Part shown: piece after piece, positions 1 to 64,000 of the stretch
How positions within the stretch are numbered: the first letter of the stretch is position 1
How the letters are laid out: each line of letters starts with the position of its first letter
Origin: an uncultured Bacteroidia bacterium
GTDB taxonomy: Bacteria; Bacteroidota; Bacteroidia; Bacteroidales; Prolixibacteraceae
DNA length: 64,000 nucleotides
Assembly (NCBI GenBank): GCA_903923905.1
Contig: CAIXZH010000047.1
Span: 62,001-126,000, forward strand
Direction: 5' to 3'
Made by a program: the position numbers and the translations under genes
The notes under the pieces: model-generated
The model's database searches: none
What the model saw: only the letters and a program-made list of their open reading frames with translations
What the model was told of the DNA's origin: nothing

Positions 1-1232
1 CCCATCTCAGGAAAGACATTCTGACTGTAACCTTCCTGTATGCCGGCAATTATCTGCTCAATATCTTTCTTTTTGGATCCTACCAATTTAGGATACATCG
101 AGGTATAGTATTCGTTTACCTGTTTTTTGATAGCCATCATGGCACTGTCGGTAGTGGCATAATCCTGGTTCAGTACATTCATGGCCACAATTTTAACGTC
201 AGGTAATGTGCGCGGTATTTTACCTGCAGTAATCAGTTCGTCAATATAGCCCTGAGGAGTTTTATAATTATGAGAAGGACGGTTATGGCAATCAATGCAA
301 TCCATTCTCCGGATTTGGAGTGAATCACGCTGAGATGGTTTTAATTTATCTTTGGTGTCTTCAAAAATGGTTGACTCCCCTGTCTTTAAGTTAGTATATT
401 TTACCCAGGGAATCTTTTCCCTATTTATTACCGATGTCCGATATTCAATTTTTACATCTGGATTTATATGCCAGTGTATCCCCTGGGCGATTCCCTGGGC
501 ACTATGGCTGGCACTGGTCTTCATCTGAAGCTGGATATTCCAGGCAGAGGTTGTCTCATCAGCCAGATAAGATATTTTATTCTTCTGTTTACGATCATAA
601 AATTTCTGAGGCCAGTGACAATGTTCGCAAGTTTCCATAGCAGGTCTTAAACTCTGAATCGGAGTTTCGATAGGATGAGGTATCTGGTTAGTGAGTACTG
701 CATATACCTGATACAATCCGGTCACTTTGCTCCTGACATACCACCCTGCGCCTGAGCCAACATGACATTCAACACAGTTAACCCTTGAGTGCGGAGAATT
801 CTGGTAGGCTGTATATTCTGGCTTCATGGTTTGGTGACAAAGTTTACCACAAAATTCATTGGATTCTGTGATATGGAAAGCCTGAAAGCTACCAATTGAA
901 GATAATATAACCAAAATAATTGTTCCAACCAGAAAAATTGCAGCGGCATTTCTAGTCGATCGTTTGTTAAAATCCCATAACGGGTAATTGCCTTCACCAT
1001 CACCTTTAAGCTTTTCCTGTTTTTTGGCTCTAACCATTCCGATTGGAATTAAAATCAGACCCAATATCAGGAATGCCGGAAGAGCCATGTAAATAAATAT
1101 TCCTAAAAAGGAATTATTCGGAAAGATATAGGTTGAGATTAAAAACAGCAAGACTATAATTGCCAAACTGGCAATTGCAATTATTACTCCGGCGATAGTT
1201 ACCAGATTCTTTGTTGATTTTGGCAAATGCAT
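1..1232 (-). CDS. NapC/NirT-type membrane-anchored multiheme cytochrome c (C-terminus beyond window)
   Basis: Likely quinol-oxidising cytochrome that passes electrons from the inner membrane to periplasmic partners. Translating the minus strand from the ATG at 1232 gives MHLPKSTKNL, then hydrophobic segments at about residues 10-33, 44-67 and 95-117, then heme motifs CGKLCH (residue 128, a CX3CH spacing), CVECH, CEHCH and CIDCH. NapC/NirT proteins usually have one membrane anchor and four or five hemes; this one has extra N-terminal hydrophobic segments, as some Bacteroidota and deltaproteobacterial relatives do. The reading frame is still open at base 1, so four hemes is a minimum. It is the last visible gene of the minus-strand cytochrome island and is separated from the upstream gene by a hairpin. 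Family assignment is good; the terminal acceptor is unknown. Confidence 0.85.
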   Translation of the reverse strand, partial: MHLPKSTKNLVTIAGVIIAIASLAIIVLLFLISTYIFPNNSFLGIFIYMALPAFLILGLILIPIGMVRAKKQEKLKGDGEGNYPLWDFNKRSTRNAAAIFLVGTIILVILSSIGSFQAFHITESNEFCGKLCHQTMKPEYTAYQNSPHSRVNCVECHVGSGAGWYVRSKVTGLYQVYAVLTNQIPHPIETPIQSLRPAMETCEHCHWPQKFYDRKQKNKISYLADETTSAWNIQLQMKTSASHSAQGIAQGIHWHINPDVKIEYRTSVINREKIPWVKYTNLKTGESTIFEDTKDKLKPSQRDSLQIRRMDCIDCHNRPSHNYKTPQGYIDELITAGKIPRTLPDVKIVAMNVLNQDYATTDSAMMAIKKQVNEYYTSMYPKLVGSKKKDIEQIIAGIQEGYSQNVFPEM

Positions 1233-1340
1233 ATAATTCTGATGAGAAGGATTAATATGAAAGGAATTGCAAATAGAGAAAAAAACCACTAAAATCTGCA
1301 ATCAGATTGAATACGGATAGAAATGAAACGCTAAATAAAG

Positions 1341-1372
1341 AAGTGCTGAGACCTTGTTTAGCCTCAGCACTT
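1341..1372 (-). terminator. Hairpin between cytochrome genes, probable terminator
   Basis: Perfect 10-bp arms AAGTGCTGAG (1341-1350) and CTCAGCACTT (1363-1372) with a 12-nt loop. It lies 13 bp past the stop of the monoheme cytochrome and is followed on the minus strand by a T-rich stretch. It may end or attenuate transcription before the NapC-type gene. Confidence 0.6.
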
Positions 1373-1385
1373 ACCCAATGTCAGT

Positions 1386-1805
1386 TTATTTAAGAGAACG
1401 GACAAAATTGACCAATGCCCAACGATCATCTTCTTCTGCCACTTTTTTATCAAACGCCGGCATTTCATCACGTCCAATTACGATCTGATAATAAATTGCC
1501 CCATCAACCTGCGCCTGAAATTTAGCGTCTTTAAAGGAGGTAATTTTAGTTTTCATACTTGACGCTTTAGGTCCATCACCCAATCCGGCGCCACCATGAC
1601 AAGATTTGCAATGTTTAGCATAAAGGTTCTTGCCAACATTTACAGAGGCGGCATCACCTTTAAGTGCATTCTTCATGGTTTTGTATTTTGCAGGAATTTC
1701 CCATGCTGAAGCAGCCTTTTGATCCTGGGCAACAACGGAAGAGCATAGCGCAAACAGGAATGCAACAACACTTAGGCTCTTTAATAAAACACTTAGATTT
1801 TTCAT
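1386..1805 (-). CDS. Periplasmic monoheme cytochrome c (class I), copy 1
   Basis: Small soluble electron carrier of 139 residues. A signal peptide covers about residues 1-26 (cleavage near VVAQ). One heme site CKSCHG is followed by GLGDGPKA, and a Met in the segment RDEMPAFD is the probable sixth heme ligand; the C-terminal helix DRWALVNFVRSLK is typical of class I cytochromes c. It is a close paralog of the gene at 3752-4165, with the same segments around the heme, MPxF and WAxVNF. The two copies bracket the b-type and heptaheme cytochrome genes, which suggests a local duplication and related roles as shuttles between membrane complex and outer partners. The partner is unknown. Confidence 0.88.
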   Translation of the reverse strand: MKNLSVLLKSLSVVAFLFALCSSVVAQDQKAASAWEIPAKYKTMKNALKGDAASVNVGKNLYAKHCKSCHGGAGLGDGPKASSMKTKITSFKDAKFQAQVDGAIYYQIVIGRDEMPAFDKKVAEEDDRWALVNFVRSLK

Positions 1806-2125
1806 AACTTCTTTTTTAAAAATTAAACATCTCGATTACTGTTAAGTTTTGCCGGATTAAAATTAATCAATCTATTTATCCCTTTCACCAGATTTTAATG
1901 AAATTACACATTTTATTTTTGTCAGAATCCGACCAACAGGCAATCAATGTCCAAAAATAGAAAGGATAACCTAGTGTAGCGGGTTATTGATATTGATATA
2001 AACGAGGGTATATATTGATATAAATTCGGTTTTTAATTGATTTTTGTGAAATAGATTCCCCATCTTAACCGACATGAACAGGGAAACAACCTTTAATAAA
2101 TTGATATTCAGTTATCTAATAATAC
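1806..2125. promoter_or_regulatory. 320-bp intergenic region with direct repeats
   Basis: No gene is seen. It holds a direct repeat TATTGATATAAA at 1991-2002 and 2013-2024 (22 bp apart, about two helical turns) and a further partial copy TATTGATA at 1985-1992. These sit upstream of the minus-strand cytochrome gene ending at 1386 and could be regulator binding sites. No clean TAnnTTTG box is seen on the minus strand. Confidence 0.35.
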
Positions 2126-2755
2126 CTAGTGGCCATTTAGATCATGATAACCGTTTAAAATGCTTTTAAAATTGTTTATGGGATGCTTCCCGATTGACGC
2201 CACATACAAGTGAACGATTAAAAAAATGGAAACCAGAAAACCTAAACTGGCGTGCAAAACAGCCGTAAGAAAAATACCGCTCACCTGATACACATTTTCA
2301 ATGATTAGTTCAGGAAACAGTAATCCCAAACCTGTGATAACCAATCCTGGAACAAATAAATACATGACAAGCAGGTAAGAAACCTTCTGCATCGGATTAA
2401 ATTTTCGTTTTTCGGACAATGGGAATGGCGCATCCTGATTCCTAAATAATCCTGTAGTGTAGTATTCGACTTGTAATCGCAGTCTTTTATAGAGACCCTT
2501 AAGTTTAATCCGGTAAAATTTATGGTTAGAGGTTCTCAGGTTTCCAAATACAAAAATCAGGTAATTCGCCGAAACGAGAATTCCAGCTATATTATGCAGG
2601 TTTACAGCCAGTTCAAAGTCCATTAATTTGAATCCGGGAGTTGCATACTGCATGTTAATTCCTGTGAATATCAATACAAGTATTCCCAGGGCATTAATTC
2701 CGTGCCAGATTCTCAGCCAAACTGGATAGAAATAGATTTTATTTTCAGAATTCAT
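2126..2755 (-). CDS. b561-type membrane cytochrome b
   Basis: Integral membrane diheme cytochrome of the b561/Ni-Fe hydrogenase/thiosulfate-reductase gamma type, expected to exchange electrons between quinone pool and a periplasmic cytochrome. It opens with YPVWLRIWHGINALGIL (His ligand candidate in the first helix), has LHNIAGILVSAN in the second helix, and LHASLGF and IVHLYVASIGKHP in the last two, giving four membrane helices with paired histidines. The ATG at 2755 is preferred over one at 2782, because 2755 lies 4 bp after the upstream stop codon whereas 2782 would overlap the upstream gene by 23 bp. It is probably co-translated with the heptaheme cytochrome directly upstream, and the two likely form one complex. 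Confidence 0.82.
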   Translation of the reverse strand: MNSENKIYFYPVWLRIWHGINALGILVLIFTGINMQYATPGFKLMDFELAVNLHNIAGILVSANYLIFVFGNLRTSNHKFYRIKLKGLYKRLRLQVEYYTTGLFRNQDAPFPLSEKRKFNPMQKVSYLLVMYLFVPGLVITGLGLLFPELIIENVYQVSGIFLTAVLHASLGFLVSIFLIVHLYVASIGKHPINNFKSILNGYHDLNGH

Positions 2756-2759
2756 AAAG

Positions 2760-3689
2760 TTATTTTTTAATGATTCTGGCAATCACATGAATAGAAATTC
2801 CGGCAAGAGCCAATATGAGAATAAGGATACTGATGTAATTAAGCCAGATATTCTGGTAAGCTCCAATCACATAGGACTTATTTTTTATGATCGAATTAAG
2901 CTTGCCAATTTTCGACCGGCTTTGCAGATTCTTATACTTATATAATGATGCCTCAAGCATTGAATTTTTCGAATGACATTCCACACAATTTTTCAGCGCT
3001 TTTTCTTTAGGAAGGATATTATGGGATACAGACAGGGAGTCAACAACCTGGGTATGGCATTCAATGCACCTGACATTCAAAAAATGAAGTTCCTGGTTAG
3101 GCAGCCATTCATGTATCTGTGATAGAGCAGGCTTTAGTTTATCAGAAATCAGCTGAAATTTGCTGTTGTTACTATGGCATGACATACACATTTCGTTGCT
3201 GAATTTGACGATATCTCCAACTTCTGAACTGTTACGCGATTTTGCCTGATAATAATGTTGGTTGTGACATTTGGAACAGGTGAAACTATCCCCACTTTTC
3301 TGAAAATGTACACTTTTTTGAAATTCTAAATCAATTTTTTCGAATTGATAGGCTGCATATTTGGCATCACCGCCATGACAATCCAAACAGGTGCTCAGGG
3401 GTTCGAGCTTTAATTCAGCATTGTGAGGATATTTACTATAATCAGCTGAATGACAATCAATACATTTGAATTTTGCATGAACTCCACTTGCAAAATGATC
3501 TTTATCCAATATATACAACGGATTCATTAAACGCTTGTCTTCACGCTTGGTCAGGGTATTGTGAAAAGTGATCGTTTGATGGGTATGGCACTTTAAGCAC
3601 GATTCATTTTCAGGAGCCAGGGCCTGCGAGGATTTGGAGAATCCCAGAAAAAGAATCAGGACAATAAAAAAAAGGAATGAACTGCGCAT
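2760..3689 (-). CDS. Heptaheme c-type cytochrome with C-terminal membrane anchor
   Basis: Periplasmic multiheme electron wire. Seven CXXCH sites are visible in order: CLKCH, CIDCH, CLDCH, CSKCH, CMSCH, CIECH and CVECH. A C-terminal hydrophobic segment (WLNYISILILILALAG) followed by basic residues would anchor it in the inner membrane. The start at 3689 (MRSSFLFFIVLILFLG) gives a normal signal peptide; the more distal ATG at 3737 falls inside a perfect hairpin and would put 16 polar residues ahead of the signal peptide. Its stop is 4 bp from the start of the b-type cytochrome, so the pair resembles a quinol-to-periplasm module. It resembles cytochrome c3/NrfB-like proteins in spacing, but the exact family is not recognised. 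Confidence 0.85.
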   Translation of the reverse strand: MRSSFLFFIVLILFLGFSKSSQALAPENESCLKCHTHQTITFHNTLTKREDKRLMNPLYILDKDHFASGVHAKFKCIDCHSADYSKYPHNAELKLEPLSTCLDCHGGDAKYAAYQFEKIDLEFQKSVHFQKSGDSFTCSKCHNQHYYQAKSRNSSEVGDIVKFSNEMCMSCHSNNSKFQLISDKLKPALSQIHEWLPNQELHFLNVRCIECHTQVVDSLSVSHNILPKEKALKNCVECHSKNSMLEASLYKYKNLQSRSKIGKLNSIIKNKSYVIGAYQNIWLNYISILILILALAGISIHVIARIIKK

Positions 3690-3706
3690 TGCGGGGCTAT
3701 TAAATG

Positions 3707-3740
3707 AAGATGCTGAAGTCAAACCAGACTTCAGCATCTT
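3707..3740 (-). terminator. 14-bp perfect hairpin between two cytochrome genes
   Basis: Arms AAGATGCTGAAGTC (3707-3720) and its exact complement (3727-3740) with a 6-nt loop, placed 12 bp after the stop of the monoheme cytochrome at 3752. A short AT-rich run follows on the minus strand. It is probably an intrinsic terminator, or a stem that sets different amounts of upstream and downstream message. Confidence 0.6.
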
Positions 3741-3751
3741 TTAAATAAGTA

Positions 3752-4165
3752 CTATTTTAAGGTTCTTGTGAAATTTACGATGGCCCATCGCTCATCTTCA
3801 TCAACTATTTTTTTCTCAAAATTAGGCATCTCATCACGACCTACGAAGGATTTAAAATAGATTTCACCGTCGCTTTGAGCCTGGAATTTGGAATCTTTTA
3901 ATGAGTTGATCTTCGTTTTGAGGCTGCCTGCTTTAGGACCATCACCTAAGCCTGTTCCACCATGACACGATTTGCAATGTTTGGCATAGAGCATTTTCCC
4001 AGTAGCAGCGTCTCCTTTTTGGTTATTCTTCATGCTTTTGTACTTCGCCGGTACAGCCCATGCACCACTAACTTTTTGATCCTGAGGGACAACAAATGCG
4101 AAAAGTATGAAGACGGCCAAAATTACTGACAAACTACCAATTAGATTACGTAATGTTCTTTTCAT
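3752..4165 (-). CDS. Periplasmic monoheme cytochrome c (class I), copy 2
   Basis: 137 residues, with a hydrophobic signal segment at about residues 8-26, a single CKSCHG heme site, GLGDGPKAGS after it, and RDEMPNFEKK providing the likely Met ligand. It is a paralog of the 1386-1805 gene and nearly superimposable from the mature N-terminus (W..PAKYK.MKN) to the end. A soluble electron shuttle is the natural reading. It is separated from the DUF5777 gene by about 70 bp and followed by a strong hairpin, so it may be made in larger amounts than the downstream membrane genes. Confidence 0.88.
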   Translation of the reverse strand: MKRTLRNLIGSLSVILAVFILFAFVVPQDQKVSGAWAVPAKYKSMKNNQKGDAATGKMLYAKHCKSCHGGTGLGDGPKAGSLKTKINSLKDSKFQAQSDGEIYFKSFVGRDEMPNFEKKIVDEDERWAIVNFTRTLK

Positions 4166-4236
4166 TTTATTTTATTTATGAGTTAAAGTGAATCCGCAAT
4201 AAAAATATCAGACCATTAATTCAATTTTCGTTGAAT

Positions 4237-5166
4237 TTAAAATCCCCAAAGACGTGTAATATTAAATCCGATCTGGAATTGTTGTTTAGTCAGATCATTC
4301 TGATTCGACATCATGGTGTACTGAGGGATCAAACTGTTTGATGTCGACATGAAAATCTGAAAAGTATGTGTGCTTGTAGAAATCTCATATCCAAAAGAGA
4401 GATTTTGCATTGGCGGGTTTGTCCAGGTATTTTGTTCAGAGATTTCCTTGATTCTTAATGGTGTATCAAAATTGAATATCACGGAACCCTGGGGAGTTAC
4501 TTTGAGCCTTCCGTTAAAATGCAGCCCAATTTTATCATGGTCGTAAGGAAGGTCAATTGCATTAAAATGGGTAAAGCTGACACCTGCCTGAAACGAAAAC
4601 CAATCGGTAAATTTCCGGCCAATAATTAATTCAGAAAAATAGCTCAGACGATCGGAACCTGTAAATGGATATTCTGTTCCTAGTTCATGGGCTTTCTGTA
4701 CATTCCCGGATTCAAAAGCGCTTAACTTTCTTCCGTCAATTGCCAAATTTGCATACAAGGCAACTGCAAGAGGATAGGTATTATTTCTGGTCTGCTGCAA
4801 AATCGTCCATTTTGCATTGAAATCGGTATTCATGTTTTGATTGTTCAATCCAAAACCAATCTGGAAATTTTTAAGTAATACATAATCCAGTCCAAGTCTG
4901 ATATTGGCTCCTGGTGCAAATATCCCCCACATATCAGAACGTCCGTTCTGAATTGTTCCGAATTTATGCTGGATCACTGCTTCCAAAGTATGTACGTTCT
5001 GAATAACAGTAGTCTGATCATCAATTAGATACCCACTTTCAAAAGGAGAACGGACAGGTTTATCTTTGACCTTAACAACCACCGTTGAATCACCCGCCGC
5101 CTCCTGAGCAAAAGAGATTGCCGGGACAAGAGAGAAAAGAATTATAATTAGGATATATTTTTTCAT
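4237..5166 (-). CDS. DUF5777-type outer-membrane beta-barrel protein
   Basis: 309 residues with a signal peptide (MKKYILIIILFSLVPAISFA) and then alternating amphipathic segments ending in an aromatic C-terminal strand (FNITRLWGF), the usual outer-membrane barrel signature. The early segment SPFESGYLIDDQTTV followed by EAVIQHKFGTI matches what I know of DUF5777 proteins, which often sit beside cytochromes and YceI proteins in Bacteroidota. No enzyme motif is seen. Placed between periplasmic cytochromes and cytochrome lipoproteins, it could be the pore part of a porin-cytochrome conduit; that is inference. Confidence 0.75.
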   Translation of the reverse strand: MKKYILIIILFSLVPAISFAQEAAGDSTVVVKVKDKPVRSPFESGYLIDDQTTVIQNVHTLEAVIQHKFGTIQNGRSDMWGIFAPGANIRLGLDYVLLKNFQIGFGLNNQNMNTDFNAKWTILQQTRNNTYPLAVALYANLAIDGRKLSAFESGNVQKAHELGTEYPFTGSDRLSYFSELIIGRKFTDWFSFQAGVSFTHFNAIDLPYDHDKIGLHFNGRLKVTPQGSVIFNFDTPLRIKEISEQNTWTNPPMQNLSFGYEISTSTHTFQIFMSTSNSLIPQYTMMSNQNDLTKQQFQIGFNITRLWGF

Positions 5167-5190
5167 ATCTGTGAATATTAAATGTTTCCA

Positions 5191-5565
5191 CTAATTGTTT
5201 TTAGCACCTTGTGTGATCCATTGCAGAATGATTGCATCCTCATTGGCAGTAAGCTTTTTCCAGGAATGAGTGCTTGTTGTCGGACCCGGATAGGTATAAA
5301 TAATGCTTAGATTGGGCGTTGTCAGATTTACGAGATTTGGGACAATCGATGCAAAGGCATTGGCTGCAGTATAGTCTGGTGACTGCCCTCCTGTTTTATG
5401 GCAGGAGATACAATTTTCTGCCGAGAAGATTGGCAGAACTTGGGTTGCGAAGCTGACATCTCCTGTCACTGGCACAACAGGTACCGGTAAAATAAAATCG
5501 TATTTACATCCAGCGATCAACAACGAAAACAATATCAAAATAAGAAATATGGTACTTTTTTTCAT
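5191..5565 (-). CDS. Monoheme cytochrome c lipoprotein
   Basis: A lipoprotein signal peptide (MKKSTIFLILILFSLLIAGC) ends in the lipobox LIAGC, giving a lipidated cysteine. The mature part has DVSFATQVLPIFSAENCISCH, a single CISCH heme site, and ends WKKLTANEDAIILQWITQGAKNN. This is the layout of cytochrome domains found in Bacteroidota surface or periplasmic lipoproteins (PF13442/planctomycete-C-like). Alternative ATGs at 5574 and 5604 only lengthen the cytoplasmic stub. It sits 25 bp from the barrel gene and is probably in the same transcript. Its role as an electron relay at the outer membrane is inferred. Confidence 0.8.
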   Translation of the reverse strand: MKKSTIFLILILFSLLIAGCKYDFILPVPVVPVTGDVSFATQVLPIFSAENCISCHKTGGQSPDYTAANAFASIVPNLVNLTTPNLSIIYTYPGPTTSTHSWKKLTANEDAIILQWITQGAKNN

Positions 5566-5589
5566 GATATTCATTTTTAAGATTAATAC

Positions 5590-5628
5590 AAAAAAAGACT
5601 TCAATTTTTAAAAAAGAAGCCTTTTTTT
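5590..5628 (-). terminator. Intrinsic terminator after the hexaheme lipoprotein gene
   Basis: Arms 5590-5602 and 5616-5628 pair over 13 positions (A/T run, then GGCTTC against GAAGTC with one G-U wobble on the minus-strand RNA), followed by a U run. It lies 20 bp after the stop of the gene ending at 5649. Confidence 0.6.
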
Positions 5629-5648
5629 TATCCGTTTACATGATTGAC

Positions 5649-6956
5649 TTAATGAGCATTAAGATAATCTATAGAAGTTTGCAGAAGCTGCATAACATAT
5701 ACCGGGTTGTGCACACCAAGTGATTCTGAACTATTGGCGACATACTGATAATTGTATGCAGCACCTAATTCACCATAGGTCCATTGACGGCCAATTCTGT
5801 TAGCATAATCGGTATCTAATTTATATTGCACTGTACCTCCATAAACAACCAGCCCTGTGGTTGGAGAGACTACATTAGATGACACTGCAGTTCCAAATAG
5901 GGTTGTCGTTTTTGTTTTTGGCAATAAGTTTCCAACATAATCGTGACTTTGTTCTGCACTAAAGGCACCCGTAGTGCTTTTCTTGTAGAGTTTCTTTGCT
6001 ACCAATGCATTACCTAATTCGGTAATTTTAGCTGTAACGGCGGATTGGACCAATCCGATAGGATCTGAAATGCTGCTGGCAGTCGTGTGGCATGCATTAC
6101 ATGCAGCGTAATTTACTCTTAGGGTATGTCCGCCGGTAGGTGATGTAACACCATGCTGAAGTGTTGGCGTCGCATTATATTGATTCATGTGACAATCGAT
6201 ACAGGTATTATCTGAATGTTTCCATGTTCTGGTATAGGTTTGGCCAGGATACTCAAAACCATTGATTCCCAATAAAGTATTGGATTGGTTTCCGTCATGG
6301 ACATCAAAACTCATTCCATACTGATATTTTACTGAATCAGTTAGATTTTTTGTATTATCAAGCGGAAAGAATGGAAGTTGTTTGAAATTCGGATCGAATT
6401 TTTTGGCAATACTATCTGCAGAGTTTTTGTAAATCCCAGGGACCGTCATACCGCGAATCTGATGGCAGGTGCAACATAAGTTATCAACTTTGCCGAAATC
6501 CTGAGCTTTTAAATTACCAAAATAATTCAGAAAAACAGGAGTTGTGGTTCGCAAAATGTAGGATGCCGTATCACCTGAGAAATCGAAAGCACCCATGGCA
6601 TGACAGGTTGAACAATTAATCCTTTCGGCAGCAGGAATGTCATTGGCACATACGAATAAACCGTCGGCTGTAATTTCCTTAAATCCATCGCTGGTGTGAC
6701 ATCTGGCACAATACTTAGTATTTCTGGCACTGGATGTTCCATAGAAATGTTTGGAATATTGGTATTCAACGGTTTTTTGATTCATTGTTGCTGTGCTGTG
6801 ACAAGGGAGACAGGAAGTGTTGGCATCTTTCCCGTTTGCTCCATTTGCCCCGGGAGATCCGGCTAACCCCATCGGGCCTTCTTTAACGCACGATTGAGTA
6901 ACAAACAGCAGAATGAAGGCAAAAAATAAAAACCGGTTGAAATTTTTCAGTTTCAT
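5649..6956 (-). CDS. Hexaheme c-type cytochrome lipoprotein with collagen-like spacer
   Basis: Lipoprotein signal MKLKNFNRFLFFAFILLFVTQSC is followed by VKEG and six G-X-Y triplets (GPM GLA GSP GAN GAN GKD). Six heme sites then follow: CLPCH, CARCH, CSTCH, CCTCH, CIDCH and CNACH. The C-terminal 130 residues carry no heme and may be a helical bundle. The ATG at 6956 is chosen because it begins a textbook signal peptide; the ATG at 7046 would add 30 non-signal residues. A basic-acidic pair just after the lipid-carrying cysteine resembles the Bacteroidota lipoprotein export signal, so surface display is possible. It is the first gene of the cytochrome cluster below the Crp/Fnr regulator and may be the external end of the electron path. 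It is not a recognised characterised family. Confidence 0.85.
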   Translation of the reverse strand: MKLKNFNRFLFFAFILLFVTQSCVKEGPMGLAGSPGANGANGKDANTSCLPCHSTATMNQKTVEYQYSKHFYGTSSARNTKYCARCHTSDGFKEITADGLFVCANDIPAAERINCSTCHAMGAFDFSGDTASYILRTTTPVFLNYFGNLKAQDFGKVDNLCCTCHQIRGMTVPGIYKNSADSIAKKFDPNFKQLPFFPLDNTKNLTDSVKYQYGMSFDVHDGNQSNTLLGINGFEYPGQTYTRTWKHSDNTCIDCHMNQYNATPTLQHGVTSPTGGHTLRVNYAACNACHTTASSISDPIGLVQSAVTAKITELGNALVAKKLYKKSTTGAFSAEQSHDYVGNLLPKTKTTTLFGTAVSSNVVSPTTGLVVYGGTVQYKLDTDYANRIGRQWTYGELGAAYNYQYVANSSESLGVHNPVYVMQLLQTSIDYLNAH

Positions 6957-7078
6957 AAATTTGAGATTAATAAGGTTATTATTGATTTTAATTTGCTGTA
7001 AAGAACCACATAAGGTTTTATTAATGAATAATTTAAACATCCACATAAATACATCTGTTAAAATTCGGTTACACGCAG

Positions 7079-7105
7079 AATAATCAAACAGTATCTTTGA
7101 TTATT
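7079..7105. promoter_or_regulatory. Inverted repeat, operator candidate
   Basis: Perfect 10-bp arms AATAATCAAA and TTTGATTATT around a 7-nt spacer. It lies upstream of the hexaheme lipoprotein gene and contains the ATCAA/TTGAT half-sites of an FNR box in everted order. Confidence 0.45.
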
Positions 7106-7157
7106 CCAGTGGTAAAATTATAAAGGTGATTCAAATAATCTCAAGAAAATAGATTGA

Positions 7158-7177
7158 CATGTTCACGGCTGAACATG
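7158..7177. promoter_or_regulatory. Inverted repeat, second operator candidate
   Basis: CATGTTCA-CGGC-TGAACATG, a perfect 8-bp palindrome with a 4-bp spacer, between the Crp/Fnr gene and the cytochrome genes. The size fits a dimeric helix-turn-helix regulator. Confidence 0.45.
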
Positions 7178-7218
7178 GATTTAAAACAGAAAATAATCGA
7201 AAGTAAATCAATTTAAAA

Positions 7219-7232
7219 TTGATATTTATCAA
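7219..7232. promoter_or_regulatory. Perfect FNR-type box
   Basis: TTGATATTTATCAA matches the FNR consensus TTGATnnnnATCAA exactly. It starts immediately after the stop codon of the Crp/Fnr-family gene and lies 263 bp from the start of the cytochrome lipoprotein gene transcribed in the same direction. Confidence 0.6.
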
Positions 7233-7967
7233 TCAGCCATTTCTGCTGATCTCGATAAGATCTTCTTCTTTAAGGATATGGATGGAATTCCGGGAGTGAT
7301 TGATAATTCCTGAGTCTTCGAAATCTTTTAAATTCCGGATAAAACTCTCTTTAGTCATCCCTGACATATCTGCAAGTTCCTGCTTGGTAAGGATAAATTG
7401 ATAGGGATTTGAGTCATAAATCTCATTCTTCAAAAATAGCAGAGTATCCGCAACTCTGCCAGGCATATATTTATGAATCAGATTAATAAGCGTTTTATGC
7501 ATTTTAATATGCTGACCATTATATAATTTCATCAATTCGATAGCAAAGGTACTGTTGACCGAAAGAAAGGTAAATATTTTGGAAGTTTCAATAAAACAAC
7601 ATTCAATATCAGTTATCGCTGCAACAGTAAAGTGGTGAGTGTCATCAATAACCGTACCTCCGCCAGTGAAAATATTGTTATCTTTAATGATGTCAATGAT
7701 TAAATTCTTACCCTTTGGACCCTCTGAAACAACCTTTGCCAAACCACTTTTGATACATATCAGGTGTGTGAGTGGTGTATTTTGTTTAGTTATAGTTTCT
7801 CCAGCACGAAATTTTATTTGTCGTTTATTATCCATAATGGACCGTAACTCATCACGGGTAAGGCCATTAAATATATTTGAAGCACCGCAATTATTTGAAT
7901 TGATGCAGCAATTATATTTACAACCCTCGCAGGAATCACAGTTATTTAAAGTTGTTGATGCGTGCAT
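7233..7967 (-). CDS. Crp/Fnr-family transcription regulator with N-terminal cysteine cluster
   Basis: A cyclic-nucleotide-binding-fold domain (about residues 30-140, with FRAGETITKQNTPLTHLICIKSG) is followed by a long helix and a winged helix (LTKQELADMSGMTKESFIRNLKDFEDSGII). From the ATG at 7967 the N-terminus carries six cysteines at residues 10, 13, 16, 20, 21 and 27, and a later Cys pair occurs in DIECCFIE; this is reminiscent of the 4Fe-4S cluster ligands of FNR. An ATG at 8012 would add 15 residues; 7967 is chosen because related proteins begin about ten residues before the first cysteine. Together with the FNR box just downstream, it is the likely oxygen- or redox-responsive regulator of the cytochrome island. 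Confidence 0.82.
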   Translation of the reverse strand: MHASTTLNNCDSCEGCKYNCCINSNNCGASNIFNGLTRDELRSIMDNKRQIKFRAGETITKQNTPLTHLICIKSGLAKVVSEGPKGKNLIIDIIKDNNIFTGGGTVIDDTHHFTVAAITDIECCFIETSKIFTFLSVNSTFAIELMKLYNGQHIKMHKTLINLIHKYMPGRVADTLLFLKNEIYDSNPYQFILTKQELADMSGMTKESFIRNLKDFEDSGIINHSRNSIHILKEEDLIEISRNG

Positions 7968-8530
7968 ATAGGGATACCAAAATCTACGCGAATTTAGCAT
8001 TAAATATTTCATTTCAGAGCTAAAAATAATAAAGATATTATTTTTCGAGATTTAGTCTGTTTTAAAAATATCCAATTGGCACCAAATAATACTTATCTAA
8101 CTACAGATCTGAATTATATACATATCTAAAACCGGATGAAAACCGGATAAAAATAATTCAGTGAATCAACGCATCGTGCCTTTATCCTGTTGATAATTAA
8201 CAGACAAAAAACAGATTAATTAATATGATTGCAATTCAATACTTTTGCATAAATGAACACAATCATGGCTCATTTATGTTTTCAAAAAATTATTTCTTTA
8301 AAGATTAATCCAAAATATTCTAACAATTTATAATACAACGAAAAGTTATTATTTTCCGGGTAAACAATTAGAAATTTATATAGAAAAATGGTATCATTGA
8401 TGAGTCAAAAAGAACGATTAAGAGTACCACCCTATTAAAGATATTTAGAATCTATATGAGATCAAATAAAATATTTCATAAACGACACCCAGCCTCCGGG
8501 AAAGAGGTAAAATCACTTAATTATCAATTA
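7968..8530. other. AT-rich intergenic region between divergent genes
   Basis: No gene is supported. It holds a perfect plus-strand -7 box TACTTTTG (8240-8247) and a direct repeat of AAAACCGGAT near 8128-8150. There may be promoters for both the Crp/Fnr regulator and the rhamnosidase here. Confidence 0.4.
8240..8247 (+). promoter_or_regulatory. Candidate -7 box (TAnnTTTG) upstream of the rhamnosidase gene
   Basis: TACTTTTG matches the Bacteroidota -7 consensus. No clear TTG is seen 19-20 bp upstream, and the implied leader is about 280 nt, so support is moderate. Confidence 0.35.
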
Positions 8531-11230
8531 ATGAGAACCCAAATGTATTTATTGCTATTGCTAACCACGATGGTTTCGCTAACAAACAGGTTGTTAGCTG
8601 ATAGCAAAACTTCTATTTTGAAATGTGAATATCTTATAAATCCAATTGGAATAGATGTTCAACATCCAAGACTGACCTGGAGAATGAATGATAACAGACG
8701 AGGTACTTTTCAAACAGCTTATCAGATTATAGTAGGGACAGACTCAGCTAAAGTTTGTGCCGGCATAGGTGATCAATGGACAACCGACAAAACCAATTCC
8801 GGCGATATGGAGGCTGAATACAACGGATCACCTCTTAAACCGTTTACTCACTACTTTTGGGCCATAAAAATCTGGAGTACATGGGGTTTGCCATCTTTAA
8901 ATACAATTCCAGCCAGTTTTGAAACCGGAATGATGGAAAAAAAGAACTGGAGTGGGTCCTGGATTTCCGATAGCCGGGACATCAATTTGAAACCAGCTCC
9001 CCTTTTTCGCAAAACATTTAACCTAAACAGAAAGTTCCTTTCCGCCAGAGCTTATGTTGCAGCGGCAGGTCTGTTTGAATTATACGTAAATGGCCAAAAG
9101 GTTGGAGACCATCGGCTTGATCCTATGTACACCCGATTTGACAGACGAACACTCTATGTTGCCCATGATTTGACTCAATTGTTGAGGAATGGTGAAAACG
9201 CTGTAGGCATTATGTTGGGAAATGGGTGGTACAATCATCAGTCGACAGCCGTTTGGTATTTCGATCAGGCACCATGGCGAGCCCGCCCCCGTTTTTGCAT
9301 GGATATCCGGATTACCTATTCTGATGGCTCCACTGAGACTATTGCCTCAGGAACTAATTGGAAAACTTCATTAAGTGCGGTGGTTTTTAACAGCATTTAT
9401 ACAGGGGAACATGTTGATGGAAGACTTTTTCAACCAGGGTGGAATAGCCCTGGATTTGATGATTCGAAGTGGGAGAATTCAATTCCTGTTAATGCTCCTG
9501 CCTTAAACATTGTTACCCAGGCACTTAATCCAATCAGGGATGTAGATGAGATTGTTGTAAAAAATATGACAAAAATAAGTGATTCTCACTATATTTTTGA
9601 TTTGGGGCGAAATATCTCAGGAGTGAGCCAGCTAAAGGTAAACGGTAAAGCTGGGACCGTCATCCGGCTAAAACATGGGGAGCGGCTGGGTTCTGACGGG
9701 ATGGTCGACCAGTCTAATATCGATGTCCACTATCGCCCTACCGATCAGCTCGATCCATTTGGAACAGACATTTATACGCTAAGTGGTAAAGGTGAAGAGG
9801 TCTTTAAACCTCAATTTAATTACAAGGGTTTTCAGTATGTTGAAGTAACAAGTGATCAGCCGGTTAACCTTGAAAAGGAAAGTTTAACAGGATATTTCAT
9901 GCACAGTGACGTTCCTGTGGCAGGGAATATTAATTCTTCAGATACTATTCTAAATAAAATCTGGAAAGCCTCTACGAATTCCTATTTGTCGAATTTATTT
10001 GGTTATCCCACCGATTGCCCTCAACGTGAAAAAAACGGTTGGACAGGTGATGCACATACAGCCATAGAGACCGGACTTTACAATTTTGACGGGCTCACTG
10101 TTTATGAAAAGTGGCTGGCCGATCACAGGGATGAACAGCAACCCAACGGAATTCTACCGGCAATTATTCCGACCAGCGGATGGGGCTATACGTGGGCCAA
10201 TGGACCCGATTGGACGAGTACGATCGCGATTATCCCCTGGAATATTTACCTTTTTTATGGGGACACCAAACTATTGAAAGATTGTTACGAGAATATTTGC
10301 CGTTATGTGGATCATCTGACTGAAATAAGTCCGTCAGGTCTGACAGACTGGGGATTAGGGGATTGGATTCCTGTCAAATCAAAGTCCTCAAAAGAACTAA
10401 CCTCTTCAATCTTCTATTTTACAGACGTTTCAATTCTGGCAAAGACTTCAAAAATCCTCGGTAAGAATCCTGAATCTGAGAAATATTCGGCACTGGCGCT
10501 AAAGATCAAAAATGCGATAAACTTAAAATTTCTAAACCGGGAAACAGGCATCTATGCGAACGGTTATCAGACAGAACTTAGCGCCCCACTCTATTGGGGT
10601 ATAGTACCTGATGAGTTGAGAGGCAAGGTTGCAGAAAATCTGGCTAAGCGGGTGATTGCAGACGGTAAACATATCGATGTTGGTCTGCTGGGATCAAAGA
10701 CAATTTTAAATGCTTTAAGCTCGAATGGATATGCCGACCTTGCCTTTGAAGTGGCGCTGCAGAAAACCTATCCTTCATGGGGATGGTGGATCGTAAACGG
10801 GGCAACAACTCTATATGAAAACTGGGATATTTCACCCAAATCAGACATTTCGCTTAATCATATCATGTTTGGCGAAATCGGGGCGTGGTTTTATAAATCG
10901 CCAGGGGGGATCTATCCCGATGAAAAACAGCCAGGATTTAAAAATGTAATTTTGAAACCCGATTTTGTGAAAGGGCTTAGCCGCTTTGAGGCAAGCCATA
11001 CAGGTCCATATGGGACGATAACCTCTTCCTGGAAAAGAACAGGGCCCAAAATCACCTATCAGGTAGTTATTCCTCCAAACAGCACAGCCGAACTTTATCT
11101 CAAAGGAAAAACAATCCTTGAAGGGGGGAAGAATTTAACGGAAGACGAGAACATTAAAACCAATAACCCGAAAAATGAGGTGCATGTATTAAATTTGAAA
11201 TCAGGTAATTACATCTTTACTATTAAATAA
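8531..11230 (+). CDS. GH78 alpha-L-rhamnosidase, secreted
   Basis: Hydrolyses terminal alpha-L-rhamnose from plant glycosides or polysaccharides such as rhamnogalacturonan. The start at 8531 gives signal peptide MRTQMYLLLLLTTMVSLTNRLLA; the ATG at 8456 adds 25 polar residues. Domain order: N-terminal Ig-like region (ECLINPIG..RLTWRM type), a beta-sandwich (LYVNGQKVGDHRLDP, typical of Bac_rhamnosid_N), a second beta domain, and the six-hairpin catalytic domain with DCPQREKNGWTGDAH, the GH78 signature holding the proposed catalytic acidic residues. WGWWIVNGATTLYENWD follows, and a C-terminal beta-sandwich closes the protein. Length of about 900 residues is normal. No SusC/SusD pair is nearby. 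Confidence 0.93.
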   Translation: MRTQMYLLLLLTTMVSLTNRLLADSKTSILKCEYLINPIGIDVQHPRLTWRMNDNRRGTFQTAYQIIVGTDSAKVCAGIGDQWTTDKTNSGDMEAEYNGSPLKPFTHYFWAIKIWSTWGLPSLNTIPASFETGMMEKKNWSGSWISDSRDINLKPAPLFRKTFNLNRKFLSARAYVAAAGLFELYVNGQKVGDHRLDPMYTRFDRRTLYVAHDLTQLLRNGENAVGIMLGNGWYNHQSTAVWYFDQAPWRARPRFCMDIRITYSDGSTETIASGTNWKTSLSAVVFNSIYTGEHVDGRLFQPGWNSPGFDDSKWENSIPVNAPALNIVTQALNPIRDVDEIVVKNMTKISDSHYIFDLGRNISGVSQLKVNGKAGTVIRLKHGERLGSDGMVDQSNIDVHYRPTDQLDPFGTDIYTLSGKGEEVFKPQFNYKGFQYVEVTSDQPVNLEKESLTGYFMHSDVPVAGNINSSDTILNKIWKASTNSYLSNLFGYPTDCPQREKNGWTGDAHTAIETGLYNFDGLTVYEKWLADHRDEQQPNGILPAIIPTSGWGYTWANGPDWTSTIAIIPWNIYLFYGDTKLLKDCYENICRYVDHLTEISPSGLTDWGLGDWIPVKSKSSKELTSSIFYFTDVSILAKTSKILGKNPESEKYSALALKIKNAINLKFLNRETGIYANGYQTELSAPLYWGIVPDELRGKVAENLAKRVIADGKHIDVGLLGSKTILNALSSNGYADLAFEVALQKTYPSWGWWIVNGATTLYENWDISPKSDISLNHIMFGEIGAWFYKSPGGIYPDEKQPGFKNVILKPDFVKGLSRFEASHTGPYGTITSSWKRTGPKITYQVVIPPNSTAELYLKGKTILEGGKNLTEDENIKTNNPKNEVHVLNLKSGNYIFTIK

Positions 11231-11255
11231 TTGATTAATAATTAGTTATCGAATG

Positions 11256-11295
11256 AAAAGAGGCCTTCCAATACGATATTTGGGAGGCCTCTTTT
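11256..11295. terminator. Bidirectional terminator between convergent genes
   Basis: Arms AAAAGAGGCCTTCC (11256-11269) and GGGAGGCCTCTTTT (11282-11295) pair with one wobble. T runs flank the stem on both strands, so it can serve both the rhamnosidase and the convergent oxidoreductase gene. Confidence 0.8.
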
Positions 11296-11311
11296 CAGGA
11301 TTGGGATATTT

Positions 11312-12628
11312 TCAGAATACCGGAAGTTTCCAGGGTTCACGATAGGTAAGCTTTGACAATTTATTCGCCGCTTCCTCCTCAAATCTCATCGTTTTAGAAT
11401 CCCAGTGTAAGAGGTTTCCTGTCCGATAAGCTATATTGCCCATTTCAGAAATTATCGCTGTCTGAGCCCCAACTTCGACTGGAGCATTTGGTTTCTCCCC
11501 CTTTCGGATTCCATTCAGGAAGTTCTTCACATGTTCTTTCAATCCGCCAATAGCCGGTTGATTTGGAATATCGACAATATACTTTTTTTGATTCTTATTA
11601 CTTACTTCAGAGTTGACCATCCAGCCATTCCTGGAGACGATCAGTGTTCCCCTTGTACCTGTAAAGGATACGCCGTGGTGCATCCCATACGGTCCCATCC
11701 GGGGAATCAATCCGCATTCCCAAATCATGGTATGCTTGGGATATCCATATATAGCCTGCTGGATATCAGGAGTTTCAATTACTCCCTTATTGAGATAGCA
11801 GCCTCCGCCGGGAGCAATAGTTACGGGGTATCCGGCATTCATACCATAAACAGCAAAATCAAGCAGATGAACTCCCCAATCGGTCATAGCTCCCCCGGCA
11901 TAATCCCAGAACCATCTGAAATCGTAATGGAATCTGTTTTTATTAAAAGGTCGTTTTGGAGCAGGACCTAACCACAAATTATAATCCACATAATCGGGAG
12001 CTTCAGAATCGGGTTGAGCGGGAACCGGTTCTCCCATCCCCTTGTAAATCCAGGCTTTGACCAGATTAACATCCCCCAGTTTCCCGGATCGGACATAATC
12101 CGAAGCATCGAGCCAGTGTTTGCAACTTCGCTGCCACATTCCAACCTGAACAACCTGCTTTGGATATTTTGCCGCAGCTTTAATCATCATCAGGCACTCT
12201 TCAATACTATGACCCATCGGTTTTTCGACATAGACATGTTTCCCGGCCTCAAGTGCCATCATCATCATTAAGGCATGCCAATGGTCAGGTGTCCCGATGA
12301 TAACGACATCGATCTCTTTCAATTCAAGTAATTTTCTGAAATCGGTAAAGACCTCGGGACGTTTGCTTTTTAACTTCTCAACATCCAATGCTCTCTCTTC
12401 CAGGATCTTTTTATCGATATCACAAAGAGCGATGCAAGTCACATTCTCCTCATCCAAAAAAGCCTTTAAATCACTAAATCCCATATTCTTACAACCAATA
12501 AGTCCAACTCCGATGTGATCAGACGGACTACTACAGCTCACGCTCCCCGGAATCATTGAAACAGCCAAAGTTGTACCGGCAACTACTCCCGATTTTATCA
12601 CAAACGATCTGCGGTTTATTTCCTTCAT
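11312..12628 (-). CDS. Gfo/Idh/MocA-family NAD(P)-dependent oxidoreductase with Tat signal
   Basis: Acts on sugars or sugar derivatives by NAD(P)-linked oxidation or reduction, probably in the periplasm: the N-terminus MKEINRRSFVIKSGVVAGTTLA has the twin-arginine RRSF motif and a hydrophobic core. The Rossmann start is GVGLIGCKNMGFSDL, and the signature KHVYVEKPMG, which contains the catalytic Lys of the family, is present. The C-terminal half includes WRWFWDYAGGAMTDWGVHLLD-type motifs common in Bacteroidota members. The ATG at 12628 is preferred over 12688 because it begins the Tat peptide. It is downstream of the methyltransferase set but separated by 125 bp, and may be independent. It could join the 3-keto-glycoside pathways in which such enzymes and ThuA proteins occur. 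Confidence 0.88.
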   Translation of the reverse strand: MKEINRRSFVIKSGVVAGTTLAVSMIPGSVSCSSPSDHIGVGLIGCKNMGFSDLKAFLDEENVTCIALCDIDKKILEERALDVEKLKSKRPEVFTDFRKLLELKEIDVVIIGTPDHWHALMMMMALEAGKHVYVEKPMGHSIEECLMMIKAAAKYPKQVVQVGMWQRSCKHWLDASDYVRSGKLGDVNLVKAWIYKGMGEPVPAQPDSEAPDYVDYNLWLGPAPKRPFNKNRFHYDFRWFWDYAGGAMTDWGVHLLDFAVYGMNAGYPVTIAPGGGCYLNKGVIETPDIQQAIYGYPKHTMIWECGLIPRMGPYGMHHGVSFTGTRGTLIVSRNGWMVNSEVSNKNQKKYIVDIPNQPAIGGLKEHVKNFLNGIRKGEKPNAPVEVGAQTAIISEMGNIAYRTGNLLHWDSKTMRFEEEAANKLSKLTYREPWKLPVF

Positions 12629-12753
12629 TTTTTGATTTTGGGATTTCTCTGTCAAAGTTAGGATTTCGTGTTCCTTAACGGAAGGCAAACCTATAAAAAA
12701 AAATGCTTTAATTTTGACCTAACATTATTTTCTTCAAAAATAACTTTACAGTT

Positions 12754-14244
12754 TCATTTCAGGAAGAGCATCTTATCTACATAAATATCCTGAAATGAGG
12801 AATCACATTCGAGATTAACGAGTTTGGTCTTTGCCAGAATCTCATAAATATTCAAATGATCAGAGAATAAAAACATTTTGGCTCCGATTAATGCCGTATT
12901 ACCCCTCTTATGAATTATCTCAGCCGGAAGTTCGATCATTCCCGTTTCAACCACATGGTCTATATTGATGTAATTGCCAAACCCTCCTGCAATATACAAT
13001 TCACTGATATCGGCTAGCCGGATTGAAAGATTATTTGCCAGAATAGCGAGTCCTGCAGCAATGGCGGCCTTCGCCAACTGAAATTCATTGATGTCCTTCT
13101 GGGTTAATTTTACTTTGCCCCCCAGGTAAATAAATTCATCTCCCGAATTGATTTCGCCAAATATACCAACCAGCTCCAGTCGTCGGAAAATAGCGACCGC
13201 ATCAATAAGGGCACTGCCACAAATCCCTTTTGGAGATGTATTCCCTATCACAGTTGCCTCAATTTGGTCATTCTCAAGTCTTAGAGATGAAATTGCCCCG
13301 GTTACAGCTCTCATCCCCATTGAAATATTGGCCCCTTCAAACGCAGGTCCGGCTGCTGTAGATGCGCAAACTATCCGATCGCGGTTACCGATCACGATCT
13401 CGCCGTTAGTGCCTAAATCGATTAATGCTGTATACTCATCTTTCTGATGTAACCCGGTTGCCACAATTCCGGCCAGTATATCACTTCCAACAAAGCTGCC
13501 AATAGATGGGTAGAAAATTATACTTTCGCTGACCGAAAAATTCCAGTTCAGTTCGGAGGGAGTAAAACTCTTCATTCCAAGGTTTGTGGTATGAAAAGGA
13601 TAGGCAGAAAGTGGCGACACGTCACAATCACTGAAGATTAGTTGCATAACAGTGTTGCCTACCAACACTACCTTTTGAATTCCTGCACTATGGTTCTTTA
13701 GCATCTGTCTGATCATCGTGCCAATGGCAAAACGGATCATTTGGGTCATCTCCAAAGCGTGCCCATCCAGAGATGCCTGAACCCGTGAAATCAGATCGGA
13801 TCCAAACTTGACCTGCGGATTCACCAATGTTTCGACTGCCATGATGCAGGCAGTTTTTAAGTCAACCAGTTGAGTCACAAGGGTTGTAGTTCCCAAATCA
13901 ACAGCTACACCAAAACCTTGACGTGGGCAAAAATCAAATTCGGTTTCATCCGCCAAAATCAGGTGGTTAAACTGTTCTATTTCGAGTGTAATGTTACTCG
14001 TACAGGAACTATAACAGGCAAGGCGCCACTCCTCCGGAAGCCCAAGTTGCTCCATTTTCTTACGGTGGACTTCATTGACTTCAATTTCACCTTCCAATAG
14101 CCTGACTTTGCATTTTCCACAGGTTCCCTTACCTCCGCAAGGAAACTCCACCCCAAACTCATGAAGAAGATCGATCAGCGGTGTCTGATCATTCACTTTT
14201 AAGTTCTTACCTAGCGGCTGAAGGGTGATTGTGTGCCTGATCAT
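12754..14244 (-). CDS. RACo-type reductive activator of corrinoid proteins (2Fe-2S plus ASKHA)
   Basis: ATP-dependent reactivator that reduces inactive Co(II) corrinoid to Co(I). The N-terminal 2Fe-2S ferredoxin domain has cysteines at about 36, 42, 45 and 77 (CGGKGTCGKC then ACYSS). The C-terminal part is the ASKHA domain with GVAVDLGTTTLVTQLVDL, LIDLGTNGEIVIG, CASTAAGPAFEGANI and LYIAGGFGNYI. At 496 residues it is somewhat shorter than acetogen RACo (about 630), mainly in the linker. It overlaps the CobW-type gene by 4 bp (ATGA) and is in the same direction as mtaB and mtaC, which makes the corrinoid protein its probable client. Cytoplasmic. Confidence 0.87.
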   Translation of the reverse strand: MIRHTITLQPLGKNLKVNDQTPLIDLLHEFGVEFPCGGKGTCGKCKVRLLEGEIEVNEVHRKKMEQLGLPEEWRLACYSSCTSNITLEIEQFNHLILADETEFDFCPRQGFGVAVDLGTTTLVTQLVDLKTACIMAVETLVNPQVKFGSDLISRVQASLDGHALEMTQMIRFAIGTMIRQMLKNHSAGIQKVVLVGNTVMQLIFSDCDVSPLSAYPFHTTNLGMKSFTPSELNWNFSVSESIIFYPSIGSFVGSDILAGIVATGLHQKDEYTALIDLGTNGEIVIGNRDRIVCASTAAGPAFEGANISMGMRAVTGAISSLRLENDQIEATVIGNTSPKGICGSALIDAVAIFRRLELVGIFGEINSGDEFIYLGGKVKLTQKDINEFQLAKAAIAAGLAILANNLSIRLADISELYIAGGFGNYINIDHVVETGMIELPAEIIHKRGNTALIGAKMFLFSDHLNIYEILAKTKLVNLECDSSFQDIYVDKMLFLK

Positions 14245-15188
14245 TTAAGAATTATGGTCTTATTTTGAAAATCATCAATCATATTTTGAAACTGTTCGGC
14301 TGGTGATTTTTCCGTAATCAGAATTATCTCACTCATTGTTTTAACCTGACAGGGTTCAAATATACAACCTGAAAGTGTAAAATTCAGCAGGCACCACCCC
14401 TTGTCAGTGAGAAGATATCCTTTAGCCCTCACAATTGCAGAATGTTCCTGAAAAAACCGGGAAAGCCATTCGGATGAAAAGGTGATATCCGGATAAAAAC
14501 TTTGGCTGATAACCTGGTAATTGGCATCCGTCAGCAGATGCTTCCCGGCTGAAATTACCCGGAATTTTACATCCTCTTTTATTTCTGTATCAAGAATATC
14601 GATTAATTCGGGCCAGAAAAATTTTTCTTCCCGCTTCAAAATGTAAGGTTTTCCGGGATAATATGTTTTGAATTTTTCAACAAGAAATCCTTCCATTTTC
14701 GGATCTTCCAAAAGGTCCAGCTTACTGAAAACAATCAAATCAGCTTTATTGATCTGGTTGCAATAAATGGGAAGTTGCTGAAGCCTGGCATTATCCAAAT
14801 TGAGAATATCAACCAGACAAATTAGCTTCATCAGCCGGAGATCAGGATTGGCCCTTACGATGTCGGATACCATATCAATTCCTCCCAGTCCACTGGGCTC
14901 TATGAGGATTCGGGTGTAGTCCCGGTTACTGATTATTTGTTCCAGGTTCTCCTGAAAATAGCCCTTGGCCGAACAGCAAATACAACCACCGTCAATTTCA
15001 AAGATATCCCCGCAATCTGATGAGGCTCTTAGAGTTTGGCTGTCGATTGATATTTTGCCAAATTCGTTTATTATAACGGCCCACCGATCTTTACTCGATT
15101 TGTCGTTAAGCAGTCTGATTAAGGCCGTTGTCTTACCGGATCCCAGAAAACCTGCAATAATATTTACCGGTATTATTTCATTAACCAT
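14241..15188 (-). CDS. CobW/COG0523-type GTP-binding metal chaperone
   Basis: P-loop GTPase of the G3E family: Walker A GFLGSGKTT at about 13-21, the metal-binding motif CICC (GGCICCSAKGYF) at 69-72, and the guanine-specificity region LIVFSKLDLLE. The C-terminal CobW_C-like part is divergent. G3E proteins insert metals into client enzymes. Here the gene lies between mtaB (17 bp upstream) and the RACo-type gene (4-bp overlap), so it may deliver zinc to the methyltransferase or help corrinoid loading. That link is inference from position; the domain call is firm. Confidence 0.85.
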   Translation of the reverse strand: MVNEIIPVNIIAGFLGSGKTTALIRLLNDKSSKDRWAVIINEFGKISIDSQTLRASSDCGDIFEIDGGCICCSAKGYFQENLEQIISNRDYTRILIEPSGLGGIDMVSDIVRANPDLRLMKLICLVDILNLDNARLQQLPIYCNQINKADLIVFSKLDLLEDPKMEGFLVEKFKTYYPGKPYILKREEKFFWPELIDILDTEIKEDVKFRVISAGKHLLTDANYQVISQSFYPDITFSSEWLSRFFQEHSAIVRAKGYLLTDKGWCLLNFTLSGCIFEPCQVKTMSEIILITEKSPAEQFQNMIDDFQNKTIILK

Positions 15189-15205
15189 TAACCATTATCC
15201 ATTAA

Positions 15206-16582
15206 TTAAAGGCCGTATTCGGACAGGGTAAATTTACTTTCATCTAACAGAGGTAACATCATCGCAATAAAATCACTTTCGTTATCAGGGATGCTGTTTA
15301 AATCTTCCCTGAGGATTGGGATATAGTTTGTTTCCATTTCGGCAAGCATCATTTTCCCGCTGTGAAGTGCCTCCTCGATGATGTCGAGGGCTGCGAGTGC
15401 TCCATTTTTCGCATTCGCGATATAGGAATCCCCTTTTACGAGTTCCCTGGAAATGCGAATCACGTTTTCGGGCGAAAGGATTAAAGCCTGAGGATCGGTA
15501 TACACATCAGAAGCAACCAGCAATTGCTGCAAAATATGAGCGTGTGCATGTCCGGCATGCAAAGCCGCATTCATCAAACGGACATCGTATTCCAGCTGTT
15601 CAAGATAAGCGACAGGCGCCATACCTGATAACAATTTGATATTCTGTACCGATTCATTGCTCCACAAATCTGCACAGGCTGAGGCAATATTTCCCAACGG
15701 ACTCAGGTGGGCACAGGCAGCCGTTTTCCCTTCCATTGAAATTGGAATTCCGGTAATCGCCTTGAGGAATGGTCCTTCATAGCCACAGTCTTTATCCGGT
15801 CCAACGGCCCCCTCCTCCATTGCAACTATTGATCGGACAACCGAAATTACCCTGACAATTGTGGCAAAGACTTTCGGAATATATTTTTTCTCGGCCAGGA
15901 CCATGGCTGTATTTGCAAACCCGCAGGCCGAATCTCCGGCAGCTATCTTCCCATGTTTATTTGCAAGGGCAACAATTTTTCGCCACAGAAATTGCATATC
16001 CCTAACGCCTAATACTGCCAGAGCAAAAACCATCCCCTTAACATCGCACATCATCAGTGCTTCATCTGAAACCTCCTTGCCCCCGGTACTTTCGATGGAT
16101 AGCAAGTCACCTCCTGCGATCATACCTTGTTCAAAAAGTTCAAACATGGGCTCCAAATGACTTGAACTTCGCTGGTGAGCAGGCCTTTCAAATTCACGCA
16201 AATCATTGGGTGTTAACCTGATTTCTGATACAAGTCCATATTTCTGGAAATAGCTTTCACAGATTTCATTCATAATCCTGACAATCTCTACTCCAATTGA
16301 AGGGGTCTTTGTCATTTCTAGAAGTGTCTCAAATTCCAGGACGACTCCCTTTGAATTCATATGTACTGCATGTTCAAGAGCCCCCTCTGCAATCTCTCGG
16401 TAATGTGCAAAAACCTGCTCTAATGTGCTCTGGTTAATACTCATCATCGGAAGGGTGAAATTCAATTCTGAATAAACCTGTCCCCCACCAATGATTAATC
16501 CGCGTCTTGTTTTTACCGGCTTTGGTGCTATTCCAAACATTAACTTCTTCGGATCATCAATAATCAAACTTTTAAACTTCAT
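15206..16582 (-). CDS. mtaB: Methanol:corrinoid methyltransferase, MtaB type
   Basis: Transfers the methyl group of methanol to the cobalt of its corrinoid partner using a zinc site. 458 residues, the usual MtaB length. The residues matching the Methanosarcina MtaB zinc ligands are present: Glu164 (LSIESTGG), Cys220 (GDSACGFANTAM) and Cys266 (KDCGYEGP, equivalent to Cys269). Further family segments are GEVSDEA-like near 170, AACAHLSPLGNIA and HAGHAHAHILQQLL. It lies 175 bp downstream of the corrinoid protein gene. No methyl-acceptor methyltransferase is in the window, so the methyl group probably goes to tetrahydrofolate through an enzyme encoded elsewhere. A related methylated substrate rather than methanol is possible. 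Confidence 0.88.
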   Translation of the reverse strand: MKFKSLIIDDPKKLMFGIAPKPVKTRRGLIIGGGQVYSELNFTLPMMSINQSTLEQVFAHYREIAEGALEHAVHMNSKGVVLEFETLLEMTKTPSIGVEIVRIMNEICESYFQKYGLVSEIRLTPNDLREFERPAHQRSSSHLEPMFELFEQGMIAGGDLLSIESTGGKEVSDEALMMCDVKGMVFALAVLGVRDMQFLWRKIVALANKHGKIAAGDSACGFANTAMVLAEKKYIPKVFATIVRVISVVRSIVAMEEGAVGPDKDCGYEGPFLKAITGIPISMEGKTAACAHLSPLGNIASACADLWSNESVQNIKLLSGMAPVAYLEQLEYDVRLMNAALHAGHAHAHILQQLLVASDVYTDPQALILSPENVIRISRELVKGDSYIANAKNGALAALDIIEEALHSGKMMLAEMETNYIPILREDLNSIPDNESDFIAMMLPLLDESKFTLSEYGL

Positions 16583-16757
16583 GTTGCTGAATATTAATCA
16601 TTTGCAATATAATACTATTTTTAAAAAAGACAATAACACTACTGTTGCGATAATTTTAACGCAAATACATCTTTGTTTATTAAAAATCTGTCTGGTATTT
16701 ACCCTTAAAAAATCGATAAATTGGTTGTGGCGTCTAAAAGGAAATTTTCCAGCGTCT

Positions 16758-17426
16758 CTACGACGCCAATTTATTCATATATTCAACTGCTTTCTGAGGA
16801 TCCGGAGCATAAAAGTCGGCCCCGATGTTTTGACAAAACTCAGCCGTTACAGGTGCCCCGCCAATAAGTATTTTTGTTTCCGGCGCATATTCCCGTATCG
16901 TGGAAACAATCTCTCCCATATTGACCATTGTAGTGGTTAATAGGGCAGATAATCCGACTACAGCCCCCGGATTGCTTTTCAAAGCTTCGACAAACCGGTC
17001 TGAACCAACATCCACCCCCAAATCGACTATTGACCAGCCACCTCCTTCGACCATCATCGAAACCAGGTTCTTACCGATATCGTGTAAGTCACCTTTAACA
17101 GTGCCAACGATGAATGTGCCTTTTGTTTTAATGGCTCCTGAGGCAAAGAAAGGTTTGAGTTGGAACATTGAGGCTCCCATGGCTCTTGCCGACATCAGCA
17201 TTTGTGGGACAAAGATTTTGCATTCCGCAAACTTCTTTCCTACCCGTGCCATTGCCGGAATTAAAGCTTCTTCCAGTATTTTTTGCGGTTTTATTCCAGA
17301 TTCGATAGCATTGATCGTTAATTCATGGGCTCCATCCATATCTCTGAGCTGAGGTGGATAGGGCGATTTCTTATCTACTTTACCAAATTCTACCGCTTCA
17401 AGTAATTTTGTGAGTAAATCATCCAT
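16758..17426 (-). CDS. mtaC: Corrinoid protein of the methyltransferase system, MtaC type
   Basis: 222-residue B12-binding protein. An N-terminal helical cap (methionine-synthase B12-binding module 1) is followed by a Rossmann B12 domain with GTVKGDLHDIGKNLV, the DxHxxG motif whose His115 coordinates cobalt from below, then VVGLSALLTTTM and ILIGGAPVTAEF in the usual order (SxL and GG elements). It is the first gene of the set and has a good minus-strand promoter 40 bp upstream. It carries the methyl group between MtaB and an acceptor methyltransferase not found here. Names of related paralogs (MtbC, MttC) cannot be fully excluded from sequence alone, but the MtaB neighbour decides for MtaC. 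Confidence 0.88.
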   Translation of the reverse strand: MDDLLTKLLEAVEFGKVDKKSPYPPQLRDMDGAHELTINAIESGIKPQKILEEALIPAMARVGKKFAECKIFVPQMLMSARAMGASMFQLKPFFASGAIKTKGTFIVGTVKGDLHDIGKNLVSMMVEGGGWSIVDLGVDVGSDRFVEALKSNPGAVVGLSALLTTTMVNMGEIVSTIREYAPETKILIGGAPVTAEFCQNIGADFYAPDPQKAVEYMNKLAS

Positions 17427-17465
17427 AATTTATTGATTTTAGCCTGTTTTTGTTAATTGGTATTG

Positions 17466-17496
17466 CAAAAATAGAAATCATTATGAATACTACCAA
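17466..17496 (-). promoter_or_regulatory. Promoter of the mta gene set
   Basis: On the minus strand a TTG (17496-17494) and TATTTTTG (17473-17466) are separated by 20 bp, matching the Bacteroidota -33/-7 consensus. The mtaC start is 40 bp downstream. Confidence 0.65.
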
Positions 17497-17563
17497 CATC
17501 AATTTTTACTAATTTCGATGCGATATTCACATATTGTCTATTTTTAGTTCAATTATTACTACT

Positions 17564-18421
17564 ATGCCAGCCTCATTCGAAAAAATTTGGGTAAAAGATA
17601 ATGAATCGTTTATCATTGGAATATTCCAGGATAATATGGAGAAGAGTACCTGGCATTACCACAATAATTTTGAAATAAGCTTTATTCTGGAAGGTTCAGG
17701 AAAGCGGATTGTTGCAGATTCTATTGAAGAATTTCAGCCGGGAGATCTGGTTTTCATCGGGCGTAATCTGCCCCATGTCTGGATTGCAGATAAGGAAATG
17801 AAGAGTCCAACCAGCAGGTCACTTGAAATGGTATACCTTCAGTTTACATCCGATGTTTTGACCCCTTCGCTGTTAATGCTTCCGGAGTTCAAATATATTG
17901 CGAAAGCAGTTGCTTTATCTGAAAGAGGGATTCAAATTGTTGGGCAAACGCTCAATGAAGTTAGTGAACTGATGTTACAATTACCTTATTTAAAGAATTT
18001 TGACCGGATGCTCCATTTTTTCAGGCTGATGGATATTATTGGAAGAAGTGGAACCAATATTCAGCTGGCAAGCAAAGAGTATTTAAAGATGCGTTTTACT
18101 AACGGTAATAAGCGGATCGCGATCATCCATGAATATTTAATGAATAATTACCGTGAGCAGATCGATTTAAAACGGTTGGCAGGATTGGTCAATATGGCTG
18201 AAGGGTCATTGTGCCGCTTTTTCAGGATGAATATGGGGATGACAGTCTTTGAATACTTGAATCAATTAAAAGTAGAACTGGCATGTAAATTATTGATGGA
18301 TAAAGACTTGAGTATATTTGAGGTTTGTCTGGACAGTGGGTTTAACAACCTGAGCCATTTCAATAAACAATTTAAGAAAATCAATGGCCTACCTCCTTCG
18401 GAATACCGGAACCGATTTTAA
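17564..18421 (+). CDS. AraC-family regulator, divergent from the mta genes
   Basis: N-terminal cupin-like sensor (residues about 20-90, WHYHNNFEISFILEGSGKR and FQPGDLVFIGRNLPHVW) and a C-terminal double helix-turn-helix (IHEYLMNNYREQIDLKRLAG, then AEGSLCRFFRMNMG, and the signature FNNLSHFNKQFKKINGLPPSEYR). The first ATG in frame is at 17564; an upstream TTG at 17534 is less likely. It is divergent from mtaC with about 140 bp between starts, so control of the methyltransferase genes is plausible. The inducer is unknown. Confidence 0.85.
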   Translation: MPASFEKIWVKDNESFIIGIFQDNMEKSTWHYHNNFEISFILEGSGKRIVADSIEEFQPGDLVFIGRNLPHVWIADKEMKSPTSRSLEMVYLQFTSDVLTPSLLMLPEFKYIAKAVALSERGIQIVGQTLNEVSELMLQLPYLKNFDRMLHFFRLMDIIGRSGTNIQLASKEYLKMRFTNGNKRIAIIHEYLMNNYREQIDLKRLAGLVNMAEGSLCRFFRMNMGMTVFEYLNQLKVELACKLLMDKDLSIFEVCLDSGFNNLSHFNKQFKKINGLPPSEYRNRF

Positions 18422-18469
18422 GATTTGGCTAGTCAAAATTGATTTCTGCAAAACCTGGTTTTAATTTGC

Positions 18470-19801
18470 CTATTCTTCAGGTGTTCCCGAGAATTCGCTG
18501 GCTTCCAGAATCCCGGACGATATTTCTGCGGGAATAAAGCCCAAACTGACATAAATCGGATGGACAGCCTTTCTTAGTTCGGGAAGTTTACGCATAAATA
18601 TCACCCCTCCCAAAACACAGGTTATACCACCTACCAATATGGTGTCAGGTACGCCAATTTTATCTGCTAATATTCCTGCCAGTAAACTTCCAAAAGGGGC
18701 GGCTCCCATAAAGGCCATCGTATAGTAACTCATTACCCTGCCGCGCATATGATCATGCACAATAGTTTGAAGGATAGTATTGCTGGCAGCCATTTGGAGC
18801 ATCATTCCCAAACCAATTATAACCATCAATACCAGGCAAATGAAAAACGAGCGGGAAAATGAAAAAGCAATGAGCCCAAATCCGAAAATAAGGGCAGCTA
18901 TAGATATAATTTTCCCAAAGCCTAACACGTTATTCCTTGAAGCCAAATAAAGCGCCCCAGACAGGGCCCCTATACCTGAAGCCCCCATGAGGAAACCAAA
19001 AGTGTGAGAATCGCCATGAAGCAATTCTTTTGCAAAAACGGGCATAAGCACTGCATAAGGCATACCCATCAAGCTCACCAAAGCCAAAAGACCTATTATG
19101 TATTTGATTGGTTCATTATTATTTAGGTAAGAAAATCCTTCTTTTAACTCTTTAAATATAGGCTGCTTAGTATTTATAATTTTTCTCGGAGCTACTCTCA
19201 TAAGCAGCAGAGAAATGATCACAAAAATATAACTAAGCCCATTGATTAAAAAGCACATACCTTCACCGGTAAAGGCAATTAAAACCCCGGCAATCGATGG
19301 TCCGAGAAGTCTTGCACCATTTACCATTGAAGAGTTTAATGCAATTGCATTCCCCAGGTCCTCCTTCTTTTCAACCATTTCAACCACAAATGATTGCCGT
19401 GAGGGGACATCAAAGGCATTGATGCAACCCAGGAAAATGCTAAGAATCATGATTTCCCAGACTTCGATGGTCCCCAGATAATAGAGCAAAGCAAGGGCCA
19501 AGGCTTGAATCATTGCCGCAATTTGTGTGCCGATAAGCATGTAGTAACGATTCCATCGGTCAGTCATAACCCCTGCAAACGGAGCAATCAGGAATGTCGG
19601 TATCTGGCCGGCAAATGCAACCATTCCGAGCATCAGGGTGGAGCCGGTAAGGTGGTAAACCAACCATGGGGTAGCAATTCGCTGTATCCAGGTTCCGATC
19701 AAAGAGATGCTTTGTCCGCTGAAGAACAGACGATAGTTTCGATATTGGAAGGACCGAAAGATTGTTTTAACGCCATTCACTTTATTATCAACGTATATCA
19801 T
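18470..19801 (-). CDS. MFS transporter, EntS/MFS_3-type exporter
   Basis: About 440 residues with 12 predicted membrane helices. FRSFQYRNYRLFFSGQSISLIGTWIQRIATPWLVYHLTGS is followed by AGVMTDRWNRYYML, the loop 2-3 motif, and by a mid-protein VPSRQSFVVEMV, all typical of MFS_3 exporters (enterobactin exporter, macrolide efflux relatives). Efflux of a small amphipathic compound is likely; the substrate cannot be read. The start at 19801 (MIYVDNKVNG) is chosen; the ATG at 19885 would add 28 residues unlike the family. Its 3' end faces the AraC gene. Confidence 0.82.
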   Translation of the reverse strand: MIYVDNKVNGVKTIFRSFQYRNYRLFFSGQSISLIGTWIQRIATPWLVYHLTGSTLMLGMVAFAGQIPTFLIAPFAGVMTDRWNRYYMLIGTQIAAMIQALALALLYYLGTIEVWEIMILSIFLGCINAFDVPSRQSFVVEMVEKKEDLGNAIALNSSMVNGARLLGPSIAGVLIAFTGEGMCFLINGLSYIFVIISLLLMRVAPRKIINTKQPIFKELKEGFSYLNNNEPIKYIIGLLALVSLMGMPYAVLMPVFAKELLHGDSHTFGFLMGASGIGALSGALYLASRNNVLGFGKIISIAALIFGFGLIAFSFSRSFFICLVLMVIIGLGMMLQMAASNTILQTIVHDHMRGRVMSYYTMAFMGAAPFGSLLAGILADKIGVPDTILVGGITCVLGGVIFMRKLPELRKAVHPIYVSLGFIPAEISSGILEASEFSGTPEE

Positions 19802-20478
19802 CAAAATAAACTTATTTTTCAATTGCAAGATGGCACCCAAATGAAAGCTATTTGCCTCGAAGATTGTCATCTCCTTCGAATTCATCCCTGTTTGTATTCC
19901 CCCACCTGCTTGTTTCTTTCACAAACAATTTATATTCCGGGGATCAGATGAGATGAGCGAATTTAGCTTTTCCTAAAGTAAGACGATGATCCCCAAAATG
20001 ACTTTTTAAAATAATATCAACGCAAAGATTGGTTTAGACTTCAGCTACCGGCTAGTCGGAAACACACTTTACTGCTGTCGGAGGGTTAAGTGGACAAAAA
20101 TAGATAAGATCTTTTTAATCCCAAAATTCAGATCCTGGATCAGTATCCTAAGCTTTTCCTTTCCAAATGGATATTAAAGCTTTACCTTACTTTCAGGTTA
20201 AGTTTAAATTATAAATAATGAAAATTCACTAAGGTCATTAAACCTTATCCTTGTGGATTAGTCGAAGTAATTTTAAGATTTTAAATTTTAGCATATATAC
20301 CTCAAGATGAATGACCCGGGAAATATAAATCTTTATTAATACTTTTAAAAGTAATACGTACTGTTTCTTTTACTAATTTTGCAATTCTGAATTATTAAAT
20401 AATTTTCTTTGTATAATACTTATTATCAATATTTTAATCAGTTTTACATTTTGTTCTTTTATATAATTTTAATAAATA
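19802..20478. other. Intergenic region between divergent MFS and TonB-type genes
   Basis: No gene or RNA is recognised in about 680 bp. Only the promoter box at 20374-20381 stands out. Confidence 0.4.
20374..20381 (+). promoter_or_regulatory. Candidate -7 box of the outer-membrane receptor gene
   Basis: TAATTTTG, a perfect TAnnTTTG match about 100 bp before the start at 20479. No clear -33 TTG is seen at the right distance. Confidence 0.45.
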
Positions 20479-22956
20479 ATGAGAAATTTCGTTTTAACTA
20501 TTTCCATCCTCACTTTTTTGCTTTTATCTGGTTCAGGACCATTATTTGCCCAGGGGTATCCACGCGCTGATGTTACCAATATTGCCCTAAAGGATGCCAA
20601 AATTACCGGAATAATTACTGATGGAACCAGCAACCAGACTATTCCCTATGCAAGTGTTGCCATATACCACACAAAAGATTCAACTTTGGTAACCGGTGTT
20701 CTGAGTAAGGATGACGGAAGTTTTGTTTTGGATAAACTACCTTATGGTAACTATTATATGGTAGTCACTTTTGTGGGGTATAAAAAACATAAAGTCAATG
20801 AGATATTGCTGACATCTGCCAGAAAGACTGCTGCCCTTGGCCCCGTAAAGGTAACTACCTCAACTACTGCGCTAAAAGAAGTTGAAGTTGTTGGAAGTAT
20901 CCCCCCTGTGACCTACCAGATCGACAAAAAAGTCGTGAATATTGCCCAAAACATCACTGCTTCAGGAAGTACCCTCGCAGAAGCCCTTCAAAATGCACCG
21001 TCCATTCAAACCGATGTGGAAGGGAATATTACTTTACGTGGAAGTTCAAGTTATACTGTATTAATTGATGGCAGACCTTCACCAATAGCTGGGAGCGAAG
21101 CGCTTCAGCAGATCCCTGCCAACCTTGTACAGAATGTCGAACTCATTACCAATCCTTCGGCAAAGTACGAGGCTGAAGGAAGCGCCGGAATCATCAATAT
21201 TATCATGAAAAAGCAAAAGATCAGGGGCTCAAGCGGAATCGTTAATCTCACAGCCGGAACCGGAGATAAATACAGCGGTAATCTGAATCTGAGCTACAAG
21301 ATATCGAAATTTAATTTTACCCTCGGAGGAGATTTTACCGATTACAATTCGAATTTTAAAAGTCATTCGAATGTCACAGATACACTGCAGCAATCCTTAA
21401 AGAAGCAAGTCATCACAGGTTCAGGAGACTTTCACCGGAAAGGGAACGGGCTTCGGGCAGGTATTGATTATGAGATCGATGACAAAAATTCACTGACTCT
21501 GACCGGAAGTTTTGGTGATCGCACTTTCGCCCGGTCTGCAAGCGGAGATTATCATGATACCTACACCTCGCCGCTCTCCAATGTTTATTATACAAACAGC
21601 CAGACTCCTCAATTTAAACGGAATTACAAATCCATTAACTTAGATTATATGCTGAAGTTTAACACTTCAGGGCATCAGCTTTGTGCATCAGCCTATTATA
21701 CTTCAGGACCAAGTAACAATATCAGCTTATTACAGGTAGATACGACCAATGTAAGCGGGATCAAAACGGGGGGATCGCTCACTCAGCAATCAGCCCAAAA
21801 CAGTGACCAGACCGATTTCCGAACCAAAATCGATTATTCGCTTCCAATTGGTGATAAAGGTAAGTTCGAAGCCGGGTATCAGGGCCGATATATGAATAAC
21901 AACGGTTCATATCATCTTACAAACCTTGTGGGAGGTAATTGGATTGAGGATGAAGCGCAAAAGGACCTGATCAATTTTAAAGATCAGATTCAAGCCGGCT
22001 ATGCCACCTATTTAAACACAATGCCTCTTTTTGATTACCAGCTGGGGATGCGTGCGGAATATGAGAACAGGTATCTTAATCAGGAAATTCAAAATAAGGT
22101 GAACAGGATAAATCGGATTGATTTCTTCCCGACTATTCACCTGACCAAACAATTACCCTGGAAACTGCAATTACAGACCAGTTATACCCGGCGTATCAAC
22201 AGACCAATGCCATGGAATATCAATCCATTCATATTACACCTTGATCCTCAGACGATTCAGATGGGTAATGCCGGATTGCTCCCTGAATTTGCAAATTCAT
22301 ACGAGTTGAATCTGGAGAAAAAACTCAATGATGTATCCTTTGTCTCTGCTGAAGGATTTTTAAGACAAACATATGGGTTAATCCAGCAAATCAGTACTTT
22401 TGATGCTTCCTCCCAAATAACCACCAATACTTTCGGAAATATCGATCACGACCGCTCCATGGGAGCCGAGTTTATGGTTAACCTGCAACCTTTCAAATGG
22501 TTTAACCTGAATTCTTCTTTCAATATTTTTAATTATCACATGTTTGGAACTCTTGTTCCTGGTGTTGCAACCAGTACGAACACCTGGAATATCCATGTGA
22601 ATCCAACTTTCCACTTTACCAAGACGACTTCAATGCAGGTGACTTATATTTATAATGCCCCGACTATTACAGCACAGGGTACCAGGTCAGGGTTTTACTC
22701 CTCAACAATCGCAATCAAACAAAATCTGCTGAATCGGAAGGCCAGCCTGACCTTGCAGATGCAAAACTTGTTCGGACGTACGATCAACTACAACACGACA
22801 GTAACTGCAAATCAATACAAATACAGCAGCTTTCAGCGTGAGTCACAGGTTTTTCTTCTGACCTTCAGTTACCGCATCAATAATTACAGAGTAGCTCAGA
22901 ATCAGAGAAGAAGTCAGGAAGAATCAAATGGAAACAGGGAACAGGATATGGAATAA
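20479..22956 (+). CDS. TonB-dependent receptor-like outer-membrane protein (OMP_b-brl_3 type)
   Basis: 825 residues: signal peptide (1-25), a carboxypeptidase-regulatory-like domain at about 40-125 (ITGIITDGTSNQTIPYASVAIY, LPYGNYYMVVTFVGYKK), a plug domain at about 140-240 (AEALQNAPSIQTDVEGNITLRGSSSYTVLIDGRPSP and NPSAKYEAEGSAGIINIIMKK) and a barrel of the OMP_b-brl_3 group with ELNLEKKLN-like strands. Unlike SusC receptors it is short and has no SusD partner, and this group is often of unknown substrate. A strong hairpin follows, so it is a single-gene transcript. The last strand region ends in a polar tail rather than an aromatic residue. Confidence 0.85.
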   Translation: MRNFVLTISILTFLLLSGSGPLFAQGYPRADVTNIALKDAKITGIITDGTSNQTIPYASVAIYHTKDSTLVTGVLSKDDGSFVLDKLPYGNYYMVVTFVGYKKHKVNEILLTSARKTAALGPVKVTTSTTALKEVEVVGSIPPVTYQIDKKVVNIAQNITASGSTLAEALQNAPSIQTDVEGNITLRGSSSYTVLIDGRPSPIAGSEALQQIPANLVQNVELITNPSAKYEAEGSAGIINIIMKKQKIRGSSGIVNLTAGTGDKYSGNLNLSYKISKFNFTLGGDFTDYNSNFKSHSNVTDTLQQSLKKQVITGSGDFHRKGNGLRAGIDYEIDDKNSLTLTGSFGDRTFARSASGDYHDTYTSPLSNVYYTNSQTPQFKRNYKSINLDYMLKFNTSGHQLCASAYYTSGPSNNISLLQVDTTNVSGIKTGGSLTQQSAQNSDQTDFRTKIDYSLPIGDKGKFEAGYQGRYMNNNGSYHLTNLVGGNWIEDEAQKDLINFKDQIQAGYATYLNTMPLFDYQLGMRAEYENRYLNQEIQNKVNRINRIDFFPTIHLTKQLPWKLQLQTSYTRRINRPMPWNINPFILHLDPQTIQMGNAGLLPEFANSYELNLEKKLNDVSFVSAEGFLRQTYGLIQQISTFDASSQITTNTFGNIDHDRSMGAEFMVNLQPFKWFNLNSSFNIFNYHMFGTLVPGVATSTNTWNIHVNPTFHFTKTTSMQVTYIYNAPTITAQGTRSGFYSSTIAIKQNLLNRKASLTLQMQNLFGRTINYNTTVTANQYKYSSFQRESQVFLLTFSYRINNYRVAQNQRRSQEESNGNREQDME

Positions 22957-23019
22957 CAGCCGTTTCAAATTTTAAAGGACTGTCAGAGCCCGCACGGAGG
23001 CTTGCGATTCCGGCCGAAG

Positions 23020-23070
23020 ACCCTCAATGACCTTGGTTCATGTGTTAAACATGGATAAGTCATTGAGGGT
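23020..23070 (+). terminator. Hairpin terminator after the receptor gene
   Basis: Perfect 12-bp arms ACCCTCAATGAC (23020-23031) and GTCATTGAGGGT (23059-23070), with an inner CATG/CATG pairing in the 27-nt loop, followed by TTTCCTAATTTT. Confidence 0.7.
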
Positions 23071-23286
23071 TTCCTAATTTTATGCGCTAAAACCCAATTT
23101 GAAAGTTAATATTAAGTTTAGTGTTGGCTTTAAGATACAGTATCATAGTTTCACGGCACAACAGAACCGCACAAAAATCAGGATAAATGGATGGACTCCG
23201 GAGAAGAGGGTATTGAAGAACCATAAAAAACTTCAATATAAACGATAAGACCCCTAAAGATCATATTTTCAACGTTTAAAAATCGC

Positions 23287-23294
23287 TATATTTG
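23287..23294 (+). promoter_or_regulatory. -7 box for the fluoride riboswitch-enolase transcript
   Basis: TATATTTG, a perfect TAnnTTTG. The expected start site about 6-7 nt downstream falls at 23301, exactly the first base of the riboswitch. Confidence 0.65.
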
Positions 23295-23300
23295 TAACAT

Positions 23301-23352
23301 AAGGCAATGAAGTCTGCCATAACTGCCTTTTTTAAAGGATGATGACTTCTAC
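23301..23352 (+). ncRNA. Fluoride riboswitch (crcB motif)
   Basis: A 52-nt element that aligns position for position with the known Thermotoga petrophila fluoride aptamer. Seen: P1 stem GAAGTC/GACTTC, the pseudoknot pairing GGCA with TGCC, the conserved CATAACTGCC stretch, a small P3 hairpin CCTTT-TTT-AAAGG, and the TGATG and CTACC conserved ends. The aptamer binds fluoride and turns on fluoride-resistance genes; here a crcB remnant and enolase, a fluoride-sensitive enzyme, follow. The expression platform is not clear from sequence. Confidence 0.9.
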
Positions 23353-23383
23353 CATTCAGAATCAGTTTCTTTAACTAAGAAAT

Positions 23384-23566
23384 ATGGTAAAGCCAATTCT
23401 TATTTCCGGATTCGGGAGCTTCACCGGAACAGTTCAGCAATTTTTAATTTCCAGATATCATTCAATAAATAGGTCCCCAATTATTCAGTTGGGATTGCTT
23501 AACTACGTCCATATGCTGATGTTTCCGAAAAACTTATTTGTGCCATATCTCATTTTACGCCAATAA
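23384..23566 (+). pseudogene. crcB: Truncated CrcB/Fluc fluoride channel remnant
   Basis: A 60-codon frame starting MVKPILISGFGSFTGTVQQF with LISRY next, which follows the first membrane helix of CrcB/Fluc proteins (G-x-G-x-x-G-x(5)-L-L-S-R pattern). Similarity fades after about residue 40 and the frame stops at 60, half the normal 120-130 residues; the later helices with the conserved Asn and Phe residues of the fluoride pore are missing. Its place directly behind a fluoride riboswitch strongly supports the identity. It cannot form the channel in this state. A small unrelated peptide is the alternative. Confidence 0.6.
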
Positions 23567-23609
23567 AAAGTTTATTGATCCTTTAAATTAACTTTAAAAG
23601 TAATCAGTT

Positions 23610-24890
23610 ATGAAAATCGAATCAGTTACAGCAATCGAGATTCTCGATTCAAGGGGAAACCCTACCATAGAAGTTGACCTGAAACTCGAAGACGGCACCA
23701 TTACCCGTGCCATGGTTCCGAGCGGAGCATCCACCGGGGAGCGGGAAGCATGCGAACTCCGCGACGGCGACAAAAAAAGGTATGGGGGTAAGGGTGTACT
23801 TAAAGCGGTAGAAAATGTAAACAAAATCATCGCCCGTGAGATTGTTGGAAAACTATTTTTAAATCAGCGCGAACTTGATTACTCCCTGATAAATCTGGAT
23901 GGCACAGCCAATAAAGCCAAACTTGGCGCCAATGCCATTCTTGGCGTATCCATGGCATTTGCCCGTGCCTGTGCCATAAGTGCAGAAATCCCTCTTTACC
24001 AGTATCTTGGCGGCACCAACGCCTATCTGCTTCCTGTTCCCTGCATGAATGTGATCAATGGCGGAAAACATGCAGACAACAATGTAGACTTTCAGGAATT
24101 TATGATAGCGCCTCATGGTTCAACTTCTTTTACCGAAGCGATACGTATGGGGCAAGAGGTATTCCATGCCTTGAAAGGGGTGTTGAATTCGAAAAGGTAT
24201 AGCACAGGTGTAGGCGATGAGGGCGGCTTTGCCCCTGATCTCAAATCAAATGAAGAGGCGGTGGAAGTAATTCTGGAAGCAATAATCAAATCGGGATACA
24301 AACCTGGTAATGAGATTAGTATTTGTCTTGACCCTGCAGCAAGTGAACTCTGGGAAGATGGCAAATACAAGATGTTCAAGAGTACCGGCAAATTTGTTTC
24401 AAGCGATGATATGGTCAGGTTGTGGGAAGAGTGGGTAAATCAATATCCGATTGTTTTACTTGAAGATGGTTTGGCTGAAAATGACTGGAATGGATGGAAA
24501 AACCTGACTCAGGTACTGGGTAAAAAGATTGAAATTGTTGGAGATGACCTTTTCTGTACCAACAAAGCTATTTTGCAGGAGGGGATTGAAAAGGGCGTTG
24601 CAAATTCAATACTGATTAAACTTAATCAGATTGGAACAGTTTCGGAAACGCTTGAAACCATTGAACTTGCTTACAAAAATAGTTATAACTGTTTTGTATC
24701 ACACCGAAGCGGCGAAACGATAGACAGTTTTATAGCCGACCTTACCGTGGGAATCAATTCAGGTCACCTGAAAACCGGCAGTGGTTGCCGCGGCGAACGT
24801 ATCGAAAAATTCAACCAGCTTATGCGTATTGAACGTGAACTGGGCAGCGCATCACGTTTTGCCGGGAAAAAGGCCTTTAAAAATGCTTAA
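23610..24890 (+). CDS. eno: Enolase
   Basis: Converts 2-phosphoglycerate to phosphoenolpyruvate in glycolysis; Mg-dependent and inhibited by fluoride plus phosphate. 426 residues, full length. Seen: [31 protein letters not shown], the metal and catalytic regions [31 protein letters not shown], the catalytic Lys in [14 protein letters not shown] and [15 protein letters not shown]. It lies under the fluoride riboswitch, so it is probably induced by fluoride to replace inhibited enzyme. Whether a second, constitutive enolase exists elsewhere cannot be seen here. Confidence 0.96.
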
Positions 24891-24932
24891 AATAAAATCC
24901 AACAATTGATTTATAACATTGTCTTTCATAAA

Positions 24933-24947
24933 CCAGGAAAATCCTGG
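24933..24947 (+). terminator. Short hairpin after enolase
   Basis: CCAGGA-AAA-TCCTGG is a perfect 6-bp stem 43 bp past the eno stop. There is no T run, so it is a weak terminator candidate. Confidence 0.3.
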
Positions 24948-24979
24948 AGTAAGTCAATAACTGGCGGAGCAATTAATTG

Positions 24980-24987
24980 TACCTTTG
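24980..24987 (+). promoter_or_regulatory. Candidate -7 box of the ECF sigma factor gene
   Basis: TACCTTTG, a perfect TAnnTTTG, 18 bp before the start at 25006. No -33 TTG is visible at the usual distance. Confidence 0.5.
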
Positions 24988-25005
24988 AGGAAAATTTAAC
25001 CTGAA

Positions 25006-25584
25006 ATGTCCGGGAACAGGGCTAATTCAACTCGAAATTTTGTAAATAGCTGCTCAGAAGTCGATTATGAAGCTGTATTTAAAACCTATTTTCTGCCACT
25101 CAGAAAGTATGCCTGCTTATTTGTCCCGGTGCAGATAGCTGAAGATATTATTCAGGATATTCTGGTCCATTTATGGGAAAACCGGGAAAATCTAATTATT
25201 CACACGTCCCTCGAAGCATACCTTTTTCGGTCTGTTTATCACCGGTGCATCAGCTCAATTAAACTTCAAAATCTCCGATCCAGGCACCTGACACAGATTG
25301 AAATCGATTTACGGCATGATGAGATGCGTTTTTTCGATTCGGATGAGAATGAGGCGATCCGTAAACTTTTCATGAACGACCTGAATGCTGAGCTGAACCA
25401 AGCCATTAACAGCCTCCCTTCGAAATGCAGGGAGGTCTTTGAAATGAGCTTTTTGCAGGATTACCGGAACAAGGAGATCAGTGAAAAACTGAAAATCTCG
25501 GTGAATACCGTGGAGAGCCATATTACCAATGCACTGAAAGCCTTGCGGAAAAAGCTTTCCAGACTAATGTTGGTATTCATTTAA
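25006..25584 (+). CDS. ECF RNA polymerase sigma-70 factor
   Basis: 192 residues. Region 2 (YEAVFKTYFLPLRKYACLFV, then AEDIIQDILVHLWENRE) binds the -10 element and core polymerase; region 4 (LPSKCREVFEMSFLQDYRNKEISEKLKISVNTVESHITNALKALRKKL) is a typical helix-turn-helix. It belongs to the Bacteroidota sigma group that normally works with a FecR anti-sigma factor and a SusC-like receptor. Here the next gene is a truncated FecR and then secreted glycan-degrading proteins, so control of the downstream carbohydrate locus is likely. No SusC/SusD pair is present. Confidence 0.9.
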   Translation: MSGNRANSTRNFVNSCSEVDYEAVFKTYFLPLRKYACLFVPVQIAEDIIQDILVHLWENRENLIIHTSLEAYLFRSVYHRCISSIKLQNLRSRHLTQIEIDLRHDEMRFFDSDENEAIRKLFMNDLNAELNQAINSLPSKCREVFEMSFLQDYRNKEISEKLKISVNTVESHITNALKALRKKLSRLMLVFI

Positions 25585-25766
25585 TTATTGATAAGAATTT
25601 ATCTCTAATCAGGCAGATTATACCATTGGCACAAAATATGGGTAGAAATAAATCACATTATAATATCTCGTCCTGTACTGAACTACAGATTTTAATCCAG
25701 TATTCTTTCAGTTAATTTTCAAAAAAATCAGATTCGTTTTAGTGGTTTTCTTTCCACTGATCGTCA

Positions 25767-26114
25767 ATGCTGAAAATACCCAAAATGAAAGATCCCATTA
25801 TTGACGATTACCAGATCCTAAAGTATCTTCAGGGAACAAGTACTCAGGCTGAGACCGAAAATATCCGCTTATGGCTGTCAAAATCGGAGGAAAACCGCAA
25901 TACCTACTTTCAATTGAAAGCGTTATGGCATGCCTATAAGGATAATTTCGAAAATGATCAGCTTAACCTCGAAAATTCACTCCTGGCTTATCGCGCCCGC
26001 ATCAGTCAACCCAAAAAAATCTCATTTTTCAGCGTAGCTATCTCCAAAATGATTTCAACCTTATTTGTTCCAAACCAATCTATTATTTCAAACCGGAATA
26101 TCCGGAAGAACTAA
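25767..26114 (+). pseudogene. Truncated FecR-type anti-sigma factor (cytoplasmic domain only)
   Basis: 115 codons with the N-terminal sigma-binding helical domain of Bacteroidota FecR proteins (DDYQILKYLQGTSTQAETENIRLWLSKSEENRNTYFQLKALWHAY). Normal members are over 300 residues with a membrane helix near residue 90 and a periplasmic FecR domain; here neither follows in any frame and a new gene begins 60 bp later. It could be a decayed gene, or a short soluble anti-sigma factor that no longer reads an outer-membrane receptor. Either start (25767 or 25785) fits. Confidence 0.65.
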
Positions 26115-26175
26115 AAGGAAAGGAACTTTCTCGATGCCAGCTTTAAATTGAACCCCGACTTATTTTGACCAAGTC

Positions 26176-29100
26176 ATGAGATATAATCAACTAATTTTGC
26201 TTTTTATCCTATTCCTGATCTCCATTTCCCAAACCTATTCGGAAGTAAATCACAGTGAATCATTCTATAGGAAGAAACTGACGGATGCAGAAGCGGTGTA
26301 CTTTTCGTCGGATAATTATAAGATCACCTCTGACGGGAAAACCGATATTTCTAATCTGCTTCAAGGCGCGATCAATAAATTGAAGCTGGAAAAGAATTTT
26401 GGAATTATCTTCATCCCGGATGGAACCTATACCATTTCGAAAACAATCTACGTTCCGGCAGCAATCAGGCTGATTGGTTATGGGCAAAAACGCCCGGTGA
26501 TTGTCTTAAAAAAGAACTCACCCGGATACCAGACACCAGTCCTCTCCGATAAGGGAGAAGCAAATTACATGTTCTGGTTTACCAGCAGTGTTGCAGAACC
26601 ACAAAAACCGGTAAACGATGCCGGGGCCGGAACATTTTACAGCGCATTATCGAATATTGATCTGAAAATTGAAGACGGAAATCCCGAAGCAGTGGCATTA
26701 AGGACCCATTATGCCCAGCACAGTTTCATCTCTCATTGCGATATTTCAATCGGCAAGGGGAAAGCGGGAATGTTTGATGTGGGGAATGAAATGGAAGATG
26801 TCGGGTTTTATGGAGGTGATTATGGAATTTATACGACCAAAGCATCTCCCGGCTGGCAGTTTATGATGATCGACACACGGTTTGAGGGTCAGCGCAAGGC
26901 GGCTATAAAAACCAGGGAAGCGGGATTAACGATTATCCGGATGTCCGTGAAGAATGTTCCAAGGGTAATTGCGGTAGAGTCCAATTTCTGGGAAAAACTG
27001 TTCATGGAAGATTGCCAGTTTGTGAATGTATCAGATCCGGCGATTTCATTTGATAATGAAGAGAATGCCAATATGCAGGTCAACCTGCGGAATATCACCT
27101 GTCAGAATGTTCCGGTGCTGGTGAAGTATTTCAAGAGTAACCGCCAAACTGCAGCTCCGGCAAAAATCTACAGGGTCAGGAAGTTCATTTATGGTTTACA
27201 AATGAATGATCTGGACCAGACCCCACGAACGGAGACCACCTATGATCCTGAAAATCTAAGTAAACTACCTCTTCCGGCGCATTCGGATATTCCGGAATTT
27301 TCCGTCATTGAATCATGGGTAAACCTCAGGACGCTTGGTGCAAAAGGTGATGGTGAAACTAACGATACAAAAATTATCCAGGAGGCCATTGAAAATCATG
27401 ATAACATTTACGTACCTCAGGGAATCTACCGGATAAGTGAAACAATCAGACTAAAACCAAATACCAATATGATCGGTTTACACCCCATCGCAACCCAGTT
27501 TGTGATTGGAGAAAGCACACCTGCTTTTAGTGGTTTCGGCGCTCCGGCTCCTATAATTGAAGCGCCAAAGGGTGGAAAAAATATTCTCAGCGGAATCGGT
27601 CTTTCAACAGGTGAATACAATTACCGGGCCTTAGCCTGTAAGTGGATGGCTGGTGAAAAGTCGTTGTTGAATGACGTGAAGTTCATAGGCGGTCATGGGT
27701 CCATGCGCAAATGGCCTTACGTTCCATGGCGCGGTTATGGGGAGGCCGGGGAAAAACCGGCACAGGTTCAGGGGCCTGACCCTGCCTGGGATACTCAGTA
27801 CTGGAGTTTGTGGATCACAAATGGCGGTGGGGGCACCTTAAAAAATATCTGGACAGCCAACAGCTATGCCACATCTGGCATTTATGTATCAAACACCTCA
27901 ACCCCATCGCAGATTTATGCGTTGTCGGTGGAGCATCACGTCAGAAATGAAGTGCGGTTTGATCACGTTTCGAACTGGAAAGTTTATGCCCTTCAGCTGG
28001 AGGAGGAGAGCCGCGAAGGACCCCAGTGTCAGCCCATGGAGGTGATAGACTGCTCCGACCTGTTATTTGCAAATCTTTACATGTTCAGGGTAATCCGGGT
28101 TAAGACACCCTATCCTTATTCGGTCCGGACCTGGGACTGCCGGAATAGCGAAATGGTGAATGTCCATAATTACAGCCAGGTAAAATATACAACAGACAAT
28201 CCTGTTTACGACATAAATACGAATACGGAGGTGCGTCCTGCGGAATTTGCCCGGTTGCAAATCAGCGGAGAAACTCCAAAAAACTGGGATACGGAATCTT
28301 CAAAAAAGGTGAAGACCCTCGCTTCCGGTTTTGAGTTTGCCGAAGGGATGTGCAGTGACTCAAAGGGGAATATCTATTTCGCCGAACAGCGGATGAAACG
28401 GATTTACAAATGGTGCGCAGAAACCAATTCGCTCCGGTTGCTCGCCGATTTTCCATGGGAACCCTTGTCGCTTGGATGTGATTCCAAAGATAATCTGCTG
28501 GTTGTTTTCAGGTACAACCCGCAATTTGGCAACCTGGTAAATGGCGTGCAGGAAAAATTCGAAAATCCTGCCGATGCTTCAGGGACCTCTTTCAGCGGAT
28601 GGGGGAACTCTGGGTTTGGAACTTTGGTCTACTCAATCAATCCAAATCATCCTGATGAAACGATTCAACTCCTGGAGAAGGTTCCGATAGAATCGGTCAA
28701 ACATGTTATCAAAGCGTTATATCCTTCCAACCGATGGAGAGACGGTCATGATTTTAATTCGGTATCAGTCAACAGAAACGAGTTTTGCTACGTAGCACCG
28801 GATGGGGTTACCATTATTCCTGTCTGCTTTGATCTTGCCCGTGCGACTTCACTGATTGAAGCCTCTCCCGGAAAACCATTGTATGCATCTGACGAATATA
28901 ACAAACGAACGGTCCGACTCGATGTCGATGCGCATGGATACCTGTCGAACCTTTCCTATTTTGCTGAAAAAGGGGAATTTAATGCCATAACTGATACTAA
29001 AGGAAATGTATATGTGGCCGAAGGAGAGGTGTATATTTATGATACAAAAGGTCAGCAATCAGGGATGATCCATATTCCTGAAAGACCATCATCCATGGCA

Positions 29101-29178
29101 TTCGGGGGAAAAGATCATAGCACGCTTTTTGTTTCCGGACGATCGGGATTATATTCCGTAAATACCAACCTTAAATAG
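26176..29178 (+). CDS. Secreted beta-helix (pectate-lyase-3/GH55-like) plus SMP-30 propeller protein
   Basis: 1000 residues with signal peptide MRYNQLILLFILFLISISQTYS. Two tandem segments begin in the way of pectate-lyase-3 (GH55-like) beta-helices: ISNLLQGAINKLK...GIIFIPDGTYTIS at about 60-90, and NLRTLGAKGDGETNDTKIIQEAIEN at about 382-405, the double-helix layout of GH55 exo-beta-1,3-glucanases. From about residue 710 an SMP-30/gluconolactonase-type propeller follows (ASGFEFAEGMCSDSKGNIYFAEQ and AITDTKGNVYVAEGEVYIYD). The join of the two enzyme classes in one chain is uncommon. It is separated from the GH5 gene by 9 bp. Substrate is probably a beta-glucan or other extracellular glycan. Confidence 0.78.
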   Translation: MRYNQLILLFILFLISISQTYSEVNHSESFYRKKLTDAEAVYFSSDNYKITSDGKTDISNLLQGAINKLKLEKNFGIIFIPDGTYTISKTIYVPAAIRLIGYGQKRPVIVLKKNSPGYQTPVLSDKGEANYMFWFTSSVAEPQKPVNDAGAGTFYSALSNIDLKIEDGNPEAVALRTHYAQHSFISHCDISIGKGKAGMFDVGNEMEDVGFYGGDYGIYTTKASPGWQFMMIDTRFEGQRKAAIKTREAGLTIIRMSVKNVPRVIAVESNFWEKLFMEDCQFVNVSDPAISFDNEENANMQVNLRNITCQNVPVLVKYFKSNRQTAAPAKIYRVRKFIYGLQMNDLDQTPRTETTYDPENLSKLPLPAHSDIPEFSVIESWVNLRTLGAKGDGETNDTKIIQEAIENHDNIYVPQGIYRISETIRLKPNTNMIGLHPIATQFVIGESTPAFSGFGAPAPIIEAPKGGKNILSGIGLSTGEYNYRALACKWMAGEKSLLNDVKFIGGHGSMRKWPYVPWRGYGEAGEKPAQVQGPDPAWDTQYWSLWITNGGGGTLKNIWTANSYATSGIYVSNTSTPSQIYALSVEHHVRNEVRFDHVSNWKVYALQLEEESREGPQCQPMEVIDCSDLLFANLYMFRVIRVKTPYPYSVRTWDCRNSEMVNVHNYSQVKYTTDNPVYDINTNTEVRPAEFARLQISGETPKNWDTESSKKVKTLASGFEFAEGMCSDSKGNIYFAEQRMKRIYKWCAETNSLRLLADFPWEPLSLGCDSKDNLLVVFRYNPQFGNLVNGVQEKFENPADASGTSFSGWGNSGFGTLVYSINPNHPDETIQLLEKVPIESVKHVIKALYPSNRWRDGHDFNSVSVNRNEFCYVAPDGVTIIPVCFDLARATSLIEASPGKPLYASDEYNKRTVRLDVDAHGYLSNLSYFAEKGEFNAITDTKGNVYVAEGEVYIYDTKGQQSGMIHIPERPSSMAFGGKDHSTLFVSGRSGLYSVNTNLK

Positions 29179-29187
29179 CCTGAAGAG

Positions 29188-30831
29188 ATGAGAAATCACA
29201 ATTGGATTAACTTTCTGAAATACTCATTTTCATTGATTCTCGTCCTTTGTTTTATTCAAAAGACTAACGCACAATCATTTTTGCACACACAGGGAAAAGC
29301 GATTGTCGATGAAAGCGGTAAGAAAATTCTACTGCGTGGGGTAGGTCTTGGAAACTGGATGCTCCCCGAAGGATACATGTGGAAATTTGGCAAGGATGGC
29401 GACCGTCCCCGTAAAATTGAAAAGGTTGTCTCCGATCTTATTGGTATAGACAAAGCTGATAAGTTCTGGAAATCGTTTCGCGAAAATTATATCACGGAAG
29501 CAGACATCAGGCGAATTGCTGAGTTGGGCTATAATTCGGTCCGCCCCGCATTGAATGCAAGGCTTTTCCTAACCGAAGGAGAAAACAATCAAGTTGTGGA
29601 CGAAGGGTTTATGCTCCTTGACAACCTGGTTTCATGGTGTAAAAAGTATAATTTGTATGTGATTATCGATATGCATGCGGCACCCGGCGGGCAAACGGGA
29701 CAGAATATCGATGACAGTCCAAATAATGAGCCTGAATTGTTTATGAATCCCAAAAACCAGGATTTGCTTGAACAACTCTGGGTTAAAATAGCAGAAAGAT
29801 ACAAGGATGAACCCACTGTGGCTGCCTATGATTTATTGAATGAACCGTTGCCCGAAATGACAGGTGCTGCAGCCAAATACAAAGATCAGCTGGTCCCGGT
29901 TTATGAGCGATTGATAAAAGCTATCCGTGCAGTGGACAAAAAACACATGATTACCCTGGAGGGTTATAACTGGGCCAATAACTGGTCAAATTTCGGTAAG
30001 CAACTGGACAACAACGTAGTTTACCAGTTCCACTATTATTGCTGGAACCGCCCCGATCAGCTGAACGATATTAGCCATTTCCTCGAAAAGCAGCAACAGC
30101 TCAACGCCCCGGTCTGGGTGGGTGAAACCGGTGAAAAAGACAATGCCATCTATTTTGCGACCACCCAGTATCTCGAAAAAAATAACATCGGCTGGTCGTT
30201 CTGGCCCTGGAAAAAGATGGATACCAAAAACACCCCCTATTCCATCAAGACTCCGTCGGGATGGAATGAAATTGTTGCCTTTACTAAAACCGGGAAAAAA
30301 CCGGCCTCCACCGTTGATGCAAAAAAGATTTTCAATGAGTTTCTCGAAAACATCCGGCTTAAAAACTGTGTCTATTATCCCGACGTGGTTAATGCGATGT
30401 TCAGACGACTTCCTGTCAGGATTGAAGCTGAAAACTATGGTCATGACGGCTACCTGAAATCCTACTTTGTTAAGGATACACTAAAAAAATCAAAGACCTA
30501 CCGTATTAATGAGCCGGTTCCGGTTGATATTACAGGAAAAGACAAATCGGGACAATGCATCAAATTAGCTTCCGGTGAATGGGTGATTTATAACTGCTAC
30601 TCGAGTTCAAACTCAGCGAAAAGTCTGACGATCAGGGCAAAGGCGTCGGAGCAACCTGCACAGATTATCCTCTCGGTGAACGGAACCAGTGCTACCCTTA
30701 AAATCGGATCGGCTGATTGGGCAGACTTCAGAATAAAACTGAATACTCTTCAGTTTGTTCAGGGAGAAAATCTGCTGAAGGTACTGGTCAAAAGTGTAAA
30801 TATACAGCTTGACTGGATCGATATTCAATGA
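29188..30831 (+). CDS. GH5-family glycoside hydrolase with C-terminal carbohydrate-binding module
   Basis: 547 residues, signal peptide 1-29. The catalytic (beta/alpha)8 barrel starts ILLRGVGLGNWMLPEGYMW, has YDLLNEP at about 213-219 (acid/base Glu) and WVGETGE at about 309-315 (nucleophile Glu), and NNIGWSFWPWKKMD near 335. The opening resembles GH5 exo-beta-1,3-glucanases and chitosanase-type subfamilies more than classic cellulases. From about 405 a CBM6/CBM35-like module begins (VRIEAENYGHDGYLKSYF) and runs to the end. It overlaps the next gene by 4 bp (ATGA), so the two are co-translated. Exact polysaccharide is not determined. Confidence 0.85.
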   Translation: MRNHNWINFLKYSFSLILVLCFIQKTNAQSFLHTQGKAIVDESGKKILLRGVGLGNWMLPEGYMWKFGKDGDRPRKIEKVVSDLIGIDKADKFWKSFRENYITEADIRRIAELGYNSVRPALNARLFLTEGENNQVVDEGFMLLDNLVSWCKKYNLYVIIDMHAAPGGQTGQNIDDSPNNEPELFMNPKNQDLLEQLWVKIAERYKDEPTVAAYDLLNEPLPEMTGAAAKYKDQLVPVYERLIKAIRAVDKKHMITLEGYNWANNWSNFGKQLDNNVVYQFHYYCWNRPDQLNDISHFLEKQQQLNAPVWVGETGEKDNAIYFATTQYLEKNNIGWSFWPWKKMDTKNTPYSIKTPSGWNEIVAFTKTGKKPASTVDAKKIFNEFLENIRLKNCVYYPDVVNAMFRRLPVRIEAENYGHDGYLKSYFVKDTLKKSKTYRINEPVPVDITGKDKSGQCIKLASGEWVIYNCYSSSNSAKSLTIRAKASEQPAQIILSVNGTSATLKIGSADWADFRIKLNTLQFVQGENLLKVLVKSVNIQLDWIDIQ

Positions 30832-33374
30832 AAACACAGACAAAAAACGTTATGAGCACTCCGGGAACATCGATTAAAATTGGGGTATTACTATTCACAT
30901 TGTTATTCATGGCAGGTTTGGATCACGTTGCAGCCCAACAAAGAGCTTTTAAAGTTCTGGTTGTTGCCTCTGCCGATCCCGATCACGATCCGATGATTAT
31001 CCAGGCAAAACCCTTTCTCGAAAAGATTGCAGCTGAAAATCACTTTCTGCTCGATTTCACCCGCGACTCCCGGCTTATAAATGATGAAAATCTGAACCAA
31101 TACCAGGTTATTGTCCAGTTGCACCTGGCACCCTTCGACATGAACCGGAGTGAGCAGATGGCCTTGCAGCATTTTATCTCGCGTGGCAAAGGTTGGGTTG
31201 GGGTCCATGCCGCCGGCCTCACCGGGAAACAATTTCTGGGTCCAAACACCCCCTACTGGCAATGGTTTGAGAAGTTGATGGGCGGCATAGTTTATTCACC
31301 CCATCCGGCTAAGCAGATAGGGGTTTTGGATGTGGAGGACCGCACTCATCCCGTTATGAAAAACCTTCCGGCCTCATTTAGCATCCTAGATGAGTGGTAT
31401 GAATTTGACAGGAGTCCCAGGCCCAGGGTTCATGTACTGGCGACGGCGCGGGAAAGTTCCTACAAACAGGTTATACCCATGGGAGACCACCCTATAATCT
31501 GGACAAATCCCGATTATGACCGGGCTATTTATATCGGCATCGGGCATGATGTTTCGGCCTGCGAAAATCCAAATTTCGCGATCCTGATGCGCGATGCCAT
31601 TTTCTGGGCTGCATCACCGGTTCCGGACAAAGAGCAAGTCAAACTTGATCATTCACTCAATCAAAAGATTACCATTTTAAATAACCAGGTGGCCTTCGAT
31701 CTGAAAGGACCCAAGAGGGCCATTGTAAAGAGTGATGAACCCCTCCCCGAATCAACTGCTTTTGACCTTGTTGACGCTTTGACCTTTGAAAAGGTTTTCT
31801 CAGGAAGACTGTCTCCGGCCATCGAGGTAAAAGAATGGTTTCCAGGAGTATTTTATTCAAAGGCAGATTTCTCTTCCTTTGAGAAACCGGGATTGTATAC
31901 AATTGTAATCAGAAAAGAGGGCAAAGCATATTCATCCTATGATTTTAAGATTGATGATCAGGCCATTGGGAAAACAGCCATTCCTGCCATTATCAATTTC
32001 TTTTCCCATCAGCGATCCAATTCACCCCAGGAAATTGAGGCCGACAAGCACCTCCGGCTTTATGGAAGTGACAAAACGGTCGATTTACATGGCGGATGGT
32101 GTGATGCATCGGGTGACATCAGCAAATATTTTTCCCATCTGGCCTATACCAATTTCATGTCGCCACAGCAGATACCTATGGTCACCTGGTCATTGGCAAA
32201 TACGGCTGAAACTACAACCAAACTTCTGAAGGAGATTAAGGCAGAAGAGCCGTTAATCAGTGAGGCGCTTTACGGGGCCGATTATATCCTGAGGTCACTT
32301 GCGCCAGAAGGTTATTTTTACATGACCGTTTTTTCTTATTTCAATAAAGACCCCAGTGCCAGGCGTGTCGTAGGATTACTCGCCGACAGCAAAACGACTT
32401 CGGATTATCAATGCGCTTTCCGGGAAGGGGGCGGAATGGCAATCGCAGCCCTGGCCCGCATTTCACAATGGAAAAGGGATGGGGATTTTACCTCTGCCCA
32501 GTATCTTGCCGGGGCTGAAATGGGGTTCGCCCATCTTCTTGTCAACAGCACCAAATACGCTGACGATGGAAAAGACAATATAATCGATGATTATTGCGCA
32601 CTTATGGCAGCCTCCGAATTGTGGATTGCAACCGGCAAGGTTTTATACTGCGTTGAAGCCCGTAAACGGGCCAAAAACCTCGCCCGACGAATGACTCCCG
32701 ATGGATACTTTCTGGCCAATGATGCCAATCGTCCGTTCTGGCATGCATCCGATGCAGGCTTACCCGTTATTGCCCTGGCACGGTACCTTGATGTTGAAAA
32801 AGATCGTGGTTTCCGTAAATCAGCACTTGAAACCATTAAAAAAGTGCTCGATTACAATCTGAGAATTACCGGTGAAGTGCCTAATCCGTTTGGCTATCCG
32901 CGTCAGAGTTTCCTCTACAAAGGAAAAGTTCAAGACGGCTTTTTTATTCCTCACGAAAATGAAAGTGGTTGGTGGTGGCAGGGGGAAGATGCACGGTTAG
33001 GCTCGCTTGCTACGGCGGCTATTATCGGCGGACGACTCGTTTATCCCGGCCATGCCGCATTCGGCGTGAACCAGCAACTGGCGGAATATGCCAGTCACCT
33101 GGTATCATGGGTATTGGGGTGTAATCCATTCAATATCTGCCTGATGTATGGCTACGGCCAAAATAATGTCCCCTATATGAGTTCGATGTACGGACATGGC
33201 TCGGGCAGAGGTGGCATATCGAATGGAATTACGGGGAAAGACGGGGTTGGAGACGGATTGGGCATCGACTTTAAAATGGAAGATCACGGCAATGAATGGC
33301 GCTGGAGTGAACAGTGGATTCCTCACACTGGTTGGTTTCTGCAGGCTGTGGCGGCAATGTCTTCGGATAAATAG
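30828..33374 (+). CDS. ThuA-domain and GH9 glycoside hydrolase fusion
   Basis: 848 residues, secreted (signal region about 14-36). Residues about 40-265 are a ThuA/trehalose-utilisation class I amidotransferase-like fold (FKVLVVASADPDHDP, GKGWVGVHAAGL, PASFSILDEWYEF, HPIIWTNPDYDRAIYIGIGHD). Residues about 280-375 are an Ig-like CelD_N domain. The rest is GH9, with DLHGGWCDASGD at about 419-430 (the DAGD-type catalytic Asp pair) and GNEWRWSEQW near 820 carrying the candidate acid Glu. GH9 includes endoglucanases, cellodextrinases and exo-beta-D-glucosaminidases. A separate ThuA gene follows at 33600. The ThuA-GH9 join is unusual; both domains are clearly present in one frame. Confidence 0.85.
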   Translation: MKTQTKNVMSTPGTSIKIGVLLFTLLFMAGLDHVAAQQRAFKVLVVASADPDHDPMIIQAKPFLEKIAAENHFLLDFTRDSRLINDENLNQYQVIVQLHLAPFDMNRSEQMALQHFISRGKGWVGVHAAGLTGKQFLGPNTPYWQWFEKLMGGIVYSPHPAKQIGVLDVEDRTHPVMKNLPASFSILDEWYEFDRSPRPRVHVLATARESSYKQVIPMGDHPIIWTNPDYDRAIYIGIGHDVSACENPNFAILMRDAIFWAASPVPDKEQVKLDHSLNQKITILNNQVAFDLKGPKRAIVKSDEPLPESTAFDLVDALTFEKVFSGRLSPAIEVKEWFPGVFYSKADFSSFEKPGLYTIVIRKEGKAYSSYDFKIDDQAIGKTAIPAIINFFSHQRSNSPQEIEADKHLRLYGSDKTVDLHGGWCDASGDISKYFSHLAYTNFMSPQQIPMVTWSLANTAETTTKLLKEIKAEEPLISEALYGADYILRSLAPEGYFYMTVFSYFNKDPSARRVVGLLADSKTTSDYQCAFREGGGMAIAALARISQWKRDGDFTSAQYLAGAEMGFAHLLVNSTKYADDGKDNIIDDYCALMAASELWIATGKVLYCVEARKRAKNLARRMTPDGYFLANDANRPFWHASDAGLPVIALARYLDVEKDRGFRKSALETIKKVLDYNLRITGEVPNPFGYPRQSFLYKGKVQDGFFIPHENESGWWWQGEDARLGSLATAAIIGGRLVYPGHAAFGVNQQLAEYASHLVSWVLGCNPFNICLMYGYGQNNVPYMSSMYGHGSGRGGISNGITGKDGVGDGLGIDFKMEDHGNEWRWSEQWIPHTGWFLQAVAAMSSDK

Positions 33375-33388
33375 GAGCTAAAAAGAGG

Positions 33389-33439
33389 ATCTCGCAAAGG
33401 CGCGAAGAAGCAAAGAAAAATTTGGCGGCTTTGCGAGAT
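33389..33439. repeat. Inverted repeat after the ThuA-GH9 gene
   Basis: ATCTCGCAAAG (33389-33399) and its exact complement (33429-33439) around a 29-nt loop that itself contains GCAAAG-like pieces. No T run. It may be a dispersed palindromic repeat or an mRNA end structure. Confidence 0.4.
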
Positions 33440-33599
33440 ATATTCAGACAGACATTTGAGATAACGAAAATTCTTTGCGACTTAGCTCAATCAATTGACG
33501 GATGCGAGATATTTTTTAGGGCAATAATTTATCGATAATACGAATTCCCAGAAAAGCATCAAAAAAAGAATTAAATATACAATTTCCAATAATTCACTT

Positions 33600-34367
33600 A
33601 TGAAAAGCTTATTCATCAAAATGATTGCAATTCTGGGAATGATCATTGCACTTAACGGAAACTCGTTTGCCATATCACCCAAATTTAAAGTGCTCATCCT
33701 TGCCGAACGCGGAGGTTACCATGAAGGTTTTGTCACGGCAGCCCTCGACTGGCTGGACAAACTGGCCGCTGAAAAAGGGTTTGAATTCACGGTAGTCAAT
33801 AACACCGACCTCATCAATCAAGACTATCTCTCTAAATACAAGGTTTTTATGCAAATGAATTATCCGCCATACATGTGGACCGATCAAGCAAAAGCAGCTT
33901 TTATAAAATATATCGAAGAAGGACAAGGCGGCTGGGTCGGTTTTCACCATGCTTCACTTCTGGGCGAATTTGACGGCTATCCGATGTGGAACTGGTTTTC
34001 CGGTTTTATGGGGGGAATCAGGTACAAAAACTATATTGCGGCCACCACATCAGCCAAAGTAAATGTGGAGGAAAACCAACATCCCGTGATGAAAGGGGTT
34101 CCTTCATCCTTTGTAATTCCGGATGAAGAGTGGTATACCTTCGATAAGAATCCCCGGCCAAATGTTCATGTGCTTGCATCGGTGGATGAATCAACTTACA
34201 CCTTAGTTACAGAGATCAAAATGGGAGATCACCCCGTGATCTGGGTCAACGAAAAGGTGAAAGCACGCAATGTCTACTTTCTCATGGGGCACCATGCCCA
34301 CCTGCTCAATTCTGTAGAATTCAAAACGATGGTCACTAATGCTATTATATGGACAGCCGGCCAGTAA
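33600..34367 (+). CDS. ThuA-domain protein, secreted
   Basis: 255 residues with a signal peptide (MKSLFIKMIAILGMIIALNGNSFA) followed by a stand-alone ThuA-like domain: FKVLILAERGGYHEGFV, GGWVGFHHASLLGEFDGY, PSSFVIPDEEWYTFDKNPRP and MGDHPVIWVNEKVKARNVYFLMGHHAHLL. It is a homolog of the N-terminal part of the upstream fusion. ThuA proteins belong to the glutamine-amidotransferase fold without the usual catalytic Cys and have been tied to 3-keto-sugar or trehalose metabolism; the reaction here is unknown. The gene leads into the PTS genes with a 33-bp gap, so it is probably in the same transcript. Confidence 0.85.
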   Translation: MKSLFIKMIAILGMIIALNGNSFAISPKFKVLILAERGGYHEGFVTAALDWLDKLAAEKGFEFTVVNNTDLINQDYLSKYKVFMQMNYPPYMWTDQAKAAFIKYIEEGQGGWVGFHHASLLGEFDGYPMWNWFSGFMGGIRYKNYIAATTSAKVNVEENQHPVMKGVPSSFVIPDEEWYTFDKNPRPNVHVLASVDESTYTLVTEIKMGDHPVIWVNEKVKARNVYFLMGHHAHLLNSVEFKTMVTNAIIWTAGQ

Positions 34368-34400
34368 TCCGGATTCAAATATAAATACAACATTTTAGTT

Positions 34401-34814
34401 ATGCGAAAATACTTAATTGCCACCCACGGAACATTTGCCGGCGGAATCAAATCATCCATCGACCTGATCCTGGGTGAAACTGAAAATGTATTCCTGATCC
34501 AGGCCTATCTGGAGGAGAATAAATCGCTTCAGGAGGAGATTCAGAATGTTCTCAAACAAATCAATCCGGAGGATGAGCTGATTGTATTTACCGATCTGAT
34601 GGGGGGGAGCATCACCAATCAGATCCTTCAATTTGGCCTGAAGGAGAATGTCTACATCCTGGCAGGGGTGAACCTTCCCCTTTTACTCGATATCCTCCTT
34701 GCCCATCCGGAAACTCCGGTCTGTAAGGTTATTGAAACAGGACTTGAAAATGCCAGAGAGCAGATGGTTTTTGTAAATAAACTAATAAATACTAGCAAAG
34801 AGATCTATGATTAA
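34401..34814 (+). CDS. PTS mannose-family EIIA component
   Basis: 137 residues. Mannose-class EIIA domain beginning RKYLIATHGTFAGGI, where His9 is the residue phosphorylated by HPr, with IVFTDLMGGSITNQIL (the GGSP-like segment) further on. It passes phosphate from HPr to EIIB. Its end overlaps the EIIB start by 8 bp. Cytoplasmic. Mannose-class PTS proteins are rare in Bacteroidota. Confidence 0.9.
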   Translation: MRKYLIATHGTFAGGIKSSIDLILGETENVFLIQAYLEENKSLQEEIQNVLKQINPEDELIVFTDLMGGSITNQILQFGLKENVYILAGVNLPLLLDILLAHPETPVCKVIETGLENAREQMVFVNKLINTSKEIYD

Positions 34815-35277
34815 ATTATTACGTATTGACGACCGGCTAGTGCATGGCCAGGTGGCATTCACCTGGGTTTCGGCTTTGGGTATTGACTGTTTAATGGTGG
34901 CCAATGATCAGGTTGCCAAAGACGATTTTCTGAAGTTGACCATGGGACTTGCCAAACTACCTTCGGCCAAATTGTTGATTTTAAACATGCAGAATGCAAT
35001 AACCTGGCTGAATGATCCGAGGAGTAAAAACATGAAGATCCTGATCCTCGTTAATTGTGTGAATGATGCTTTCGTCCTCGCTGAAGGGGTGGCTCAGATT
35101 GAATCGGTCAACTTTGGCGGTATCCGCACAAGAGAGGGAGCGAAACTTATTTCAAAGGCGATCGCGATAACTGAAGAGGATATGGCGGTCATTCATAAAA
35201 TGGCAGAAAAAGGGCTGGAGCTCGAAATCAGGCAGGTTCCGACCGATAAGAAACAAATGGTGCAACATTTAATTTAG
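34807..35277 (+). CDS. PTS mannose-family EIIB component
   Basis: 156 residues, the standard length. LRIDDRLVHGQVAFTWV contains the phosphorylated His14 of mannose/sorbose-class EIIB, and VNFGGIRTREGAKLISKAI is a typical later segment. It takes phosphate from EIIA and gives it to the incoming sugar at EIIC/EIID. It overlaps the EIIA gene and lies 12 bp from the EIIC-EIID gene. The class imports hexoses and amino sugars such as mannose, glucosamine and N-acetylgalactosamine. Confidence 0.92.
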   Translation: MIKLLRIDDRLVHGQVAFTWVSALGIDCLMVANDQVAKDDFLKLTMGLAKLPSAKLLILNMQNAITWLNDPRSKNMKILILVNCVNDAFVLAEGVAQIESVNFGGIRTREGAKLISKAIAITEEDMAVIHKMAEKGLELEIRQVPTDKKQMVQHLI

Positions 35278-35289
35278 GGAGGACTTAAA

Positions 35290-36873
35290 GTGATCATTAC
35301 CTATCTGTTAATCACGCTTATTGCAATGTTCGGCCACCTCGAAGATTTCCTGGGAACCTCTTTGCTGAGCAGGCCGCTGGTTCTTGGACCGTTGGTTGGA
35401 ATCGTCCTTGGAGATATGACCCAGGGGATAATCATCGGAGCAACGCTGGAACTGATCTTTATGGGAAATATAAAGGTTGGTGCTGCCATCCCGCCTGATG
35501 TAATCAGCGGTGGGGTACTTGGCACCGCCTTTGCGATCATGTCAGGTAAAGGTCCGGAAATTGCACTGGCGATTGCCGTCCCCGTATCCATTTTAGCAGA
35601 AATGGTCATCAGCGGACTGTTTGTTTTCCGTCCAATGTTCAACAGCCGGTTTAACCGATATGCAGAGGAGGGGAATTACCGGAAAATTGAATGGCTTCAT
35701 ATTGCCTCCGGACTACTCAAGCCATTGATGATGGGGCTCATTATCTTTCTTTCGCTTCAACTGGGCGCCGGTGTGATGAAATCGTTTCTCGATGCGATCC
35801 CGCCATGGGTACAGTCAGGATTACAGGTGGCAGGGAACATGCTTCCGGCAGTCGGATTTGCGCTACTAATGAATCTGATGTTCAACAGCAAGGTTGCCGC
35901 TTATTTCTTCCTGGGATTTATCCTGGCCAGTTATCTTAAACTTCCGATGATTGCCATTGGCGGACTGGGTGTGATCGCTGCGCTGATCATTACCGGAACC
36001 CAACAAAAAAATACAACGGCAGATGACATGGGTTTTGATGATATGCCTGAAGGAACTGAACACAGCACCAATTCGCTGATTTCGAAAAACGATCTGCGGA
36101 AGGTTTTCTTCCGCTCTTTGGCTCTGGAAGCGAACTTCAACTTTGAGACCTGGCAGAATACCGGTTTTGCATTTTCGATCATTCCGGTTCTCAAACGGTT
36201 ATATACCACAAAAATCACTATGGCCAGGGCGTTGAAAAGGCACCTGGCATTTTTTAATACGGCACCCCATGGTTCAACACTTATTTTAGGCATTGTTTCT
36301 GCAATGGAGGAACAGAGTTGTCAGCAGGAAGATTTTGATAAAGAATCGATCAACGGTGTAAAGCTCGGGTTGATGGGACCGTTGGCGGGTGTTTTTGATT
36401 CATTCTTCTGGGGTACCCTCAAAGTCATTGCTGCCGGTGTCGGTGTCTCACTGGCGTTAAAGGGGAGCATTCTTGGACCACTGCTTTTCCTGCTGATATT
36501 TAATATTCCCCATTTTCTGCTTCGGTATTACCTGACATTTATTGGTTACTCAGCCGGGAACAAATTTCTCCAGAACCTGGCCAAAAGCAATATCATGGAT
36601 AAGCTTACCAAAGGCGCCTCAATCCTTGGGTTAATGGTAGTCGGAGCTATGCCAGCCATGCTCATGCCGGTTAAAACGCCCTTAAATATTGGCTCGGCTG
36701 AATCGCAGGTCGCCGTTCAGAGTGTTCTGGATCAGCTAGTGCCAAACATGATCCCGCTGGCCCTTACCTTCCTGGTTTTCTATTTCGTAAAACGGAATGT
36801 AAAAACGACCTGGCTTTTGCTTGGAATCCTGGCCCTGGGATTTATTGGAAGCATTTTACACCTTATTTCTTAA
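35290..36873 (+). CDS. PTS mannose-family EIIC-EIID fusion permease
   Basis: 527 residues, where EIIC (about 260) and EIID (about 280) are normally separate proteins. The EIIC part has LVLGPLVGIVLGDMTQGIIIGATLELIFMG and IPPDVISGGVLGTAFA; after a polar linker near 245-265 the EIID part begins LISKNDLRKVFFRSLALEANFNFETWQNTGF, has FFNTAPHGSTLILGIVSAMEEQ, GPLAGVFDSFFWGTLK and C-terminal helices. The start at 35290 is GTG. It forms the sugar channel in the inner membrane. The fusion suggests a compact system and fixed stoichiometry. Confidence 0.9.
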   Translation: MIITYLLITLIAMFGHLEDFLGTSLLSRPLVLGPLVGIVLGDMTQGIIIGATLELIFMGNIKVGAAIPPDVISGGVLGTAFAIMSGKGPEIALAIAVPVSILAEMVISGLFVFRPMFNSRFNRYAEEGNYRKIEWLHIASGLLKPLMMGLIIFLSLQLGAGVMKSFLDAIPPWVQSGLQVAGNMLPAVGFALLMNLMFNSKVAAYFFLGFILASYLKLPMIAIGGLGVIAALIITGTQQKNTTADDMGFDDMPEGTEHSTNSLISKNDLRKVFFRSLALEANFNFETWQNTGFAFSIIPVLKRLYTTKITMARALKRHLAFFNTAPHGSTLILGIVSAMEEQSCQQEDFDKESINGVKLGLMGPLAGVFDSFFWGTLKVIAAGVGVSLALKGSILGPLLFLLIFNIPHFLLRYYLTFIGYSAGNKFLQNLAKSNIMDKLTKGASILGLMVVGAMPAMLMPVKTPLNIGSAESQVAVQSVLDQLVPNMIPLALTFLVFYFVKRNVKTTWLLLGILALGFIGSILHLIS

Positions 36874-36876
36874 ACC

Positions 36877-38607
36877 ATGGATGGCAAAAACATGATAAAA
36901 GGAACCGGAGTCTCACCGGGCATTTCGATCGGGATAGCACACATTCTGAAGAAAGACGATGACGGCCTTTCCGGAATTATCATCCAAACCAATGAAGCCA
37001 GGGAGCTGGAAATCGAAAAATTCAATCAGGCAGTTGTTTCGGCAATCAGGGAAGTTGAAACAATCCGATTGAATACGAGCTTTGATCTGAAGCCGGAAGA
37101 TATGGATATTCTTGATACCCAGATTGAATTCCTGGGGGATCCCCAAATAGCGGAAGATGTCCACGAGAAAATCAGGAACCATTTCAGATCAGCTCATGAT
37201 GCTGTCATCGAAGTTATTGATGCCGCTGTTGAGATGTTCCGGAATATGGATGATAAATATTTAAGTGCACGTGCGGCAGATCTCCGGGATATCGGGAACC
37301 GCATTTTAAGGAACCTGAATACCGGCAGAGCATCATTTGGTCCGGATTTTGGCGAAAATACGATTCTGATCGCCGAAGATCTGGCTCCTTCTGATACCAT
37401 AACCCTCGATACCACCAGAGTGGTAGGCTTCGCCACCCGGCTTGGCGGCCGGACTTCCCATACAGCCATCATTGCAAAGGCAAAGGGGATCCCGGCCGTC
37501 GTAGCCTGTGGTTCTGAACTTTTGAATATTCGGATTGGTGAGACCGTTATCCTTGATGGCACAACCGGAGAATTAATTATAAACCCCGGGTCAGAGATAA
37601 TGGGTGTTTATAAAGCCAAACAGGTGAATATTTTGAATGAAAAGGCTTTATTAAGATCACTTAAAGACCTGCCTGCCGTCACCACCGATGGCCACCGGTT
37701 TAAGCTGTATGCCAATATTTCGAATGCAGCAGAGCTGGAACAGGTCTTTGAAAACGGGGGTGAAGGGGTTGGACTTTTGCGGACTGAAATGCTTTTCATG
37801 GGCAGGGACTCCTTCCCTTCTGAAGAGGAGCAATTCAATTTTTATAAACAGGTAGCCATAAAATCCAAAAACAGACCGGTGATCATCCGGACTCTCGATA
37901 TTGGCGGTGACAAACAACTCCCCTATTTCGGAATCCCACCGGAAAACAACCCTTTTATGGGTTACCGTGCGATCCGGATCTGTCTGGATCAACAGGAGAT
38001 CTTCTTCACACAACTCAGGGCGATATTAAGGGCAAGCGTTTTTGGGAATTTGAAGATCATGTTTCCGATGATTTCAAATCTATCCGAGGTTAAACAGGCA
38101 AAGGAGTGCGTAAACGAAGTAAAACTGGAATTGAAAAATGCAGGTATTGACTTTGATCGTTCAATCGAACTGGGCATTATGATTGAAATACCAAGTGCTG
38201 CTCTGATTGCCGATATCCTGGCCAGGGAGGTTGATTTTTTCAGTATTGGCACCAACGATTTATGCCAGTATACGCTTGCGGTTGACCGGATGAATGGTAA
38301 AGTTTCAGCGTTATACACCCATTTTAATCCGGGTGTTCTGCGGTTAATCAGTTACGTGATCGAACAGGCGCATAAACAAAACAAGCCAGTCGGCCTCTGC
38401 GGAGAGATGGCCTCAGACCCACTGGCTGCTTTATTATTAATGGGTATGGGGCTGGATGAATTTTCAATGAGCCCAAGGTCCATTCCATCCATTAAAAATA
38501 TCCTGGTTAAAAACAGCCTTGCCAAAGCCAGGGAGGTATTCAAAACGGTAATGGAGATGGACGATCCGGAAACTATAATCAATTATTTGGAGGAGGTTAT
38601 CATATGA
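36877..38607 (+). CDS. ptsI: PTS enzyme I (phosphoenolpyruvate-protein phosphotransferase)
   Basis: 576 residues, full length. The start (DGKNMIKGTGVSPGISIGIAHIL) is typical; GGRTSHTAIIAKAKGIPAVV holds the phosphorylated His near 195; the PEP-binding barrel has EGVGLLRTEMLFMGRDSFPSEEEQ, RTLDIGGDKQLPYF, NPFMGYRAIR, FFSIGTNDLCQYTLAVDR and GLCGEMASDP with the catalytic Cys. It begins 3 bp after the permease gene and overlaps HPr by 4 bp. Having EI inside the same operon as its permease means the set may work on its own. Confidence 0.95.
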   Translation: MDGKNMIKGTGVSPGISIGIAHILKKDDDGLSGIIIQTNEARELEIEKFNQAVVSAIREVETIRLNTSFDLKPEDMDILDTQIEFLGDPQIAEDVHEKIRNHFRSAHDAVIEVIDAAVEMFRNMDDKYLSARAADLRDIGNRILRNLNTGRASFGPDFGENTILIAEDLAPSDTITLDTTRVVGFATRLGGRTSHTAIIAKAKGIPAVVACGSELLNIRIGETVILDGTTGELIINPGSEIMGVYKAKQVNILNEKALLRSLKDLPAVTTDGHRFKLYANISNAAELEQVFENGGEGVGLLRTEMLFMGRDSFPSEEEQFNFYKQVAIKSKNRPVIIRTLDIGGDKQLPYFGIPPENNPFMGYRAIRICLDQQEIFFTQLRAILRASVFGNLKIMFPMISNLSEVKQAKECVNEVKLELKNAGIDFDRSIELGIMIEIPSAALIADILAREVDFFSIGTNDLCQYTLAVDRMNGKVSALYTHFNPGVLRLISYVIEQAHKQNKPVGLCGEMASDPLAALLLMGMGLDEFSMSPRSIPSIKNILVKNSLAKAREVFKTVMEMDDPETIINYLEEVII

Positions 38608-38870
38608 TTTCAAAGGACTATACCATACTTTCGCCGCAAGGGATTCACGCCAGGCCTGCCACAGCTCTTTTAAAACTTACAAGACATTTCAAATCAACCA
38701 TTTGCCTCCAAAAAGATGAGAGGCTGGTACCCCTCAGAAGTATGCTGAATATCCTGGCCCTGGCCATCCAATGCGGGGATACAATATCTGTAATCATTGA
38801 TGGTGAGGACGAATCGGAGGCAGCTCTTTCCATCGATAACTTTTTCAATGATTTACTTAAGCATCAATAG
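38604..38870 (+). CDS. ptsH: PTS phosphocarrier protein HPr
   Basis: 88 residues. SPQGIHARPATALL has the phosphorylated His15, and Ser46 (PLRSMLNILAL) is in the place of the regulatory serine that HPr kinase modifies in Gram-positive and some other bacteria. No HPr kinase is in this window. It follows EI by ATGA overlap. The order EI then HPr at the 3' end of the permease genes is the reverse of the usual ptsH-ptsI. Confidence 0.92.
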   Translation: MISKDYTILSPQGIHARPATALLKLTRHFKSTICLQKDERLVPLRSMLNILALAIQCGDTISVIIDGEDESEAALSIDNFFNDLLKHQ

Positions 38871-39116
38871 GGAAGATTTAAAAAATCCGATTGGAGCCAT
38901 TGGCACGATTCATTTTGTAATAATGGAATATAATTCTCGTCATAAAAACAGTCTCGAAAACAGTGTGCCTTTGGTGCGGAATATTAAAGATGAATCGAAC
39001 CGACGGTTCTCCGGATTACTTTTTTTCAGTTTCAACGGATTAAAATCCGGTTTTCAATGCCGGTCTAGGCAACGCCTATAAATCAATTATTTATCAGGTT
39101 CAAAAAAATAAAAATT

Positions 39117-39875
39117 ATGAAAATTACAATTACCAAAAACGAGCAGGAATTTGATACAGGGGCTGCCTGGCGCATCATCGCCCAGATGCTTGAGAAGCCA
39201 ACAGCAGTTATTGGCCTTTCGACGGGCCAGACAACGATGGGAATGCACGCCCTCGTCTCAAGGATATTCGCTCAGTATCCGTTTGATGTATCCCGGATTA
39301 CACTTTTCAATGTCGACGAGCTTACCAATCTGCCGCGGGAATATGCCGGAAGTTGCTACACCATGATTTTAAATCAGTTGGCAGGTCCGCTGGGAATACC
39401 TGAGGCGAATTTCATCATGCCTCCTACCCTCTCTGACGATTTTGAGGCTGAATGCCGGTTGTTTGAGCAACGGCTTGCGGAACGAGGCGGAGCAGACCTG
39501 CAGATGCTAGGGATTGGTGCCAATGGTCATATTGGGATTAACCAGCCCGGGACTCCCTTCGAAAGTGAAACCTGGGTTTCGCCCATGGATCCCGATTTCG
39601 AAGCCCGTGTACGCCGTGAAACACACGTTCCGCCTGAAACGGTTTTGGGCGGATTAACACGCGGAATAAAAAATATCATGCACACCAGGAAGCTGATTCT
39701 TATCGCCAAGGGAGTCCACAAAGCAGAAATTATCGAACAGGCAATCTTGGGACCGGTAACAACAGACATTCCGGCATCCATTGTTCAGCTCCATCCAAAC
39801 TGTGAAATTCTCCTTGACGCTGAGGCTGCCTCACAGATTATTGGCAAGATTGCTTTAATCAATACTAACCACTGA
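39117..39875 (+). CDS. NagB-family glucosamine-6-phosphate deaminase-like protein
   Basis: 252 residues. NagB/6-phosphogluconolactonase fold: VIGLSTGQTTMGMHALV, ITLFNVDELTNL (Asp-Glu acting as general base in NagB), and LGIGANGHIGINQPGTPF with the active-site His. The active-site Glu after FN in NagB (Glu148 in E. coli) is Gln here (INQPG), and the preceding Asp141 position is Asn, as in some Bacillus enzymes. NagB converts glucosamine-6-phosphate to fructose-6-phosphate and ammonia; the Gln change leaves room for a different amino-sugar phosphate. It is 246 bp behind HPr in the same direction and fits the use of an imported phosphorylated amino sugar. Confidence 0.82.
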   Translation: MKITITKNEQEFDTGAAWRIIAQMLEKPTAVIGLSTGQTTMGMHALVSRIFAQYPFDVSRITLFNVDELTNLPREYAGSCYTMILNQLAGPLGIPEANFIMPPTLSDDFEAECRLFEQRLAERGGADLQMLGIGANGHIGINQPGTPFESETWVSPMDPDFEARVRRETHVPPETVLGGLTRGIKNIMHTRKLILIAKGVHKAEIIEQAILGPVTTDIPASIVQLHPNCEILLDAEAASQIIGKIALINTNH

Positions 39876-40287
39876 TATCCAATGTCTTATGAAGGAATCT
39901 TAAGTTCACCTTAATCTAAAAATACGGTGACGGAAAATCGCGAAAATGCAAATTAAAATGACGATAAGTTTCAGAATAAACATCGCCATATCCCTGAATT
40001 TATGATTATTTGACATCCGTAAATGGCCGGGGGACTTTCTCGCCTGGAAAGTTCCGGTATTTGCCAATCTGATTTTTCCTGATTTTTTAGCGATCATTTT
40101 TAAAATTCTTATCTGTTACAAGATTATAGCCTGACTGAACTTTAGTAATCAATTATCATTCTTTTTTTGAACTTTTAGAGCACTTTCAAGGTTTATGGAT
40201 TATTAACATCTTGATAACACTGCCCAAATGTGATATGGTGGTTAATTGATTAATTTCGCTTTGTGTTTAAATACTCTATTTTTTGAT
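39876..40287. other. Intergenic region
   Basis: No gene is supported. An imperfect hairpin (GGGACTTTC and GAAAGTTCC) lies near 40030-40056, and AT-rich sequence with a near -7 box TAATTTCG occurs at 40251-40258 before the small membrane-protein gene. Confidence 0.35.
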
Positions 40288-40602
40288 TTGAAAGAACGTA
40301 AGAATCATATTATCTACTCCTGGGTACTTCTTCTCTTTTTTGTTGCGGGTCAGGTTATTCTGTATTCCCATCATCATGGAGCAGAAACAGCGGTATTCAA
40401 AACAGAGCATCAATTCTCAGGCAAGAGCGTATCTGAAAAATGTGGACTCTGTGATGCCATGCGCTTTAACAGCATGGAAATCAATCAGCCAGTTTTCTTT
40501 GACCATGTTTTGACATTTAATTTCTACTTCATAAATCATACGGTCAATTTTGGCAGTGTTTCTCTGATCTCGTCAGCTGGCCGCTCCCCTCCACTTTCAT
40601 AG
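40288..40602 (+). CDS. Small His/Cys-containing membrane-anchored protein, metal-related hypothetical
   Basis: About 104 residues if read from the TTG at 40288 (MKERKNHIIYSWVLLLFFVAG); no ATG is available in frame. One hydrophobic segment is followed by YSHHHGAE and CGLCDAMRFN, a His cluster and a CXXC pair of the kind found in short proteins that precede metal or heme TonB receptors in Bacteroidota. The TonB receptor starts 70 bp downstream, so a shared role in metal handling is likely. I do not recognise a named family. Start choice is uncertain. Confidence 0.6.
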   Translation: MKERKNHIIYSWVLLLFFVAGQVILYSHHHGAETAVFKTEHQFSGKSVSEKCGLCDAMRFNSMEINQPVFFDHVLTFNFYFINHTVNFGSVSLISSAGRSPPLS

Positions 40603-40637
40603 TTTTTTCCTCCCGGTTTCTTCTGTTTATTTCCTTC

Positions 40638-40651
40638 TGCCCCATCGGGCA
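40638..40651 (+). terminator. Short hairpin before the TonB receptor gene
   Basis: TGCCC-CATC-GGGCA followed by TTATTTTCTTTT, 21 bp before the receptor start. It could be an attenuator between the small protein and the receptor. Only 5 bp of stem, so weak. Confidence 0.3.
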
Positions 40652-40672
40652 TTATTTTCTTTTAAAATTACT

Positions 40673-43195
40673 ATGAAATTAAAGCTATTCTATTGTTTTG
40701 TATTCCTGTCTGTAAATATATCTGCATTTTCAATTGGTACCATCAGAAAAGACCTTGTTGAAGATCAAATTGCAGGGAATTTAACCGGCATCGTCACCGA
40801 TAAGGCCGACGGAAAACCAATACCCGGAGTATTGATCTCAATTCCTGATCTTAAAACGGGAACCGTTACAGATATTGACGGGAAATATACCATAAACCGA
40901 ATACCTAAGGGGAAATATTTGGTGCAAATCAGCTATTTGGGCTATACAACATTGAACCAGACATTTAACGGAGCAAAAACAACGGTCCTGGATGTTCAGC
41001 TGATCTCCGCTTCAATTGAGACAGGGGAGGTAATAATTACAGGAGTAAGTAAAGCGACCGAAATCAGGAGAAACCCTATCCCAATGGTAGCAATTAGTAA
41101 AACCTTTATTGAAGAACATTCCGCATCAGGTAATGTGATTGATGAAATTGCTAATTTACCAGGAATAAGCGCAGTTACTACAGGGCCGAATATTTCCAAA
41201 CCTTTTATCCGGGGGTTAGGTTACAACCGGGTGATTACCTTACAGGATGGGATTCGCCAGGAAGGTCAGCAATGGGGGGATGAACATGGAATTGAAGTGG
41301 ATCAGAATTCCATCGACCGGGTTGAAATCATCAAAGGGCCGGCCAGTTTAACGTTTGGTTCAGATGCCATAGGAGGGGTGGTTAACCTTATTTCTCCAAA
41401 TCCGGTGCCCGAAGGACAAACATTGGGTTCATTTACGACTATTTATGGAACAAATAATGGCTTACTGAATGAATCACTCCGGCTTCAGGGAAATCAGAAC
41501 GGTGTGGTTTGGGGGACTGTTTTATCTGGCAAAGAGGCAAAAGATTATCAAAATCATCACGATGGGCGGGTCTATGCGACCAACTTTCAGGAAAGGGATG
41601 CAAGGGTGATGATTGGTTTGAACAAAACATGGGGATACTCCTATTTAAATGCCTCGGTTTTTGATGACCTTCAGGCGATTCCGGATGGGAGTCGTGATTC
41701 GTTCCGGCGGTTTACCAAACAAATCACCGATGCGGATGCTTATCGTCCGGAAGTTCCAGGCTCAGAACTTAATTCTTACGGAATTCCAACCTTACACCAA
41801 CATGTCCAGCTATACCGTATTTACGACAACAGCAGTTTTAGCCTTGGAACCGGGAATCTGATTGTGAACCTTGGGTATCAGTTTAGCCATCGAAAGGAGT
41901 TCACACATCCGACAGAATCGGACATTCCAGGCTTAAACCTGCAACTGCAAACTTATACCTATGATTTTAAGTATAATTTCAATTTAGCAAAGGATTATGA
42001 AACTACTTTTGGAGTAAATGGGATGTACCAGCTTAACTCTTTAGGTTACAGCACTGATTTTCCTATACCAGCTTATCATCAGTTTGACATAGGCCCTTTT
42101 TTCGTTATTAAAAAAACCTTTGGAAAATTTGAACTTTCGGCCGGGGCAAGATATGATATCCGTTCTTTTAACGGAAAGGCAGCTTATGTGGATACTACCA
42201 TTGTGTATTTTCCAACCCTTTATTCCGAAACTAATCCAACTTCAACTCCAAATGTCATACGTCAGTTTGGGGCTTTGAATAAAACCTTTTCGGGCACCTC
42301 AGGTGGTCTTGGAGTTACCTACCTTTTTTCTAACCAATTTCTGGTCAAAGGAAATATTGCACGGGGATTCAGAGCTCCGAGCATTGCCGAATTATCTGCC
42401 AACGGCCCCGATCCGGGTTCTAAAATCTACCATATTGGAAATAGCAGTTTTAAACCTGAGTTTAGTATGCAGGAAGATATTGGTGTTTCCCTCAATCTGC
42501 CGACGATCTCTTTAAACATTGACCTTTTCAATAATAATATTCAGCATTATATCTATCAGCAACAAGTATTGAATCCGGATGGCACTCCTCAACGTGTGGC
42601 CGCTTTCCCTCTTTATGACGTGTTTACATATACTCAAAGTAAGGCCCGGATAAACGGAGGCGAGATCGGTGTTGATATTCACCCGGTATCCTGGCTTCAT
42701 TTTGAAAATGAAGCCTCCCTGACCTATGGCACCAATCTGGAAAACGGTAGTCATCTAGCTGACAGCCTTAAATACTTGCCATTTATACCACCCTTACACA
42801 CCCATTCGGAGATACGCGCATCGCTCAATAAAGGATTTGGAGCTATCCGGAAAGTCTATGGTTTTTTGGGGTTTGACCATTTTGGTGAGCAAAACAGGTT
42901 CTTTTCGGCTTATGGAACAGAAACACGAACAACCGGATACAATTTATTAAGTGCAGGCTTTGGCGGCAACCTGGTAAATACCGCCGGAACAACTATTTTG
43001 AAACTGTTTTTAGAAGGAACTAACCTGGCCAATATAAATTATCAGTCGAATATGAGCAGACTCAAATATTTTGACAACCCGGTTGTTCCGGCTGGTGTAA
43101 AACCAGGCATTTTCAACATGGGTCGCAATATAAGTTTTAAGATTGTTGTTCCTTTCGATTTTTCTCAACATCACAAATCCGTTCCGGAAGCGTAA
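40673..43195 (+). CDS. TonB-dependent receptor with carboxypeptidase-regulatory-like domain, metal-type
   Basis: 840 residues. Signal peptide (1-19), carboxypeptidase-regulatory-like domain at about 36-120 (GIVTDKADGKPIPGVLISIPD, GKYLVQISYLGY), plug at about 145-255 (GNVIDEIANLPGISAV, NISKPFIRGLGYNRVITLQDGIRQEGQQWGDEHG, GPASLTFGSDAIGGVVNLIS) and a 22-strand-type barrel ending KIVVPFDF before a short tail. The plug segments resemble ZnuD/CirA-type receptors, and His-rich loops occur (YQNHHDGR, TLHQHVQ). With the His/Cys-rich small protein upstream, uptake of zinc, copper or a metal chelate is the best guess. Confidence 0.86.
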   Translation: MKLKLFYCFVFLSVNISAFSIGTIRKDLVEDQIAGNLTGIVTDKADGKPIPGVLISIPDLKTGTVTDIDGKYTINRIPKGKYLVQISYLGYTTLNQTFNGAKTTVLDVQLISASIETGEVIITGVSKATEIRRNPIPMVAISKTFIEEHSASGNVIDEIANLPGISAVTTGPNISKPFIRGLGYNRVITLQDGIRQEGQQWGDEHGIEVDQNSIDRVEIIKGPASLTFGSDAIGGVVNLISPNPVPEGQTLGSFTTIYGTNNGLLNESLRLQGNQNGVVWGTVLSGKEAKDYQNHHDGRVYATNFQERDARVMIGLNKTWGYSYLNASVFDDLQAIPDGSRDSFRRFTKQITDADAYRPEVPGSELNSYGIPTLHQHVQLYRIYDNSSFSLGTGNLIVNLGYQFSHRKEFTHPTESDIPGLNLQLQTYTYDFKYNFNLAKDYETTFGVNGMYQLNSLGYSTDFPIPAYHQFDIGPFFVIKKTFGKFELSAGARYDIRSFNGKAAYVDTTIVYFPTLYSETNPTSTPNVIRQFGALNKTFSGTSGGLGVTYLFSNQFLVKGNIARGFRAPSIAELSANGPDPGSKIYHIGNSSFKPEFSMQEDIGVSLNLPTISLNIDLFNNNIQHYIYQQQVLNPDGTPQRVAAFPLYDVFTYTQSKARINGGEIGVDIHPVSWLHFENEASLTYGTNLENGSHLADSLKYLPFIPPLHTHSEIRASLNKGFGAIRKVYGFLGFDHFGEQNRFFSAYGTETRTTGYNLLSAGFGGNLVNTAGTTILKLFLEGTNLANINYQSNMSRLKYFDNPVVPAGVKPGIFNMGRNISFKIVVPFDFSQHHKSVPEA

Positions 43196-43455
43196 AATTT
43201 TGCAGGCTGCATATTAGTTTTGGTAATCCAGTTGAATAATATTGCATCAGGCAGCTGGCCACAGGCGAAAAATCCACAGCGGAGGTTTACTTTTTCATAT
43301 ATTGGTAGCGAAAAATGATATTCAAATATTGGTGTTCATGCTAATTGCAAGTAGCCATCAGCCAGTTGCAAAATCTGAACATGGGAAAAGGTTTCTAGTC
43401 ATATTTTTCTGCTTATTTCATCGCATTTCTCTGCATATCCTGCTTCGAAAGTCAT

Positions 43456-43463
43456 TAGATTTG
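43456..43463 (+). promoter_or_regulatory. Candidate -7 box of priA
   Basis: TAGATTTG, a perfect TAnnTTTG, 17 bp before the priA start at 43481. This supports that start. The remaining intergenic region 43196-43455 holds no supported gene. Confidence 0.5.
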
Positions 43464-43480
43464 CAGATATTTAATTTAAT

Positions 43481-45988
43481 ATGGATCCTGCCACTGACCA
43501 GTTTGCTGATGTCATTCTTCCCTTGCCGCTGGCAGGATATTTCACCTATTATGTTCCTGACGAGCTCAGGGATAAGGTGCAGCCAGGCATGAGAGTAATC
43601 GTTCAATTTGGAGTGAGGAAATTTTATTCGGCGCTGGTCCATGAAGTTCATGACCGGAAACCTGCAAACTACAACACAAAACCAATTGAATATCTGATCG
43701 ATACAAGTCCTGTTGTCCCTATCGAAAGTTTTCAGTTATGGGAATGGATTGCCAGTTACTACCATTGTGCAATCGGTGAAGTCCTGAAAGCCGCCCTACC
43801 TTCAGGACTTAAGCTCGAGAGCGAAACAAGAATTAATTACAACGCCAATTATATTGAACAAACAGCGAATAAACTCACACCACGGGAGCATCTTTTGTTT
43901 GAGGCTATCCGGGAGAAACGCAGTCTTTCCATTTCTGAACTGAATAATTCGGTACTTAAGAAGAATTCAATAGCTATTGTAAAGGAGTTGCTGATCAAAG
44001 GTGCAGTTTCCGTTGAGGAAGAGATGAAGGAAAGTTACCGGCTCAAGACAATTTCAGTGATTGAGTTACCGGAACGACTTGGCAATCACCGCTCCATCAA
44101 CCTGGCACTCGACTCCCTGAGAAAGGTGCCACTTCAGCAGAAAATGCTGATCGGTTTTCTGGAGCTCTCAGAAAAAATGAAACTTAATGGTGAAATTGGG
44201 GTCACCAAAAAGGAGCTGCTTAATACAACGGGTTTAAGCGCAACAGTATTCAGCGGACTGATTAAAAAAACCATCCTGACCAATGTGGATAAAACAATCG
44301 ACAGGCTCGCCTCCTACCAGGGAGAGGTACAAGAGATATTTTCATTAAGTCAGGCCCAGACAGAGGCTTTGAATGAAATCAAACAATCATTCCAAAGTAA
44401 CCCTGTGACCCTGCTTTACGGGGTGACCTCAAGCGGAAAGACAGAGATCTACATTAAACTGATCAAAGAATGTCTCGATAAAGGGAAACAGGTGCTTTAT
44501 CTTTTGCCCGAGATTGGACTTACGACCCAGATCATTGGCCGTTTAACCCGGGTTTTCGGGGATAAAGCCGGCATATATCATTCAAAATTCAACGATTCAG
44601 AGAGGGTCGAGATCTGGAATAAGGTTCTGAATTTTGGAAAATCAAAGGCTGAAAATAATAAGAAATATGATTATCAATTAATTGTAGGGACAAGATCGGC
44701 ACTGTTTCTCCCTTTTACAGATCTCGGACTGATTGTTGTGGATGAGGAGCATGAGAACAGTTTTAAGCAATACGATCCGGCACCTCGTTACCACGCCAGG
44801 GATACTGCAGTTATTCTGGGACATCTTCAGCATGCCCCGGTTTTGCTTGGTACAGCTACCCCGGCAGTTGAAACATATTATAACGCTCAGTCCGGTAAAT
44901 ATGGGTTGGTACTTTTGAATGAACGTCATTCCCAAATGGAGATGCCTGAGATCTTAACAGCCGATTTTAAAGATGCTTACCGCCGTCGGCAGATGAACTC
45001 ACATCTTACTCCATTGTTGTTTGCTGAAATAACAAGTGCCCTTGAGCGAAAGGAGCAGGTAATTCTTTTCCAGAACAGACGCGGGTTTTCTCCGTTTATT
45101 GAGTGTAAACTTTGCGCATGGATTCCCAAATGTACTCAGTGTGATGTAAGCCTTACCTTCCACAAACACAATAATTCGCTGGTCTGTCATTATTGTGGCT
45201 ACACCATGAATCATCCGGGAAGTTGCAGTAAATGCGGATGCAAAGAGTTATCAAATAAAGGTTTCGGAACGGAAAAGGTAGAGGAAGATCTGCAGGTCAT
45301 CTTCCCGGATGCCCGAATTGAACGGATGGATTTGGATACCACAAGGGCTAAAAAAGGGTTTGAGAAAATTATTCATCGGTTCGAACAGGGAGAAATCGAT
45401 ATTCTGATTGGCACACAAATGGTTACTAAAGGCCTCGATTTTGATAATGTGAGTATCGTTGGAATCCTGAATGCAGATAATCTCCTGAATCAACCCGATT
45501 TCAGAGCTTACGAGAGAAGTTATCAACTCATGGCCCAGGTGGGAGGTCGTTCAGGCCGGAAAAACAAACGGGGAAAGGTAATCATTCAAACTTCAGAACC
45601 GACCCATCCAATAATAATCAATGTAACCGAAAACGATTATGAGGCCATGTATCGCGGTCAGATTGCCGAACGAAAACATTTTAAATATCCTCCATTTTAC
45701 CGGATGATTGGTATAACTCTGAAACACCGGGAGAAAAATGAACTCGACAGGATTGCCAGAGACCTATCTTCGAAATTACGTGAACGGTTTGGATCCCGGA
45801 TATTGGGGCCGGAATACCCTTTGATAAGTCGTATCAAAACACTATTTATTAAACAATTATGGATAAAAATTGAACGGGAAATCTCGGTTGTGAATTCCAA
45901 ACGACAAATGCAGGAGATAATCGATCAGGTGAGGTCACGTGAAGGGAATAAAACAATACAGATCGCTGTTGATGTAGATCCGATTTAA
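43481..45988 (+). CDS. priA: Primosomal replication-restart helicase PriA
   Basis: 835 residues. N-terminal DNA-binding domain (FADVILPLPLAGYFTYYVPDEL), winged helix, then the helicase core: Walker A YGVTSSGKTEIY, DEEH box VVDEEHENSFKQYD, GTATPAVET, and motif VI region QVGGRSGRKNKRGKVIIQT. A zinc-binding insert has CKLCAWIPKCTQCD and CHYCGYTMNHPGSCSKCGC. It restarts stalled replication forks by loading DnaB. It is monocistronic here and lies upstream of parA, with which it shares no overlap. Confidence 0.96.
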   Translation: MDPATDQFADVILPLPLAGYFTYYVPDELRDKVQPGMRVIVQFGVRKFYSALVHEVHDRKPANYNTKPIEYLIDTSPVVPIESFQLWEWIASYYHCAIGEVLKAALPSGLKLESETRINYNANYIEQTANKLTPREHLLFEAIREKRSLSISELNNSVLKKNSIAIVKELLIKGAVSVEEEMKESYRLKTISVIELPERLGNHRSINLALDSLRKVPLQQKMLIGFLELSEKMKLNGEIGVTKKELLNTTGLSATVFSGLIKKTILTNVDKTIDRLASYQGEVQEIFSLSQAQTEALNEIKQSFQSNPVTLLYGVTSSGKTEIYIKLIKECLDKGKQVLYLLPEIGLTTQIIGRLTRVFGDKAGIYHSKFNDSERVEIWNKVLNFGKSKAENNKKYDYQLIVGTRSALFLPFTDLGLIVVDEEHENSFKQYDPAPRYHARDTAVILGHLQHAPVLLGTATPAVETYYNAQSGKYGLVLLNERHSQMEMPEILTADFKDAYRRRQMNSHLTPLLFAEITSALERKEQVILFQNRRGFSPFIECKLCAWIPKCTQCDVSLTFHKHNNSLVCHYCGYTMNHPGSCSKCGCKELSNKGFGTEKVEEDLQVIFPDARIERMDLDTTRAKKGFEKIIHRFEQGEIDILIGTQMVTKGLDFDNVSIVGILNADNLLNQPDFRAYERSYQLMAQVGGRSGRKNKRGKVIIQTSEPTHPIIINVTENDYEAMYRGQIAERKHFKYPPFYRMIGITLKHREKNELDRIARDLSSKLRERFGSRILGPEYPLISRIKTLFIKQLWIKIEREISVVNSKRQMQEIIDQVRSREGNKTIQIAVDVDPI

Positions 45989-46089
45989 TTTTCAATATCG
46001 AAAAAATATCAACGTTGATCAAAGAGACAAATTCGAATATCTATCATTAGATCAAATAGATATAACTGTATTTTTAAATTTTTTGTTGA

Positions 46090-46167
46090 TAATTTTGTAT
46101 TATTAACAACCAATTTAAGCCATTTAGCGGGGAATGTCGGCAAATTCAGCTTAAAATGTTAATTTTG
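46090..46167 (+). promoter_or_regulatory. Two candidate -7 boxes upstream of parA
   Basis: TAATTTTG occurs at 46090-46097 and again at 46160-46167, both perfect TAnnTTTG matches. The second is 25 bp before the parA start and the more likely one. Confidence 0.5.
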
Positions 46168-46192
46168 AGCCTGTCATTTTAAATCGAAAATA

Positions 46193-46993
46193 ATGGGAAA
46201 GGTGATTGCGATAGCAAACCAAAAAGGGGGAGTCGGAAAAACGACTACAGCGATAAACCTTGCTGCCAGTCTGGCCGTTTTGGAACATCGGGTTTTACTG
46301 ATTGATGCCGATCCTCAGGCCAATGCCACATCGGGCGTTGGATTTGATGTTCGTAACGTGAAAACCAGTATTTACGAATGCGTGGTAGATGATGTCGATC
46401 CAAGAAGTATCATTCTGAATACTAAAACCCCAAATTTTGATCTTTTGCCATCTCATATCGATCTTGTGGGAGCAGAGATTGAAATGCTAAACCTCCCCAA
46501 CCGCGAAAGAGTCCTGAAACTGGTCATTGATAAGGTCTCGGGTGATTATGATTTTATCCTGATTGATTGTTCACCTTCATTAGGCCTCATTACTGTAAAT
46601 GCCTTAACTGCAGCTAATTCAGTGATAATCCCTGTTCAATGCGAATATTTTGCACTCGAAGGATTGGGTAAATTGCTGAATACCATTAAAATCATTCAAA
46701 GCAGGCTTAATCCTGAACTTCAGATCGAAGGTTTTCTACTTACCATGTTCGATGGAAGACTTACGTTGTCAAATCAGGTTTACGAGGAGGTAAAACGACA
46801 TTTCCAGGAGATGGTTTTTGAAACCATTATTTCCAGGAATATCCGGTTATCGGAGGCGCCAAGTTACGGAATTCCGGCGATCGAATATGATATCAGTTCA
46901 AAAGGTGCTCAGGCTTATCTGGCCTTTGCCCGTGAATTGCTTCAAAATAATAATATGACCAAGATCGATCACAAAGAGATTGTAGAACAATAA
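46193..46993 (+). CDS. parA: Chromosome-partitioning ATPase ParA/Soj
   Basis: 266 residues. Deviant Walker A KGGVGKTTTAINLAASL, Walker B-type VLLIDADPQANAT, and ILIDCSPSLGLITVNAL. ParA forms a dynamic gradient on the nucleoid and, with ParB at parS sites, moves the replicated origin. It starts a four-gene run parA-parB-DUF5683-transglycosylase that is typical of Bacteroidota chromosomes. No parS-like palindrome was found nearby. Confidence 0.96.
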   Translation: MGKVIAIANQKGGVGKTTTAINLAASLAVLEHRVLLIDADPQANATSGVGFDVRNVKTSIYECVVDDVDPRSIILNTKTPNFDLLPSHIDLVGAEIEMLNLPNRERVLKLVIDKVSGDYDFILIDCSPSLGLITVNALTAANSVIIPVQCEYFALEGLGKLLNTIKIIQSRLNPELQIEGFLLTMFDGRLTLSNQVYEEVKRHFQEMVFETIISRNIRLSEAPSYGIPAIEYDISSKGAQAYLAFARELLQNNNMTKIDHKEIVEQ

Positions 46994-47018
46994 TTTATTC
47001 TAAAAATATTTTCGCATC

Positions 47019-47891
47019 ATGATTAAACGAAGCGCGCTTGGCAGAGGCCTGGGAGCATTAATTGAAGGCAATGACATGCCATCCGGTAATCCTGTTTCAA
47101 ATGAAGTATCGATTAGCGAAATTGAGGCAAATCCATTTCAGCCACGTATCCATTTTGATGAGGAGGCGCTTTATGATCTGGCAAATTCAATTAAGGAACT
47201 TGGTATTATACAGCCAATTACTCTCAGAAAGCTGGCTGATCAAAAATATCAGATTATTGCAGGTGAGCGCCGGTTCAGAGCAGCTAAAATAGCAGGATTA
47301 ACCTCCATTCCCGCCTTTATCCGGGAGGCCGGAGATGAAACAATGCTCGAAATGGCACTGGTTGAGAATATTCAGCGCGAAGATCTCGATGCTATTGAAA
47401 TTGCCTTAAGTTACCAGCGGTTATTGGATGAGTGTAAGCTCACCCAGGAATCCTTAAGCGATAAGGTTGGAAAAAAACGTTCTACTATTTCCAATTATCT
47501 GCGTCTGCTCCGCCTACCGGCTGTTATACAAAAAGCAATCCGCGAACAGGAAATTACCATGGGGCATGCCCGGGCATTGGTAAATATTGAGGAACCTGAA
47601 ACACAAATCATGATCTACCGGCAAGTCGTTAAATACGATTTTTCTGTCCGTAAAACTGAAGATATTGTACGTAAGATTAGTTCAGAAGATGGAGAAGGCA
47701 CTCCTTCTGTTAAAAAATCCACCCCTTTCCCGGATGAATACCGTGATTTAAAAGATCACCTGACCAAATATTTCAATACAAGCGTAGTATTCAAAATCAA
47801 TGAATTCGGTAAAGGGAAAATTGAAATTCCTTTTGGCGACCCCAAAGATCTTGAACGAATTATTGGAATCTTTGATAAATTAAATTCTTGA
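47019..47891 (+). CDS. parB: Chromosome-partitioning protein ParB/Spo0J
   Basis: 290 residues. Starts KRSALGRGLGALIEG, then the CTP-binding ParB/sulfiredoxin-type domain with NPFQPRIHFDEEALYDLANSIKELGIIQPI, the GERRFRAA CTP-contacting motif, ALVENIQREDL, and the central helix-turn-helix (LTQESLSDKVGKKRSTISNYLRLLRLP). A C-terminal dimerisation part follows (FNTSVVFKINEFGKGKIEIPF). Directly follows parA by 25 bp. Confidence 0.96.
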   Translation: MIKRSALGRGLGALIEGNDMPSGNPVSNEVSISEIEANPFQPRIHFDEEALYDLANSIKELGIIQPITLRKLADQKYQIIAGERRFRAAKIAGLTSIPAFIREAGDETMLEMALVENIQREDLDAIEIALSYQRLLDECKLTQESLSDKVGKKRSTISNYLRLLRLPAVIQKAIREQEITMGHARALVNIEEPETQIMIYRQVVKYDFSVRKTEDIVRKISSEDGEGTPSVKKSTPFPDEYRDLKDHLTKYFNTSVVFKINEFGKGKIEIPFGDPKDLERIIGIFDKLNS

Positions 47892-47909
47892 GAATCAGCT
47901 AAAATTAGC

Positions 47910-48551
47910 ATGTTGAAAACCATTATTGCAGGGCTTTCGATTTTTTTTATTATACTTACGGGAAATCTGGAGATAAAAGCTCAGCAGATCAATATTTCGA
48001 ACGACAGTTTAAAGGTAGTTACACCCCTACATAAGGTGCAACGTTCGCCAAAAAAAGCTGCAATTTATGCTGCCCTTTTTCCTGGATTGGGTCAGATATA
48101 TAACAAGAAGTACTGGAAGCTCCCTGTTATTTACGGAGGGTATGCGGGGCTAATCTATGTTTTGGGATGGAATAACAATAACTATAAAGATTATTTTCAG
48201 GGTTATCGGATTATCGCTCAATATACGAGCATCGTTGGAATGAAACCTGCGGATCTGTTATACCTGAATAATCTGATCAAAAACCCGTCGATTAGTCTGA
48301 GTGATCCGGCAACATTTACTTATGTAGCCACTCAGCTAAAAAGCGGAAAGGATTTTTACCGAAGAGACAGGGATTTAACAATCATTTGCATCGCGGCACT
48401 TCATGTTTTAAGTGTAATCGATGCCAGTGTTGATGCCAACCTATTCGACTTTGACATCAGCGATGACATCAGTATGAAGATTGAGCCAACTGCTGTAAAT
48501 TGGGGAAACCAAAATCTGGCAATGGGTTTACATCTGGTAATACATTTTTAA
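47910..48551 (+). CDS. DUF5683-domain membrane protein
   Basis: 213 residues. A signal-like segment, then KKAAIYAALFPGLGQIYNKKYWKLPVIYGGYAGLIYVLGW, the DUF5683 signature, with hydrophobic segments before and after. It is conserved in this position after parB in Bacteroidota. Function is not known to me; the small-membrane-protein layout and the link to a murein transglycosylase suggest an envelope role. Gaps of 18 and 12 bp to neighbours imply an operon. Confidence 0.82.
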   Translation: MLKTIIAGLSIFFIILTGNLEIKAQQINISNDSLKVVTPLHKVQRSPKKAAIYAALFPGLGQIYNKKYWKLPVIYGGYAGLIYVLGWNNNNYKDYFQGYRIIAQYTSIVGMKPADLLYLNNLIKNPSISLSDPATFTYVATQLKSGKDFYRRDRDLTIICIAALHVLSVIDASVDANLFDFDISDDISMKIEPTAVNWGNQNLAMGLHLVIHF

Positions 48552-48563
48552 AAAAGAAAAGTC

Positions 48564-50186
48564 ATGAAGATTACAAATTTTGGAATTCTGGTTTTATCAT
48601 TGTTGATTTTCACGATCAATTCTATGGCTCAGGTTAATAACAACCAGCCAAACTCATCCATTAATACTGCTGAAACTCATTGCGCCGATTCTCTAAAATC
48701 TAATCTCACTGATACTATTCCCATTGATAATCTGGATAACATTTTATCTGACAAGCTCGATTCGATGGTTAATACATGGTATGTACAAAATGCCTTCCCC
48801 GTTGACAGTCTGAGAAAAGCCTGCACTGCTGATACCCTCCAAAAAGATTTGCCCGATTCAGTATATATCAGCCGTCTTCAAAATTTAGACTCCTATATTC
48901 CCCTCCCCTACAACGAATCAGTTAAGAAATTTATCAATTTTTACTTCAACAGGCGCCGGGGAATGGTATCAATCATGATGGGGCTGACCAATTACTATTT
49001 TCCGCTTTTTGAAGAAGCACTAGCCAGGTATGACCTTCCTGCAGAGTTGAAATATCTTCCAATTATTGAATCGGCCCTAAATCCGAAAATCGTATCCAGG
49101 GCTGGCGCCTCCGGACTTTGGCAATTCATGCACGGGACTGCAAAAATGTATGGCCTTGAGATCAATTCCTACATCGATGAACGGAACGACCCGATAAAAT
49201 CGACCGATGCTGCAGCACGCTATCTCAAAGATCTTTACGCTATTTATGGCGATTGGCATGTTGTTATCGCTGCCTACAACTGTGGTCCTGGAAACATCAA
49301 TAAGGCAGTGCGCCGCTCCGGAGGAAAACAAGGTTATTGGGAAATCTATTCCAGGCTCCCCAGGGAAACCAGAGGGTATATCCCGATCTTTATTGCTGCA
49401 AATTATGTCATGAATTACGCTAAGGAGCATAAACTGATGCCTGTCAACCCTACTTTCAAAATATTAACAGACACGCTGGTTATTAACTCCTACCTGAATT
49501 TTGAACAAATTGCTTCAGTGCTGAATATTCCCATTATGGAAATCAGACAGTTGAATCCCCAATATAAAAGAGATATTATCCCTGCAAGAGCTGATAAACA
49601 CTTTGTACTTAAATTGCCTATTGATAAAATCTCGCCATTTATTGATAGCCAGACTCAGATTTTTGCCTTTAACCGTGATAAATACTTTCCAAATAATCAG
49701 ATAGTTCCGCTTAAAGGGGATCAGGGATCCAGATACTTTGACACGGAGGGGAAGAAAAAAATTTATTATACGGTGAAGTCGGGAGATAATCCGCGTGCCA
49801 TTGCGAAAAAATATAAAATAGGAACCAGTTTATTGTGCGAGTGGAATAATATCCGGCACAATAAGGTCAAAGTAGGTCAGAAGCTGGCAATCTATGTGGA
49901 GGATAAATCTATTGTCGTTAAGAAAGGGTCAAAAAGCGCTAAAACAGAAGTTTTAAAGATAGAAGGTTCCAGGGAAACGGTCCAGAAACCAACTGATTCG
50001 ATCACAGGAAAGAGTAACCTGATTGAGGAATATACTTATTATACTGTCCGGCCTGGAGATAGCCTATATACCATTGCCAAACAATTTGCAGGTGTTTCTG
50101 ACAAAGAGATCAAATTGTTGAATAACATCAAAAATGCCAAAGGTCTGGTTATTGGACAAAAACTCAAAATCCCTGTCAAGGCATAA
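48564..50186 (+). CDS. Membrane-bound lytic murein transglycosylase with LysM repeats (MltD type)
   Basis: 540 residues, signal peptide (1-22). Goose-lysozyme-like SLT domain at about 155-290: LPIIESALNPKIVSRAGASGLWQFM with the catalytic Glu in ESALNP, and DWHVVIAAYNCGPGNINKAVRRSGG. Two LysM modules follow, YTVKSGDNPRAIAKKYKIG near 396 and YTVRPGDSLYTIAKQF near 493, which bind peptidoglycan. It cleaves glycan strands with formation of 1,6-anhydromuramic acid. Last gene of the parAB run. Confidence 0.92.
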   Translation: MKITNFGILVLSLLIFTINSMAQVNNNQPNSSINTAETHCADSLKSNLTDTIPIDNLDNILSDKLDSMVNTWYVQNAFPVDSLRKACTADTLQKDLPDSVYISRLQNLDSYIPLPYNESVKKFINFYFNRRRGMVSIMMGLTNYYFPLFEEALARYDLPAELKYLPIIESALNPKIVSRAGASGLWQFMHGTAKMYGLEINSYIDERNDPIKSTDAAARYLKDLYAIYGDWHVVIAAYNCGPGNINKAVRRSGGKQGYWEIYSRLPRETRGYIPIFIAANYVMNYAKEHKLMPVNPTFKILTDTLVINSYLNFEQIASVLNIPIMEIRQLNPQYKRDIIPARADKHFVLKLPIDKISPFIDSQTQIFAFNRDKYFPNNQIVPLKGDQGSRYFDTEGKKKIYYTVKSGDNPRAIAKKYKIGTSLLCEWNNIRHNKVKVGQKLAIYVEDKSIVVKKGSKSAKTEVLKIEGSRETVQKPTDSITGKSNLIEEYTYYTVRPGDSLYTIAKQFAGVSDKEIKLLNNIKNAKGLVIGQKLKIPVKA

Positions 50187-50276
50187 ATTTATGATAATCC
50201 TTGCCCCCATTGTTCCTTAAATTGGATTAATCCTGCAATGAAGTAGCAGATGATTTACAAATCAGAGAATAAAGGG

Positions 50277-51701
50277 TTATTTTAGACTTTTCTGCTCTGA
50301 CGGATCTCCCAATTTTAATGACAGGTTACCTGAAAACACCATATTCGCTTTTACAGACTCCGGGCTTAGGTAAAGTTCCGAAACCGACAACCGCGCCAGT
50401 CTACCATTTAATTCAAACCCAAAACCTAACGGGTAATGCCTGATCAGATGCGATATTTGTTGCTCAATTCCCGCTATATTCGATTTAAAGGGTATAGCAA
50501 CCGATCGGGTAATTGCCCGTTCTATCTTTCCGCTAAAAAGCCATTTTGAAGAACGCATTGCCAGATTACGGGTTTTAATATCAAATTTAAGCTCCCTGAT
50601 CCGAAGCGTAGTATCTTCAGCATTGAAATAGGGTATCCCGGTCAGGTAAAGGATTCCATTGATACTTCCCGACACTTTGGTTTCTACGGCCATTTTCTCA
50701 TTGGTCCCATAGACTCTGAAAGTTTCAAACCGGATTCGTCGGCTCCCAAAGGTAAATATGGAGTCACCGATCTCCTGCTTGATCATCCTGTTAATAGTGG
50801 TGTAAGGGATATCAGTCAACAGGTTGATTTTAAAAGTATCGCTAGGCAATTTTATCGGCTCAATTTGGGGTAACGGAGCAACTCTTCCTGCAGAAGGGAC
50901 ATTATCCATTAAGCACATAACTTCAGATGTAATTCCTGCGCCAAGCCTGATATGCCCTGCAGAACCTTGTACCGGCACGATGGTTACCGCGTAAGGGTTA
51001 ATAGATAACCAGGCATTATAATCACCTGGAATCTTAAAAGGTTCAAACAACATTCCCCAACCCTTCTTTGCATAACTCTTAAAGTCAAAATCATTGGCAA
51101 AAATTTCATCAATATCCCTGGAGAATGTACTCAGATAGGCTGGCAGTATCAGATTTGCGATAAACGTGATCGGGATATCCATGCTGCCAATCTTTACTGC
51201 AGGCTTTTTAGTCCACACATAACCATCTGATTGAGTAACTGTTTTTACACTCCAGTCGGGATTAATAGTCAATTTGGTTTTATAACGGAGTCTGATCTGA
51301 CCTGTATATTCCCACGAATTTATCATTGGCAGATTATATCCGAATATTCTCACCCCTTTTTGAAAAGCGACACGTGCGGGCAATTCCCAACTCATTTCGC
51401 TTTGTTCAAAACTAAGTTTGATTTGTCCAGCCTTCCATGCCTTTAGTTTCAGGTTATCATTGCCATTGTCAGTAAAACTGGTATCCTGATATAAAATACT
51501 ATCGGTATGCTCATTTATAAGTCTTTCCAATTTTGAAACCTCCAAATCAGCATACAAATTAATGATTGAAGCCTGAGGCTTCCTGAAATTTGATTTATAG
51601 CTTTCGACAGGCATCTGGGGCCGAAGCACTGTGCAGCTGAACAGCAAAACTATACCGCAAAATACAATCAAACCAAATGTTGAAAAGTTTATGGACTTCA
51701 T
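50277..51701 (-). CDS. DUF4403-family lipoprotein
   Basis: 474 residues. Lipoprotein signal MKSINFSTFGLIVFCGIVLLFSC gives a lipidated Cys23. The body (SIINLYADLEVSKLERLINEHTDSILYQ, WELPARVAFQKGVRIFGYN, and IRELKFDIKTRNLAMRSSKW) matches the DUF4403 family of Bacteroidota and Proteobacteria, an envelope protein of tubular-lipid-binding-like fold whose role is unknown. It is convergent with the transglycosylase gene (90-bp gap) and separate from punA by about 95 bp. Confidence 0.8.
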   Translation of the reverse strand: MKSINFSTFGLIVFCGIVLLFSCTVLRPQMPVESYKSNFRKPQASIINLYADLEVSKLERLINEHTDSILYQDTSFTDNGNDNLKLKAWKAGQIKLSFEQSEMSWELPARVAFQKGVRIFGYNLPMINSWEYTGQIRLRYKTKLTINPDWSVKTVTQSDGYVWTKKPAVKIGSMDIPITFIANLILPAYLSTFSRDIDEIFANDFDFKSYAKKGWGMLFEPFKIPGDYNAWLSINPYAVTIVPVQGSAGHIRLGAGITSEVMCLMDNVPSAGRVAPLPQIEPIKLPSDTFKINLLTDIPYTTINRMIKQEIGDSIFTFGSRRIRFETFRVYGTNEKMAVETKVSGSINGILYLTGIPYFNAEDTTLRIRELKFDIKTRNLAMRSSKWLFSGKIERAITRSVAIPFKSNIAGIEQQISHLIRHYPLGFGFELNGRLARLSVSELYLSPESVKANMVFSGNLSLKLGDPSEQKSLK

Positions 51702-51795
51702 AACTTATTTTAAAAAAAATTGGCAGTGAAAATCTGCAAACCGATAAAATCATGACTGAAAAAAGCCTTTGATTGTGTTTGCGAAGCTAAAATAA

Positions 51796-52608
51796 TCACA
51801 AACTAGAAATCAACTCTTTAATGATCAGACTCATTTTGGGTTCGGCTTTCATTGCCACCTCCTGAACCTCTGCATGAGAGATTTCCACGATTTCGCCTGG
51901 TACGCCACTATCTGTAATTATTGAGATCCCAAATACACTCATTCCCATGTGACGTGCGGCAATTACCTCCGGAACAGTTGACATTCCTATTGCGTCTCCT
52001 CCCAATATACGAAACATTCTGTATTCGGCCGGGGTTTCAAATGTCGGACCTGAAACGCCAATATAAACACCCTCTTTAAGATCAATATGGTTTTCCAAGG
52101 CAATTTTGCGCGCGAGTCTTCGAAGGTTCAGATCATACACCATACTCATATCCGGAAATCGCACGCCCAGTTCATCTAAATTAGGTCCGATAAGCGGATT
52201 ATCTCCAAACATATTGATATGATCATTGATCATCATGAGATCACCAACCCTAAACCCGGGATTAAGTCCACCACTGGCATTTGACACTATTAATGTATTA
52301 ATTCCCAAATAGTTCATCACTCTCACCGGGAAAGCGACCTTTTGCATATCATAACCTTCATAGTAGTGAAATCTTCCCTGCATTGCCAACACGTTCCTGC
52401 CACCCAGTTTCCCGAAAATAAGTTGTCCCTTATGCCCTTCGACAGTTGAAACAGGGAAGTTAGGAATATCGACGTATTCAATGGTCTTTAAGATCCTGAT
52501 CTCTTTGACCAGTCCGCCAAGTCCTGTTCCCAATATTATTCCAATCTCGGCTTTAACTCCAGTTACTGCCTGAATAAAAGTTGAAGTTTCCTTTATTTTC
52601 TTTAACAT
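51796..52608 (-). CDS. punA: Purine-nucleoside phosphorylase
   Basis: About 270 residues from the ATG at 52608 (MLKKIKETSTFIQAVTG). Trimeric PNP family: IGIILGTGLGGLVKEI, phosphate and purine contacts in MQGRFHYYEGYDMQKVAFPVRVM, VSNASGGLNPGFRVGDLMMINDHIN and GVSGPTFETPAEYRMFRILGGDAIGMSTVPEVIAARHMGM. Splits inosine or guanosine with phosphate for purine salvage. The first 56 bp overlap the 3' end of lpxK in another frame; the ATG at 52644 would make the overlap 92 bp. The upstream gene order matches other Bacteroidota. Confidence 0.93.
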   Translation of the reverse strand: MLKKIKETSTFIQAVTGVKAEIGIILGTGLGGLVKEIRILKTIEYVDIPNFPVSTVEGHKGQLIFGKLGGRNVLAMQGRFHYYEGYDMQKVAFPVRVMNYLGINTLIVSNASGGLNPGFRVGDLMMINDHINMFGDNPLIGPNLDELGVRFPDMSMVYDLNLRRLARKIALENHIDLKEGVYIGVSGPTFETPAEYRMFRILGGDAIGMSTVPEVIAARHMGMSVFGISIITDSGVPGEIVEISHAEVQEVAMKAEPKMSLIIKELISSL

Positions 52609-53647
52609 AGTCAAGTATTTTCCGGTTGAATTCTTTTCCCGCATTATTCATGAAGCTAATTTTGACGGGAATATAATACAAACTTTGTCGGATCTCCTCC
52701 GGGATTGAATTTAGGTCCCGAAATCTAACCATATCTTTCTCAGTTGTGACTATAATTTTATTTGTATTGGGGATTGAATCAAATTTTGTTTTTATCCGAT
52801 CGATATCTTTCCCGGTGTACTGATGGTGATCATTGAAAATCATCTCCTGGAGATCATGCGATCCATGGGTGATATATTTTTTAAAGGGGGTTGGGTTTGC
52901 AATACCTGTTACCAATAACACAGCTAATCCATCAGTTAGCTCACCGATTGGAGCAGCCACCTCGTTTTTAAAGACCGGAATTAGATCACCATAAGTGATT
53001 CTAGAAAAATACAAACTTTGATATGGTCTGACATTCAGCTCCTTGATTATTATTCGTTCATCAATTGGTTTTATCTCGGCCGGGCACTTTGTAACGATGA
53101 TAATGGTGGCCCTGGATTTATTGGAGGCAGATTCGCGCAGTCGTCCGTAAGGCAGGAGCGAATCCTTGGTAATTAAACGGTTATAATCAGTCAATAAAAT
53201 ATTGATTCCCGGAGTAACATACTGATGCTGGAAGGCGTCATCGAGAAGAATTACATCTGGCTTTTCGCGCATTGCGATCAATCGCCTGATCCCTCTTACA
53301 CGATTGGCATCAACGGCTACGATTAATTCTTTGAATTTTAGTTTAATCTGTAATGGTTCATCACCGACCTGCCTGACTGTAGAAGTAGTTTCAACTAAAT
53401 AAAATCCCCGGGTTTTTCTTTTGTAACCACGGCTCAAAATGGCCACCTTAAATTTAGCTTTTAATAAGGCCGCGATATATTCAGTGTGCGGAGTTTTACC
53501 CGTTCCACCTGCCGTAATGTTTCCAACTGAAATTACCGGCAGATCAAATTCCTTCGAAGAGAGTAACCGGAGATTAAAAAGCTCATTTCGCAGACTTACG
53601 GCAATGCCATAAAACAGAGATAAAAATTTCAGGATGAGGTACTTCAC
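52553..53647 (-). CDS. lpxK: Tetraacyldisaccharide 4'-kinase LpxK
   Basis: 364 residues. Kinase of lipid A biosynthesis that phosphorylates the 4' position of the tetraacyl disaccharide at the inner membrane. N-terminal membrane-associated helix (LILKFLSLFYGIAVSLRN), Walker A VGNITAGGTGKTPHTEYIA, YKRKTRGFYLV, and VILLDDAFQHQYVTPGINILL (the DDxFQH motif). Its end overlaps the start of punA. It is 9 bp from sppA, so sppA-lpxK-punA form a minus-strand operon. Confidence 0.94.
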   Translation of the reverse strand: MKYLILKFLSLFYGIAVSLRNELFNLRLLSSKEFDLPVISVGNITAGGTGKTPHTEYIAALLKAKFKVAILSRGYKRKTRGFYLVETTSTVRQVGDEPLQIKLKFKELIVAVDANRVRGIRRLIAMREKPDVILLDDAFQHQYVTPGINILLTDYNRLITKDSLLPYGRLRESASNKSRATIIIVTKCPAEIKPIDERIIIKELNVRPYQSLYFSRITYGDLIPVFKNEVAAPIGELTDGLAVLLVTGIANPTPFKKYITHGSHDLQEMIFNDHHQYTGKDIDRIKTKFDSIPNTNKIIVTTEKDMVRFRDLNSIPEEIRQSLYYIPVKISFMNNAGKEFNRKILDYVKENKGNFNFYSGSNWS

Positions 53648-53656
53648 CTTATATAA

Positions 53657-55435
53657 CTAATTAATTTCCAGATTATATGGCATCCTCGCATAAATACCGT
53701 TGGCGTGCACCTCACGTGAGAAATTCTCCCACAAATGGTATGTTTCTCCCAGTTTTGATTGTAATATACTATTTTGCATTTTAGTCGAGAAACTCTTCAT
53801 CAGCTCTTCGAAAGTATCCTTCTGTTTTGGAAGTTCTTTAATCCGGTAATGCTGTATTTTAGCTTTGGCCGCTGCAAGTTTCACAGCGTCGTTAAGCCCC
53901 CCGAATTCGTCAACCAATCCAATCAGTTTTCCGTTTTCCCCGCTCCAGACGCGTCCCTGTCCGATTGAATCGACGAAGGTGGTCGTTTTCTTCCGGCCAT
54001 CAGCGACATGGGAGATAAAGGTATCGTAAGTCGATTCAACATAGGTTTGCATTAAATTCCTTTCGAAAGGGGTCATTTTACGCGTAATTGAAGGCATGTC
54101 GGAATGCTGGTTGGTCGAGACATTGTCAAAGGTAATCCCGATTTTATCGGTAAGCAAGCCGCTAAGATTCGGGATGGTTCCAAATACGCCGATTGATCCG
54201 GTAATTGTTGTTGGATTTGCCAGAATTGCATCTGCGCCACAGGCAATATAATATCCGCCTGAAGCAGCATAATCACCCATCGAGACAATAACCGGTTTTA
54301 CCTTTTGGGCAAGGATAACCTCGCGCCAGATCACTTCAGAGCCATATGCCGAGCCGCCGGGTGAATTCACCCGGATAACGATAGCCTTGACTGCCGAATC
54401 GGTTCGGGCTTCCCGAATACCTTTGGAAACTTCCTTCGAATCAATCTGATAAGGGCCATCACTTCCGCCATCGATTTCACCCTCTGCGTAAACAATTGCG
54501 ATTCGGTCCCTGGCTAATCCTCCTGTTCCAGGTGTTTTTGGAACTTTATCATATTCCACGACTGAAACCACCGGGATTTCATCATTTGCTCCAAGTCCGG
54601 TTAGCTTTCTGAAATCGGATAAAACCTGGTCCTTATATTTCAGATTATCAAAAAACTTATTTTTCAACGCTTTATCCGCCTTTTGAAAAGTCATCACTCC
54701 ATCTGCATAGCTGTTCAGGCTATCAACAGGTACCCCACGTCGTTCTGAAATCCCATTCAGCACATGATTCCAAATACTCTTCAGGTAAACAGTGGTCTGC
54801 TCGCGGCTTGCATCCGACATCTTATCAAACAGATAAGGTTCGACAGCCGATTTAAACTTGTTATTCTTTCCCCGAACAACCTGCATTTCAATTCCAAACT
54901 TATCCATTGCTTTCTTGAAGAAGGTATGTTCTGCGTTAAGTCCGCGGAAATCAAACATTCCCATCGGATTCAACATCAAGCTATCTGAGGTTGTAGCCAG
55001 ATAATAAGCCTTTTGGGAGATCATGTCAGCATAGGTATAGATGAATTTACCCGATTTCCGGAAATCGATCAGTGCATTTCGGATCTCCTCAACTGTAGCA
55101 TATCCGGCATTAATTTCAGAGAGTTCCATATAGATCCCCTTAATACGGTCATCTGTTTTGGCTTTTTCAATACAGCCAAGAATCTGGTTCAAGCCCGTTG
55201 TATTCGACATTTTAATACCTGGCAATTCAAGATCCTCAAATGGATTATTGGATTTTCGCTCCACAATCCGGCCATCCAACTTGAGCATCAGCAATGACTG
55301 GCTCTTAATCGTAACAATCTGATCTTTAAAGGATGTAAGGGCAGATATCGTTCCGATCAGGAGGAGTATCAGCAGAATTGAGGCTGCGACAATGGCAAGT
55401 AATGATGCAAAAAAGGCTTTCCAAAAAATTTTCAT
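53657..55435 (-). CDS. sppA: Signal peptide peptidase SppA, 67-kDa type
   Basis: 592 residues with an N-terminal membrane helix (AFFASLLAIVAASILLILLLIGTI). Two crotonase-fold halves: the first has SQKAYYLATTSDSLMLNPMG with the Lys of the Ser-Lys pair, the second MGDYAASGGYYIACGADAILANPTTITGSIGVFG with the catalytic Ser. It cleaves remnant signal peptides in the inner membrane. A minus-strand -7 box lies near 55514-55521. Confidence 0.94.
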   Translation of the reverse strand: MKIFWKAFFASLLAIVAASILLILLLIGTISALTSFKDQIVTIKSQSLLMLKLDGRIVERKSNNPFEDLELPGIKMSNTTGLNQILGCIEKAKTDDRIKGIYMELSEINAGYATVEEIRNALIDFRKSGKFIYTYADMISQKAYYLATTSDSLMLNPMGMFDFRGLNAEHTFFKKAMDKFGIEMQVVRGKNNKFKSAVEPYLFDKMSDASREQTTVYLKSIWNHVLNGISERRGVPVDSLNSYADGVMTFQKADKALKNKFFDNLKYKDQVLSDFRKLTGLGANDEIPVVSVVEYDKVPKTPGTGGLARDRIAIVYAEGEIDGGSDGPYQIDSKEVSKGIREARTDSAVKAIVIRVNSPGGSAYGSEVIWREVILAQKVKPVIVSMGDYAASGGYYIACGADAILANPTTITGSIGVFGTIPNLSGLLTDKIGITFDNVSTNQHSDMPSITRKMTPFERNLMQTYVESTYDTFISHVADGRKKTTTFVDSIGQGRVWSGENGKLIGLVDEFGGLNDAVKLAAAKAKIQHYRIKELPKQKDTFEELMKSFSTKMQNSILQSKLGETYHLWENFSREVHANGIYARMPYNLEIN

Positions 55436-55513
55436 CGGTAATGTGCTATATTGAAATGACTGTAAAATCTAATTTTCCCTTTATTATCCGTATTATTGTT
55501 GATATAAATTATG

Positions 55514-55521
55514 CAAATTTA
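55514..55521 (-). promoter_or_regulatory. Candidate -7 box of the sppA-lpxK-punA operon
   Basis: The minus strand reads TAAATTTG, a perfect TAnnTTTG, 79 bp before the sppA start and between the divergent sppA and folK genes. Confidence 0.4.
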
Positions 55522-55527
55522 TAAATA

Positions 55528-56028
55528 ATGGCTGAGGTATTTATCCTTTTGGGTGGTAATGTGGGAGATAAGGCTAAAATATTTGAAGAAACCCGAAAAT
55601 TGATCGGTGAACGAATTGGATTGATCACCAAAATGTCTTCCGTTTATGCCACTGAATCATGGGGATTTAAATCGGACCTCTTCTGGAACCAGGTATTAGT
55701 CCTTGAATCCAGGCTCAATCCATTCAAGATACTTACCCTGACACAATCTATTGAAACAGTGATAGGGAGGTTAAAAAAAACATTATCCAACAATGGATCT
55801 TGCAATTATGAAGACCGGATTATCGATATTGACATCCTTTTTTATGACAATTTACAGTTAGATACACCCAGGCTCACGATACCTCATCCAAAAATCGGAG
55901 AGCGAAAATTTGTTCTGGTTCCATTGAACGAGATTGCTCCTGACAAATATCACCCGGTTTCGGGGGTGAACGTTGAGGAGTTACTCAGGTTATGTACTGA
56001 CCAGTTAATGGTGGAGCGGATTGATTAG
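55528..56028 (+). CDS. folK: 2-amino-4-hydroxy-6-hydroxymethyldihydropteridine diphosphokinase
   Basis: 166 residues, full length. FILLGGNVGDKAKIFEE, SSVYATESWGFKSDLFWNQVLVLESRLNPF, and the metal motif EDRIIDIDILFYD followed by LTIPHPKIGERKFVLVPLNEIAP. Transfers pyrophosphate from ATP to the pterin in folate synthesis. Divergent from sppA with 92 bp between them. Last housekeeping gene before the accessory patch. Confidence 0.95.
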   Translation: MAEVFILLGGNVGDKAKIFEETRKLIGERIGLITKMSSVYATESWGFKSDLFWNQVLVLESRLNPFKILTLTQSIETVIGRLKKTLSNNGSCNYEDRIIDIDILFYDNLQLDTPRLTIPHPKIGERKFVLVPLNEIAPDKYHPVSGVNVEELLRLCTDQLMVERID

Positions 56029-56069
56029 AAATATAACTATCCTAAAAACTTATTAATCCAGGATCAAAA

Positions 56070-56150
56070 TCAGCTTTCAATTCCTCTACCGTTTTCCCTT
56101 TGAGGTAATAACCCAGTAATCTGAGCAAAAACGTATTTCCCTTGGTTCAT
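56070..56150 (-). pseudogene. Possible N-terminal remnant of a DUF4372-type (IS4-family) transposase
   Basis: The minus strand from the ATG at 56150 reads MNQGKYVFAQITGLLPQR, close to the start of IS4-type transposases common in Bacteroidota, then runs into a stop after 26 codons. Nothing more of the element is seen. The fragment is short, so the call is tentative. Confidence 0.4.
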
Positions 56151-56194
56151 TTTCTGAAGAATTTGAAATGGGGACATGGTTACAGTCTGAAAAA

Positions 56195-56277
56195 AATCAT
56201 CAATCACCCGGACAGCCACCCTATGATTTCGTTACAAACGAATCGCAGCTTTCCCCTCGTTGCAAACGAGGGGAATC
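56195..56277 (+). repeat. 83-bp paired-hairpin repeat, copy A (REP-like)
   Basis: Matches 57953-58035 in the same orientation with about four mismatches. It contains two adjacent palindromes: TTCGTT-ACA-AACGAA and TTCCCCTCGTT-GCA-AACGAGGGGAA (11-bp stem). Paired short palindromes are the layout of REP/REPIN elements moved by RAYT transposases; no RAYT gene is in the window. Confidence 0.75.
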
Positions 56278-56412
56278 AGGGGATAATGATGGCAAAACCA
56301 TTACACTTATCGGCATCAACTTTTCACGCGAAGGGAGGAACATCGTGGAATGGATCGAGAAAATTGCTTTAGAAACTAACTCCATAACATTGATTATATA
56401 TAAGATACCTTT

Positions 56413-57681
56413 CTAACTCTTCAGACATCCGATAGGAACTACTAAAACACCATCATTACGACGATAAGCATATTGACCTCCGGTTAATACCATTAAGAAA
56501 GAAACTTGTCCCATTTTATCTTCATCAATTTTTGCTTTTAGCACCAATAAATTTTGAGCAGCTTCCTCAATCTGCTTATTCCCTAATTTTACTTCTATCG
56601 CTGCCCAACGACCATCTCTAAGTCGAACAATCAAATCGGATTCTAATCCACTTTTATCGCGGTAATGAAACACATCACCATCTATCACTTGCGCATAAAC
56701 ACGAATATCTCTTGTGCACAAAGATTCAAACAGGAACCCCAAAGTCTTAAAGTCATTCAGCAAACCATCAGGGTTTGTTCGCAAGACTGCTGTAGCAATA
56801 GAAGGATCAACAAAATGTCTTTTTGATGAAGTGCGAATTGCCGTTTTGGAACGCATTGACGGCAACCAGGCCGGTAAATCTTCAACCACAAAAATTCTTC
56901 GTAACGCATTTAGGTACGAACTGATTGTTTTATCTGAAATTGAAATGTCTGTTGCTTCTATATCATTTTTTATGGTCTGTAAAGAGGCCAATGTAGCTAC
57001 ATTTCTCGCCAGAGATCGCAACAATAACCGAACTCTTTCTGGATTTTTTTCCACATCATCAACGCGTGACACATCATAATTAATCACGGCCTCAACATAA
57101 TCTCTTGACATGCGTAAGGCTGATGCTGCATTTCTCATGACGCTGGCAGGCCATCCGCCTCTGCATAAAGCAAAAGCTATTTTTTCTATGGACAATTCAG
57201 ACATAGCCTCAATAGCTTGATTTCCATCAAATAGATCACCTAAAGATACTGTGCCATTCGATTCATGCGATTCAAATAGACTCATAGGACGCATCAGCAA
57301 ACGGGAAAAACGTCCGGTACCTGTATGTGCAGTTACATTATCTACAGGTACTGCAGAGCCTGTCAAAATAAACTGACCGGCATCTCCTGTTTTATCCACT
57401 TCAAATCGGATCGCATCCCACAAAACCGGAGCCATTTGCCATTCATCAATTAATCGTGGTGTTTCACCTTTGAGTAATAATGAAGGCTTTGTATCGGCCA
57501 TTGCCTGGTAAGATGCTGCATTATCCGGATCTTGCATATACAAGATGCTCTTTGCAGCATTAGTGGCAGTACGTGTTTTTCCACACCATTTGGCTCCCTC
57601 AATCAAGACTGCCCCCGAAGATTGCAACGCTATTTGTAATTCCTGATCGCATAAGCGCAATAAATAAGACCTTTCACTCAT
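56413..57681 (-). CDS. AAA-family ATPase with C-terminal DUF4143 domain
   Basis: 422 residues. Walker A region LIEGAKWCGKTRTA, Walker B LIDEWQMAPVLWDAIR, and ILTGSA (sensor) in the AAA_14 part; the C-terminal DUF4143 part has an LESDLIVRLRDGRWAAIEVKLG motif resembling a PD-(D/E)XK nuclease core. These proteins are widespread in Bacteroidota and archaea and often vary between strains; a defence or toxin-antitoxin role has been suspected, but the function is unknown. It is flanked by the two copies of an 83-bp repeat, and its promoter carries three tandem 23-bp repeats. The gene is isolated from its neighbours and looks like an accessory insertion. Confidence 0.85.
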   Translation of the reverse strand: MSERSYLLRLCDQELQIALQSSGAVLIEGAKWCGKTRTATNAAKSILYMQDPDNAASYQAMADTKPSLLLKGETPRLIDEWQMAPVLWDAIRFEVDKTGDAGQFILTGSAVPVDNVTAHTGTGRFSRLLMRPMSLFESHESNGTVSLGDLFDGNQAIEAMSELSIEKIAFALCRGGWPASVMRNAASALRMSRDYVEAVINYDVSRVDDVEKNPERVRLLLRSLARNVATLASLQTIKNDIEATDISISDKTISSYLNALRRIFVVEDLPAWLPSMRSKTAIRTSSKRHFVDPSIATAVLRTNPDGLLNDFKTLGFLFESLCTRDIRVYAQVIDGDVFHYRDKSGLESDLIVRLRDGRWAAIEVKLGNKQIEEAAQNLLVLKAKIDEDKMGQVSFLMVLTGGQYAYRRNDGVLVVPIGCLKS

Positions 57682-57705
57682 AACCTATATGGTACTAATT
57701 CTATG

Positions 57706-57735
57706 CAAATATAAAAGAAATATCTTGCATTTCAA
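57706..57735 (-). promoter_or_regulatory. Promoter of the AAA/DUF4143 gene
   Basis: On the minus strand TTG (57735-57733), 19 bp, then TATATTTG (57713-57706): a full Bacteroidota -33/-7 match, with the start codon 25 bp downstream. Among the best promoters in the window. Confidence 0.7.
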
Positions 57736-57740
57736 TTTAT

Positions 57741-57801
57741 ACTTCCTGATTTGGCGGCAATTTACTTCCTGATTTGGCATTAATTTACTTCCTGATTTGG
57801 C
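57741..57801. repeat. Three tandem 23-bp repeats at the ATPase promoter
   Basis: ACTTCCTGATTTGGC at 57741-57755, 57764-57778 and 57787-57801, exactly 23 bp apart, preceded by TTT in copies 2 and 3. The array starts 6 bp upstream of the -33 element and could be an activator or autorepressor site. Confidence 0.7.
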
Positions 57802-57952
57802 AAATCTCACTTGTGATTATAAAGTCGCACTTTTTGCAACTCATCGCACACTTAGAACAACTTATCCCGATCCTACGGGATGATCTTTTCGTACTTCCAC
57901 GCCAGTGCAAAGAAATATCCAGCAATAAAGTTTTTAATATTATTGATGGGGC

Positions 57953-58035
57953 AATCATCCATCACCCGGACAGCCACCCTGTGGTATCGTTACAAACGAA
58001 TCGCAGCTTTCCCCTCGTTGCAAACGAGGGGAATC
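57953..58035 (+). repeat. 83-bp paired-hairpin repeat, copy B (REP-like)
   Basis: Second copy of the element at 56195-56277, same orientation, with the same two palindromes including TTCCCCTCGTT-GCA-AACGAGGGGAA. The two copies bracket the AAA/DUF4143 gene and its promoter. Confidence 0.75.
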
Positions 58036-58039
58036 TGGA

Positions 58040-58244
58040 GTGCCTTAAAATGATCAAACCGTTCGTCTTTGTAAGCCGGATTGCCCGGTTGGAATAGATC
58101 GTTATTAATTAATGTTAAATGTCTGCGTAAATATGACATAGGGTTCTGATCATTTTGTCGACCAAAGGTGGTCAGATAATCTGGCATATCCACCAAGCTG
58201 GTTGATAAATCTTGGTGCAACGTAATGTTGAAATCAATATTCAA
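58040..58244 (-). pseudogene. Unrecognised coding-like fragment ending in the repeat
   Basis: A minus-strand frame of about 70 codons (MNIDFNITLHQDL, later MPDYLTTFGRQNDQNPMSYL) reads protein-like up to the 83-bp repeat and then runs into it. It may be the end of a broken gene. I do not recognise the family, and chance coding is possible. Confidence 0.25.
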
Positions 58245-58454
58245 ATGATATGGAATACTGGGTGTGGAAACGTTTCGTCACACCTGTTTCACAAGACAGT
58301 TGGAAACCGGGTTATTCGGTTGAATAACTATTCCGAAGAGTCGGTAATCCTGTTAATGACCCTTTTAAATCATTCGTCACCTTCGCTCACAAAGAGATAT
58401 CTCGGAATTCGCAAACGTGAGGTGATGGATGTTTATGATTCTTTGAGGTTATAG
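58212..58454 (+). pseudogene. C-terminal remnant of a tyrosine recombinase/integrase
   Basis: The plus strand encodes SSHLFHKTVGNRV, then SEESVILLMTLLNHSSPSLTKRYLGIRKREVMDVYDSL, the catalytic C-terminus of Bacteroidota phage-type integrases, with the final Tyr in RYLGI. The HxxR motif reads HLFH, so the second catalytic Arg is replaced by His. There is no N-terminal or core-binding domain and no ATG. It is a decayed fragment of an integrase gene, evidence for past insertion at this place. Confidence 0.7.
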
Positions 58455-58643
58455 GCAAATCAATAAAAAGAAGACAACAAACCAACGTCTCCGAAAATAT
58501 TTAGTCAGATTAAACAAATCTAATTTTGTAAAACGCTAAACGAAACAAGGAGATAATCGTTCTTAAAACTCTCAAGAATAGGAGGTCAATTTACACCGGC
58601 GGAGCAGAATCAATTTGGAGAGTATAAAATGAACTCTGGTTTA
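58455..58643. other. Intergenic, nothing recognised
   Basis: About 190 bp between the integrase remnant and the uroporphyrinogen-decarboxylase-family gene, without a supported feature. Confidence 0.4.
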
Positions 58644-59738
58644 TTAGTAATTCCCGTGTTTTTTGCACAATTCAATAAACTTTAGCACTCGCTCAGGGGA
58701 AATATCGTTTTGTAGAATATGTGCTGGAGCAATCATATAACCTCCATTTTTGCCCAGAATAGAGATTTTTTCGACGATGTCGTGTTCCAGTTCCTCATCG
58801 GTACCGTTGGGAAGCAGGTCTTGCTGATCAATTGCACCCCAGAAGGAAAACTTATCTCCAAAATTATTTTTCATTTCTTTAGGTAAATGACCCGGAACAT
58901 TTGGCTGAACTGGGTTGAAGACTTCGAAACCAATTTCTCGGATGTCATCCAGGAGTTCCGCAACAGCACCATCGCAATGAAGGATTGGAATAATATTGGG
59001 TTTGGCTTCTTTAAAGCGATCAATCATTCGTTTATAGTGCGGTAACAATTGTTCACGAAAAGTTTCTGGAGAAATAATCAGACTGATCTGTGTGCCAAAA
59101 TCATCGCCAACCCAGATCGCATCTACTCCCCTTTCAATCAATCGAAGACCAATCTGAGTCTGGTATTCGGCACAGGCTTCAAAGAGGGGAATCACATATT
59201 CGGTCTCCATCATCATATCAACCAGGAGTTTCTCCATACCCACCAACTGATGTGCAAGAGAGAAAATAGTTACTTCAATATCCCCGATTATCAGGTAATC
59301 GCTTTTATATTTTTTCACTAGAGCATCCTTGAATCGGCCAGGTGCATCGGGATCAGGGAATTGAAAATTTTCGATGTCCGCCTTGGTTTCTGCTTTTTCC
59401 AGAGGATATTCGATCACTTCCACATAGGTATCACCCTGCCGCACTTTAATTCCATACTCATTTAGCCAGCAACCCTGCTCATCCTTTATGATTTTATAAT
59501 CATCGGAAACCGAGGCTCCGGTCACAATCACATCGCTCCCCAGGACCACCCGCAATTCGTTGGCGCTGATGCGATATGTTACATCCTCGTAAGGGTTTTC
59601 GGTATAAGTGACTTGAATTCCCAACTCTTCTCCGAAATGGTCAGACAACTGACGACAAAGGTCAAACTGAACAGGAACCCTGTCGGGTAATCCTGGCAGC
59701 CGCTTAAAGGCTTTCAATACACGTTCTCTTGAATTCAT
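58644..59738 (-). CDS. Uroporphyrinogen-decarboxylase-family (URO-D/MtaA-like) protein
   Basis: 364 residues. The URO-D/cobalamin-methyltransferase-like barrel begins MNSRERVLKAFKRLPGLPDRVPVQF and has WVGDDFGTQISLIISPETFRE, IPILHCDGAVAELLDDIREIGFEVFNPVQP and GGYMIAPAHILQNDISPERVLKFIELC, as in the many URO-D-like proteins found beside carbohydrate or corrinoid genes. It is not a housekeeping HemE: the N-terminal substrate motifs of HemE are absent. HCDG could place a metal ligand as in corrinoid methyltransferases, but the usual HxCG spacing is not kept. Substrate unknown. Not near the mta genes. Confidence 0.8.
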   Translation of the reverse strand: MNSRERVLKAFKRLPGLPDRVPVQFDLCRQLSDHFGEELGIQVTYTENPYEDVTYRISANELRVVLGSDVIVTGASVSDDYKIIKDEQGCWLNEYGIKVRQGDTYVEVIEYPLEKAETKADIENFQFPDPDAPGRFKDALVKKYKSDYLIIGDIEVTIFSLAHQLVGMEKLLVDMMMETEYVIPLFEACAEYQTQIGLRLIERGVDAIWVGDDFGTQISLIISPETFREQLLPHYKRMIDRFKEAKPNIIPILHCDGAVAELLDDIREIGFEVFNPVQPNVPGHLPKEMKNNFGDKFSFWGAIDQQDLLPNGTDEELEHDIVEKISILGKNGGYMIAPAHILQNDISPERVLKFIELCKKHGNY

Positions 59739-60092
59739 AGATTAGTTCAAAAATTTTATAATTTCTAATTGCCAATGTTTTTATTTTACTTTTTGGACTA
59801 CAAGTGATAATTGCAGCCCGGCTAATCCAATATTTCTCTTCATGTGATAATTCCATATCTTTAAACAGTATCACACAATATTGCCAGCCTATGACCTACT
59901 TTTATTACTGAAAGAATCCCAATAGTACCCTTAGACCAACTGTAATTACCGCTATCAAGTACACAGCATTATTGGAGGCATCCCAATAGCTAATATCTTT
60001 GCCGATACCACATTTTTTCCAACTGCTTTAGCAGCCACCTTACACTTTCCTTTTTGTACCCCTAGAATGAACCATTTGGTAATTTGTAAATC
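59739..60092. other. 354-bp intergenic region, nothing recognised
   Basis: No gene, RNA or clear promoter box is seen. Sequence is AT-rich up to about 59930 and mixed after that. Confidence 0.4.
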
Positions 60093-62090
60093 TCAAGGAA
60101 TAGGCACACTGTGACCGAGACGACCGGTAAGCCAGACTGAGAGGGGATAATAGGCATCCACCAATAGTCCTTCATAACCACATGGTGTCCCGTTCCATTC
60201 CTTCCAATCACCGCCATTCCCAATACCGTTCTGAAATGTGCCTTTGCTGTACCCTTCCAGCATTTTGTCAAAGATGGCATCAGCCTCACCCTTGCGCCCT
60301 ATTGAGTATAAAGCCTGAATATAATGGGAAGCCATGCTGCCGGTCACGCCGCCATTTTCGTAAAGTTGAAAACTAAGGATATGCGGGAATGGTATCAGAT
60401 TGCCCGGAAGACCGTACTGAAAACTACTGAAGCCGACTTCCTTAATCTTGGCTTGTAGCCTATCAAGAATCGCATTTGCCTCTTGCTGGTCTACCAAACC
60501 ATATGAGATAGCGATGCCATTGGCCCACAAGAAGTAGCTGTCCCGGAGCTTGCCATCCAATGTGCGCCAGCCGGCGAGCACTCCGGATTCAGGGTTGTAG
60601 AATGTCGCGTAGTAAATTGCTTTGATCTGATCTGCGCGACCGCGATACTGTCTGGCTTTGATTTCATTGCCGGCACGGTGTTCCAGATCGGCCATGCAAC
60701 GAAACGCACGCCAGGCCAGTGCGGAACTGTAAGCATCTTTCCCATTCCAATTCACGTTGTCCCACCAGTTTGTGGGTCCGGACGCCGATTCGGCCAACCC
60801 ATCGCCATCAATGTCCTCGGCAATAATACGGTCAGCGAACTTTTCGATGTCGGCCATCCGGTACTTCAACCATTTGGGGTCGGGCTTGCTCGTGGCATAA
60901 TCCCAGGAAGCAATGACTGTAGAAGGAGCCACGTCCTGAAAATTATCCGCATAACCTTTGAAACCGTCAAAATAGCGATCAAGAGACATCCGAACAAGAT
61001 CAAGCGCAGTGAAGTCATCAAACAATGGCGGTGTATAACATGCTTGATCTGCATACATGAATATGCACATCTGGCAGACATCGCCTGTCGAATTGTTTGC
61101 CAGGCAGCCTAAATCGGGACGAAACCCAAAAATGTTCAACCATGCCTTTTTGATGCCAATAAGTTTCGGATCGGCGTCAACTAAGTCCGCGTTTGGATAG
61201 ACTGAAGTGACATCCATGCTGAGTTCGATATGTTGTTTCCCCGCCTTTTGTATTCCGGACTGGCGTCCCTGTTGCAGGTCTAGCTGAATTTGTTCCGGAC
61301 CCAAGTGAATTTCATCAACTTTGAGGAGGTGTCGGTTGCCGATCTTTTCTATCTTCATTCGTTCGTCGGCTGTCATTTTACGCCAGGCGGCGACAGCTCC
61401 AGGCTGGATGGGTTTGAGGTCCCGCAACAGCGAAAAATGCCAGGTCACCTCCTCGCCACCTTGAACTTTGGCCCGCACCAATAGGCTTCCCCAATCGGGA
61501 AAGTGAAGCAAAACAGGAAATTGCAAGATGCCCAATTCGCCTTCTCTGACCAGCCCCAGCGGTGATGCAGGCGTAACTGTGGCGTCAAACATAAAACGTA
61601 ATGGCGAAGCATCGGGGGCATCATAATCCTGCAAAATATTACGGTCAATCATTATGCCGATTGATCTTGGTTGGATCGTAAAACTGATTGCGTCTGTTTC
61701 ATCGGCGCCCAGTTGGATGCTGGAATAGCTCACCACATTCCTATCTATGGTAGCAGTGCATTTTACTCCTGTCGGAGCTACAAATACATTCGCACCGGCA
61801 GTCGCAGGACCACAACCGATAGGACTTTTCAACAGATTGCTGGAATGGTTACCGTTTCCTGTTGCGTCCACTGAAAGAAAGGTCATTTTTGGCTCACTTC
61901 GTGAGAACGCTACCTTAAGCCAGGGTGACGAATAGATGACTGCTTCTGCATTGGATTGAGTTATTAAACCCTCTGAAAGGTGTAGTTTAGCATTACAAAT
62001 CAGTGTATTGAAAGCCAAGACAAACGTCAGGATGCCTATGGTAACTACTTTTAAAATGATTGAAAGTGAAATTTCTTTTTTCTTGTTCAT
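60093..62090 (-). CDS. Secreted six-hairpin glycosidase (GH116/GH63-like), family not assigned
   Basis: 665 residues with an N-terminal hydrophobic signal/anchor (IILKVVTIGILTFVLAFNTLICNA). An N-terminal beta-rich half is followed from about residue 330 by an (alpha/alpha)6 domain: IIAEDIDGDGLAESASGPTNWWDNVNWNGKDAYSSALAWRAFRCMADLE resembles the acidic and Trp-rich motif of GH116 and related families, and YGLPGNLIPF and ENGGVTGSMASHYIQALYSIGRKGEA follow. The closest family cannot be decided from sequence alone. Base composition looks richer in G and C than the neighbouring genes, a hint of transfer from another phylum. It may act on rhamnose- or glucose-containing glycans with the adjacent esterase. 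Confidence 0.65.
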   Translation of the reverse strand: MNKKKEISLSIILKVVTIGILTFVLAFNTLICNAKLHLSEGLITQSNAEAVIYSSPWLKVAFSRSEPKMTFLSVDATGNGNHSSNLLKSPIGCGPATAGANVFVAPTGVKCTATIDRNVVSYSSIQLGADETDAISFTIQPRSIGIMIDRNILQDYDAPDASPLRFMFDATVTPASPLGLVREGELGILQFPVLLHFPDWGSLLVRAKVQGGEEVTWHFSLLRDLKPIQPGAVAAWRKMTADERMKIEKIGNRHLLKVDEIHLGPEQIQLDLQQGRQSGIQKAGKQHIELSMDVTSVYPNADLVDADPKLIGIKKAWLNIFGFRPDLGCLANNSTGDVCQMCIFMYADQACYTPPLFDDFTALDLVRMSLDRYFDGFKGYADNFQDVAPSTVIASWDYATSKPDPKWLKYRMADIEKFADRIIAEDIDGDGLAESASGPTNWWDNVNWNGKDAYSSALAWRAFRCMADLEHRAGNEIKARQYRGRADQIKAIYYATFYNPESGVLAGWRTLDGKLRDSYFLWANGIAISYGLVDQQEANAILDRLQAKIKEVGFSSFQYGLPGNLIPFPHILSFQLYENGGVTGSMASHYIQALYSIGRKGEADAIFDKMLEGYSKGTFQNGIGNGGDWKEWNGTPCGYEGLLVDAYYPLSVWLTGRLGHSVPIP

Positions 62091-62300
62091 GTAATGTTTA
62101 TTTTAAAGTTTTTCAACGAAATTGTTTTCCTTAAATGGAAAACTTCATATTCTGTGGAGACCACTGATTGAACCGTTATTCAGTGCGGATTCCATTTTTT
62201 TGCAGTGAACTTGACAAACTATTATATATGCTTGCTGACCCTGAATATTTCGGATAAAAATCAGCAGGGAAAGAATTATAGTAAGCTTCTTCATGGAATT
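62091..62300. other. Intergenic region between glycosidase and esterase genes
   Basis: 210 bp; no gene or clear promoter box is seen on the minus strand. Confidence 0.35.
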
Positions 62301-64000
62301 TCATCTGCTATTATCTGTTGTTAACTCCCAATTATCAGTCCTGAAAGGCGATGCGGGTAGACTTGCACTATTCTCAAGATTTGCATTCACAGGATTATTC
62401 TCCCAGGCATATCTCACAGCCGCAGGATTAGAAACCGCCAAATTGAATACCTTAACACTTCTTCCGTCTGATTGAATGATGGCAGTAGCGGGCACAAAAT
62501 GATGGTCTCCGCCTGCAATGGAAAATCCATTCAGTACTTCGCTGGTCCGCAATTTTAAACCTTCCCCAACTTCAGAAAATTGAATTACAGCCTGACCCGA
62601 TTTAAATATAACACCACAGTATATCGGGCTACTGCGAACAATATTCGCAAACCCATAAACATCATGCAAAGCGAGATTTGCAAGCCGGATGCCCACCTCT
62701 CTTTTGAATGGCGGATGAATATTCATCACTTGTCCCAGATCGGTAGTTACTGCCATACCGGTGTTTTTTAATCGATTCAACGTCAATCGTTGCGCTTCGC
62801 GGATGTGTGGCCAGGCGCCTTCAATTTCAGAACCTGATTGTTTTCCGTCATATCCTGCAATCTGAACAAAATAAAAACTCATATTCGGCAGTCTCCATTG
62901 TTTTCTCCAAGAGGAGATCAGCAGCGGAAACAAATGTTCATATTGTTTGGCTCTCTGGGAGTTCGACTCACCCTGGTACCAAACCACCCCTTCAAGTGTG
63001 TACGGAATAAGGGGTGCTATCATCCCGTTATAGAGGTCTCCTGGGGTATGGCGCTGACCGGGGACATCCCAACACCAGGGGAAGCGGCCCTCTGTTGGAT
63101 TCCCTTGCTCCAGCGCTTTTTGGTACTGTTTTACCCGGATTAAAATAGGGATTGTCACTGAATCTGTGGCCAGTTCAGAGCGTGGCATCCAACTCTCAAT
63201 TGCCGTTCCGCCCCAATGAGCCGAGATAATTCCTACCGGGACATTTAATTTCCTTCGTAATTCCAGGGCATAACTTAATGCGACAGCAGACCAGCCCAAC
63301 ACACTGACCGAATCGGCTTTCACCCACTCACCACCACCATCAAAATTAGGATGAGGTGACGGCCATTGAGGTTGCAGAAAGAAGCGGAGGTTATTATCTT
63401 TCAGCCCTTTTGCTGCAATCTGCATATCCGATTGCCAGGTACGCATCTCCATATTGGATTGTCCGGATGCCAACCAAACCTCACCCACTGAAACATCCCG
63501 AATAGTCACCGTATCTTTCTCGGAAATCACCTTTAACTCCAATCCCGTTTGCGCCTTTAACGAAGGTATCGATAGCAGCCACTCACCTGTCTCTGTTGAA
63601 TTGGTAAAATAAGAGTTCCCTGCAATTTTAATCCTTATTTTCTTTCCCTTTTCAGCTTTTCCCCAAATCCTTATTTTGGATTTTTGCTGTAACACCATGC
63701 CATCAGCGAAAAGCGGAGCAAGCCGCAACGGACCTGAAACCGATAATGCTGTTGATGAGGATATCGTAAATTCGCCAAAACTGCTACCAACGGTCTCAGA
63801 ATAGAGGCCTACAATACCCATTCCGAAAGAAGGTTGTTCATTTTCGATACCTTGTTTAAGTAGAATCTGTCGTGAAGGTTTATGTCTAAGAATGATCTTC
63901 CACTGCCTCCAATCCAAAGTGTCTACCATTGGAGCCCTCTGTATCGAGAGGTTATAAATTGTTTCGGGGTGTAATGGTTCAGAGAGTTTAATCTCCTGCC
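62301..64000 (-). CDS. Sialate O-acetylesterase-type SGNH esterase with extra N-terminal domain (start beyond window)
   Basis: SASA/DUF303-type carbohydrate esterase: LAPLFADGMVLQQKSKIRIWGKAEKGKKIRI (Ig-like lead-in), VWLASGQSNMEMRTW (SGNH block I with the catalytic Ser), GIISAHWGGTAIESWMP (block II/III), LEGVVWYQGESNSQRA (block III/V), and a C-terminal beta domain ending NWELTTDNSR. It deacetylates sialic acid or other acetylated glycans outside the cytoplasm. The frame stays open upstream of the ATG at 63929 to base 64000 (QEIKLSEPLHPETIYNL), so the true start is outside the window and about 90 or more N-terminal residues form a separate domain, possibly LamG/DUF1080-like. The 3' end is complete. 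Confidence 0.82.
   Translation of the reverse strand, partial: QEIKLSEPLHPETIYNLSIQRAPMVDTLDWRQWKIILRHKPSRQILLKQGIENEQPSFGMGIVGLYSETVGSSFGEFTISSSTALSVSGPLRLAPLFADGMVLQQKSKIRIWGKAEKGKKIRIKIAGNSYFTNSTETGEWLLSIPSLKAQTGLELKVISEKDTVTIRDVSVGEVWLASGQSNMEMRTWQSDMQIAAKGLKDNNLRFFLQPQWPSPHPNFDGGGEWVKADSVSVLGWSAVALSYALELRRKLNVPVGIISAHWGGTAIESWMPRSELATDSVTIPILIRVKQYQKALEQGNPTEGRFPWCWDVPGQRHTPGDLYNGMIAPLIPYTLEGVVWYQGESNSQRAKQYEHLFPLLISSWRKQWRLPNMSFYFVQIAGYDGKQSGSEIEGAWPHIREAQRLTLNRLKNTGMAVTTDLGQVMNIHPPFKREVGIRLANLALHDVYGFANIVRSSPIYCGVIFKSGQAVIQFSEVGEGLKLRTSEVLNGFSIAGGDHHFVPATAIIQSDGRSVKVFNLAVSNPAAVRYAWENNPVNANLENSASLPASPFRTDNWELTTDNSR

Follow-up and report, generated by a model that had tools for sequence, protein, structure and literature searches.

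The aptamer and its promoter

The window, i.e. the whole stretch of 64,000 nucleotides analysed, contains a single Rfam match above the cut-off, which was found with cmscan at 23294-23358 on the + strand and covers positions 1-64 of the fluoride riboswitch model RF01734 (50.8 bits, E 3.8e-11; the gathering score is 34 bits). The assembly (5.4 Mb, 97.8% complete) yielded no other RF01734 match. On the strength of this score the element is a fluoride riboswitch aptamer, and it lies upstream of an enolase gene (eno). The earlier note had named it correctly and its span of 23287-23352 is the same element with a promoter box added.

P1 (GAAGTC/GACTTC, 23309-23314/23344-23349), the GGCA/TGCC stem (23303-23306/23315-23318) and P3 (23326-23328/23336-23338) were all located on the + strand, and both CATAACTGCC and TGATG are present. 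The stems and the unpaired residues agree with the family except for one pair, since at the base of P3 a G325.A339 mismatch (marked v in the cmscan output) stands instead of a G-C pair. The C of this pair is at least 90% conserved among 33 aligned aptamers and is replaced by A in that of the window alone; this conservation is taken from the alignment, the pattern count (C in 53/59) having misread at least three loci. The element thus resembles the RF01734 crcB motif in its full-length match above the curated score, in its stems, TGATG and 3' tail, and in preceding a gene class known behind such switches, the occurrence of enolase there being established according to a review (PMC11139923); it differs in the G.A at the P3 base and in the broken crcB that comes first downstream. 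The former statement that every conserved part is present was slightly too strong: it holds for P1, GGCA/TGCC, CATAACTGCC and TGATG but not for the base of P3. An alignment without gaps to the aptamer of Thermotoga petrophila, as the earlier note proposed, is probable.

Overlapping the first base of the match, at 23287-23294 (+ strand), lies TATATTTG, a putative promoter box that matches exactly the sequence TAnnTTTG, which we take to be the -7 consensus of Bacteroidota; it ends 8 nt upstream of the aptamer's first GG. Of 59 loci, the window included, 38 have an exact box that precedes the aptamer core by 2-14 nt, while 500 shuffles gave 0.69 loci on average and 4 at most, so that this placement is not due to chance. 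Within 60 nt upstream the exact box was present in 46/59 aptamer loci. The 59 loci consist of 48 above-threshold places (in 44 of the 393 genomes of the order) and 11 from further searches; twelve sub-threshold RF01734 matches (11 loci, L052-L062) were excluded from the box, P3-base and pairing tests. The proposal that a promoter is fitted to the first bases of the aptamer is therefore supported, the start site itself being a predicted one, and such a placement is common among the loci. No promoter was found before eno in a sigma-70 scan, which does not cover the promoters of this phylum. A second box, TACCTTTG at 24980-24987, stands just ahead of the sigma-factor gene at 25006 (PF08281) and is probably its own promoter.

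A decayed crcB gene in the leader

Eno lies downstream of the aptamer on its strand, and no intact gene separates the two. As judged from protein and DNA likeness, the leader begins with a decayed crcB: its first approx. 55 codons occupy 23384-23525 (+ strand) and carry indels plus a frameshift past approx. codon 28, and in the remaining leader up to the eno start (23526-23609) the rest of crcB and the DUF190 gene are missing. The frame from the fossil ATG, 26 nt past the aptamer, is open to 23566 (60 codons). When CrcBs from related loci were used in tblastn, 5/11 matched, in the same frame from the ATG (best E 1e-7), and a profile of 16 CrcBs gave E 3.3e-7 for the fossil frame and E 0.11 for the next frame, where the likeness continues after the shift. 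The 60-codon ORF itself had no match in Pfam.

The DNA alignment continues from the aptamer into crcB. With the leader alone, the score was 57 against the Paludibacter locus L065 (maximum of 200 shuffles 36), 43 against L158 (39) and 34 against L178 (32), while that against L175 (34, maximum 37) was not above chance. The best DNA match of the five tried was the crcB of a congener (G490; score 71, shuffles at most 37), where the order aptamer-crcB-DUF190 is kept with open frames; in this genome, which is 78% complete, such an enolase was not found. The crcB profile detected no fossils in the other short eno leaders (E 0.63 at best). An intact crcB is present beside a DUF190 gene on another contig of the same genome (C97), where a search of 8 kb found no riboswitch. 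Since a decayed crcB lies between aptamer and eno, the switch probably served the exporter first. The description of a riboswitch in front of enolase was right about the position of the aptamer, but had missed the crcB fossil in between and the fact that this eno is a second copy.

The second enolase

The gene (EnoF, 426 aa) spans 23610-24890 on the + strand and its ATG is 251 nt from the aptamer match; the product matches PF00113 (E 1.9e-118) and PF03952 (E 1.8e-57). The other enolase of the genome is encoded on contig C119 and is 58% identical. Among 107 enolases 141 columns reach a conservation of at least 97%, and the window enolase agrees at 140 of them; the motifs around S39, H159, E168, E211, D246, D320, K345, HRS373 and K396 (yeast numbering) are standard. 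The E295 motif was also located in the translation, a LEDG elsewhere being an unrelated match. By its motifs and intact frame the gene is predicted to encode a functional enolase (EC 4.2.1.11). Comparison with the L175 enolase gave dN 0.12 and dS 4.06, and dS was saturated in three other pairs involving the window; five pairs of enolases within the related genus, L180 among them, gave dN 0.009-0.015 and dS 0.27-0.47. These substitution rates indicate that purifying selection acts on the enolase.

In a sample of the family, an enolase at least 65% identical to that of the window was present in 12/100 genomes, all 12 of which have two enolases. This enolase was not found in any of 17 further genomes of the genus (12 + 5), and one of the latter five (64% complete) gave no enolase match whatsoever. 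The homologues of the neighbouring receptor gene adjoin other genes in six congeners, and no empty site could be named. In the whole order, such an enolase was found in 59/393 genomes, at 75% identity or more in 30 and at 65-73% in 29. Ten of the 18 genomes in which an enolase at least 75% identical lacks an upstream riboswitch have no other enolase, thus this type of enzyme is capable of ordinary work.

All 23 riboswitch-linked rows of a tree of 107 enolases fall in one branch of 60 rows (SH-aLRT 92, short of the starred level) that brings together Bacteroidales, Flavobacteriaceae, Ignavibacteria and Calditrichia. Of the 157 distinct enolases the tree holds 107, the 50 with lower identity being omitted; L147 (with aptamers 8 kb ahead of eno and just behind it), L123 and L144 (opposite-strand aptamer) were counted as unlinked, and no label was given to eight rows whose upstream region is truncated. 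In a second quick tree, to which three plasmid enolases were added, the 60-row branch was not exactly recovered, yet the tree constrained to hold it had the higher likelihood (p-AU 0.805); the branch is thus neither proven nor rejected. The enolases of the Adhaeribacter swui and Spirosoma linguale plasmids, which are accompanied by RF01734 and exporter genes, group with the riboswitch-linked L079 and L087 (support 70), while that of a Persicobacter plasmid, without riboswitch, was placed among the unlinked rows. The placement of the plasmid enolases argues for transfer of the unit, and the enolase branch is apparently shared and mobile.

Among the 62 rows with known copy number, a second enolase was present in the genome in 17/18 riboswitch-linked versus 20/44 unlinked cases (Fisher p 4e-4); the link was not significant on phylogenetically independent pairs (median p 1), of which there were five, too few to confirm it.

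Related loci

The order aptamer-crcB-DUF190-eno is whole in L065, L079, L146, L158, L175 and L178, where DUF190 was assigned by Pfam and crcB by likeness, with PF02537 in addition for four of the six. In five relatives with the full operon the end of DUF190 is 11-126 nt upstream of eno. L177 and L179 have a disrupted crcB, with stop codons and a frameshift common to both. This frameshift, at about codon 37, lies at six consecutive G and might reflect either decay or phase variation. L180, from the same genus as L177-L179, has neither crcB nor DUF190, and 18 nt separate its aptamer from the eno ATG. An intact crcB is present at another place in the genomes of the window, L177, L179 and L180, and among 23 genomes checked a crcB match was obtained in 20, with none in G294, G419 and G442. 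Twelve loci, the window included, have no exporter between aptamer and eno. On the tree the presence of crcB in this place changes seven times among 21 rows; crcB loss is clear only for the window, L177/L179 and L180, and at the other changes it may be supposed.

Several other arrangements were noticed. A crcB without riboswitch lies approx. 0.6-0.7 kb from the ordinary enolase on the same strand in G427, G439, G397, G415 and G450, so the crcB-enolase neighbourhood recurs. In L087 (Leeuwenhoekiella marinoflava, aptamer 2004-2064) the order is aptamer-crcB-inorganic pyrophosphatase (PF00719)-enolase, which puts the exporter and two fluoride targets in one unit. Dynamin-family GTPase genes (PF00350) follow fluoride riboswitches in L016, L027, L028, L038 and L086, the last of which (Calditrichia) has the order aptamer-dynamin-...-enolase; a paper joining fluoride riboswitch and dynamin was not found in the open-licence literature. 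In L019 (aptamer 1501-1562) a PRPP synthase gene (PF13793) begins about 680 nt behind, with no ORF of at least 60 codons listed before it.

Possible coupling of the aptamer to start codons

The start region of the first ORF is, in related loci, able to pair with the 3' strand of P1 and the tail that follows this strand. The mean energy, taken over 46 of the 59 loci, was -7.9 kcal/mol for own pairs and -6.0 for swapped ones, and none of 20000 permutations was as low; the start codons of this set were those meeting the rule, and were set by hand for the window, the short-ORF loci and L177/L179. When near-copies were removed (20-24 loci, drawn from 39 with a start within 45 nt) the median p was 0.0014 and the largest 0.008. 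The pairing is strong in L065, L175, L177-L179, L087 and five short-ORF eno leaders and weak in several other crcB loci, e.g. L005, L029 and L079. In the window, TACCAT in the 3' tail of the aptamer (23350-23355, + strand) has its complement in ATGGTA at the start of the crcB fossil (23384-23389), and it is possible that these are the residue of the start-codon pairing seen in relatives. The pairing energy here was -7.9 kcal/mol; this was equalled or surpassed by 13 of the 38 start regions of other loci, which is the chance level. The platform in the window would accordingly have decayed or be of a different kind.

The terminator scan found none on the + strand between aptamer and eno. The predicted fold of the aptamer plus leader RNA is unremarkable (z -1.55, 6/100 shuffles as low). 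A long-range pairing of CATAACTG in the aptamer with CAGTTATG at the eno start was rejected as a candidate: it has 8 perfect pairs and a single-base shuffle P of 0.04, and with the aptamers of 22 other loci the eno start pairs better in 4 cases and equally well in 2. It is kept as a lead only.

In the five short-ORF eno leaders (L026, L030, L040, L043, L164) an ORF of 20-48 codons starts 16-18 nt after the aptamer and its start pairs with the P1 strand. Four of the five have a conserved hairpin, GCTCATG..CATGGGC, before eno, as seen by eye in the alignment.

Discussion

The reading that we consider rather probable is that the switch has outlived its exporter gene, and that the window eno provides a reserve enzyme inducible by fluoride under an inherited switch. 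The unit, complete in relatives to this day, consists of a promoter, the fluoride aptamer, crcB, DUF190 and an enolase that is extra to the housekeeping one. From this unit crcB and DUF190 were lost in the genome of the window; the aptamer, the promoter and the enolase remain, with about 55 crcB codons as a fossil leader. The enolase would be transcribed from the aptamer's promoter and its level would rise with fluoride: folding of the aptamer on the ligand may free the fossil start codon or the leader for ribosomes, and the enolase behind the leader may gain by coupling or by escape from early termination. The enzyme inhibited by fluoride would thereby be replenished, and export would be left to the second crcB-DUF190 pair, which is without riboswitch. 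The fluoride response, the coupling step and the benefit are what we infer from the arrangement. Fluoride control of eno is held most likely since aptamer, promoter and enzyme have all been kept; the chance-level start pairing and the mismatch in P3 speak against it.

These same two observations would be expected if the aptamer had been left without output when crcB decayed, eno being either transcribed from the same promoter indifferently to fluoride or hardly expressed. The approx. 250 nt and the broken gene that separate aptamer from eno, with no terminator on the + strand between them, also fit such a relic. However, the other conserved parts of the aptamer and the promoter box are retained, eno is intact and conserved, and eleven other loci have an aptamer and then eno without an exporter between, so that we regard a relic as unlikely.

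It is still less likely that the extra enolase is kept as a fluoride-resistant form and not for more enzyme. This would suit the company of the gene, as such enolases travel with exporter, CLC and pyrophosphatase genes, and F374 and C393 lie near active-site motifs. Both residues are typical of the branch, beyond which a search for a resistance signature in the window enolase gave nothing, and C at the position of 393 is found in yeast enolase as well. All the catalytic motifs looked for are standard, and the same branch supplies the only enolase found in many genomes (the 10 of 18 unlinked ones mentioned above, at 75% identity or more). No second or fluoride-resistant enolase of such kind was found in the open-licence literature.

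The whole 250-nt leader might instead be an expression platform for ordinary control by transcription attenuation, its likeness to crcB being irrelevant. Enolase does occur in known fluoride-riboswitch operons (PMC11139923; Enterobacter cloacae FRM, PMC5533749), and there are the five related eno leaders with a short ORF, four of them with the conserved hairpin. But the crcB fossil is strongly supported and lies in the right place and frame, the leader has no terminator-like site on the + strand and its fold is unremarkable, which makes ordinary control a very improbable account. That the contig is foreign to the genome and the second enolase an artefact of binning, as the reported contamination of 4.54% and the lack of this enolase in all 17 congeners might suggest, is hardly credible, since the neighbouring genes have homologues in the genus (the receptor at 20479-22956 has a paralogue of 73% identity on a different contig of the same genome and is 61-71% identical to proteins of seven congeners, the transporter 70-72% to two congeners) and among the five crcB loci compared at the DNA level a congener's matched best.

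The survival of the switch under a changed client, which we prefer, can be compared with known systems. In the report on E. cloacae FRM (PMC5533749), a riboswitch-operon enolase is induced 176-fold by fluoride, the operon of island GI3 is ppaC-uspA-eno-gpmA-crcB-orf5249, and the authors refer to additional copies of the inhibited enzymes. The window shares with it a fluoride riboswitch upstream of an additional enolase, the drive being predicted here; in E. cloacae the operon also comprises exporter and partner enzymes and the induction is a measured one, whereas the window unit has neither exporter nor DUF190 and its induction is a predicted one. The fluoride switch of Pseudomonas syringae acts by translational control (PMC13273304). 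Several related loci are similar in that the P1 strand and tail can cover the first start codon, while in the window this codon is that of the fossil and the pairing is at chance. A crcB fossil under the switch, its recurrence in relatives and a shared mobile enolase branch were not found in the open-licence literature, and the part of PMC9484302 at hand contains no fluoride riboswitch-pseudogene case of such kind.

As a tentative and somewhat doubtful extension, fluoride riboswitches may have passed repeatedly from the exporter to a reserve enolase in Bacteroidota, the crcB start being kept, while the rest of the gene erodes, as a leader ORF gated by the riboswitch, by way of which fluoride would control the enolase. 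In one lineage (five loci) this would have become a fixed short ORF with its first codons pairing with the P1 strand.

The defence against fluoride is usually told as export. If the proposed reading is true, selection keeps the inducible replacement of a poisoned enzyme while the adjoining inducible exporter decays, and a riboswitch would change its client through the loss of the first gene. The full operon, the frameshifted one, the fossil and the clean deletion would then form a natural series in which the transfer of control may be tested.
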